37,890 bases of DNA from Planctomycetota bacterium. GTDB taxonomy: Bacteria; Planctomycetota; Phycisphaerae; UBA1845. Below the pieces are notes generated by a model that saw only the letters and a program-made list of their open reading frames with translations, was not told the origin of the DNA and searched no databases. Each line of letters begins with the position of its first letter. The stretch's first letter is position 1. Made by a program: the position numbers and the translations under genes. Location: assembly GCA_030616775.1 (NCBI GenBank), contig JAUWWQ010000042.1, positions 1 to 37,890 on the forward strand. The letters are read 5' to 3'. This document shows, one piece after another, positions 1-37,890 of the stretch.

Positions 1-1
1 A

Positions 2-250
2 GAGCTCGTCCGTGAGCAGTGGCTTGGCCATTGGTTCGTCCTCCATGACAACCAAGGAATCGAAATCGCTGCGCACTCATCGGTTCACCTGCTCATCGAA
101 CATGACGTTTTGTTAGACGGTCTAAGGGAAATCGGAGCGCTAGCGTCCAACGAGAATCTCGAAGTTTACTACTCTGACAAGAACGCAGACGACCGATTTC
201 GGTGGCGAGTACAGTGGGCTGTCGTCGGACCCCAAGTCGTCCGTCCTTAG
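2..250 (+). CDS. 3' end of an unknown protein (5' truncated by window edge)
   Basis: An open frame runs from base 2 to a TAG at 248-250, giving 82 residues with no start inside the window. The composition looks like a real soluble protein (for example GHWFVLHDNQGIEIAAHSS, then EVYYSDKNADDRFRWRVQW), with alternating hydrophobic and charged residues and no low complexity. I do not recognise the family. Its stop lies about 100 bases before an attC-like structure at 348-425, the normal layout of an integron gene cassette (an ORF followed closely by its attC), so it may be a cassette gene; that is inference. No integrase gene is visible. Confidence 0.6.
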   Translation, partial: ELVREQWLGHWFVLHDNQGIEIAAHSSVHLLIEHDVLLDGLREIGALASNENLEVYYSDKNADDRFRWRVQWAVVGPQVVRP

Positions 251-347
251 CTTGGCAACTTTTCAGAGCCTCCCCCTGTCAAGCGCTTCGTGGTGCGGTG
301 TCTAGTCAGCAACACTTTAACTTTTTGAGGAATGGCCATCGTTTCTC

Positions 348-425
348 GTCTAACCATGGGTTCAAGTTGACCGGCTACCGCGCCGCTTCGCTCTGCGGTA
401 GCCGGCAACTTAGCCCAAACGTTCC
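348..425 (+). other. attC-like recombination site (integron cassette end)
   Basis: The segment begins with GTCTAAC (348-354), a good R'' box (RYYYAAC), and ends in AAACGTT (417-423), where an R' core would be. Between them GGGTTCAAGTTG (358-369) pairs imperfectly with CAACTTAGCCC (406-416), leaving one extrahelical base, as in attC L boxes. The inner stem is a perfect 11-bp pair, CCGGCTACCGC (371-381) with GCGGTAGCCGG (395-405). Length (about 78 bp) and layout match known attC sites, including the GTTCAAG part of the L'' box seen in aadA cassettes. The R' box is incomplete: after GTT the sequence becomes the transposase remnant (CCCGG), not RRRY. It was probably disrupted or recombined there. 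Confidence 0.6.
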
Positions 426-625
426 CGGCGCCCGTAGGTCTCGCTCACTCCCGGCGCGTCGGGATTCAGGTCGAGGATCAGCTTGTCTGGGGAGCAGCCT
501 TGGCCAGCGCGATCAATCCACTTCCCCGGCACGTCCATCAAGGACCTCAGGTTCTGCCGGGTGGTCAGCATCTCCGTCTCGAACCAGATCAGTTCGCCCG
601 GTCGCCTTCGGCGGACCAACGACAT
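421..625 (-). pseudogene. IS1380-family transposase fragment (copy 1)
   Basis: Read on the minus strand this encodes LIWFETEMLTTRQNLRSLMD, then GKWIDRAGQG, then KLILDLN and SETYGRRER. This resembles the IS1380 transposase segment around the first catalytic Asp (family pattern: F-E-T-E-L, W-I-D-R, L-I-L-D-x-D-S-S-V-S-E-T-Y-G). Only about 65 residues survive of a protein usually around 450 residues long. Homology to two other fragments in this window (2403-2458 and 37441-37659) stops at the same CGTTCCCGG sequence, here fused to the GTT of the attC-like site. It cannot be functional. Confidence 0.7.
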
Positions 626-646
626 GCCCTACCAAATCACCCGACT

Positions 647-877
647 TCACGGTAACAAGTCTCGTGGGCGGACGCCCAGCGCTTTGGCAAGCTTGGCGAT
701 GTTCTCGACTCCGACATTTCGCTCTCCTCGCTCCACGCCGCCAATATAGTTGCGATGTAGACCTGATCGAAAACCCAACTTCTCCTGCGACCACCCTTTC
801 TCTTCCCTGAGTCTACGGACGCGGTAGCCCACTTCGGTCTTGATATTCTTCGATTTCATCCTTGACATCACACTCAT
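647..877 (-). CDS. XRE-family helix-turn-helix regulator
   Basis: A 76-residue single-domain DNA-binding protein. Residues about 17-74 form a Cro/C1-type HTH: RVRRLREEKGWSQEKLG (helices 1-2), LHRNYIGGVERGERN (recognition helix and turn), and NIAKLAKALGVRPRDLL (the typical C-terminal helix). Such small XRE proteins are usually repressors of a neighbouring or own promoter, often in toxin-antitoxin, restriction or mobile loci. The first ATG (877) lies inside one arm of a perfect inverted repeat and has no Shine-Dalgarno sequence, so the mRNA may be leaderless or translation may start at Met4 or Met7. It is divergent from the coupled gene pair at 1167-2251. Confidence 0.85.
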   Translation of the reverse strand: MSVMSRMKSKNIKTEVGYRVRRLREEKGWSQEKLGFRSGLHRNYIGGVERGERNVGVENIAKLAKALGVRPRDLLP

Positions 878-912
878 GGGTGGTACTATTGGCTACACAC
901 TATGAGTGTGAT
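867..912. promoter_or_regulatory. Perfect 11-bp inverted repeat at the XRE start, likely operator
   Basis: ATCACACTCAT (867-877) is the exact reverse complement of ATGAGTGTGAT (902-912), with arm centres 35 bp apart. One arm contains the XRE start codon and the other lies immediately upstream of it. Spaced inverted arms around a small regulator's own promoter and start are typical of autorepression by XRE proteins. That the XRE protein binds here is inference. No convincing -35/-10 pair was identified between the arms. Confidence 0.5.
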
Positions 913-1009
913 TGCAGATTTGGCGTAAACGGGCACGGCAGCCGTACGCAGACAGTAAGAAACAACGAATCGCAGCCCGTAACCATAGGCGCGATCCGTG
1001 CGCGCGGAC

Positions 1010-1116
1010 GGCACTGGCGGGCGAGCCGCCAGTGGCACCCGGCGGAATGGGGCACCCGGCACTGGCGGGCGAGCCGCCAGTGGCACCCGACTAGTGGCAC
1101 CCGACCAGTGGCACCC
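1010..1116. repeat. Tandem palindromic repeats with GTGGCACCCG units
   Basis: Two 32-bp copies (1010-1041 and 1058-1089) each hold the hairpin CACTGGCGG-GCGAG-CCGCCAGTG followed by GTGGCACCCG. Partial units (GGGGCACCCG, TAGTGGCACCCG, CCAGTGGCACCCG) lie between and after them up to about 1116. The stem arms CACTGGC/GCCAGTG recur at 37355-37377 and, in variant form, at 36910-36984, so this is a dispersed REP-like family, not a one-off. It fills the gap between the XRE gene and the 1167 gene, and no coding is evident here. Confidence 0.75.
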
Positions 1117-1166
1117 GGCGTCCCGACTCAGCCCGGGACGACTCGGATACGAAAGGAGAACGTGCC

Positions 1167-1532
1167 ATGGCCAAACGGCGGAGTATGGGCAAGAAAGAAC
1201 TCGCTAACGCGTGGAAGGCTTTGCCGGAAAGCGATCGACGATTCTTCAGCGCCCTCATCATCCTCTTACAAGCCCTCGGTGACAAGAGGCTCCGCTATCG
1301 TGAGCCGCCTGCGCCGCTACGGCGTACGCTCCACAAGCTTGACCGCACCGCCTTGTTCAGCGTCATCGCCGAGTGCTTGTACCTGTTGCTCGACGCGCCG
1401 ATGTTGGAACGCGTCAAGAAGGTGCATCGCCAGCGCGACGCCAAAAAACGCTTATCTGCCGCCAAGAAGAAGAGTCGAGCCAAAAAAAGGCCCGCGCCAA
1501 AGCGGCGCAAAAGGAAAGGACCATCCAAATGA
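1167..1532 (+). CDS. Small Lys/Arg-rich protein of unknown function
   Basis: A 121-residue protein starting at ATG 1167, with a good ribosome-binding site (AAAGGAG, about 7 bases upstream of the start region). The N-terminal two thirds look like a folded helical domain (ELANAWKALPESDRRFFSAL, then LFSVIAECLYLLLDAP). The last 35 residues are almost all Lys, Arg and Ala (AKKKSRAKKRPAPKRRKRK), suggesting nucleic-acid binding. The TGA stop overlaps the ATG of the next gene (ATGA at 1529-1532), implying translational coupling. I do not recognise the family. Given the coupling and the divergent XRE regulator, a role in a toxin-antitoxin or defence-like module is possible but unproven. Confidence 0.7.
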   Translation: MAKRRSMGKKELANAWKALPESDRRFFSALIILLQALGDKRLRYREPPAPLRRTLHKLDRTALFSVIAECLYLLLDAPMLERVKKVHRQRDAKKRLSAAKKKSRAKKRPAPKRRKRKGPSK

Positions 1533-2251
1533 TTGCATCCGTTTCTTCCAGGTTCAACGGTAGCCATGCCCGCGTCGCGCGATCCCGTTTCGCCCAAGAC
1601 GGACGGCCCAAAGAACAGTGTGAAGCACCCGGGGCCAAACCGTGTTTTGCCCTGTCCACGCTGCTGGTCGACGTGGCCGGTCATGAGGAACTGGACCTCG
1701 ACACGCTGAGCTATCACGTGCGGCAGTCGGACGCGACAGCCGCCGACGGCTATTGGCACGCGTCGATCAACGAGGCCCGTTCGTTTCTCGAGGCTCTGCT
1801 GGTGGGCATGCTGTGTACGGTCTGCGTCGAACCGGCGGACAAGTACCAGAGCACGTCGCGTAACGGCACGCCGTTTCGCTGCTATCGCCGGCGTCTGGTG
1901 GAAGCCGGGTTCCTCGACGCGGATGAAAACGATCTGTTGCAGTACGTGTACAGCGTGGCCAGTGCCAAGGGCAGCCACCACGGCGTGACCGACGAGGCCT
2001 GGACCCGTCTGGCCCGGCGGATGGTCTGGACAGCCGGTCAGTATCTTCTGACGCGGTATGAAGTGTGGAAGTCCGGCGGCATGACGCAGCCTCGGTTCGG
2101 CACGCTGGATCGCGCGAGCCGGTTGGGCCCGTCAGCCATAAGACAATGGGCCGCCCGCGGGCGCGACTGGGCTCTAGGCAGCCGCTTGGCTGCGCATCTT
2201 TTTGGCTGTTCCGTGCAACGGTCCCGCGCGCCGGGATTCACGTCTTCGTAG
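1529..2251 (+). CDS. Unknown protein, tentatively HEPN-like
   Basis: A 240-residue ORF that starts at an ATG overlapping the previous stop (ATGA), with AAGGAAAGGA just upstream. The middle part has the pattern of a helical HEPN-type or abortive-infection C-terminal domain: INEARSFLEALLVGML, later TPFRCYRRRLVEAGFL, then VYSVASAKGSHHGVTDEAW with a conserved-looking GSHHG, and a final helix MVWTAGQYLL. A clean R-x4-6-H motif is not seen, so the HEPN assignment is a weak guess. The last 25 residues (after about 2175) read through a terminator-like hairpin and look unnatural. A frameshift near there could place the original stop at TAG 2175-2177. Confidence 0.55.
   Translation: MIASVSSRFNGSHARVARSRFAQDGRPKEQCEAPGAKPCFALSTLLVDVAGHEELDLDTLSYHVRQSDATAADGYWHASINEARSFLEALLVGMLCTVCVEPADKYQSTSRNGTPFRCYRRRLVEAGFLDADENDLLQYVYSVASAKGSHHGVTDEAWTRLARRMVWTAGQYLLTRYEVWKSGGMTQPRFGTLDRASRLGPSAIRQWAARGRDWALGSRLAAHLFGCSVQRSRAPGFTSS
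2178..2203 (+). terminator. Terminator-like hairpin inside the 3' end of the 1529 gene
   Basis: GCAGCC (2178-2183), loop GCTT and GGCTGC (2188-2193) are followed by GCATCTTTTT, a short stem plus U-run as in intrinsic terminators. It lies 50 bases before the ORF's current stop, which supports the idea that the original gene ended just upstream. Confidence 0.4.
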
Positions 2252-2293
2252 CCCGCCGGACGCCGGTAGACACTTTGTCGCAACATGGCCGGC

Positions 2294-2381
2294 GGGCGGG
2301 TGGTATGCTCCACGCTTGGGTGGGCATGTTTCATGCACCGTGCATATCATGGCCACGAAGACGTGGCCATGCCACACAGCC
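2294..2381 (-). repeat. Composite hairpin repeat, copy A
   Basis: This segment is an inverted, diverged copy of 37679-37766. It contains a perfect 10-bp hairpin CATGGCCACG-AAGA-CGTGGCCATG (2348-2371) and, beyond it, a second small stem from GCTCCACGCTTGGGTGGGC. In both copies the repeat follows an IS1380 transposase fragment after about 20 bases, so fragment and hairpins may have spread together. No coding role is apparent. Confidence 0.7.
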
Positions 2382-2402
2382 ATAGCCACCAGTGATCTTG
2401 GT

Positions 2403-2458
2403 CGTTCCCGGCGTCCGTAGGTCTCGCTGACCGAGCTGTTCAGGTCGAGGATGAGGGC
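2403..2458 (-). pseudogene. IS1380-family transposase fragment (copy 2)
   Basis: On the minus strand this 56-bp stretch reads ALILDLNSSVSETYGRRER, the segment around the first catalytic Asp of IS1380 transposases. It ends at the same CGTTCCCGG point as copies 1 and 3. Upstream coding is lost beyond the heptanucleotide repeats. Confidence 0.6.
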
Positions 2459-2460
2459 TA

Positions 2461-2490
2461 AAGGATGAAGGATGAAGGATGAAGGATGAA
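2461..2490. repeat. Heptanucleotide tandem repeat (AAGGATG)n
   Basis: Four perfect AAGGATG units plus two bases. A 7-bp unit in non-coding DNA is prone to slippage. It directly abuts the transposase remnant, and no gene depends on it in an obvious way. The rest of the gap to dnaE (2491-2915) shows no gene. It holds an inverted repeat TGTGAC/GTCACA (2606-2627) and a direct repeat CAATCGACAAT (2852-2862 and 2866-2876). Confidence 0.8.
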
Positions 2491-2915
2491 TCGGAGATCC
2501 TTGAGCCTACCCATTCGACGGCCCCGGAGGATGTCGGTGAAAGGAGGTTGACGATCATCCGTTACAGCTTCGCCCTAATCGCCCCGCAGCCACCCGTGCG
2601 TCATCTGTGACATTGCGGGAAGTCACAAACCGTTCTTGGGGTGGTGATCATATACCTCGGTCCGTCGGGTGGATTCGACACGCCTGATCGATGGGCAAAG
2701 CCGCCTCACGTTTGACCGTCACGACCGCAATTCAGCATCGCTTTCTCGCCGTCTGGACGCGGCGGTTTCGCGCGGTAACATGAGCATCAGGCGATTGTCG
2801 AAACGGAGATCGGGGATTGCGGATTCGAGCCGGTCCGCTACTCTCAGTCGCCAATCGACAATTTGCAATCGACAATGGTAATCCGGGACAGTTGGGAACG
2901 GAGTCCACGCGTCTT

Positions 2916-5900
2916 ATGCCCGAGCCTTCCTTCGTCCATCTTCACGTTCACACGCACTATAGCCTGCTTGACGGGGCCACGCGCATCAATGCGCTGATCA
3001 ATCGGGCCAAGCAGTTCCACATGCCGGCAGTGGCCATCACCGACCACGGCAATATGTTCGGGGTCATTGAGTTCTACAGGGCTGCATGCAAGGCGGGTAT
3101 AAAACCGATCATCGGCTGTGAAGCATACCTGGCAGCTGGGGATCGCCGGGCCAGGGAGGGCGCCGGAAAGAAGGAGGCGTTTCATCTTCTGCTGCTGGCA
3201 ATGAACCTGGAGGGGTACCAGAACCTCATGCGCCTGGCAAGCATCGGGTACACCGAAGGGTTCTATCGCAAGCCGCGCATCGACAAGGAGGTCCTTCGCG
3301 AGTTGTCCGGCGGCCTGATGTGTACGAGTACCTGTATTAGCGGAGAGATCCCCCAGGCGTTTCTAACAAGAGATCGAGCGGTTGCCGAAGACGTTGCCAA
3401 GACCTATTTGGAGATATTCGGTCCGGACCGTTTCTTCGTCGAGCTGCAGGACCACAACATCCCCGAGCAGCGCATGTTGAACCCGGAGCTGGCGGATATA
3501 GCAAAGCGGCTGGGCGTGGCGACCATCGCCACCAACGACGTGCACTACCTCGAGCCCGACGATGCGGAAGCCCATGACGTGTTGTGCTGCATCAACACGG
3601 GTGCGCTTCTGAGTGAAGAGGACCGGTTCAAGTTTTCTACCGACCAGTTCTATTTCAAGAGCACCGAACAGATGTCGGCTCTGTTCGCCGATTATCCGGA
3701 AGCAATCGAGAACACGCTGCGTGTGGCCGAGCTGTGCAACCTGGAACTCGACCTGTCCAAGCGTCATGCTCCGGTCTTCAAGGTGCCGGCGGATGTCACC
3801 GATGAGTCAGGCCAGCCGCTCGGTGATGCCGCCTACCTGCGTCAACTGGTTTATGCAGGTGCGAAGGAGCGCTACGGCGAGATCACTTCGGAGTTGGGCG
3901 AGCGAATCGACTATGAGCTCGAGGTGATCACAGGCAAAGGGTTTGCGAGTTACTTTCTTATAGTATGGGATTGCGCCAGCTATGCCCGCGGGCACGGCAT
4001 TCCGGTCAGCGCACGAGGCAGCGCTTGCAGCTCGGTCGTGGCCTACTGTCTTCACGTCAGCGATCCCGACCCGATCCGGTACGGACTATACTTTGAGCGA
4101 TTCATGGACCCCGACCGCGATGAGATGCCGGATATTGACCTGGACATCTGCCAAAACGGTCGGGCTCAACTGCTTGACTACGTTCGTGAGAAATACGGGC
4201 ACGTCGCCCAGATCATTACCTTCGGCACGCTCAAGGCAAGGGCGGTGATCAAGGACGTGTCCCGCGTAATGGGTCTTGGTTTTGAGGAGGCCAATAACCT
4301 TACAAAGCTGATCCCCAGCGAGCTGAAGATGACGCTGGACAAGGCGCTGGCCCAGGAGCCCGAACTGAAGAAGCGTTATGAAGCCGATCCGACAATCAAG
4401 CGTATTGTCGACATCGGGCGCAGATTGGAGGGCGTCGCCCGGAATGCCGGCGTGCACGCGGCCGGGGTGGTTGTGGCGGATCAGCCGCTGGTCAACTTTT
4501 TGCCCCTTTACAAAGCCGCCAACACTGAAGCGCTGGTCACGCAGTATGACGGCCCGACCGTCGAGAAGGTGGGTCTGCTCAAAATGGACTTCCTCGGGCT
4601 GCGCACGCTGACCACGCTCGAGCGGGCCAGGCAACTGGCTCAGCGCAGTACGGGCCACAGCATCGACCTGGAACATGTCGATCCAAACGATCCGAAGGTC
4701 TATAGGCTGTTCGCGCGCGGTGACACCAAGGGCATCTTCCAGTTCGAATCCGGCGGGATGCGCGACGTTATCATGCGGATGAAGCCCAACCGGATCGAGG
4801 ATCTGATCGCCGCCAACGCCTTATACCGTCCCGGACCGATGGAGTACATTCCGGAGTACATCGCCCGCAAGCACGGTGCCAAATGGACGACACCACATCC
4901 GATCATGACCGAAGTCCTACAGGAGACCTATGGTATCATGGTCTACCAGGAACAGGTCTCGCGGCTGGTCAATCGGCTCGGCGGGATCGAGCTCAATGCC
5001 GCCTTTCGTCTGGCCAAGGCGATCAGCAAGAAGAAGGCGGAGATGATTGAGGCCATGCGCGAGCCGTTCCTCGAAGGGTGTAACAGGAACGGTGTGAAGC
5101 CCGGCGTGGCCGGGCAGATTTTCGCCGACATTCTCAAGTTCGGCGGCTACGCGTTCAACAAGGCTCATTCAACCGGCTACGCGCTCGTCGCTTACAAGAC
5201 GGCCTGGATGAAGACTTATTTCCCCGTCGAGTTTATGGCCGCCTTGATGACCTTTGAAATGTCCAGCACCGACAAAGTGGCCGAGTACTGCGAGGACTGC
5301 AGGGAAATGGGGATTACGGTCGGCCCGCCCAGCATCAACGCCTCGGAGTTCGATTTTGTGGTCGACGGAGGGCGGGCAACGGCCTTACCTGCAAGAGATG
5401 GCAGTGCCGAGGTGGAGCGCCCACTCCACGGTGAGCACGATCTTCCCATTGATTCCGATCGCGAGCCCGCTTCGATGCCTGCGGGGTCCGGTGCGATCCG
5501 CTTCGGCCTCGGCGCCATCAAAGGTGTTGGGTCGAAGGCTGCCCTGGCAATAGATGAGGAGCGTGAGCGCGGCGGGCCGTATAAGGACCTGTTCGACTTT
5601 TGCGAACGAGTGGACCTGTCGGCGGTCAACCGCGGGTGCCTCGAAGCACTGATATGTTCCGGGGCGTTCGATTGTACGGGCGGAATGCGAAAAGCGCTGA
5701 GCGAGGCGCTCGAAGGTGCGATTAACCTGGGGCAGGCAGCGCAGCGCGATCGACGCAGCGGGCAGATGAGCCTGTTTTGCGGTGATGATGGTCAACCCAC
5801 GCCGGAAGGGCCCGAACCACAGCTTAGCACCGCGGAATGGAGCGAGGCGCAAATGCTGGCCCGCGAAAAGGCTGTGCTCGGCTTTTACATCACCCGCCAT

Positions 5901-6551
5901 CCGCTGGCCAGCCATGAGCGATTGCTGGAAGCATGCGCAACCGCCACAACGGCCGATCTAGCCCGCTACAGGGATGGCGACACTGTTGTTGTCGGTGGGT
6001 TGGTGTCGAGCCTGCGGACGGTGACCGCCCGCGGAGGGCGCAGCGCCGGTCGCAAGCTGGGCATCCTCACGCTTGATGACTTGAAGGGCCGGGTGGAAGC
6101 CATTCTGTTTTCGGACGAGCTGGTCAAATACCGGCCGGTGTTGACCCCCGACGCCCTCGTTTTTCTGGAAGGGGCGGTGGACCGCAAGCGCGAAGAGCCG
6201 TCGCTACGGGTGTCGCGGGTGGTCGTGGCTGTGGAGGCTTTGCAGGCATTCGCCACCGTGCTCTTGCTCAACGTCACCCGAGACACCCCCGTCGAGGATC
6301 TGATTCAGATTCTTCGAGCCCACCGTGGCGGGTGTCGGGTCTACCTGAACGTCGAGACCACCGACGCGATGGTTGCCCAGATCGAGTGCAACCCCTCGAT
6401 GCGCGTCAGTTGCGGAGTGGAACTGATCGACACGTTGGTCCAACTGCTCGGTCTCGGGGCGGTATGTGTTCTAGGGCCAAACCGGAGGGCGATGCCGGTC
6501 CAGGACGTTCGGAATTCCCCTGGCGCAGCAGCCGGTGTGGTGACGCAGTAG
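2916..6551 (+). CDS. dnaE: DNA polymerase III subunit alpha
   Basis: The catalytic subunit of the replicative DNA polymerase, 1211 residues, about the usual DnaE length. The N-terminal PHP domain starts with HLHVHTHYSLLDG (residues 8-20) and continues with ITDHGN. The three catalytic aspartates are visible: PDIDLD (D406, D408) and KMDFLGL (D558), close to E. coli D401, D403 and D555. A tandem helix-hairpin-helix region (GAIKGVG) and an OB-fold (from about residue 1024, VVVGGLVSSLRTV) follow. An upstream in-frame GTG/ATG would add 33 non-conserved residues; ATG 2916 is preferred because the PHP domain begins at once and GGAG lies about 12 bases upstream. An unusual low-complexity insert of about 45 residues sits before GAIRFGLGAIKGVG. 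Confidence 0.97.
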   Translation: MPEPSFVHLHVHTHYSLLDGATRINALINRAKQFHMPAVAITDHGNMFGVIEFYRAACKAGIKPIIGCEAYLAAGDRRAREGAGKKEAFHLLLLAMNLEGYQNLMRLASIGYTEGFYRKPRIDKEVLRELSGGLMCTSTCISGEIPQAFLTRDRAVAEDVAKTYLEIFGPDRFFVELQDHNIPEQRMLNPELADIAKRLGVATIATNDVHYLEPDDAEAHDVLCCINTGALLSEEDRFKFSTDQFYFKSTEQMSALFADYPEAIENTLRVAELCNLELDLSKRHAPVFKVPADVTDESGQPLGDAAYLRQLVYAGAKERYGEITSELGERIDYELEVITGKGFASYFLIVWDCASYARGHGIPVSARGSACSSVVAYCLHVSDPDPIRYGLYFERFMDPDRDEMPDIDLDICQNGRAQLLDYVREKYGHVAQIITFGTLKARAVIKDVSRVMGLGFEEANNLTKLIPSELKMTLDKALAQEPELKKRYEADPTIKRIVDIGRRLEGVARNAGVHAAGVVVADQPLVNFLPLYKAANTEALVTQYDGPTVEKVGLLKMDFLGLRTLTTLERARQLAQRSTGHSIDLEHVDPNDPKVYRLFARGDTKGIFQFESGGMRDVIMRMKPNRIEDLIAANALYRPGPMEYIPEYIARKHGAKWTTPHPIMTEVLQETYGIMVYQEQVSRLVNRLGGIELNAAFRLAKAISKKKAEMIEAMREPFLEGCNRNGVKPGVAGQIFADILKFGGYAFNKAHSTGYALVAYKTAWMKTYFPVEFMAALMTFEMSSTDKVAEYCEDCREMGITVGPPSINASEFDFVVDGGRATALPARDGSAEVERPLHGEHDLPIDSDREPASMPAGSGAIRFGLGAIKGVGSKAALAIDEERERGGPYKDLFDFCERVDLSAVNRGCLEALICSGAFDCTGGMRKALSEALEGAINLGQAAQRDRRSGQMSLFCGDDGQPTPEGPEPQLSTAEWSEAQMLAREKAVLGFYITRHPLASHERLLEACATATTADLARYRDGDTVVVGGLVSSLRTVTARGGRSAGRKLGILTLDDLKGRVEAILFSDELVKYRPVLTPDALVFLEGAVDRKREEPSLRVSRVVVAVEALQAFATVLLLNVTRDTPVEDLIQILRAHRGGCRVYLNVETTDAMVAQIECNPSMRVSCGVELIDTLVQLLGLGAVCVLGPNRRAMPVQDVRNSPGAAAGVVTQ

Positions 6552-6739
6552 GTCCCGTCCCAGCCCAAGCTCGGGCAACTAACGAGTCCGGCACCGATTC
6601 CATTCCTTCTTTATAGGGCCGTTCAGCAAAAAGCGGTAGGATTAGACTCCGAAACCGGGGCGTTGCAGGCATACCCGCGGGAATAGCTCGAATATTCTCC
6701 TGGATTGACAGGTGGGTGGGCGGTCCAACGTCTATTTGA

Positions 6740-7315
6740 GTGATCATGGCCATGGCCCAGCAGGAAGGCTTCGACGCAGAGGAGCCTGTAATTGAGGCGA
6801 TCCGCGCCGGCGACCGGTATGCCTTCGGGGAGTTTGTGCGGCGCCACAACCGCTGGGTCTTTGGCGTGATCTATGGCGTGCTGGGTGAACATGACGGCGT
6901 GGAGGACGTCGCCCAGCAGGCCTGGACGGCTGTCTGGCGGCGAGCCGGGGAACTGCGCGATGTGAAGCGTTGGCGGCCCTGGCTTTACCGGCTGACCCGC
7001 AACGCGGCCATCGACGCCGGTCGAGACGTGACCCGACGGCGCAGCCGCGTGCAGGTGATTGCCAAGGATGGGCAGGCAACGTCCGACGACACACCGGATT
7101 GCCACCTGGGCGGGCACGAGCAGCATGGTGAGGTGCTGGCGGCGGTTCAGGCGTTGCCGGCCCTGTACCGCGAGCCGTTCGTCTTGCGACATCTAAACGG
7201 ATGGAGCTACCGCGAGATTGCCGAGGTGATGGGGATGCCGATCGACTCCGTGGAGACGCGGCTGGTACGGGCCCGACGATTGCTGCGGGATTGTCTTAGA
7301 GACAAGGTACTGTAG
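6740..7315 (+). CDS. ECF-family RNA polymerase sigma factor
   Basis: A 191-residue sigma-70 family regulator with region 2 at about residues 17-85 (FGEFVRRHNRWVFGVIYGVL, then VEDVAQQAWTAVWRR, WRPWLYRLTRNAAID) and region 4 at about 138-187 (ALPALYREPFVLRHLNGWSY, REIAEVMGMPIDSVETRL). No region 1.1 or 3 is present, which is normal for ECF factors. The start may be any of three nearby Met codons (6740, 6746, 6752), and no strong ribosome-binding site separates them. The next gene, four bases after the stop, is a membrane protein with an anti-sigma layout, so this is probably a membrane-controlled sigma/anti-sigma pair that also governs the exported PDZ protein behind it (inference). Confidence 0.93.
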   Translation: MIMAMAQQEGFDAEEPVIEAIRAGDRYAFGEFVRRHNRWVFGVIYGVLGEHDGVEDVAQQAWTAVWRRAGELRDVKRWRPWLYRLTRNAAIDAGRDVTRRRSRVQVIAKDGQATSDDTPDCHLGGHEQHGEVLAAVQALPALYREPFVLRHLNGWSYREIAEVMGMPIDSVETRLVRARRLLRDCLRDKVL

Positions 7316-7319
7316 ATCG

Positions 7320-7904
7320 ATGGCGCACGTGGATAACGACATTGAGAGACTGATCGTTCGCAGCTTGGACGGCGAACTCGGCGAAGATGAGCAACTGCAA
7401 CTCAATCGCGAGCTCATCCGCAACCCCAAAGCCCAGCGGCTGATGGAGCAGTACAAGCAGATCGATGAACTGGCCGGTGCGGCGCTGCATCACGCGCTGG
7501 ATAGTGATCGCATTCCGCTTGATCCGGCTGCGTTGCCGAGTCGAACACAGCCGCAGCGAGCCGTCCGCTATCACCGTGGTTGGTGGCTGGTGCCGGGGGC
7601 GATTGCCGCCGCGCTTTTGGCGATTGTGGTTGCTCAGTTTTCTACTACGCCTCCGGCCGGGCCTACACTGGCGGGCCGTAATGGGGGCGCTGCGAACACG
7701 GTTGTCCCCGTAAGCGGCCGCATCCCGCAGCCGACGGGGATCATGCGAAACGCCGGCACGACTGTCAGACGTAGTACCGGGCGGGATGTGTTTGGCGTGG
7801 TGGGTGAAGACGGCAACATATATTGGATTGAAGTTGACCGCACCAAGACTTTCAGGCGACCGAAGTTGGGGCCGGCGGCTCGAACGTCGACGGAGGGCAT
7901 GTAA
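7320..7904 (+). CDS. Anti-sigma-factor-like membrane protein
   Basis: A 194-residue protein starting four bases after the sigma gene. The N-terminal part (residues 1-50) has the IERLIVRSLDGELGEDEQLQ pattern common at the start of anti-sigma domains, but without the HxxxCxxC zinc motif. One transmembrane helix follows (WWLVPGAIAAALLAIVVAQF, about 87-107), then a Pro/Gly/Thr-rich periplasmic part ending with GEDGNIYWIEVDRT. Topology and position suggest it holds the ECF factor at the membrane. A zinc-free anti-sigma domain is known in other lineages. The role is inferred from context, not from a diagnostic motif. Confidence 0.7.
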   Translation: MAHVDNDIERLIVRSLDGELGEDEQLQLNRELIRNPKAQRLMEQYKQIDELAGAALHHALDSDRIPLDPAALPSRTQPQRAVRYHRGWWLVPGAIAAALLAIVVAQFSTTPPAGPTLAGRNGGAANTVVPVSGRIPQPTGIMRNAGTTVRRSTGRDVFGVVGEDGNIYWIEVDRTKTFRRPKLGPAARTSTEGM

Positions 7905-7986
7905 TCGTCGACCGGCCCAGGCTTGGTTCGCATTTGTGTGCAAGACCAGTTGACAAGACCTGTACAAGACAACAAGGAGTGAACTC

Positions 7987-9492
7987 ATGAAGATGATTTT
8001 GGCGAGTCTCCTGCTGGCGGCGGCCCCGCCGTGGTTGACCTCGACGACAGCCTGGGCATGTGATTGCGACGATGGTGCGAAAAAGCGGGTGGTGGTTGTC
8101 ACCGAAGGGAAGGTCACAACCGGCGATCACCATTGCGTGATAAGCGGCGCAGATGAGGGTACCGCCAAAATTGTGGTCAAGATCGGTGGAGACAAAAACG
8201 ACGGCCGCAGCGAAGACGACGAGAAATTCGTCTGGGTAAGCCGTAAGGGCAGTGGCAAAGAGCGGGGTTGGCTGGGCGTGTCGATCGGCAACGTGCCCGA
8301 GGCCCTTGCCGCTCAACTCGACCTCGAAGACCAGGGCATTATTGTTCTTGATGTCATCGACGATAGCCCGGCGGATCATGCCGGTCTCCGAGTGCACGAC
8401 GTGATTCTCTCTGTCGAACGTGATGTAGTGGAAGGGGACGTCGGCAAGGCGGTTGACTTGATCAAGTCGCGCAAACCGGGCGACGAGGTGGACATCGTTG
8501 TCCTGCGTGACGGTCGGGAGAAGACAATCACGGTGGAACTGGGCTCACGGTCCGGAGTGAAAGAGCTGTTGAAGTGGACTACGGACGCGGACATAGAAGA
8601 ACGCGTCAAAACGCGTTGTAAGATCCTCCGGCGCGGCGAGGACGATGAGTGGATCATTGAAAATCTGGGTGATCTGAAGGCGCTCAAGGAACTGCCCAAG
8701 CACATCAGGATGTTGATTCCCGAAAGCGGTAGCCGATCGACGAAGATCCTCGTAAAAGGCGACAAGAAGAAGATCACCACAAAGGTCGAACGCGACGGCA
8801 CCGTAATTGCGCTGACCCAGGAAGGGGACGGCCCCATCACAGTCAAGAGAGTTGACGAAGACGGCAATGAGAGTGAGCAGACATACGCCGACGAGGATGA
8901 GCTTCGTGAGGCCGATGAAGAGGCGTATGAGCTCTGGGAGGATGTCGGTGATTCCGTGGTGGTTCACCTCGATCTGGACAGCATAGAGATTCCGGAGATC
9001 AAAATACCGCATATCGAGATCCCTGAACTCGACATCGACATTCCTGAGTTCGAGTTTGACTTGGATTCAGAGGACTGGCAGGAGCGCATGGAAGAATGGG
9101 GGGAAGAGTTCGGACGGAACATGCAGCAATGGGGTGAGGAGCTTGGCGAGAAGATCCGGGAGTCGGACGAGGACTGGGGTGAACAGTGGGGCAAGCATTG
9201 GGGTCGCCACTGGGGCGAGCAGTGGGGTGAGCATTGGGGTGAGATCAAGGAGCGCCTCTCGAAAGGTGAAGGATTGCCGGATGACGTCGAGTTTCCGAGC
9301 GTGATGACTCTGCGGCACCTGGGTAAGCCGAAGCACACATTCGAGGTCCAAACGGATGGAACCATCGAAGTTCGCATCCGCAAGGGCGGTTCCGAGATCG
9401 TCCAGCGCTTCGCGGACGAGGATGATCTCGCCCAGCGCAGCCCGAAACTGTACAAGAAGTACAAAATACTCATGGCACTGGAGGATGAATAA
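7987..9492 (+). CDS. Exported PDZ-domain protein with IP- and WG-rich repeats
   Basis: A 501-residue protein with AAGGAG 8-13 bases before the ATG and an N-terminal signal peptide (MILASLLLAAAPPWLTSTTAWA, then a CDCDDG motif after the probable cleavage). A PDZ domain covers about residues 94-187 (WLGVSIGNVPEALAAQL through SPADHAGLRVHDVILSV to VVLRDGREKTITVELG). The rest is very acidic. Residues about 333-358 repeat a short I-x-I-P-E unit, and 368-422 hold at least seven WGE/WGK-type repeats. No protease domain is present, so it is not a DegP-type enzyme; it may be a sensor or scaffold in the envelope. It follows the sigma/anti-sigma pair and may be their target. The exact function is unknown. 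Confidence 0.85.
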   Translation: MKMILASLLLAAAPPWLTSTTAWACDCDDGAKKRVVVVTEGKVTTGDHHCVISGADEGTAKIVVKIGGDKNDGRSEDDEKFVWVSRKGSGKERGWLGVSIGNVPEALAAQLDLEDQGIIVLDVIDDSPADHAGLRVHDVILSVERDVVEGDVGKAVDLIKSRKPGDEVDIVVLRDGREKTITVELGSRSGVKELLKWTTDADIEERVKTRCKILRRGEDDEWIIENLGDLKALKELPKHIRMLIPESGSRSTKILVKGDKKKITTKVERDGTVIALTQEGDGPITVKRVDEDGNESEQTYADEDELREADEEAYELWEDVGDSVVVHLDLDSIEIPEIKIPHIEIPELDIDIPEFEFDLDSEDWQERMEEWGEEFGRNMQQWGEELGEKIRESDEDWGEQWGKHWGRHWGEQWGEHWGEIKERLSKGEGLPDDVEFPSVMTLRHLGKPKHTFEVQTDGTIEVRIRKGGSEIVQRFADEDDLAQRSPKLYKKYKILMALEDE

Positions 9493-9528
9493 CGTTCTTC
9501 AGCCCGGAAGCGACGGCTGAAAACCCAC

Positions 9529-9563
9529 GAGAACGGGCGTCGGTATTGCCGGCGTCCGTTCTC
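9529..9563. terminator. Convergent-gene terminator hairpin
   Basis: GAGAACGGGCG (9529-9539) pairs with CGTCCGTTCTC (9553-9563), with one G-U pair and a further CGG/CCG inner stem around a short loop. On the minus strand the stem is followed by GTGGGTTTTC, a modest U-run, so it could end the DUF362 transcript. A second small stem TCAGCC/GGCTGA (9499-9520) sits just after the PDZ gene. Both lie between convergent genes. Confidence 0.55.
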
Positions 9564-9616
9564 TTGCGCTGTGTCGATCGTTGGGATCCCGCCGGTATAA
9601 CGGGAGCTCGGGGATT

Positions 9617-10654
9617 TCAGCCTTCAATCACATCAGCGAGATGCGGCACGTCGAGCACTTCAAATCGTGTCTTGAGCGGCTCGATCGGTTCACCGTGCTG
9701 AGTGATGTTGTGTTCGTGAATCGGCCCAAGCCAACCCGACGCGCCGGTGAGGTAGTCCAGACCGTATGGGTGCAGCCCCATGACACGTACGGCCGTGGCG
9801 TCGACCGCGGTCATGTTCGTTCCCATGATGACGCACCCTACCGACTTTGGTGACCCCATGATCGGGCCGTCGCCCTCCATGCCGATGATGCCGTCGACAA
9901 TGGCGAAGGACGGTTTGACTGTTGCGTTGATGTCCATAATTGCCCTGTCAATGCCCTCCCAGTGGAGTACATTCTTCGGCCAGCCGTATACCACGCCGGG
10001 CATCACACCAAACAGGTTTTTCATTGCACAAGTCACGCCGACCCAGTGATGGGTTTTCAACTTGGGAATGGAAACCACCCAGTCGGCACTTAGTAACGTC
10101 TGTGGGAGGTACAGTGATTCTAGTGACGTGCGCCGACCGGTGTTGCGGACTTCGACAAGCTCGTCGTGATTCAAGTCGACGAAGGTGATTTTCGCCCCAT
10201 CGAGCGCTTGACCCATTCCAGACTCGTCGAGGACGAGCTGGCTGTCACGGCGATGTCCCTGCCCCTCGGCGACGATCACTTCTCGGGCGTCGAGTCGTCG
10301 CAGTGCCTGGGCTGCAGCGAGGACAACCGACGGGTGCGTGTTGATGTGTGACAGGCCCACGGCAGTCTCCACCAAGTTGGGTTTCAGCAGGATGCGTTTA
10401 CCGCGAATAACACGCCGGGTGACCCCCAGCGTTTTCAATCCTTCGCCGATCAGGCCGGTCAGATCGACATGATAGTCACTTGCCTTGCCGATGAACACGT
10501 CAGCCCGCAGTCCGTGCTCGTGTCGTGTCCATTGCCGGAAGGCTGCGGCAATCCCGCCGCCCACCAGCAGTCCTCCGCCTACCCCCAGCATCTCGCGGCG
10601 GGAGAGTTTCCACCCACCGGCACAAGTAGCGTGCGCAGTTCCTGTATCACCCAT
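9617..10654 (-). CDS. Tat-exported DUF362 domain protein
   Basis: About 345 residues. The N-terminus carries a twin-arginine signal (KLSRREMLGVGGG followed by a hydrophobic stretch), so the folded protein is probably exported by Tat. The DUF362 core is recognisable by LLKPNLVE, then VVSIPKLKTHHWVGVTCAMK, NLFGVMPG and a final segment VDATAVRVMG. DUF362 has no settled function; some members carry Fe-S clusters, but no CxxCxxC motif is seen here. ATG 10654 is chosen because GGTGA sits five bases before it and it overlaps the upstream stop by 8 bases; ATG 10666 is the alternative. It is probably co-transcribed with the toroid gene, which lies upstream of it on the minus strand. Confidence 0.82.
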   Translation of the reverse strand: MGDTGTAHATCAGGWKLSRREMLGVGGGLLVGGGIAAAFRQWTRHEHGLRADVFIGKASDYHVDLTGLIGEGLKTLGVTRRVIRGKRILLKPNLVETAVGLSHINTHPSVVLAAAQALRRLDAREVIVAEGQGHRRDSQLVLDESGMGQALDGAKITFVDLNHDELVEVRNTGRRTSLESLYLPQTLLSADWVVSIPKLKTHHWVGVTCAMKNLFGVMPGVVYGWPKNVLHWEGIDRAIMDINATVKPSFAIVDGIIGMEGDGPIMGSPKSVGCVIMGTNMTAVDATAVRVMGLHPYGLDYLTGASGWLGPIHEHNITQHGEPIEPLKTRFEVLDVPHLADVIEG

Positions 10655-11549
10655 GAGTGTCACCATCCGGTACTGAGGTCAAGGGGTATGACTTCAGGTC
10701 CGCCATCAGAAGCAGCGCGTCCTCCAGGGGGTTTGCCTGGTGTTGCACCCTGCGGGCTGCGCACTGGGCCAGCCAGCTTTCGGATTCCGGGGGGCGCGAT
10801 AGCCAAGCCGTAAGCCCAATCAGCCCCCATGCAAGAGAGAACGGCGAGAGGATCCTGGGTAACTCGTTGGTCAAATAGGCAATCGACTCATCGATTTGGA
10901 GAACTTGCGGTTCACCGGCCAGGGCGGCAAGAGCAATCCCGGTTGTAGCAGGAAACGGCCGCAACGTGTTGGCCAGCACACGCGTGTTGCCGTAGTTCCA
11001 GCCGCCGCCGGGCAGCACCCGATCCCAGAGCAGGCGAACCGCTTCGCGCACCCGTGGATGGCTTGTCTGGCCACACGTACGTAACGCCAGCACCGCATAC
11101 GCAGTCGGCTCCAGCCATGAATGCGTTCCTTCGACCCAAGGCCAGCCTTGCAGCGTCCTGTCGTGTCCGAAGATGTCAGGCATCGGAGAGAGCCGGCGCC
11201 CGCGGGTCGCCAGTAGCCATCTGGTTGCGCTCTCCACATGCGTCTGATACCGGCGGTTTGTCATGGAACCGGCGCTAGCCCACGCCAAAACGCACAGCCC
11301 GGTAGGCCAACCCGGTGACGAGACCTGTGCAGAGACTGGAACACTCCCATTGGAACACTGGAGCCTGGCCAATGACTCCAGCCCGTGGACCCACCGCTGC
11401 GGTTCTACCTTATGGCAGGCCAGGGCGAGACATGCTACAGCCGTCGGTTCGGCGCACGCGGAGGCGTCCGCCCTATAACCCCAGCCACCCCCATGTGCCG
11501 CACCGGCGATGACCCGGTCGATCAACAAACGTTGCCATGGTGTATGCAC
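10647..11549 (-). CDS. Prenyltransferase/squalene-oxidase repeat protein (alpha-alpha toroid)
   Basis: A 300-residue protein with GTG start at 11549. It shows the repeated pattern of alpha-alpha toroid proteins related to terpene cyclases: GGGWGYRADA near the N-terminus, WLLATRGRR and SWLEPTAYAVLALR in the middle, and GGGWNYGNTRV further on. No catalytic DXDD motif of squalene-hopene cyclase is visible, and the length is about half that of a cyclase, so it is a binding or uncharacterised member of the superfamily. Its stop overlaps the start of the DUF362 gene, indicating a two-gene operon. AAAGGGGAG lies about 27 bases upstream, too far to be a clear ribosome-binding site for this start. Confidence 0.75.
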   Translation of the reverse strand: MHTPWQRLLIDRVIAGAAHGGGWGYRADASACAEPTAVACLALACHKVEPQRWVHGLESLARLQCSNGSVPVSAQVSSPGWPTGLCVLAWASAGSMTNRRYQTHVESATRWLLATRGRRLSPMPDIFGHDRTLQGWPWVEGTHSWLEPTAYAVLALRTCGQTSHPRVREAVRLLWDRVLPGGGWNYGNTRVLANTLRPFPATTGIALAALAGEPQVLQIDESIAYLTNELPRILSPFSLAWGLIGLTAWLSRPPESESWLAQCAARRVQHQANPLEDALLLMADLKSYPLTSVPDGDTHG

Positions 11550-11640
11550 CGGCAGATTATCGTTCGTGGCGCTGCTCCCCTTTAACGACCCTGCGCCTGC
11601 TCATCCGTAAGGTCAGTCTCTTATGGGAATTGCCACTCAG

Positions 11641-11660
11641 CCCTCTGCATTGCCAGAGGG
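11641..11660. repeat. Small hairpin in a divergent intergenic region
   Basis: CCCTCTG (11641-11647) and CAGAGGG (11654-11660) form a perfect 7-bp stem with a 6-base loop, between the divergent toroid and sulfatase-like genes (gap 11550-11826). The function is unknown; it might be regulatory. No convincing promoter hexamers were identified in the gap. Confidence 0.4.
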
Positions 11661-11826
11661 ACGACATTGCGGTTTATTAACAGACCCCGGTGACATTCCG
11701 GCCGTCGTTTTTTGACTTCTGAGGTCCTGTATCCGAAATTACTGACGACCGCATGTTAGCGGTTAGAGAAGATGCCCGGGGGTACATCGTGTACTCGCTC
11801 TGTTTCTTATCGGGCCTATAGCTCCT

Positions 11827-13815
11827 ATGAATATGCTTTGGACAGTAAGTGCATCACTCTCCTTGGCAGTCGTGGCGGCCGTGGCGGAAGTGATGGTCCG
11901 GTGGTGGTTTTCCACGGAAGACATCCATGCCACACAACTGGGCCTCGCGGTATTCACAAATGTTGCGGCCCTCGGCGCGCTCGCTGTTATGGTGGCAAGT
12001 GCTTGCTGGGGGATGGGGTGGCTCGTGGCCAGGACAATTCACAACACCCGGCCGATTGTGAGAGATTATTTGCCTTGCACTTCGTTGGGGGTGGTTACCG
12101 GTCTCCTGACACTTCAGACTAACGGACTGGGCCTAGACCAGGGCTTACCGGACCCTCATACAGTCACCATTTTCGCGCTGGTTCTGGCTGTGGCAACGGC
12201 TGCTGCCGTAGGCCGCCGGTCCAAGTCCGAGAAGACACGACTGCCAGTCATGACGCGGGTCGCAGTCTGTCTAGCCTGGTTACTATGCATCGCGTTCACA
12301 GGCGCATCACTGAGTAAAACCAACGCCCAGGTAAAGGAGTGGCTACGTGTAAATGAGGAGGGGAGTGCCCCCATTGCCGAGAGGCCGCCGAACATTATCC
12401 TCGTCGTGATTGATACCCTGCGGGCTGACAGCGTGGGCGTGTATTCCGACGGCAGCCGCAGCCTGACGCCGAATCTGGACCGCCTTGCGGAATCGTCGAT
12501 CGTCTACCTTAATGCACTGAGTACAGCCCCCTGGACCTTGCCGGCACACGCCAGTCTGTTCACCGGGCTGTACCCCGAGACGCATGGAGTCAATTGGGGA
12601 CACTACGAGCTGGATGACCGCTGGCCGGTGATCGCGGAGTTGCTGAAACGCCGCGGTTACACCACCTTCGGCATCTCCAATAACTGGCTGTTGAGCCGGG
12701 TCAACGGCTTTGCTCGAGGATTTGACGCCTTCATTGAGACTCCCACGGATCCCTTCCTGAGTCGTTGGCGGTTGGCTTTACAATGCGGCGTGGTTAACGG
12801 CGCCGTAACATGGATTGGCCTCCCTCCGGAGGTCGGCTGCGATGCAGGCTCAGCGTGGACGAACTGGCTGTTGCGCAAGCGCTTGGCAGCCGCCCGCCCC
12901 TCAGAGCGCCCTACGTTCATCTTCATTAACTACTTCGAACCACATGACCCCTATCGTCCACCACCCCGATACACCGAATCGTATTTAACTTCCGAACAAC
13001 GCCGGGCCTATCGCAAACTGCAGCAGCAAGAGGACCGCCTGGCTGCACACGCCTGCGGTCTTCCTGACATTTTTGATGATGAACAGATCAGATTGTTAAA
13101 GACGCTCTATGATGCAGAGGTAGCCTATCAGGATGAAGTCATTGGTGGACTATTGAAGACCCTGGCGGAAAGCGGGTTCATGAAGGACTCCTGGATCGTC
13201 ATTACCAGCGATCATGGGGAGCTCTTTGGGGAGCACGGAATGATCTATCACACCGCGAGTTCCCACTACAAATTGCTGCACATCCCCTTGATCGTTCGAC
13301 CGCCTGGGGGAACTGATGGACAGCGGCTTGAGGTACCGGTGCAGCCGGTCGACGTCTTTGTCACTCTGTTGGAAGAGGCAGGCGTTGAAATACCGGACGT
13401 GGCTCAGCGGGCGTATCGCCTGCCACTGAATGGCGCTGACCCGCCGCGGCGCGCGTTGTCTGTTGCCCAAGAGCACGGGGCATCTATCGCAGGTCTGTCA
13501 ATCGCACAACGGATGAATATGCAGGCCGACCTGGCCCACTGGTTGACCTGGGTCGATTCAGTGTACATCGATGGATACTTGTTAGAGGTGAACTCGCGTG
13601 GCTCGTACGCATTGTTTAATGTGAACGAGGATCCGGGAATGTACGTAAATCTGGCAACCGTCATGGCCGGCCGGGCGGGATCGATGGCGAATCTGTTTGA
13701 AAGCTGGAGAGAGAGACACGCGGATACCAGGAGCAGTTATGAGACTCAAACACATACGCAGGTGCGTCACGGCGGTAGCGATCGGCTTGTGGTTCATACT
13801 GGGGCCGGGGGCTAG
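11827..13815 (+). CDS. Membrane-anchored sulfatase-like (alkaline phosphatase superfamily) enzyme
   Basis: 662 residues. The first 160 hold about four to five hydrophobic helices (for example SLSLAVVAAVAEVMVRWWF and IFALVLAVATAAAVG). The sulfatase fold begins at residue 187 with PPNIILVVIDTLRAD (metal-binding D196). The nucleophile loop is STAPWTLPAHASLFTGLYPE (residues 232-251). A second metal site is SDHGELFGEHG (D462, H463). The Cys/Ser of the arylsulfatase C/S-x-P-x-R motif is Thr (T233) and the Arg is absent, as in sulfatase-like phospho- or phosphoglycerol-transferases, so a true arylsulfatase is unlikely. The 3' end overlaps the next gene by 77 bases in another frame. The tail after residue 630 is low in conservation signals. 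Confidence 0.88.
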   Translation: MNMLWTVSASLSLAVVAAVAEVMVRWWFSTEDIHATQLGLAVFTNVAALGALAVMVASACWGMGWLVARTIHNTRPIVRDYLPCTSLGVVTGLLTLQTNGLGLDQGLPDPHTVTIFALVLAVATAAAVGRRSKSEKTRLPVMTRVAVCLAWLLCIAFTGASLSKTNAQVKEWLRVNEEGSAPIAERPPNIILVVIDTLRADSVGVYSDGSRSLTPNLDRLAESSIVYLNALSTAPWTLPAHASLFTGLYPETHGVNWGHYELDDRWPVIAELLKRRGYTTFGISNNWLLSRVNGFARGFDAFIETPTDPFLSRWRLALQCGVVNGAVTWIGLPPEVGCDAGSAWTNWLLRKRLAAARPSERPTFIFINYFEPHDPYRPPPRYTESYLTSEQRRAYRKLQQQEDRLAAHACGLPDIFDDEQIRLLKTLYDAEVAYQDEVIGGLLKTLAESGFMKDSWIVITSDHGELFGEHGMIYHTASSHYKLLHIPLIVRPPGGTDGQRLEVPVQPVDVFVTLLEEAGVEIPDVAQRAYRLPLNGADPPRRALSVAQEHGASIAGLSIAQRMNMQADLAHWLTWVDSVYIDGYLLEVNSRGSYALFNVNEDPGMYVNLATVMAGRAGSMANLFESWRERHADTRSSYETQTHTQVRHGGSDRLVVHTGAGG

Positions 13816-14008
13816 CCCCGCGCAGGGGTACATTGACCCAGGCACAGGGGCCAGTCTGTTTTCATCGCTGGGCTTGTTGCTGGGTGTAGCCTGCGCGGGT
13901 ATCGCGATTGGCTTTACACAGTTCAAGCGTTGTTGTACCTGGTTGGTGGCCTTGGTGATGGCACGACGCGCCGGCAGACAACCGAAGACGCAAAGCCTGG
14001 ATAAATAA
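13739..14008 (+). CDS. Small YIDPGTG-motif membrane protein
   Basis: 89 residues, starting at ATG 13739, five bases after AGGAG (13729-13733), inside the 3' end of the sulfatase-like gene. There is a signal peptide or first membrane helix (residues 9-29, ending ASPAQG), then YIDPGTGASLF (31-41), then a second membrane helix (LGLLLGVACAGIAIGF) and a basic tail. Small proteins with a YIDPGTG motif are seen next to alkaline-phosphatase-superfamily genes in other bacteria (family recollection, not checked here); their role is unknown. The gene sits between two such enzymes and overlaps both, so all three are likely translated together. Confidence 0.8.
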   Translation: MRLKHIRRCVTAVAIGLWFILGPGASPAQGYIDPGTGASLFSSLGLLLGVACAGIAIGFTQFKRCCTWLVALVMARRAGRQPKTQSLDK

Positions 14009-15996
14009 TGAAACCGCAGGGCCGCTATTCCAGAGTATTGGTATTGGGGATAGATGGGCTGGACCCCAAGCGGGTAGCCCAGATGGTCTGCAAGGGTGAG
14101 CTTCGAGCATTCTCTCAGCTACAGAAGAGGGGGAGATTGTGCCCACTGGCGACAAGTAATCCCGCTGAGAGTCCCGTGGCGTGGTCGTCGCTTGCAACCG
14201 GATGTAATCCGGGAAAACATGGCATATTTGACTTTATTCATCGTGATCCGAGGAATTACGTCCCCTATCTTTCGCTACAGCGCAGTAAACCGACGTTCAC
14301 TGAAGGCAAGAACCGCTATGTTTCGCCGCGACGGGTGCCGGGGTTCTGGCAGATGACGTCAGATGCCGGAGTGCCGACAACGGTGATCCGCTGGCCGGTG
14401 ACTTTCCCGGCCGAGAGTGTAAAGGGCCGGTTCTTGGCCGGGCTCGGCGTGCCCGACGTAACCGGGCGCTTGGGCAGGTACACTTTCTACACCACCGCCA
14501 CTCAGAAAGAGGACGATGAGAATGTCGTGCGCGTCGTCTGGACAGGCAATAGGATACACACTCACCTATTCGGTCCAACAATGGCGGGTATTGCTGGATC
14601 GCGGCCGGTTCGGGTGAGATTGACCATTGAGCGGACAGACCGAGGTGTTACACTGTGCGCGGGGTCGCAGCGGTATGAAATTCGACCTCACCAGTGGTCG
14701 AAATGGTGTACGGTTCGGTTCAAGTGGGGCCCGATCCAGGTATGCGACGCCCTGGTGAAGTTTTACCTGGTCAGCACGAATCCCCAGCTTCGCCTGTTCG
14801 CCACACCATTGCAGATCGACCCGAGACGGCAAGTCTGGCCGCTCACGCACCCTGCCTCCTACGGAACAGAGCTGGCAGACCGACTCGGTCTCTTCTACAC
14901 GCTCGGGGTACCTGAAGACACCAATGCGGTCACCGACGGCAGATACGATCTGGACGCCTTCCTGCAACAATGTGGTGAGATCGACCGGGAACGACGACGG
15001 ATGTTTGAGCACGAACTGAATCGCTTCACGGATGGAGTGTTCGCATTCGTGTTTGACACCAGTGACCGGATTCAACATATGTTCTGGTGTGCAGAGGATG
15101 AAGCAAGCCCGACGTATGACCCGATAAGGGCCAAGAAGTACGGCCGGATCATTCACAAATTGTATCAGGACATGGACAATGTCCTCGCCGCAGCGCTCGA
15201 TGCAGCCGGCAGCGATACGGCGGTTTTCGTGGTATCCGATCATGGTTTTACATCCTTCCACCGTTCGGTTCATTTGAATCGATGGTTGGTTGACAACGGT
15301 TTCATGAAGCTCGAGCAGCCCGGCGATGGCCGATCCTTGCTCGGAGACGTCGACTGGCATCAAACGCGAGCCTATGCAGTGGGCTTTACAGGTATTTATC
15401 TCAATCTCGCGGGGCGGGAGTCAAAGGGCATTGTAAAAGCGGGTAAGGAAGCGGAAGACATCCTCGGGCAGCTCGACGCGGAGCTACGCCGGGCGCGCGA
15501 TCCCCAATCTGGTGCAACGATGATCCGCAGTGTGTACTTTACCCGTGACGCTTATTCCGGACCGCATGCTGCAGATGGACCGGATCTTCTCGTTGGATTT
15601 GAACCGGGGTATCGTGCTAGCTGGCAGACGGCCCTTGGAGGCGCCCCCGCCAACGTGGTGGTTGACAACGACAAGTTGTGGGCAGCGGATCATCTGGTCG
15701 ATCCCACTGCCGTGCCGGGTGTTTTGGCAACCAACGTCCCGGTTACGACTACTATACCCGCCTGTGTCGACCTGGCTCCAACCGTACTTGCCTGTCTCGG
15801 ACTACCCATTCCGGCATATATGGATGGCCGATCGTGGGTAGGAGACACATCCAAGCAAGAAGTGTCGCCCGATAATCTCGATAGACTGGAACCGCAATTG
15901 GTTGGCGCTGCCCATAACTGCATTGGTCCCGATGGCTTAGACGATCAACAGCGATCACAAATAGAACAGCATTTGAGCGACCTGGGTTATCTGTGA
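14008..15996 (+). CDS. Type I phosphodiesterase/nucleotide-pyrophosphatase-like alkaline phosphatase superfamily protein
   Basis: 662 residues. The start ATG overlaps the previous stop by one base. The fold begins at once with VLVLGIDGLDP (metal-binding D17), then the nucleophile loop ESPVAWSSLATGCNPGKHG (S55 as likely nucleophile) and the metal-binding VSDHGF (D411, H412). Other conserved parts are FDTSDRIQHMFW and HAADGPDLLVGFEPGYR. No signal peptide or membrane helix is obvious, unlike the sulfatase-like partner two genes upstream. Substrate is unknown; members act on phosphodiesters or phosphonates. It probably works with the YIDPGTG protein and the sulfatase-like enzyme on an envelope polymer (inference). 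Confidence 0.85.
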   Translation: MKPQGRYSRVLVLGIDGLDPKRVAQMVCKGELRAFSQLQKRGRLCPLATSNPAESPVAWSSLATGCNPGKHGIFDFIHRDPRNYVPYLSLQRSKPTFTEGKNRYVSPRRVPGFWQMTSDAGVPTTVIRWPVTFPAESVKGRFLAGLGVPDVTGRLGRYTFYTTATQKEDDENVVRVVWTGNRIHTHLFGPTMAGIAGSRPVRVRLTIERTDRGVTLCAGSQRYEIRPHQWSKWCTVRFKWGPIQVCDALVKFYLVSTNPQLRLFATPLQIDPRRQVWPLTHPASYGTELADRLGLFYTLGVPEDTNAVTDGRYDLDAFLQQCGEIDRERRRMFEHELNRFTDGVFAFVFDTSDRIQHMFWCAEDEASPTYDPIRAKKYGRIIHKLYQDMDNVLAAALDAAGSDTAVFVVSDHGFTSFHRSVHLNRWLVDNGFMKLEQPGDGRSLLGDVDWHQTRAYAVGFTGIYLNLAGRESKGIVKAGKEAEDILGQLDAELRRARDPQSGATMIRSVYFTRDAYSGPHAADGPDLLVGFEPGYRASWQTALGGAPANVVVDNDKLWAADHLVDPTAVPGVLATNVPVTTTIPACVDLAPTVLACLGLPIPAYMDGRSWVGDTSKQEVSPDNLDRLEPQLVGAAHNCIGPDGLDDQQRSQIEQHLSDLGYL

Positions 15997-16029
15997 CCCG
16001 CCTGCCTCGTGGTCATTCCGTGAGTTTCC

Positions 16030-16035
16030 TATAAT
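16030..16035 (+). promoter_or_regulatory. Possible -10 element upstream of the Tad locus
   Basis: A perfect TATAAT at 16030-16035 lies 275 bases before the first pilin gene, after the phosphodiesterase stop. No good -35 is seen at 16-18 bp (TCGTGG is the best), so activator dependence or chance are both possible. Confidence 0.3.
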
Positions 16036-16193
16036 ATCCCATACGCAATTCAACACCGCTCTTAGTGGGATGTCCCCTTACTGCGTTCCATATGCTGAAG
16101 CGCTGCGTCGTCTTATCTGACTTACTGACTGCTGGTCCGGTAGCTCGGCGGGGCGCGTTGCTTTCACTGGCGATGGAAAATAATCGACTTTTT

Positions 16194-16204
16194 CCGTTTG
16201 CACA
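16194..16204 (+). promoter_or_regulatory. Motif CCGTTTGCACA shared by both pilin upstream regions (copy 1)
   Basis: The 11-mer CCGTTTGCACA occurs here, 106 bases before the first Flp pilin start, and again at 16770-16780 before the second. Each is preceded by ATAAT at a similar distance (9 and 10 bases). The shared pair suggests a common regulator site for the two pilin genes. Confidence 0.4.
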
Positions 16205-16247
16205 TCGCGGGACTATATACGACGCTGAGTATGAGTGTTTGCAGAAC

Positions 16248-16267
16248 GGCGCGCATCTGTGCGCGCC
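16248..16267 (+). promoter_or_regulatory. 5'-UTR hairpin before the first pilin gene
   Basis: GGCGCGCA-TCTG-TGCGCGCC is a perfect 8-bp GC-rich stem, followed by a second stem CGCTT-TCAG-AAGCG that ends next to the AAGGAGG ribosome-binding site. Strong stems upstream of abundant pilin genes may stabilise the mRNA or gate translation. Confidence 0.45.
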
Positions 16268-16309
16268 GGTCGCGCAGTTTCGCTTTCAGAAGCGGAAGGA
16301 GGCACAGTC

Positions 16310-16489
16310 GTGAGCGGTGGGCTACAAAAGCTGCTGCGATTGTTACGGTCGGAGGACGGGCCGACGGCTACGGAGTATGCGGTTCTGCTTGCTGTCATTG
16401 CGCTCACCGTTCTCGGGGCGATGAGTATGTATGGCCAGCACGTGAACGACATCTGGACGATGGTTGCCACCTCTGTCGATGTGTTCTGA
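16310..16489 (+). CDS. flp: Flp-type pilin (copy 1)
   Basis: A 59-residue prepilin starting at GTG 16310, seven bases after a near-ideal AAGGAGG. The longer reading frame from 16235 has no ribosome-binding site and no pilin-like N-terminus. The prepilin cleavage motif SEDG/PTATEY is clear (cut after G17, then the +5/+6 EY), followed by the hydrophobic assembly helix (AVLLAVIALTVLGAM). Mature length is about 42 residues. It forms the pilus fibre of the Tad system encoded downstream. The leader and cleavage motif match copy 2 residue for residue, so the two arose by duplication; the C-termini differ. Confidence 0.92.
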   Translation: MSGGLQKLLRLLRSEDGPTATEYAVLLAVIALTVLGAMSMYGQHVNDIWTMVATSVDVF

Positions 16490-16769
16490 CCCGCCGTCCC
16501 GGACCGTCGATAGTTGTGCGGCGATAGGGTCATTGCCATTAGCCGTAAGCAAGGTACGGAGCAGGCTTCGTGCCCCAGCCGCAACATTGACCAGCAATGG
16601 CTCCCTTCCGCTCTGCGCCGGCGCGGGTTTTATCCGCGCGCTTAGTTATCGTGATGTCGGGTTGAGCGCCGGTCAGTAGATGTATTGCTATGTTGTTGTG
16701 AGCTAGCGCAGGCCGATGACGGTGCCATGCTGTAGCACTAACGTAAAGACTCGGATAATTACAGAAATA

Positions 16770-16780
16770 CCGTTTGCACA
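16770..16780 (+). promoter_or_regulatory. Motif CCGTTTGCACA shared by both pilin upstream regions (copy 2)
   Basis: The second copy of the 11-mer, 310 bases before the second pilin. It lies in a 600-base stretch (16490-17089) without a convincing gene, which therefore looks like a regulatory leader or a decayed gene. Confidence 0.4.
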
Positions 16781-17040
16781 GGGGAAATCTGTTTCTTACA
16801 TTTGAGTAGTGGAGTTGGTTGTGTTCGATTCCCGCTGGCGAACGTCTGGGGAAGGGAAGCGTCCCATTCGCTTTCTCCCCTCGTAAAGACGATGCAACCG
16901 GATGAGGTCTCGTGCCACACCGACGACTGGTCGCTACGACAGTCTTTGCTTGAACCGGCTCGCGCCCCAGGAGGTCTGAGTCGTTTGGAAGGAGGGCCGG
17001 GACGCCACAACGATACATGGTGCCTGGGTGACCTTCGAAA

Positions 17041-17066
17041 TGAATCCGGGCTGGATTCATCAGCCC
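17041..17066 (+). promoter_or_regulatory. Two mutually exclusive hairpins just before the second pilin
   Basis: TGAATCC/GGATTCA (17041-17059) and GGGCTG/CAGCCC (17048-17066) share bases and cannot form at once. They end eight bases before the ribosome-binding site AAAGAGGAG. This is the layout of a switching leader, but no ligand or leader peptide is apparent. Confidence 0.4.
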
Positions 17067-17089
17067 CTAGTTAAAGAGGAGTGAGACAT

Positions 17090-17287
17090 ATGAAGACTTT
17101 CCTGAATGTGGCGAAGAGCTTTCTGAAGTCCGAGGATGGCCCGACGGCCACCGAGTACGCGGTCATGCTGGCGCTGATTATTATCGTGGCCCTCGGTGCG
17201 ATTACCGGGCTGGGCACGACGGTCGACGGGATCTTCGGGAACGTCGACACCACGCTCACTGCTGCTACCGGCGGCGGCGCCTCGTAA
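17090..17287 (+). CDS. flp: Flp-type pilin (copy 2)
   Basis: A 65-residue prepilin starting at ATG 17090, with AAAGAGGAG seven bases before it (a GTG nine bases upstream is inside the ribosome-binding site). The cleavage motif SEDG/PTATEY is followed by the hydrophobic helix AVMLALIIIVALGAITGLG, and the C-terminus is rich in Thr, Ala and Gly (TLTAATGGGAS), typical of major Flp pilins. It is likely the major subunit: a hairpin at 17359-17390 follows the gene and separates it from the assembly genes, as expected when the pilin is made in excess. Confidence 0.95.
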   Translation: MKTFLNVAKSFLKSEDGPTATEYAVMLALIIIVALGAITGLGTTVDGIFGNVDTTLTAATGGGAS

Positions 17288-17358
17288 GGCGTCGGGACCG
17301 AATTGCTCCGCCCGCCGCTGCGGCGGCGGCGGAACGACACCTATTCTGAGGCCGGGTC

Positions 17359-17390
17359 GGTGGGCGCTGCCAACCACGGCGGCGCCCACC
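17359..17390 (+). terminator. Hairpin after the second pilin (partial terminator or mRNA stabiliser)
   Basis: GGTGGGCGC (17359-17367) pairs perfectly with GCGCCCACC (17382-17390) around a loop that itself has GCC/GGC. It is followed only by CTTTA, so termination is probably partial, letting some transcript continue into cpaA. Confidence 0.55.
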
Positions 17391-17475
17391 GCCTTTATGG
17401 CCCGGGCGTGCGATAGGGGAAAGAGCTGGTTGCGTGGTCCTCTCCTCTAGTGCGTGTGACGTGGGAGTTGTTCCG

Positions 17476-18030
17476 ATGGAACTGGGATATTGGCATATAA
17501 CCTGCGCGGTTCTCGTTCCCGGGGTATTGTTGGCCTCGTGGATAGATTATTCGCAACGGCGTGTTCCCAACCGGCTGAATCTGACTCTGGTAATCGCAGG
17601 CTTCGTGACCCAGGGCTATTACTTCGGCTGGTCGGGCCTTGGAACGGCCTGCGCGGGTCTACTGGTCGGTTTCGGGCTGCTCATCGTCCCCTGGCTGATG
17701 CACGGCATGGGGGCAGGTGATGTCAAACTGTTGGCAGCAATCGGGGTTTGGCTGGGGCCTGTGCTCACGCTTTACTCGTTTGGCCTCGGCGCGGTGATCG
17801 GCGGGGTGGTGGCCATTGTGATGATCGTGTCAACAGGCCGGCTCAATATGGCCTGTTCGAACCTGGGTGTAATCCTGGCGAAATGCTCGAACCGGAGGGC
17901 GATCTTCAGTGAATTCGGTTCGGCCAGGAGTTTCGGCGAAACGTCTCAGTTGCTGCCCTATGGTGTGCCGCTGACCGCGGGCACGTTGATCGTGCTCGCC
18001 GCAAAGATATTCGGATGGTGGGGGATTTAG
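17476..18030 (+). CDS. cpaA: Prepilin peptidase CpaA/TadV (A24 family)
   Basis: A 184-residue inner-membrane aspartic protease that cleaves Flp prepilins. The two catalytic aspartates are in WIDYSQRRVPN (D24) and GMGAGDVKL (D82), the GxGD-type motif. About four to six membrane helices span the rest. The methylase domain of PilD-type enzymes is absent, as is normal for TadV. The start at ATG 17476 is chosen because GGGAG lies about 10 bases upstream and the hydrophobic N-terminus begins at once; a GTG at 17434 would add 14 residues of no clear use. Confidence 0.9.
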   Translation: MELGYWHITCAVLVPGVLLASWIDYSQRRVPNRLNLTLVIAGFVTQGYYFGWSGLGTACAGLLVGFGLLIVPWLMHGMGAGDVKLLAAIGVWLGPVLTLYSFGLGAVIGGVVAIVMIVSTGRLNMACSNLGVILAKCSNRRAIFSEFGSARSFGETSQLLPYGVPLTAGTLIVLAAKIFGWWGI

Positions 18031-18032
18031 TC

Positions 18033-18464
18033 ATGAACGTGAGACGACGATTCAGGCAGGCCGTTCGACGCAATATCTCGGGACGGGCACGTGCGGCCGC
18101 CGTGGTCGAGTTCGCAGTGGTCTTGCCGCTGCTGTTGACCATTCTGTTCGGCATCATCGAGTACGGCTGGGTGTTTATGGTTCGCCAGACGCTCCAGACT
18201 TCCGCCCGGGAGGGGTGCCGCCTGGCGGTCCTCCAGACCTCGGTGGAGCCCTACACCAACGTAATCGCCACCGTCAACCAGGTGATGGCCCCAACCGGTT
18301 TGTCCACCTACGAGGTCACAATGACCCACGCAACGTCGTCCAACCCGGTAGAGGTGGTCGTCGTCTCTGTCCCTTACAATGATGTCTCGTTAATGGGCGG
18401 GTTCTTCGGTACGCACGACTACGACCTGGAGGGGAGTTGTAGTATGCGAAAAGAGGGTCTTTAG
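18033..18464 (+). CDS. tadE: TadE-like pseudopilin
   Basis: 143 residues, starting two bases after the cpaA stop, with GGGGGA just upstream. The N-terminal hydrophobic helix (residues about 30-52, VVEFAVVLPLLLTILFGIIE) with the VVEFA pattern is the TadE-type prepilin signature (E near +5 of the helix). The remainder is a short periplasmic domain with SAREGCRLAVLQ, common in TadE. It is probably processed by CpaA and needed for pilus biogenesis. The gap after it (18465-18764) holds a hairpin and no gene. Confidence 0.88.
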   Translation: MNVRRRFRQAVRRNISGRARAAAVVEFAVVLPLLLTILFGIIEYGWVFMVRQTLQTSAREGCRLAVLQTSVEPYTNVIATVNQVMAPTGLSTYEVTMTHATSSNPVEVVVVSVPYNDVSLMGGFFGTHDYDLEGSCSMRKEGL

Positions 18465-18506
18465 GACTGATTCTCGCCGACATCGACCCATACTCTCTGG
18501 TGTAAA

Positions 18507-18537
18507 GCCGCTAGCCCCGCCTGTCGGGGCTACCGGC
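18507..18537. repeat. TAGCCCCG palindrome between tadE and cpaB
   Basis: TAGCCCCG-CCTGT-CGGGGCTA (18512-18532) is a perfect 8-bp stem, extended by GCCG/CGGC across one mismatch to 18507-18537. It sits in a 300-base gap and could act as an mRNA-processing stem or a REP element. No U-run follows. Confidence 0.55.
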
Positions 18538-18764
18538 GTTTCTAGTGCTGGGAGGGGCAGGAGGCTTGCCGGTGCACCCCGTCCGCAAGCCTACCGAAGA
18601 TTTTACCAACGGTTAGGTCCAATGGCGGCCAAAACCATCCGATAAACAAACGAGCTTCGGAACCCCGGTCGGTTGCTGGGGGTCCGGGTCTGTCGGAGTC
18701 GACAGGCTATGGTCGCGCGATATGTCGGTCGCAATAGTAGACACGTAACCGCAGAGGGCAAACC

Positions 18765-19823
18765 ATGAAGCGAAAGGCAATTATTCCGTTGCTGCTCGGT
18801 CTGGGTGTCGGTTTGTTTACCGTCAAGTTGGCGGTGGACGCGATACGGAAAGCCCAAGCGGCCGGCCAGTCCACCCAAACTGTCAAAGCCATCCGAGCCA
18901 CTCAGGACATCAACGCGTATGAGGAGATAACCACCGCCATGGTCGAGGTGGTCGAAACGGCGGATAACCTTTTCGCCCCGGCCAGGGAGCGGATTGAAAC
19001 CGTCGAGGAGGTCGTTGGCCGTGTAGCAGCCAAGGCCATCCCCGAGCGTGCACCCGTTCTAAGAGCGATGCTGGCGCCGGAGGGAACGATACCCGGCATG
19101 GTAGGGCGAATCCCGCCGGGCTATCGCGCCGTCTCGGTCAAGATCGACGAGGTCACCGGCGTCGCTTACCAAATCAGGCCGGGTGACTGGGTGGATGTGA
19201 TCGTCGTGATGGACATCGACAGCCGGGTCCGAGGCAAGAAAGAGACGATCGCCGAAGTCATTCTCCAACATGTTCAAGTCGCCGCCATCGGTCACGCGAC
19301 GACCCAGCAGCCGAGCGGTGGAGCCGCCAAGGTGAAGCCCGCCAAGTCTGCGACTCTCCTCGTGCTGGAGGAAGACGTGCCCAAGCTTCATCTGGCCGCC
19401 ACACGCGGCAAGATCACGCTGGCGATGCGAGGTGCTGATCAGGAGACCACCGACGCCCCATCGTGGGCCAACATGGGCGACGTGATTGCGGCCTTGCGTG
19501 GTCCCGGGTCGGCATCGCCATCATCCGGCTCAGTACCGCCCTGGATGCAGGCGATGGGGGACTTGCTTGGCGACCAGGGCGATCGGTCAAAGCCGCGTTC
19601 TACAGGCCGGCCGGCGGAAGTCGAGCCCGCACTGCCGCACACCGTAATGGTGTATCGCGGCTCGCTAGGCGGCGACACCTCCGGTGCAGTCGAGCGGATT
19701 ACCTTTGAAAATGGGGATTCAAGCAAGATTATCGAGGTCGCCCAAGGACACCCATCGCGTGCATCTGCGACGCTAGGCGTGTCTAGAGATTCAGGCCGTT
19801 CGCGGGCCGACTCGCCGCGGTAG
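18765..19823 (+). CDS. cpaB: Flp pilus assembly protein CpaB/RcpC
   Basis: 352 residues. The N-terminus is a membrane anchor or signal (AIIPLLLGLGVGLFTVKLAV). A SAF domain follows (about residues 42-105; TVKAIRATQDINAYEEI, then RVAAKAIPERAPVLRAML) and then the RcpC region (GYRAVSVKIDEVTGVAYQI, RPGDWVDVIVVMD, ATLLVLEEDVPKLHLAATRG). The C-terminal 100 residues are Pro/Ser/Arg-rich and poorly conserved. CpaB acts in the periplasm with the secretin, probably binding glycan. The start ATG follows CAGAGGGCAAACC. Confidence 0.92.
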   Translation: MKRKAIIPLLLGLGVGLFTVKLAVDAIRKAQAAGQSTQTVKAIRATQDINAYEEITTAMVEVVETADNLFAPARERIETVEEVVGRVAAKAIPERAPVLRAMLAPEGTIPGMVGRIPPGYRAVSVKIDEVTGVAYQIRPGDWVDVIVVMDIDSRVRGKKETIAEVILQHVQVAAIGHATTQQPSGGAAKVKPAKSATLLVLEEDVPKLHLAATRGKITLAMRGADQETTDAPSWANMGDVIAALRGPGSASPSSGSVPPWMQAMGDLLGDQGDRSKPRSTGRPAEVEPALPHTVMVYRGSLGGDTSGAVERITFENGDSSKIIEVAQGHPSRASATLGVSRDSGRSRADSPR

Positions 19824-19893
19824 CGCGAATCGCTCCTGCGATGTCAAAGATGAAACTAAGCCGAACGACGGTCAGTGAGGAGGATGCTAGAAA

Positions 19894-21504
19894 ATGTCTG
19901 ATCTAGTCATGGACGACGGAAGGTACAAGCTTCTGCGGCGCCGTGGCGTAACCGCCGCGGGACCGATCCACCTTTGTATGGTCGCGATCGGTGCGCTCGC
20001 TTTGGCAGTTGGAGGCAGTGCGCTCGCTCAGCAGGGCGAGCGCGCGATCGAGTTCCGGGCGTCGGTTATCGATATGTCTGAGGAGGTCCAAAGCATCACC
20101 GTTCCCTTGTATGGCAGTGTGACGGTCGAATCGACCGTCGAGGTCACACGGGCGGACGTGATCGCCAAGCAGATTGCCGACGTTCAGATCCTCAGCCCCA
20201 CACGTATGCTGATCACCGGGCAAGCCTATGGCACCACGAATGTTATATTACTCCATGCGGACGATAAGCAGTCCGTCTTCGAGGTGTCGGTGGAGTTGGA
20301 TCTGGGCCGGCTCAACGAGACCATCAGCAGCGTCGACCCGCAATCGGACGCTCAAGCCAGCTCCGTTATGGGCAACATCGTCCTGACCGGAAGGGTGAGC
20401 GGCGCAGAGCGGGCTACGCGGATCGTCGAGCTGGCCAACCTGTTCCTCCCTCCGTCGGTGTCGGGCCGTCAGGCCGCGACGGTGCAAAACCACCTCGAGG
20501 TGGCTGGCGAGCAACAGGTCCTGTTGCGTTGCGTGGTCGCGGAAGTGGCCCGGGCAGCCTCCCGCGAACTGGGCGTCAACGGCTTCCTCGCCGGGGAGAA
20601 CTTCCGCGACGCCTTCATCATCAATCAGCTAGGCGGCATTAACCCAATCAATATGGGAGCCGCCGCCGATGCCCTGGTCACCAGGAATATCCCGTTTCTG
20701 ACGGGCGAGAACGGTATTCCTATCGGCCCCGCGACTACATTCTCGCTGGGGTTCCCGCGGGCTCAGATGCAACTGTTCATCCGGGCGATGGCTGATAACT
20801 CCCTGCTGAGGATCCTGGCTGAGCCCAATCTGGTCGCGATCAGCGGCGAAACGGCCACCTTCCTGGCAGGCGGCGAGTTTCCCATTCCCGTCCCACAGGG
20901 CAACCAGCAGGTGACCATCCAGTTCCGCGAGTTCGGCGTCCGGTTGAATTTCACGCCGGTGGTCATCGGCCACCAGCGCATCCGCCTGCGCGTAGCCCCT
21001 GAAGTCTCTGAGCCGGACTTCTCGGTTGCGGTGCAAATAGAGGGATTCGTCGTTCCCGGGCTGACCACGCGGGCCGCCGAGACGACGGTTGAAATGGGCA
21101 ATGGGCAAACCATCGCTATTGCGGGGTTGCTCAACGAGCAGATCCGCGGAGTGGCCAGCCGGATTCCCGGACTCGGTGACATACCCATCCTCGGGGCGTT
21201 GTTCCGTTCAGTCAATTACCAGCGCTCACTTACGGAACTTGTCATCCTGGTGACACCCGAGATCGTTGCACCACTCGATGCCCACCAGGCGGTGCGACTG
21301 CCTGGACAGGATATGACTGATCCGAGCGATTTCGAGTTGTACATGTTGGGTCTGTTGGAGAGCAATGATAGCCCAACAACCGCGAGCCTTTCGTACGGTG
21401 CCGAGGATAGTGTGTTTGGGCCGGGTTCGGAACTCGAGTCTGAGCCCGAAGAACTCTCCGTCCACGGTCCGTGGGGCTATGCGGAAGCAACTGACATGCG
21501 GTGA
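19894..21504 (+). CDS. cpaC: Flp pilus secretin CpaC/RcpA
   Basis: A 536-residue outer-membrane channel subunit. AGGAGG lies 12 bases before the ATG. There is a long N-region and signal peptide (cut after about ALAQ, residue 45). A BON/pilus-type N domain is next (DVQILSPTRMLITGQAYGTT), then N1-type domains (GNIVLTGRVSGAERATRIVE), and the secretin domain from about 291 (MQLFIRAMADNSLLRILAEP, LAGGEFPIPVPQ, TPVVIGHQRIRLRVAPEVSE, IPGLGDIPILGALFR, LVILVTPEIV). The C-terminal 75 residues are acidic and variable. It would form the pore through which the Flp fibre leaves the cell. Confidence 0.95.
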   Translation: MSDLVMDDGRYKLLRRRGVTAAGPIHLCMVAIGALALAVGGSALAQQGERAIEFRASVIDMSEEVQSITVPLYGSVTVESTVEVTRADVIAKQIADVQILSPTRMLITGQAYGTTNVILLHADDKQSVFEVSVELDLGRLNETISSVDPQSDAQASSVMGNIVLTGRVSGAERATRIVELANLFLPPSVSGRQAATVQNHLEVAGEQQVLLRCVVAEVARAASRELGVNGFLAGENFRDAFIINQLGGINPINMGAAADALVTRNIPFLTGENGIPIGPATTFSLGFPRAQMQLFIRAMADNSLLRILAEPNLVAISGETATFLAGGEFPIPVPQGNQQVTIQFREFGVRLNFTPVVIGHQRIRLRVAPEVSEPDFSVAVQIEGFVVPGLTTRAAETTVEMGNGQTIAIAGLLNEQIRGVASRIPGLGDIPILGALFRSVNYQRSLTELVILVTPEIVAPLDAHQAVRLPGQDMTDPSDFELYMLGLLESNDSPTTASLSYGAEDSVFGPGSELESEPEELSVHGPWGYAEATDMR

Positions 21505-21605
21505 CCCACACGCCACCGCAAAGTGCCGATCGCCCTTCAGGAGGCAATAACGGCGCTTGATGGTTAAGTGGCACACAGGCCACATGCCGAATGGAGGGCG
21601 AAGGA

Positions 21606-22817
21606 ATGACTTCTTACACTTGCACCAGAGGAGATCGCCACCGAAGACGTGCCGTCGTGGCGGTTCAAGTGGGCATTGTCATGGTCGTGCTGCTGGGGTT
21701 TGCCGCGCTGACGGTGGACCTCGGCGCTCTTTATAACACACGTGCAGATCTGCAGCGTACGGCCGACGCCGGGGCCCTGGCCGGTGCCTCTGCCTATGTC
21801 ACCGACGAGATGATGCAGATCCGAATGGAGACTGGCGACGCTAGTACGCTCGCCTACGTAACCGGCCTGGCTGCGACCCGTGTCAATGAGTTTGCGGCAC
21901 TCAACCCTACCTTAGGATTGTCCACATCGGCAGTCGCATCCGGCGACATCATGACCGGTTGGATTAACCTCAATTCCGCCTCCGATATTATCCACACGAA
22001 TCCCCAGCCGGTTGACTTTAACGCTGTACAGGTCACCGTTCGCCGCGAAGCCGGCGGCGATGAGAGTAGCAACGGGCCGGTGGAGTTCCTCTTTGCCCCG
22101 ATATTCGGACGACTTGTCGGGGAGACTTCCGCATCGGCGGTGGCCGTGTTTGACGACCGTTTCGCCACCTTCTCCGCAGGCGCGCCGGGAGCGGGGATGC
22201 TGCCCTTTACGATTCATAGAGATGCCTTTGAGTCGGAGCTGGCGGCTGGCAGCGATCAATACGCCTACGACAACGCCGACGACACGGTCATCGACGCTTC
22301 TGACGGCATTCGCGAAGTGAGGCTCTACCCTTATCCGCTCTCCGGAAGCGGGTACGAGGAGGGTGACGGCAACTTCGGCGTTCTCAATATCGGGACCGGT
22401 AATCAGGGAGTCGACGCGGAGATAGTGCAGATCCTCAACGGTGTCTCTACTGAGGACTTTGAGATGGAGATCGGCACCTCTGAGTTGACCTTCTTTGACG
22501 AGGTCGGGAGTGCCGTAAGCTACGAGATTACCGGCAGCCCCGGTATGGAGTCCGCATTGAAGAGCGCTATCGGCCAGATGGTCGGACAAGTGGTAGGGTT
22601 CTTCCTGCACGATAATGTCGTGCTTTCCGGTTCGAACGCTATTTACACGATTACGGAGATTCGATTCGGCCGCGTGATGGATATTCGTCTGACCAGCGCG
22701 CCGATCCAACGCGGGCTCTACATCCAACCTGTATCTTACAGCGGAGGAGGGGTGCGCATCGATCCAAGCGCCCCGAGTTCGGGCGGTCTGGTCGGACGGA
22801 TCGTATTGGCCCGCTAG
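21606..22817 (+). CDS. TadG-like membrane-anchored protein (copy 1)
   Basis: 403 residues from ATG 21606 (GGAGGG eight bases upstream). A basic N-terminus (RHRRRAVVAVQVGIVMVVLL) leads into one membrane helix, then TVDLGALYNTRADLQRTADA, the TadG N-terminal (TadE/Flp_N-like) signature. The long exported part has FAPIFGRLVGETSASAVAVF and MLPFTIHRDAF. The von Willebrand A domain of many TadG proteins is not obvious. It is a close paralogue of the next gene, in tandem. It probably acts as a minor pseudopilin or envelope anchor of the Tad pilus (inference from family). Confidence 0.85.
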   Translation: MTSYTCTRGDRHRRRAVVAVQVGIVMVVLLGFAALTVDLGALYNTRADLQRTADAGALAGASAYVTDEMMQIRMETGDASTLAYVTGLAATRVNEFAALNPTLGLSTSAVASGDIMTGWINLNSASDIIHTNPQPVDFNAVQVTVRREAGGDESSNGPVEFLFAPIFGRLVGETSASAVAVFDDRFATFSAGAPGAGMLPFTIHRDAFESELAAGSDQYAYDNADDTVIDASDGIREVRLYPYPLSGSGYEEGDGNFGVLNIGTGNQGVDAEIVQILNGVSTEDFEMEIGTSELTFFDEVGSAVSYEITGSPGMESALKSAIGQMVGQVVGFFLHDNVVLSGSNAIYTITEIRFGRVMDIRLTSAPIQRGLYIQPVSYSGGGVRIDPSAPSSGGLVGRIVLAR

Positions 22818-23016
22818 AGGAGGGATAGGCTTCACTCGTCAGCGCACACTCTCCGTCTGCGGCACGGTGGCTGTCAACCTCAGCCCGTCGGGTTCGGGTT
22901 GGGCAAGAGTGTGCAGCCTACGGAGTGCCACCACGTTGGCAACGCACTGTGTCTGAAGATTGCCGCGGCGCGGTGCAGGGACGCGGCGCCCGGATCGTTG
23001 GGGAAGGGGAAGGAAG

Positions 23017-24201
23017 ATGGCCACCTCTACACCCAGGAAGACGATGATGACCCGCCGTCGGGCCGTTGTCGCGGCCCAGGTTCTTGTCATGCTCCTTGTC
23101 CTGTTGGGCTTTGCGACATTGACGATCGACGTCGGCACACTCTACCGGGCTCGGGCCGAGCTTCAAACCGCCGCCGATTCGGCTGCTTTGGCGGCTGCAT
23201 CCGCCTATTCGACGGATGCCATGCTGCAGGTACGTCTGGACGGCAACGAAAGCGCCTTTAGCGAAGTAGTCAGCCTGGTGTTGACGCGCGGCAGTCAGTT
23301 CTCGACCCTCAATGACACCCTGGGCTCCCCCACGCTGGTTGATACCGGGGACATCGCCACCGGGTGGATCGATGTACTTTCGAGTAGCGATCCGATCGAT
23401 ACGGGAGCAGCGCCCTCCCAGTGTAATGCAGTCCGGGTGACCGTGCGTCGGGCCGAAGATGGTGGCGAAGGTTCGAACGGACCGGTCGAGTTCTTCTTTG
23501 CCCCGATTTTCGGGAAAATGACGGGCGAGGCGTCCGCCTCGGCTGTGGCCATATTCGACGACCGTTTTGCCGGCTACGACTCCGAAGACGGCGGATCGGA
23601 CGTCATGCCGTTTACCATCCACGAGGATGTTCTTGCTGCTGAACTTGCCGGCGGCGGGGATCAGTTCGGGTATGACCCCGTGCTGGACACGGTTACGTCG
23701 GGACCGGACGGTGTCCGCGAGATCAACATCTACCCTCATGCCTCGGTGCCCGGCAACTTCGGCCTACTCAACATCGGTCTGCCCAATCAAGGGGTACCGG
23801 GGTTGGCCGATCAGATTGAGAATGGGGTTCCACCAGAGGATATCGAAGCGGAGATCGGAACGCCGGTGCTTGCGTACTACGACGAGGAAGGCAGTCCGCT
23901 GACCTACGACATTACGGGTAGTCCCGGCCTGAAGGCCTCATTGGAATCCGCCATCGAAACTCGTATCGGCGACACCATTGCTTTCCTTATTCACGACCAG
24001 GTGACCGGAAGTGGGGCCAACGCCACATACAGAATCACCCAGATGCGTTTCGCCCGGGTCATGGGCGTTAAGCTCAAGGGGGCAGCGTCCAGTCGCGGAT
24101 TCTGGCTGCAGCCCGTTTCCTACACCGGCGCAGGCGTTCGCCTTGGCAGAAGTGCGGGCAGCTCGAACGGTATGGTGGGACGTCTGGTACTCGCCCGCTG
24201 A
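23017..24201 (+). CDS. TadG-like membrane-anchored protein (copy 2)
   Basis: 394 residues from ATG 23017 (GGGGAAGGAAG directly upstream). It has the same design as copy 1: basic start (MTRRRAVVAAQVLVMLL), one helix, LTIDVGTLYRARAELQTAAD, then FAPIFGKMTGEASASAVAIF and VMPFTIHEDVL, and the same C-terminal motif (WLQPVSYTGAGVRL, MVGRLVLAR). The two copies align along the whole length at roughly half identity by eye, so they arose by old tandem duplication. They are separated by a 200-base gap (22818-23016) with no gene. Confidence 0.85.
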   Translation: MATSTPRKTMMTRRRAVVAAQVLVMLLVLLGFATLTIDVGTLYRARAELQTAADSAALAAASAYSTDAMLQVRLDGNESAFSEVVSLVLTRGSQFSTLNDTLGSPTLVDTGDIATGWIDVLSSSDPIDTGAAPSQCNAVRVTVRRAEDGGEGSNGPVEFFFAPIFGKMTGEASASAVAIFDDRFAGYDSEDGGSDVMPFTIHEDVLAAELAGGGDQFGYDPVLDTVTSGPDGVREINIYPHASVPGNFGLLNIGLPNQGVPGLADQIENGVPPEDIEAEIGTPVLAYYDEEGSPLTYDITGSPGLKASLESAIETRIGDTIAFLIHDQVTGSGANATYRITQMRFARVMGVKLKGAASSRGFWLQPVSYTGAGVRLGRSAGSSNGMVGRLVLAR

Positions 24202-24435
24202 AACAACGTCCGTATATCATCAGCGAACTATGCAGCGCACCGGCAGATATAGGACCGGATAAGCGCGCACTTGTGTACCTACGCGATAAACCGGGCTTGA
24301 TCCCGCGGCTTGCCGATATAGCAGCGGGATGTCCGCCCGCAGGGGAGGCCTAACAGAAGCTCAGCAAAGACATTACGTCGACGGGGTGCGTACATCCCCA
24401 AACGGATCCAGCGCAGTGGCAGTTTGGCGCTGATT

Positions 24436-25623
24436 ATGGGCCGCGAAGCCAGATTCATCGTGTTAAACGGGGATGAGGCCTTCGGGGCTGAACTGCGCTC
24501 CAAGCTTCTTAAAGTGGAGGGAGTGAAGCTGGTGGCTGAGGTTGAGGAACCGGCACTACTCCTTCAGACGGTCCAGCAATTCCCGGTTGAACTCCTGCTC
24601 GTCAACCTGGACCCGAATCCGGAAGTGGTTCTCCCGATCGTGGGCGACGTTGCCGGTGCCAATCGTGAATTGGCGATCTTCGCCGCGTCGGAATCCACGG
24701 ATGGACAGCTCATTCTCAAGGCCATGCGGATGGGCGTTAAGGAGTTTCTTCCCAAGCCCATCGATACAAAAGCCCTTGAGGAAGCGATCGAAAGGATTGC
24801 CGTAGACCGTGCCGACGCGGCGACACAAGGTAACCTGATAACGATTGTGGGCACCTCCGGCGGCGTGGGTGCCACGATGATCACTACGAATCTGGCGGTA
24901 GAGTTGGCGACGATCACTGGGGGCCAAGTGACGGCCGTTGATCTGGATTACCGGTATGGACAGGTGGCCACGCTGCTGGATGTTGATCCCAAGCATAGCC
25001 TGGCGGACTTGTGCAGTTCACCTGAGACACTCGAGCCACAGGTGATCGGACGAGCCCTGACCAGGCACAATACCGGCTTGCAGGTACTGGGACGACCCAA
25101 TCACCTGGCCGAGGCGGATACGATCACCGCAGCCGCGTGCATGGGGATATTCTCCAGCCTGATTCAGTTTAATGATTATGTGGTCGCGGACGGACCCACT
25201 CGATTCGATGTCAGCGGCAAATCGGTTTTGGCGTTGTCGGATGTGACTCTTCTGGTGGTCCAGCAGATGGTGCCGTGTGTGCGCAACGCGCTGCGCATAC
25301 TCGAGAATATGCGCGATAACGGTTATAACCTGGATCGGGCTAAGCTCATCTGTAACCGTGCAGGGCGCAGCTCGGGCCACCTCTCAGTAAACGACGTCAC
25401 CGAGACGTTGGGGTTGGGGCTGTTCGCTTCCATTCCCGACGACTGGGAAACGGCCAGTGGAGCCATCAATCTCGGAGAGCCACTTCTGGCCTATAGTCCG
25501 AAAAGCAAACTGCGCGTCGCCATCCAGGAAATCGCCGAACGGCTGCACAGCCCCGATTCCCAGACCGATGATAAGGATACGCGTAAACAGAGCCTGATCG
25601 GCCGGATCTTTGCCGCCAGTTGA
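24436..25623 (+). CDS. cpaE: CpaE/TadZ-like pilus-localising ATPase-fold protein
   Basis: 395 residues. The N-terminal 120 are a receiver-like domain (ARFIVLNGDEAFGAELRSKL, later AMRMGVKEFLPKPID). The MinD/ParA-like domain follows from residue 139. Its deviant Walker A is GTSGGVGATMIT, in which both the signature Lys and the P-loop Lys of KGGxGKT are replaced (S and A), so ATP hydrolysis is doubtful. Later parts fit the fold (VTAVDLDYRYGQVATLLDV, VADGPTRFDVSGKSVL). TadZ proteins place the Tad machine at a cell pole. ATG 24436 is preferred over TTG 24424. Confidence 0.88.
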   Translation: MGREARFIVLNGDEAFGAELRSKLLKVEGVKLVAEVEEPALLLQTVQQFPVELLLVNLDPNPEVVLPIVGDVAGANRELAIFAASESTDGQLILKAMRMGVKEFLPKPIDTKALEEAIERIAVDRADAATQGNLITIVGTSGGVGATMITTNLAVELATITGGQVTAVDLDYRYGQVATLLDVDPKHSLADLCSSPETLEPQVIGRALTRHNTGLQVLGRPNHLAEADTITAAACMGIFSSLIQFNDYVVADGPTRFDVSGKSVLALSDVTLLVVQQMVPCVRNALRILENMRDNGYNLDRAKLICNRAGRSSGHLSVNDVTETLGLGLFASIPDDWETASGAINLGEPLLAYSPKSKLRVAIQEIAERLHSPDSQTDDKDTRKQSLIGRIFAAS

Positions 25624-25653
25624 TAGGACCTTGCATAAAACGAGAGTGCGCGG

Positions 25654-27066
25654 ATGTTTGGAAAGAAGATGCCTGGCAACATAGCGGCCCCACCGCGGCC
25701 CCCGCAGGCGCCTAATCCAGCGGCGCCTGTTGCTCCGCCGAAAGCGGCTGCTTCTGCTAAGCCCAGGGCCACCAAAGAGAAGATCGAGCAGTTCAACGCT
25801 TTGAAGATGCGCTTGCATCGCAAGCTCATCGACCAGCTCGACCTGGCCCGCATGACCGGTGACGACGACACCCTGCGTTCCCAGGTCAAGGAGCTGGTTT
25901 CCAACCTGGCGGATCAGGAAAACACGCTGCTCAATTTCAACGAGCGTCAACGGCTGATCAGCGAAGTCCTGGACGAGACCTTCGGCCTGGGGCCGCTCGA
26001 AGTCATCCTCTCCGATCCGGCGATCACCGACATTCTGGTGAACGGCCCCAAGCAGGTCTATGTAGAGCGGCGGGGCGTGCTGGAGCCCACCGAGGTCGAG
26101 TTCCGAGACAACGCCCATCTCATGCACATTATCGACAAGATAGTAAGCGCGGTGGGGCGACGGTGCGACGAAACCTGTCCCCTGGTGGATGCCCGTCTGG
26201 CGGACGGAAGCCGTGTTAATGCGGTGATTCCACCGTTGGCGATCGACGGCCCGAGCATGTCCATCCGCCGGTTCGGAACCGACCCGCTGACCTGGGACGA
26301 TTACATCAGTTACAAGTCTATCACGCCGGAGATGCGAGATTTCCTGGCTGCGTGCGTCAGGTCACGCCTGAACATCCTGGTGGTCGGCGGCACCGGATCG
26401 GGGAAGACCACCCTGCTCAACAATCTATCGAGCTTCATTCCCAACTCCGAGCGGATCGTCACCATTGAAGACGCGGCGGAACTCCAGCTACGCCAGCCCC
26501 ACATGGTCCGTCTCGAGACTCGGCCCGCCAACATCGAGGGGAAAGGTCGGATCGCGGTCCGCGACCTGCTCATCAACAGTCTGCGAATGCGCCCCGACCG
26601 TATCGTGGTCGGCGAGTGCCGCGGGCCGGAGACGTTGGACATGCTCCAGGCCATGAACACCGGTCACGACGGATCCCTCACCACCATACACGCCAATACC
26701 AACCGCGATGCGGTGGCTCGTGTGGAAACGATGGTGATGATGGCCGGGTTCGAGTTGCCCCTCCGAGCGATTCGTCAGCAGTTCGCCTCTGCGATCAACG
26801 TGATCGTGCAGGCCCGGCGGCTTACCGGCGGGTCCCGTAAGGTCGTTGGCGTTACTGAGGTCACGGGGATGGAAGGTGACATGATCACCATGCAGGACAT
26901 TTTCACGTTCGAGCAACTGGGCGTCAGTACTACCGGCAAGGCCTTCGGCCAGTTCATCGCCACCGGAATACGCCCCTCGTTTTTGGATCGCCTCAGGGCA
27001 ACCGGCTGTGAGCTTGCCCAGGAGATGTTCACACGTCGGGTGCTCATGACCGACGAAAGCGAATAG
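25654..27066 (+). CDS. cpaF: Tad secretion ATPase CpaF/TadA
   Basis: A 470-residue hexameric ATPase that powers pilus assembly. The first 45 residues are Pro/Ala-rich linker ([20 protein letters not shown]). The N-terminal domain has [20 protein letters not shown]. The ATPase core has Walker [10 protein letters not shown] (245-253), the Asp box [14 protein letters not shown], Walker B-like [14 protein letters not shown] and the His box LTTIHANT. All catalytic motifs are intact. It lies 30 bases after cpaE and 24 before tadB, in one operon. Confidence 0.97.
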
Positions 27067-27090
27067 ACCCGGTCACCGAGGAATTGTCCG

Positions 27091-28095
27091 ATGACCCTAA
27101 TGGCTATGCTCCCCATCCTGGCTGATACGACTGAGCTCTTGGTCTACGCGCTGCCGATGGTCGGATCGATGCTGCTCTTCTACGGCATTTATCAGGTGAT
27201 TGTGGAGAGCACGTCATCCACCCGCCGGAAGATGCACGAGCGTCTCCGCGGAGAACGCCGTAAACAGGAAAAGGTGACGGAGTCCATCCTGCGGCGCGGC
27301 GCGATGGGCCAGTCCAAGAGCTTCGCCGATGCCGTGATCGGTAAGTTCAAGTTCATCCCCAAGCTGCAAACGCTCCTCGATCAGGCTGACCTTGATTGGT
27401 CGGCCTCGCAGACGATGTTGAACCTCTGCGGGCTTGCACTGCTTACGACCGTCGGCCTGGCGGTGCTGCAAGTCGGTGTTCTGACTGCGATTGCGTGTGG
27501 TGCAGCCGTGATCGCAATGCCGCTTGTGTGGTTGAACTTCAAGCGCAGGCGGCGGATGGCCAAGCTGGCCGGCCAACTACCCGACGTGTTCGAAATGATG
27601 AGCCAGGCACTTCGGGCGGGACACTCGCTTGCCGGGGCCATTCAACTCATCTACGAACAGATGCCGCCGCCCATCGCAACCGAGTTCGCCCAGGTATACC
27701 ACGAGCAAAACCTCGGTGTTAAAGTCGAGGAGGCGTTGCGATCCATGGCCAACCGGATCGATTCCCTCGATGTGCGGTTTTTTGTTACGGCGGTCATGAT
27801 CCAGCGTCAGACCGGTGGTGACCTTGCGGAGGTACTGGACAACATCAGCGGGGTCATCCGCGGACGCATCGAGCTGGCGGGATTGGTACGAGGGTTGACC
27901 GCGGAAGGGCGGCTCTCCGGCTGGGTGCTGTTTGCCCTGCCGGCGATCGTCTTTTTCGCCACCCTGTACCTCAATCCCCAATACGCCCAAGTTCTTTTGG
28001 ACGATCCGCGTGGGCAAATCATGCTAATGGTTGCCCTTGGCATGCAATTGATGGGAATCGCGATGATTCGGTGGATTGTCAATATCAAGGTGTAG
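27091..28095 (+). CDS. tadB: Tad inner-membrane platform protein TadB
   Basis: 334 residues, with GAGGAA before the ATG. It has membrane helices near the N-terminus (MVGSMLLFYGIYQVIV) and in the middle (LCGLALLTTVGLAVLQVGVL), then the T2SSF domain with LPDVFEMMSQALRAGHSLAG and GVKVEEALRSMANRI, and two C-terminal helices (GWVLFALPAIVFFATLYL). This is the normal TadB layout and length. It forms the assembly platform with TadC under CpaF. Confidence 0.95.
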   Translation: MTLMAMLPILADTTELLVYALPMVGSMLLFYGIYQVIVESTSSTRRKMHERLRGERRKQEKVTESILRRGAMGQSKSFADAVIGKFKFIPKLQTLLDQADLDWSASQTMLNLCGLALLTTVGLAVLQVGVLTAIACGAAVIAMPLVWLNFKRRRRMAKLAGQLPDVFEMMSQALRAGHSLAGAIQLIYEQMPPPIATEFAQVYHEQNLGVKVEEALRSMANRIDSLDVRFFVTAVMIQRQTGGDLAEVLDNISGVIRGRIELAGLVRGLTAEGRLSGWVLFALPAIVFFATLYLNPQYAQVLLDDPRGQIMLMVALGMQLMGIAMIRWIVNIKV

Positions 28096-28166
28096 CCGAC
28101 TGACGGTCGACGATTTGGGGCCGCCAACCCGGTTATGGCGTATCTTCACTACTGGGAGTCTCAGGC

Positions 28167-29117
28167 ATGAGCTTGTATCTGCTCGGTGCCATGGTCGTAG
28201 TAAGTATCGTGCTGGTCGTATATGCCTTATGGCCCAGGCCCGACCAGGAGGGCGAGACAATCAAGCGTCGGATGACTGGGCGCAAGGCCCAGGCCCAGGC
28301 CCAGGTCAGAGCGGTTCGTCAAAAGGCGGCTGAATCGGTCGCCAAACGCGTGATGAAGACGGTCGCTCCGATTGCGATTCGGCCGGTCATGAAGCAGGAT
28401 GCGGAGGAGATGTCCAAGCTCCGCATGAGACTGGCGACGGCCGGTTATCATGGCGAAAACGCACCTACAACGTTCCTGGCCAGCAAGACGGTCGTTGCCA
28501 TCTGCTTCGGCGTAGCAGCAGCGGGTTTCGCCTGGGCGAAGGGCTATCCGCTTCCCACTGCAGTCGGCGTCATCATGATCGGGGCCGGGGTGGGTTTTTT
28601 GGCGCCCGACCTATGGCTTAAATCGGGCATCTCCAAGCGCATGGAGCAGATTCGTCACGGCCTGCCCGACACGCTCGACATGCTGGTTATCTCCGTCGAA
28701 TCGGGCCTCGGTCTGGACGCCGCCTTCCAGCGAGTTGGTGAGGAAATGCGCAGTGTCCATCCTGTCCTGGCGGAGGAGCTCCAACTGGTCACACTCGAGG
28801 CCCAGATGGGTATCCCCCGGGCCGAAGCACTGACCAATCTTGCCACCCGGACCGGGCTTGATGAGGTCAGGTCCCTTGTGGCCATCATCAACCAGGCAGA
28901 GCGATTCGGGACCAGCATCGCCCGGGCCTTGCGTAACCAGTCAGACGCCTTGCGCGTCAAGCGTCGCCAGGCCGCCGAGGAACGTGCCCAGAAAACGACG
29001 GTTAAATTGATGGCCCCATTGATTCTGTTCATCTTCCCCGCGATTCTCGTCGTGCTCGCCGGCCCTGCGGCGCTGAAGATGATCGAGACATTGAGCAACA
29101 CTCCCGGCCTGCTGTGA
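28167..29117 (+). CDS. tadC: Tad inner-membrane platform protein TadC
   Basis: 316 residues, starting at ATG 28167 with GGGAG nine bases upstream. It has an N-terminal helix (YLLGAMVVVSIVLVVYALW), a charged stretch, two central helices, then a T2SSF domain (LPDTLDMLVISVESGLGLDA, PRAEALTNLATRTGLDEVRS, AERFGTSIARALRNQS) and a C-terminal helix pair (LMAPLILFIFPAILVVLAG). It is the last recognisable gene of the Tad operon. A small stem GCGGG-TGTG-CCCGC follows right after the stop (29118-29131). Confidence 0.95.
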   Translation: MSLYLLGAMVVVSIVLVVYALWPRPDQEGETIKRRMTGRKAQAQAQVRAVRQKAAESVAKRVMKTVAPIAIRPVMKQDAEEMSKLRMRLATAGYHGENAPTTFLASKTVVAICFGVAAAGFAWAKGYPLPTAVGVIMIGAGVGFLAPDLWLKSGISKRMEQIRHGLPDTLDMLVISVESGLGLDAAFQRVGEEMRSVHPVLAEELQLVTLEAQMGIPRAEALTNLATRTGLDEVRSLVAIINQAERFGTSIARALRNQSDALRVKRRQAAEERAQKTTVKLMAPLILFIFPAILVVLAGPAALKMIETLSNTPGLL

Positions 29118-29203
29118 GCGGGTGTGCCCGCCGCTCCATCCGTCCCAAAATGTGCGGGAAGCGTTGACCCACCTGGGCGACATCGACCACTTCGATTACC
29201 ACC

Positions 29204-30460
29204 ATGCCTGTGGCTTGGGAACTCCGCGTTCGGTACAATAGAGCAGTTGTGCTATGGGACCCTACCTATAAACCATGCTTGCGACCTCTTGAGGCGTTTC
29301 CGGTTTCCGACGCAGACGGTGCGGCGGTGGGGGTATATGACCGCAGCGGGCTGTCTGATGTCTCCTTGACTCTCTCGGGACCCGCACTTCGCGTGATGGG
29401 CCTGATGGACGGTGCAAACACATGCGAGGACATCCGTCGCAAGTTCGTTGCCTCGTACGGCCGCCCGCTTTCGGTCGAAACGCTCCAGGGCATGTTGGAG
29501 CACCTGGAGCGTGCCCATATGCTCGAAGGATCAGGGTTCGAAGCGTACTACCAGTCGCGCCTGAGGGAGTACCGCAGCGCCGGACTGCGTGACATGCCGC
29601 ACGCCGCGGCCCTGGGCATCACCGGCGACTCGGGCGATCCATTTGACGAGATGCTCGCTGATGCAGGACCGATTACCCTGCCTTCTACGGTGCTCGGAGT
29701 TGTCGTTCCACACCTCGATTACCCGCGCGGCAGACCGTGCTATGTGGCAGCCTATGGAATACTCCGTGAACGCCCAACTCCTGACCGCGTGGTTATCCTG
29801 GGGACCAACCACTTCGGTCGATCAACGTCTGTCGTCGCCACTGCCAACGACTTTGTCACGCCCCTGGGTAAGACCCGTACCGATGCGGCGTTGCTTGAGC
29901 GTTTGGAGGTCCAATGCAGCGGCCTGCGAGCCTGTGAGCTGGACCATTTGCGGGAGCACTCTATCGAGTTGCAGGTGATCTGGCTGCAGCACCTCTTCGG
30001 GCCCGACTCGTTCGAGATGGTGCCCGTTCTGTGTCCGGATCCGTGTGGCCAGACAGGAACGGTGTCCTATGAGGAAAGTGGTATTGACTTACGCGACTTC
30101 GCCCTGGCCCTCGGAGAGTTGATCAGAGATGACGGGCGGGACACACTAATTGTGGCTGGAGCGGACTTCAGTCATGTAGGGCCGGCGTTCGGCGATGAGC
30201 GGCCGCTGGACGATGTCTTTCTGGAGGAAGTCCGGCAACGCGACAAACGCGCCTTGGACAAGCTGGCAGTAAACGATCCGACGGCGTTCCTACGCTGTGT
30301 CGCTGAGGAGGAAAACGTCACCCGCATTTGCAGCGCCGGCTGTGTTTTTGCTCTGTCTATCATGCTTCCACAGGCAACGGGCACGGTGTTGCAGTATCAT
30401 CAGGCCGTGGACCAAGCGTCTCAAACGTGCGTGACTTGCGCCGCGGTTGCGTTTACCTGA
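29204..30460 (+). CDS. amrB: AmmeMemoRadiSam system protein B / MEMO1-like protein
   Basis: 418 residues. Residues about 28-110 look like a PqqD-type or winged domain (LRPLEAFPVSDADGAAVGVY, ALRVMGLMDGANTCEDIRRK). The MEMO fold follows, with VPHLDYPRG (H170), ILGTNHFG (H203), the EHSIELQVIWLQ stretch, GADFSHVG (H324) and CSAGC (C376). These match the spacing of human MEMO1 metal ligands H49, H81, H192 and C244. Bacterial members usually sit beside AmrA and a radical-SAM AmrS; neither is present here. The true function is unknown. A TACAAT (29234-29239) inside the first codons hints that a GTG shortly downstream could be the real start. Confidence 0.85.
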   Translation: MPVAWELRVRYNRAVVLWDPTYKPCLRPLEAFPVSDADGAAVGVYDRSGLSDVSLTLSGPALRVMGLMDGANTCEDIRRKFVASYGRPLSVETLQGMLEHLERAHMLEGSGFEAYYQSRLREYRSAGLRDMPHAAALGITGDSGDPFDEMLADAGPITLPSTVLGVVVPHLDYPRGRPCYVAAYGILRERPTPDRVVILGTNHFGRSTSVVATANDFVTPLGKTRTDAALLERLEVQCSGLRACELDHLREHSIELQVIWLQHLFGPDSFEMVPVLCPDPCGQTGTVSYEESGIDLRDFALALGELIRDDGRDTLIVAGADFSHVGPAFGDERPLDDVFLEEVRQRDKRALDKLAVNDPTAFLRCVAEEENVTRICSAGCVFALSIMLPQATGTVLQYHQAVDQASQTCVTCAAVAFT

Positions 30461-30467
30461 GTAAGGT

Positions 30468-31520
30468 ATGAGCGAACATTCGCTGTACCGCAGGATCATT
30501 GCGCAAGAAGCGGGAGCGTGGGCCTCTCCCGTGCGATGGCTTTTGCGCGGGGCCGAGAGCCTCTATGCTCACGCGGTTGCCGTCCGTAACGCCCGTTACG
30601 ATCGCAACGGGGCTCGGATCGTTCTCCCGATCCCCGTCATCAGTGTGGGCAACATTACGGTTGGCGGCACCGGCAAAACACCGTTTGTTATCGAGCTGCT
30701 CAAACGTCTTGACCGCATGGGCTCTAGTCCTGCCGTCGTATCACGTGGATATAAGGCCGGCGAGGGTGAGCCCAATGACGAAGAACGTTTGATCCGGCAG
30801 AGCTGCCCCAGCGTGGTCTGCGTTTCCGATCCGGATCGTGCCCTGGCCGGCCAGGTTGCTCATCGTAGATTCGGAGCGGACGTGATCGTGCTCGACGACG
30901 GGTTTCAACATCGCCGCTTGCACCGCCTGCTGGACATCGTACTTGTCGATGCGACCTGTCCGTTCGGCTTCGACCACTTGCTGCCGCGGGGCTTATTGCG
31001 TGAGCCGGTGGAATCGCTGCGACGGGCCCACGTTGTCGCACTTACCCGTTGTGACCAGGTCTCGCAGGCCGTGCTTTCACGGATCCAGACGCGTCTGCAC
31101 AGCCTGGCGGGTGATGCAGCCCACTTGAAGTGTAGCCACCGTGTCACTTCCGTAGAGGACCTCAGTGGCAACCCCGCGAAGGAACCTCTCGCCGGGAAAC
31201 GGGCCGTTCTTTTCGCTGGGATCGGGCGTCCCCGCACCTTCGCAACCACGGTCCGTTCGTTGGGTGTTGAGGTGGTTGGCGAGCGTTGGTGGGCGGACCA
31301 TCACCGTTACCGGCGTCGTGATATCGAGTCCCTTCTTCAACCTGGGCGTTTCCCGCCGCACGACCTTCTTATCACCACGGAGAAAGACGCTGTAAAGCTT
31401 GTCGCCCTGGGTGAATTCGGTAATGCCCCCATTCTGGTCATCAAAATAGCAATCGATTTCGCGGAAAACGACGGTACAATGCTCCAGACTGTGCTTGAAG
31501 AGACTCTTGGACGGGGCTAG
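30468..31520 (+). CDS. lpxK: Tetraacyldisaccharide 4'-kinase (lipid A pathway)
   Basis: 350 residues. LpxK phosphorylates the 4' position of the lipid A disaccharide at the inner membrane. It shows the N-terminal membrane-associated helix, the P-loop in SVGNITVGGTGKTPF (about residues 59-73), SRGYK, DVIVLDDGFQHRRLHR (conserved DDGFQ with catalytic Asp), LLPRGLLREP and the C-terminal LLITTEKDAVKL. All signature motifs are present. It shows that the organism builds lipid A, hence an outer membrane. It starts seven bases after the MEMO gene stop and is followed six bases later by the next gene, so co-transcription is likely. Confidence 0.95.
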   Translation: MSEHSLYRRIIAQEAGAWASPVRWLLRGAESLYAHAVAVRNARYDRNGARIVLPIPVISVGNITVGGTGKTPFVIELLKRLDRMGSSPAVVSRGYKAGEGEPNDEERLIRQSCPSVVCVSDPDRALAGQVAHRRFGADVIVLDDGFQHRRLHRLLDIVLVDATCPFGFDHLLPRGLLREPVESLRRAHVVALTRCDQVSQAVLSRIQTRLHSLAGDAAHLKCSHRVTSVEDLSGNPAKEPLAGKRAVLFAGIGRPRTFATTVRSLGVEVVGERWWADHHRYRRRDIESLLQPGRFPPHDLLITTEKDAVKLVALGEFGNAPILVIKIAIDFAENDGTMLQTVLEETLGRG

Positions 31521-31526
31521 CCGGGA

Positions 31527-32495
31527 ATGACCCGATCGTATAAGCCGGTAGACCTTACCCAGATCAAGACCTACAGTGCGCGGCGCCGGCACCACAAGTC
31601 CAGCGTCAAAACGATGGCATCACTTCCAGGCCCCGGTGCATCCGCTGCCCAGCTTCTCGATTCGTGGCCTGATTACCTCGGAGTCACGTCGTTTCGACGG
31701 GTGGTCAGCGCAATCGTGGAGGCGGTTCGGCATGATCGCCCGGTTGTCGCCGCCTTTGGAGCTCATGTCCTTAAGGTTGGCTGCGGTCCGATTCTAATCG
31801 ACCTGATACGGCGCGGCATCGTCAAAGCCATATCATGCAATGGGGCCTGCGCGATACACGATGTGGAGCTTGCCACGCTCGGGGAGACCAGCGAGGAGGT
31901 GGCGGACACGATCCATGACGGCACCTTCGGAATGGTCCAGGAGACTCTGGCGTTTTTCGACCGAGTAGCCTCCTTTGCCAGGCGTGAGTCGATCTGCCTG
32001 GGCGCCGCCGTCGGCCGACTGCTTCTCGAAGACCAAACCCCGTATCAGCAGCAGAGCGTGTTCGTGGCCGCACACCAGGCATCTATTCCTGCCTGCGTCC
32101 ACGTAGCCTACGGAACAGACACGGTCCACGTGTCCGGCAACCTGGACGGAGCCGCCCTTGGAGCCGCTTCCATGTACGACTTCCGCCTGATTTGCGATGT
32201 CGTGTCCGATCTCGGAGCTGCGGATGGCTCCAAGGTTGGCGGCGTGTGGCTCAACATCGGCTCCGCGGTCGTCCTGCCGGAGGTGTTTCTCAAGGCTGTC
32301 GCCGTGGCTCGAAACCTGGGGGCGAACCTCGATTGTATGACGACGGCCAACTTCGATATGATCCTCCACTATCGACCGCACCAGAACGTCGTCACGCGGC
32401 CCGTCGCATCGGGTCGCGGCCACGAGATAATCGGCCATCACGAGATTCTCCTCCCGCTGCTAAGGCAGGCTGTGATCGAAGAATTCGCAAGCTGA
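31527..32495 (+). CDS. Deoxyhypusine-synthase-fold protein without the catalytic lysine
   Basis: 322 residues. The pattern fits the deoxyhypusine synthase (DHS) superfamily: FGAHVLKVGCGPILIDLI, then ISCNGACAIHDVELATLG (the family's AGG-x-x-x-D region), TSEEVADTIHDGTFGM, VHVAYGTDTVHVSG and a C-terminal LPLLRQAVIEEF. Where eukaryotic and archaeal DHS carry SWGK with the Lys that forms the enzyme intermediate, this protein has FDMILHYRPHQNV and no Lys. A true hypusine reaction is therefore unlikely; an NAD-linked reaction on another amine is possible. It lies between lpxK and the HAD phosphatase gene in the same operon. Confidence 0.7.
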   Translation: MTRSYKPVDLTQIKTYSARRRHHKSSVKTMASLPGPGASAAQLLDSWPDYLGVTSFRRVVSAIVEAVRHDRPVVAAFGAHVLKVGCGPILIDLIRRGIVKAISCNGACAIHDVELATLGETSEEVADTIHDGTFGMVQETLAFFDRVASFARRESICLGAAVGRLLLEDQTPYQQQSVFVAAHQASIPACVHVAYGTDTVHVSGNLDGAALGAASMYDFRLICDVVSDLGAADGSKVGGVWLNIGSAVVLPEVFLKAVAVARNLGANLDCMTTANFDMILHYRPHQNVVTRPVASGRGHEIIGHHEILLPLLRQAVIEEFAS

Positions 32496-32523
32496 CCGAC
32501 CTTGGAGTCGGTCGTGCAGCAAA

Positions 32524-33384
32524 ATGGTGAAACCAACAGCCGTTTTTCTCGACCGTGACGGAACGATCATCGAAGACCTCGGTTATATCGGTGATCCCGA
32601 CGACGTGCGGCTTATCCCGGGGGCGGCTGAGGCGATCCGCCGAGTCTCCCAGGCCGGATATCTGGTGGTGATCGTGTCCAACCAGTCGGGCGTTGCCCGG
32701 GGTCTGTTCGACGAAGCCGCCTTGTCGCGGGTACACGCCCGGGTCGAAGCGTTGCTCCGGGCTGAAGGGGCCGGCTTGGACGGTGCCTACTACTGTCCCT
32801 ACCTTGACAGCCCCGAGACGAAGGTGGAGGCGTATCGACGCGACAGCGAGCTGCGCAAACCCAACCCCGGTATGCTGCATCAAGCGGCCCGCGATCTGAA
32901 TATCGATTTGTCGCGGTCCTGGATGATCGGTGATTCTCCCAGCGATGTCGAAGCGGGGAGGCGAGCGGGGTGTGAGACCATTCTGATTAATCCGAATGGT
33001 CCAAACGCACGCGACACGAATGTGGCGGCCACGCACAGGGTAAGCAGTCTGGTCGAAGCGGTTGAGCTTCTCGAGTTTGACATGAAACGTGATCACGACG
33101 GAACGGAGAATCCCGTGAACTCCGCGCGAGAGGATCAGGTGATACGAATCCTGGGGCAGATTCGCGACCAGCTTGACCGGGTACAGCGTCAGCAGCGCCA
33201 GCAGGATTTTTCACTTGTGCGATTGTTCGGTGCGCTCTTGCAGATGTTTGCGGTCGTTGCGGCGCTCTGGGGCGTGATAGGTTTATTCGACGAGGAAGCG
33301 GGACCGGCTACGGCGCGATTCGCCCTGGCCTGCTTTCTACAACTGGCTTCGATCAGCGCCTTCGCAATCGACCGATTTCGCTAG
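32524..33384 (+). CDS. HAD phosphatase (GmhB/HisB-N type) fused to a two-helix membrane module
   Basis: 286 residues. The first 175 are a HAD-IIIA phosphatase related to heptose-bisphosphate phosphatase: FLDRDGTI (D10, D12), IVSNQSGVARGLF (motif II), LRKPNPGM (K112) and MIGDSPSDVEAG (motif IV). Of the GmhB zinc loop (CxH...CxC) only C91 remains (CPYLD...ELRKP), so it is a zinc-free variant and substrate cannot be assigned safely. Residues about 187-286 form a separate part: a Gln/Arg-rich coiled coil, then helices at about 231-256 and 263-282. An ATG at 33082 (Met187) could start this part alone. Confidence 0.85.
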   Translation: MVKPTAVFLDRDGTIIEDLGYIGDPDDVRLIPGAAEAIRRVSQAGYLVVIVSNQSGVARGLFDEAALSRVHARVEALLRAEGAGLDGAYYCPYLDSPETKVEAYRRDSELRKPNPGMLHQAARDLNIDLSRSWMIGDSPSDVEAGRRAGCETILINPNGPNARDTNVAATHRVSSLVEAVELLEFDMKRDHDGTENPVNSAREDQVIRILGQIRDQLDRVQRQQRQQDFSLVRLFGALLQMFAVVAALWGVIGLFDEEAGPATARFALACFLQLASISAFAIDRFR

Positions 33385-33439
33385 AGCATTCGTGGTTATT
33401 GTGTAGCGACCCCGAAGACAGCCGCACATGAAGTTGTAG

Positions 33440-33517
33440 CGGCCGGCGCCCCTGCAGGCCGTAGTATCCCGGAAACGTGGTAACTGGCTACGGCCGCCAC
33501 GGGGGCGGCTGCTACGT
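33440..33517. repeat. Palindromic repeat cluster before the HEAT-repeat gene
   Basis: The 177-base gap holds GTAGCGGCCGGCGCCCC near 33437 and a stem TACGGCCGCC-ACGG-GGGCGGCTGCTA (33490-33515), both of the GTAGC...GCTAC type scattered between genes here. No gene is visible in the gap. Confidence 0.5.
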
Positions 33518-33561
33518 AAAAACGAAGCCTGCTGTAGCTCTATCAGCGGACGCCGGGAGCG

Positions 33562-34506
33562 ATGCAAGGGCCGACTACTATCATGGGCAATACTGGGGTA
33601 CCCCGACCGACATCAGGATCACCAACCGTTTCGGGCAAACGTCGCATCCCATTGACTTGGTGGATCATCGCCGGGATGGTTTTGCTGTGGCTGGCTGCCC
33701 TACTCTCGCGGAACGCAATTCGCGCTCAGTGGTGGGCTTATCGTCTTGCAGCCGCCAAGACCCCCACGGCGCGCATGACCTACTTCTACCGACTTGCCGG
33801 TCTGGGCGACGCGGCTATACCGGCCGTTTCCGGGGTGCTGAGAAGCGATGATCCGGGGCTTCGATCTTTCGCGGTCGCTGTAGCCCACCATGCATCGGGC
33901 GAGGAGGCAACCGCGCTTCTTGTGCGAGCATGCGACGACGCGGACGTGGATGTCGCCCGACTCGCCATCCAAGGCCTTGGGGTCCACGGTGATGAAGCCG
34001 GCGTCAAGGCTCTGTGGTCAATCGCTGTCGCGGGCGATCAGCACCGGGCGATGATCGCTGCGGCAGCGCTGGCCGGCGTCAACTCCGACTCGGCAAAGAA
34101 GGCACTGATTGATGTTGTGCGAAGAAGCCCACACACAGGTGCCCGGATCGAGGCGATTAAGGGCCTGGAGGCGTTGCGTGTGGAACAAGCAATTGGTGTC
34201 TTGGTTGAGGCACTCAACGACGGTGCGGTTTTCAAAGGAGTGACAGAGAGTGACACGGCAGCGGTGCGCGTATTCGAAACCGCCAGGAACGATCTTGTGC
34301 GTGAGTCCAAGGTGCCGGAAGACGCGTCCGTGCGGGTCGAGGACCGCCACGTGATCTGGGAATGTGCGGCCAAAGCGCTACGGACGATCACCGGTCATTC
34401 GTTCGACTTTTCTACTGAGGGGGCGGCCACCCAGCCCTTCGTCGCCGAGGCCTGGCGCAAATGGTGGCAGGTCACAAAGGCCAAGGACCGAACCTCGCCA
34501 CCGTGA
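33562..34506 (+). CDS. Membrane-anchored HEAT-repeat protein
   Basis: 314 residues. GGGAG lies four bases before ATG 33562; ATG 33583 is an alternative. One membrane helix occurs near the N-terminus (PLTWWIIAGMVLLWLAALL, about 29-49). The rest is built of HEAT-like helical repeats: GDAAIPAVSGVLRSDDPGLR, ATALLVRACDDADVDVARLA, GVKALWSIAVAGDQHRAMIA and SAKKALIDVVRRSPHTGARI. Such proteins usually mediate protein contacts. The C-terminal segment has EAWRKWWQ, often seen in planctomycete HEAT proteins. Function is unknown. It is downstream of, and probably separate from, the lpxK operon. Confidence 0.8.
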   Translation: MQGPTTIMGNTGVPRPTSGSPTVSGKRRIPLTWWIIAGMVLLWLAALLSRNAIRAQWWAYRLAAAKTPTARMTYFYRLAGLGDAAIPAVSGVLRSDDPGLRSFAVAVAHHASGEEATALLVRACDDADVDVARLAIQGLGVHGDEAGVKALWSIAVAGDQHRAMIAAAALAGVNSDSAKKALIDVVRRSPHTGARIEAIKGLEALRVEQAIGVLVEALNDGAVFKGVTESDTAAVRVFETARNDLVRESKVPEDASVRVEDRHVIWECAAKALRTITGHSFDFSTEGAATQPFVAEAWRKWWQVTKAKDRTSPP

Positions 34507-34554
34507 CACGTTGACGTCACGAAACTGCGCCACAGCGTCGGTCGGCAAAAACCA

Positions 34555-34592
34555 AGGGCGGCAGCGAAACCGCTTCGTTTCACTGCCGCCCT
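34555..34592 (-). terminator. Intrinsic terminator for the HU gene
   Basis: AGGGCGGCAGCGAAAC (34555-34570) pairs with GTTTCACTGCCGCCCT (34577-34592), a 16-bp stem with a single mismatch. On the minus strand it is followed by TGGTTTTTG, a U-run, 75 bases after the HU stop. It lies between convergent genes and may also stop the HEAT-gene transcript. Confidence 0.75.
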
Positions 34593-34665
34593 AATCCAAG
34601 TTTGTTCTTTCGGCTAAGCCGTGGCGAACAGACCAGGCAAGTGCGGAACCTGGGGGCCAGCCCAA

Positions 34666-34998
34666 TTACACCATGCTCTTGAGGCCCTTCAGTGGAAGGA
34701 CTTTGACCACGTTGCGCGCCGGCTTGGCCTTGAACATCATCTCCTCACCGGTGAACGGGTTGATTCCCCTGCGGGCCTTTGTCGCCGGTTTGCGCACCAC
34801 CTTGATTTTCATCAAACCCGGAACCGTGAAGAGTCCCGGCCCTCGCTTGCCGAGATCTCTCTTGATCAACTTTCCCAGCTCGTCGAAGACGCCCACGATC
34901 TCCTTTTTCGACAGCTCGGTGGCGTCCGCCAGCCCACCGAAAACTTCCGACTTTGTCCGTGCCTTCGAGGTTACCTTCACAGCCTTCTTCTTTGCCAT
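34666..34998 (-). CDS. HU-family DNA-binding protein
   Basis: 110 residues, from the second Met (34998), six bases after AAAGGGA; an ATG at 35004 overlaps the ribosome-binding site. After a Lys-rich N-terminal tail (AKKKAVKVTSKARTKSEVFG) comes the HU fold: ELSKKEIVGVFDELGKLIKR, the beta arm GPGLFTVPGLMKIKVVRKPA, the RRGINPFTGEEMMFKAKPAR arm and a short end. The N-terminal extension is unlike E. coli HU and common in lineages with Lys-rich HU variants. It is a nucleoid protein. It has its own promoter (35050-35078) and terminator (34555-34592). Confidence 0.9.
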   Translation of the reverse strand: MAKKKAVKVTSKARTKSEVFGGLADATELSKKEIVGVFDELGKLIKRDLGKRGPGLFTVPGLMKIKVVRKPATKARRGINPFTGEEMMFKAKPARNVVKVLPLKGLKSMV

Positions 34999-35049
34999 AT
35001 ACATTCCCTTTCACAAGCCTTGCGCTAACCCATGTTTGATCCGTGCGAG

Positions 35050-35078
35050 AATCTAGGGCCGCGCACACATAGAATCAA
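35050..35078 (-). promoter_or_regulatory. Promoter of the HU gene
   Basis: On the minus strand TTGATT (35078-35073) and TAGATT (35055-35050) are separated by exactly 17 bp, a good sigma-70 -35/-10 pair. A start near 35043 would leave a leader of about 45 bases before the HU ATG. Confidence 0.55.
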
Positions 35079-35123
35079 GCATTTTTTCGTCATAAACAAG
35101 CATTTTTCCCCTATAAAAATGCT
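35077..35123 (-). repeat. Repeated AAAAATGCTTG motifs upstream of the HU promoter
   Basis: On the minus strand AAAAATGCTTG occurs twice in direct orientation within 25 bases, the second overlapping the -35 box. The first also forms an inverted repeat AGCATTTTT/AAAAATGCT (35099-35107 and 35115-35123). Such clustered motifs may bind a regulator or HU itself. Confidence 0.45.
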
Positions 35124-35125
35124 AA

Positions 35126-35908
35126 ATTTCGTGGCTTGTGAGCATGCTCCGCCAGGCTCGACGAGCACTGTGCAAGATAACCGACCCGGTCTGGACCCGC
35201 GGGACGCCACGTTCGCGACGGCCAAGACGGCAAGAATCCCAACATCGGTGCAACCGCAAGTGCCCCCAGCAACACGCCCAGAAACCACACATACACAGCC
35301 CGTGGTGCCCGGACGGTCCTTGGCCTGCCCGCCCGTTCCCGACCGGTATCTGTTGGCCGACCTCGGTAAGCGCGGGCTCACGCCCGGCAGACTAGCTTGA
35401 GACGCCTCGGCGCTGTGGGCCTTGAACGCTGTTCTCAGGCTCAAAAACCGCCGGTTACAGGCCAGAAATCGGGGGTTCCCAGCCTTCTACGCTCTGTTTT
35501 CAGGCTGGAAGGTCCTAGCAAGACATGGGGTACCGATGTCCAACCGCTGCACGCCACGGGCTGAAACCCCGTGCCACACGTTCTTTAGGTGGTCTTATTC
35601 CGTGGGACCGACTCCAACCTGTGGGACCGACTTTCCAGTCGGTCAAGAGGCAGGCTCGAAAGCTCATCCCACACCAGATCTTGCCACAAGCTCCAGACGG
35701 AAGCGGGGTGACACCAAACGACGGCACCGTAAGGCCAAAGTGGTCCGCAGGATGACCTGAGTCGACCGTCCGGTAAGCGAGGCGGCTGCCAAATACGGCA
35801 AGATGTCCGAAATATGCCGCCGCCCCCGGGGCGATATCGTACCTTGACTCTAAACATGGTGTTTGCCGGACGCTGCTATCGTCGGGTCCGGAAACCGGAG
35901 ATTGGCCA
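35126..35908. repeat. Gene-poor stretch with a GACCGACT palindrome
   Basis: About 780 bases with no supportable gene; several ORFs are short and lack ribosome-binding sites. The visible structure is GACCGACT-TTCC-AGTCGGTC (35625-35644), a perfect 8-bp stem, preceded by a partial copy GGGACCGACTCC at about 35603-35614. This looks like another dispersed palindromic element. Confidence 0.5.
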
Positions 35909-36121
35909 ATGGTCGAGATCAATACAATCCACGCCCTACGTGAAACCGTTCAGAAGCTCGGGGACGCTGAGCTGAAGAACGAAATACTGGGCAAGCTTAC
36001 CGAGGTTCTAAACGCTCTGGTCGCTAAACAGGGTGAGATTGAAGCGATGAGGGCGCAGCTTGCGGCTGCTAACGCTCAGGCTGGGCAATTCCCGGAGCTT
36101 GTCTACGACCCACCGGTTTGA
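35909..36121 (+). CDS. Small coiled-coil protein of unknown function
   Basis: 70 residues, with CGGAG about eight bases before ATG 35909. Residues 5-55 form a likely coiled coil (HALRETVQKLGDAELKNEIL, VLNALVAKQGEIEAMRAQLA), ending in QFPELVYDPPV. I do not recognise the family. It stands alone, between repeat-rich stretches. Confidence 0.5.
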   Translation: MVEINTIHALRETVQKLGDAELKNEILGKLTEVLNALVAKQGEIEAMRAQLAAANAQAGQFPELVYDPPV

Positions 36122-36384
36122 CACTCCGTGGCTGGTATGCCGTGACGCCGCAGCATCGCCCTCGCGGCGGGGCTACATGTCCAAGCGTTAAGCCACGTGA
36201 TCCCGGCAGGGCTCGCTGCGCTCAGCCTGCCACCATGTCCCACGACACCGCAGCTTAGTGACGATGCCTGAGCCCGCACGGGTTTTCCACTTCGTTTGGC
36301 ACAACCGCATTCGATACGCTTGAGCCATGCCGGCAGGGAGCGTACTCTCTTGTATGGCTAACCGCCGGTTTAGGAATGCTGACG

Positions 36385-36906
36385 ATGTCAAAGCGCAAGA
36401 GAGTGAAGAAGCCCGCCGAGGCAGCGGTGGTCTTCGATCCCGTGCATGGTGGGAAATCCCTACGGATGGCCTGCGCGCTCAGCGTGGTGATCTTGCTTGT
36501 TGGTGTTGTGATGTTGATCCTGGGCGCAGGCGTCCTTTCGGGGCGGATCACCGAGGGTTGGGGTTTCCCGATGAGCGCCGTACCCAACTGGGGCCGGCCG
36601 TGGGGTCTGGTGCTGATGCTCGCGGGCGTCGCCTACGTCGTGTGCCCCGTGCTGCTGTTTGTCCGCCCCAAGAGCGGCTCGGTAGCCATGATGATTGTAT
36701 CCGGGCTGAGCGTTCTGCTGGGGACGCCGTTGATCACGACAGCGATCGAGATCTTCTACAATCTCTTTCAGGAAACGAAATCCAGACCGAACTGGGTGGA
36801 CTCGATCTGGGGCTACTTCATCATCATCAATGTGGCCATCGTCGTCGCCATCTACCGGACGCACCGGGTCGCAACACAGCCGGGAAAAACCGCACCCGCT
36901 AATTAG
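36385..36906 (+). CDS. Four-helix membrane protein of unknown function
   Basis: 173 residues from ATG 36385 (ATG 36376 would add three). After a basic start (MSKRKRVKKPAEAAV) there are four hydrophobic helices: CALSVVILLVGVVMLILGAG, GLVLMLAGVAYVVCPVLLFV, MIVSGLSVLLGTPLITTAI and YFIIINVAIVVAIYR. No functional motif is seen. Weak AGGAA upstream. The 260-base gap before it (36122-36384) holds nothing I can identify. Confidence 0.65.
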   Translation: MSKRKRVKKPAEAAVVFDPVHGGKSLRMACALSVVILLVGVVMLILGAGVLSGRITEGWGFPMSAVPNWGRPWGLVLMLAGVAYVVCPVLLFVRPKSGSVAMMIVSGLSVLLGTPLITTAIEIFYNLFQETKSRPNWVDSIWGYFIIINVAIVVAIYRTHRVATQPGKTAPAN

Positions 36907-36909
36907 GCG

Positions 36910-36984
36910 GTGTGCCACTGCTCTGCGAGCAATGTGGTGTCGCTGAACCTATGGTCATGCACTGCTGACACAGCAGTGGCACAC
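36910..36984. repeat. 75-bp element with perfect 13-bp inverted ends
   Basis: GTGTGCCACTGCT (36910-36922) is the exact reverse complement of AGCAGTGGCACAC (36972-36984). Inside, CACTGCTG-ACA-CAGCAGTG forms a further stem (36960-36978). It starts just after the membrane protein gene stop. The ends share GTGCCACTG with the repeats at 1010 and 37355, so all belong to one palindromic family; it looks like a non-autonomous mobile element. Confidence 0.7.
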
Positions 36985-37018
36985 AGGCACATGGGCAAGC
37001 CACGGCCTGGCTTGGCCA

Positions 37019-37264
37019 GAGGGTGTCCGGGAATTACAACGCGTCGAGAATCCATTTGACCTGACCATTGGCACGCCCGCCCCCGCTCCAGCCGCCCGGC
37101 CCCGCGCCGTATTCGGCGCGGAGGTCTGGGTCAAGATCGCCACCCCCGGCAAGCCGGCCGAATGGGTGGTCCTTGTCGCGAGACCGCGGTGGCCCCGTGA
37201 GACGCCGCAGGCGGTGTGGAATTCGCCAGTAATGGGACGTTCGGACAGAGAAGAAACCGGCTGA
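37019..37264 (+). pseudogene. Possible gene relic (open frame without a start)
   Basis: An 82-codon open frame ends at TGA 37262-37264, with protein-like segments (VENPFDLTIGTPAP, EVWVKIATPGKPAEWVVLVA). No start codon or ribosome-binding site is seen, and the frame runs back into the palindromic element at 36984. It may be the tail of a lost gene. The opposite strand is also open, so this is uncertain. Confidence 0.25.
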
Positions 37265-37354
37265 TCCTGTTGGTCCTCGCGGGGTGCATGATCGTAATTG
37301 CAGCCTACCCCGGGGGCCGATAGGAGGGATAGGACGAGCCGTTCGCCCGGGTGC

Positions 37355-37377
37355 CACTGGCAGCTTGCCTGCCAGTG
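37355..37377. repeat. CACTGGCAG palindrome (member of the GTGCCACTG family)
   Basis: CACTGGCAG-CTTGC-CTGCCAGTG is a perfect 9-bp stem preceded by GGTGC. It is the same design as the repeats at 1010-1089. Confidence 0.7.
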
Positions 37378-37440
37378 TGTCTGCGTGCACAATGGTTCCG
37401 GGCACGGCGAAAGAGAGGTAGGGTGGGTCGTTTGACCCAC

Positions 37441-37659
37441 TTGTTGTTCCTGCCGACCCGGAAGAACCTGAAGTCCTTGATGGACGTGCCGGGGAAGTGG
37501 ATTGATCGCGTTCTGAAAAAGGGGACCGGCTCCGAGCCAAACGGCCTTCACGCCGGCGAGAAAGCCTACTCGCGAGGTGCCCGTCCCTTTTTTCAACCTG
37601 GATAAGCTGATCCTCGACCTGGACAGCTCGGTGAGCCAGACCCACGGACGCCGGGAACG
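37441..37659 (+). pseudogene. IS1380-family transposase fragment (copy 3), interrupted
   Basis: This encodes TRKNLKSLMDVPGKWIDRV, then after an 82-bp insertion KLILDLDSSV and YGRRER in a shifted frame. It corresponds to copies 1 and 2, ends at the same CCGGGAACG point and keeps the catalytic-Asp region (LDLD). Both the insertion and the truncation make it non-functional. Confidence 0.7.
37514..37595. mobile_element. 82-bp MITE-like element inside the transposase remnant
   Basis: The element starts TGAAAAAGGGGACCGG (37514) and ends with the inverted counterpart CCGTCCCTTTTTTCA (37595). The 20-bp ends match at 17 positions. Copy 1 has no such sequence between WIDR and the KLILDL codons, so it was inserted after that copy diverged. 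No gene is inside it. Confidence 0.65.
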
Positions 37660-37678
37660 GCGAGGGTCAGGCGCGCGG

Positions 37679-37766
37679 CTGTGTGGCATGGCCACGTCTT
37701 CGTGGCCATGATATGCTGTGGTGCGTGAAAAATGCCCACGCAAGCGTGGAGCATACCACCCGCCCG
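37679..37766 (+). repeat. Composite hairpin repeat, copy B
   Basis: Inverted counterpart of 2294-2381. It has the hairpin CATGGCCACG-TCTT-CGTGGCCATG (37687-37710) and the small stem CCACGC-AA-GCGTGG. It follows transposase copy 3 after about 20 bases, exactly as copy A follows copy 2. Confidence 0.7.
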
Positions 37767-37890
37767 AGGTCGAAATCAAAGCAGAGGCCGACCGCGTCCA
37801 GGCCGAGCTGGCCGAACTGAAACCGAAGGTAAAACAGCTCGAAGACGAGGAGGGACCGATCCTCGAAGAGTTCGAGCGGCTGATGCTCAC
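37718..37890 (+). CDS. Start of a coiled-coil coding stretch, cut by the window edge
   Basis: The frame opens after TGA 37709-37711 and stays open to the window end. From about 37766 it reads VEIKAEADRVQAELAELKP, then VKQLEDEEGPILEEFERL, a strongly charged coiled-coil-like segment with normal coding composition. Possible GTG starts (37718, 37721) lie inside the hairpin repeat, so the gene may have lost its real 5' end to that element. The family is not recognised. Confidence 0.4.
   Translation, partial: MVREKCPRKRGAYHPPEVEIKAEADRVQAELAELKPKVKQLEDEEGPILEEFERLML

Follow-up and report, generated by a model that had tools for sequence, protein, structure and literature searches.

The left edge of the window (by which we mean the whole stretch of DNA analysed here, 37,890 nucleotides and an entire contig) carries a hairpin that raises two questions: whether it is an integron recombination site, as the preliminary description proposed for positions 348–425, and, if so, in what kind of cassette platform it sits. 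Read directly, its top strand has the order GTCTAAC-N8-CAAGTTG-A-stem-loop-stem-CAACTTA-N7-CGTT, which is the textbook order and spacing of an attC (Table 1). The R″ box follows the attC form RYYYAAC, the crossover GTT is present (between G421 and T422, G421^TT), and the paired L boxes, extrahelical base, spacers, central stem and covariance-model fit are likewise those of an attC, which we take to resemble attC(aadA7). The R″ box, the L boxes with an extrahelical base and the 11-bp inner stem had all been pointed out before, and each is seen on direct reading.

Table 1. Features of the window and how each was recognised
Feature	Positions	Strand	Remarks
End of a multicopy insertion sequence	1–125	−	transposase-like frame starts MEDEPMAKPLLTDEL and runs off the contig
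Cassette remainder with open-frame tail (126–250)	126–347	+	between insertion-sequence end and R″
R″	348–354	+	GTCTAAC, read directly
Spacer between R″ and L″	355–361	+	read directly
L″	362–369	+	T362 pairs with A412; C363 extrahelical; AAGTTG 364–369 pairs with CAACTT 406–411
Extrahelical base A370, directly after L″	370	+	read directly
Inner stem, 11 bp	371–381/395–405	+	read directly
Loop of attC hairpin	382–394	+	read directly
L′	406–412	+	read directly
Spacer before crossover G421^TT	413–420	+	read directly
Dock right flank, IS1380-type (PF13701) transposase gene fragment	422–625	−	homology to intact copies starts at the first base past the crossover
Second right-flank copy (from 2404)	2384–2455	+	attC-3′-half-like end AGTGATCTTGGTC before it
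Third right-flank copy (GTT at 37658)	37601–37678	−	CTGACCCTCGCC before it

The R′ box departs from this picture: it reads GTTCCCG instead of the GTTRRRY form that would pair with R″, and pairs at GTT only, 3 of the 7 R bases. The pairing stops there because a last attC takes its bases beyond the crossover from the right flank, identical in all of the loci that we call docks (cassettes held between two constant flanks), and because this flank, a piece of an IS1380-type transposase gene, begins exactly at the crossover. When the bottom strand was folded as single-stranded DNA, a check that had been suggested earlier, its stability lay well beyond that of shuffled sequences (z −5.63), and the top strand gave z −5.79; in both cases 0 of 200 shuffles were equal or better, and with the flanks included z was −4.01. 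An exact attC-type pattern has a single match in the 4.45-Mb genome, at this site, and zero in the reversed control. Window 348–423 is a genuine integron attC, that of the last cassette, and as such would be predicted to be recombined by IntI as a folded bottom strand.

Scoring by covariance models was trained on attCs near planctomycete intI genes, for which 20 loci around such genes were fetched and the window's genome was excluded: model R1 was built from 13 attCs and model R2 from 43 hits. IntI above the NCBIfam cut-off is found in 49 of 294 genomes of the Planctomycetota phylum. A hand-written attC scanner was dropped in favour of these models, as it gave as many matches in reversed controls at many loci. 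R2 scores window 349–427 at 23.5 bits (E 9e-5 in 3 kb, filters off), the runner-up position in the same 3-kb stretch reaching 13.3 bits. For a search space of the full genome the E-value would rise to about 0.1, which makes the score marginal by itself and leaves the decision to the context. R1 with default filters did not detect the site, because its L boxes are of another type and its stem is long, and an Rfam search of the window gave no match. As to context, the search for further attCs proposed at the outset found them in the same genome (contigs C31, C17, C47, C44 and C4). Independent matches abut the common right flank at C31 (35.1 bits), C47 (41.0 bits) and C17 (33.2 bits), and the attC at the right flank of C44 is weak and degenerate (11.2 bits). 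The window's dock has one attC, C47 and C4 two each, and a background scan of 0.83 Mb of other sequence from this genome gave no attC model match. The anatomy, the folding, the R2 score, the unique pattern and the flank together bear out the original recognition of an attC-like site. The two attCs of C4 (L130; 5669–5799 and 6431–6570, + strand) have very long central stems, score 29 and 47 bits, lie without a dock attI nearby and are a separate CALIN, a cluster of attC sites lacking an integron-integrase.

The left end of the window is of a different nature. Bases 1 to about 125 also start contigs C4 and C16 at 98–100% identity and belong to the end of an insertion sequence, perhaps, as we presume from an N-terminal motif, of IS5 type. 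Its terminal repeat is AGACCGTCTAACAAAACG, with a TAA target-site duplication (TSD) at about 124–127; the opposite end, with the same terminal repeat and a different inner sequence, lies at the contig ends of C1, C34, C57, C43 and C11. This insertion accounts for both the contig break and a false gene at 2–250. The short unknown gene said to end about 100 bases before the attC is thus partly insertion-sequence end; as a single cassette gene it was rejected, and the open frame there matched nothing in Pfam or NCBIfam. Only 126–347 can be cassette DNA left of the attC. A contig continuing the window leftward was sought among those with compatible TSD (the insertion-sequence ends of C11, C1, C34 and C57), and none of them shows an attI. 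At the end of C11 (L112), a cassette-like HNH nuclease gene begins directly after GTTAGAC and is cut by an insertion sequence of the window's type; this gene may adjoin the window on its left side.

Right of the crossover lies a repeat that begins GTTCCCGGCG and whose minus strand encodes part of a transposase (...DKLILDLNPDAPGVSETYGRRE). An intact relative in another genome, G111, is a PF13701 protein (DDE transposase group 1, IS1380-type), and where that gene reads GCC^TTCC the dock reads G^TTCCC, so that the transposase homology starts at the TT after the crossover. All fragments of this transposase in the window's genome end at one and the same codon, and at nine places the fragment is preceded by an attC or an attC 3′ half. 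Five different attCs (those of the window, C31, C17, C47 and C44) adjoin the identical base of the fragment. At four of the nine copies the whole attC is missing (C68, C63:2404, C17:23117 and C63:37658), and the L′ bases T(−12), A(−10) and C(−2) are kept in all 11 right-flank copies, nine from this genome and two from relatives. An empty dock would read as attI joined straight to TTCCCGGCG. Directly to the right of the window dock's transposase fragment lies a small gene of XRE-type helix-turn-helix class (HTH_3; 647–877, − strand).

On the other side of the cassettes, sister docks carry a second repeat, conserved over about 90 bp and ending ...TGTTATGCGGATCAAGCTAATTATTG^TT. The window's genome has at least six copies (C17, C31, C44, C47 twice and C68), a minimum because the profile scan covered about 1 Mb of this genome and the class-wide search scored 2 of 11 candidates. 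Each ends in G^TT and is followed by AGGC, GGAT, GGGC, CGGC or AGCC, that is, by differing cassette starts. In the profile of 53 copies drawn from many genomes, GTT reaches 2.0 bits of conservation, against about 0.1–0.3 from +7 onwards, and all 26 attC matches at 18 loci of this family lie on the same strand as the repeat. In eight loci of other genomes it lies 83–93 bp downstream of the stop of an intI remnant; the copies in the window's genome have no adjoining intI. Judged by this conservation up to G^TT, followed by different cassettes and unrelated inserts, the left repeat behaves as an attI. Further upstream, by 180–242 bp, the element TTGCAG-N17-TATGCT/TATCCT is conserved in C31, C44, C68 and three other genomes (G663, G654 and G666), and in G612 it sits at −48; at the three docks of this genome it is a predicted Pc-like promoter. 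No such element is visible at the window's own dock, which by analogy with its sisters would have its attI on the side hidden by the insertion sequence.

Between these flanks, which are homologous on both sides among the docks of this genome and those of G627 and G663, the inserts vary. The inserts of eight docks (344–2359 bp) have no mutual similarity at a blastn E of 1e-3, unlike the flanks, and the complete dock with both flanks recurs in G627 and G663, which represent two other genera of the same order. Cassette products include a DUF6868 protein (C44), a 743-aa AAA_13 protein (C31), a CxxCxxCC protein (C47) and unknowns; frames are intact, for example those of the AAA_13 and DUF6868 proteins. 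The AAA_13 gene (C31, L107; 2815–5046) makes up the cassette of its dock and may have a role in defence, since its domain also occurs in RloC/PrrC-like anticodon nucleases. Some dock flanks (e.g., L108, L109, L110 and L111) are interrupted by short palindromic or satellite repeats (GGATGAAGGATGA, CAGGATTCTTTTCTTGCGTCGAGAAAATCATCCTG and GGCCACGAAGACGTGGCC) that are dispersed in the genome.

Where, then, is the integrase? Looking for intI had also been proposed, and the window's genome, a draft MAG that is 97.8% complete and in which an intI could fall in a gap, has no IntI above the TIGR02249 cut-off (best 84.6 bits against 265), and hence not the functional intI of a complete integron. Among its tyrosine recombinases, those that fit best are XerC/XerD-like and have no IntI insert. 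Near-identical C-terminal pieces of a tyrosine recombinase adjoin tRNA-like sequences at 1–150 of contigs C15 and C48 (L022 and L023), which looks like a tRNA-targeting integrative element. Kinship tables and sequence matches place the window near Phycisphaerae MAGs, in agreement with the planctomycete-like chromosome that had been suspected. The attI family occurs in 30 of 397 genomes of the class, where planctomycete relatives retain only the last intI codons (e.g., SPIDGL-stop). It was also found on 20 genome contigs from MAGs labelled as at least eight phyla, labels and binning that may err (Planctomycetes, Deltaproteobacteria/Desulfobacteraceae, Nitrospirae, Hydrogenedentota, Myxococcota, Sumerlaeota, Acidobacteriota and Atribacteria); plasmids, phages and viral contigs gave no match to it. 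The intI traces adjoining the family are truncated, and a full IntI is present in 3 of the 36 genomes that carry it. In G677 the full IntI adjoins a different attI; G482 has a full IntI with no attI of the dock family seen; and in G663 the contig stops about 100 bp after intI, so that its attI cannot be judged.

We consider it probable, at roughly 0.8, that window 348–423 is the last-cassette attC of a dispersed, multicopy integron platform that lost its intI and was loaded by IntI either earlier or in trans. The plan of a dock would be: a Pc-like promoter (in three copies), an attI-like site, G^TT, one or two cassettes with their attCs, G^TT and the IS1380-type fragment. The exact boundaries suggest that IntI-type strand exchange at G^TT brought the cassettes into attI, between flanks that stayed fixed, and the right flank itself may stem from one IntI crossover at C^TT within a transposase gene. 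The docks would then have multiplied. Homologous flanks around unrelated inserts imply that cassette insertion or exchange went on after this multiplication, in which case IntI presumably acted on several docks, for most of them in trans. The IntI missing from the assembly would have been lost or been supplied from outside. At the window's dock, the insertion sequence would have jumped into or beside the cassette, ending the contig and hiding the attI side. The initial proposal that the window begins in an integron or a lone cassette was right as regards cassette-type DNA; the platform is no standard intI-bearing integron, and no solitary cassette at a random position either; it is one of at least six that are dispersed.

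Other explanations have to be set against the same facts. The hairpin might be a chance stem, such as a terminator or a palindromic repeat, in a genome rich in palindromic repeats, and the pairing of R′ at 3 of 7 bases and the genome-wide E of about 0.1 could be read in that way; but the pattern is unique in the genome, the fold reaches z −5.6, and the site abuts exactly on the flank that bears clear attCs at C31, C17 and C47, which makes a chance stem extremely improbable. If the cassette had instead entered a secondary, attG-like N^TT site in a dispersed transposase fragment, with no integron involved, this would explain why R′ matches GTT alone and why the right flank is a dispersed repeat. 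Such attG insertion has already been described (PMC12901181, citing Loot et al. 2024), and the intact transposase relative does read C^TTCC at the insertion point. Random insertion at secondary sites had in fact been our earlier model, replaced once the left repeat appeared. We now regard attG insertion as improbable, given that five different attCs meet one base of the same fragment, that a conserved attI-like repeat stands on the cassettes' other side at C17, C31, C44 and C47, and that the identical flank pair recurs in two other genera; an event of this kind may explain the origin of the right flank, but not every cassette.

More serious is the possibility that the docks are inert relics, a decayed ordinary integron copied as junk with no cassette exchange since. 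The genome is without IntI, intI survives only as remnants in all neighbouring cases, and the docks hold palindromic repeats and a truncating insertion sequence. Against this, homologous flanks, unrelated inserts and exact G^TT bounds need exchange after duplication, and the cassette frames are intact, although the docks could still be inert today; we think a relic possible and lean against it. The platform reading may also be extended: a conserved attI family, parted from its integrase, might persist in planctomycetes, and possibly in other phyla, as dispersed promoter-bearing docks served in trans by an outside IntI, a multi-locus integron in effect. This extension is tentative and less likely than not.

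The usual account of an integron pairs a single integrase with a single attI. A genome that holds at least six docks with an attI, common flanks and differing cassettes, and that lacks IntI, suggests instead that the capture of cassettes can be distributed among a number of expression sites, with the integrase acting in trans. These dispersed docks without an integrase, together with their widely conserved family of attI sites, are a larger find than the window's attC, and no earlier description of them was found in the open-access literature, subscription papers being outside the scope of the search. Class 1 mobile integrons have fixed 5′ and 3′ conserved segments, and the docks are like them in that constant flanks enclose variable cassettes; they differ in having neither intI nor known transposon functions and in being dispersed in one chromosome.

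The collinear chromosomal integrons of planctomycetes (loci L091–L093) share with the docks the position of attI and of the crossover relative to the intI stop, the attC type and the direction of the array, whereas in the docks intI is cut to C-terminal remnants or gone and there are several attI per genome. In archaeal integrons, attI lies directly downstream of intI and is semi-conserved across phyla (PMC9668308). With attG insertions (PMC12901181, citing Loot et al. 2024), the docks have in common a junction at N^TT with non-att sequence; the docks' left side, however, is a conserved attI-like site, and on the right every copy joins at the same base. CALINs also hold attC-bearing cassettes without intI, but docks have an attI-like site, a promoter in three copies, one or two cassettes, and many copies with constant flanks, and the window's dock, with its single attC, falls short of the two or more clustered attCs that make a CALIN. 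IntegronFinder 2 reports CALINs from two attCs up and seeks attI for class 1 only (PMC9024848). Because attI outside class 1 is not searched for, current tools would miss the docks or file them as single attCs; the 53-copy attI consensus can be used as a search probe.
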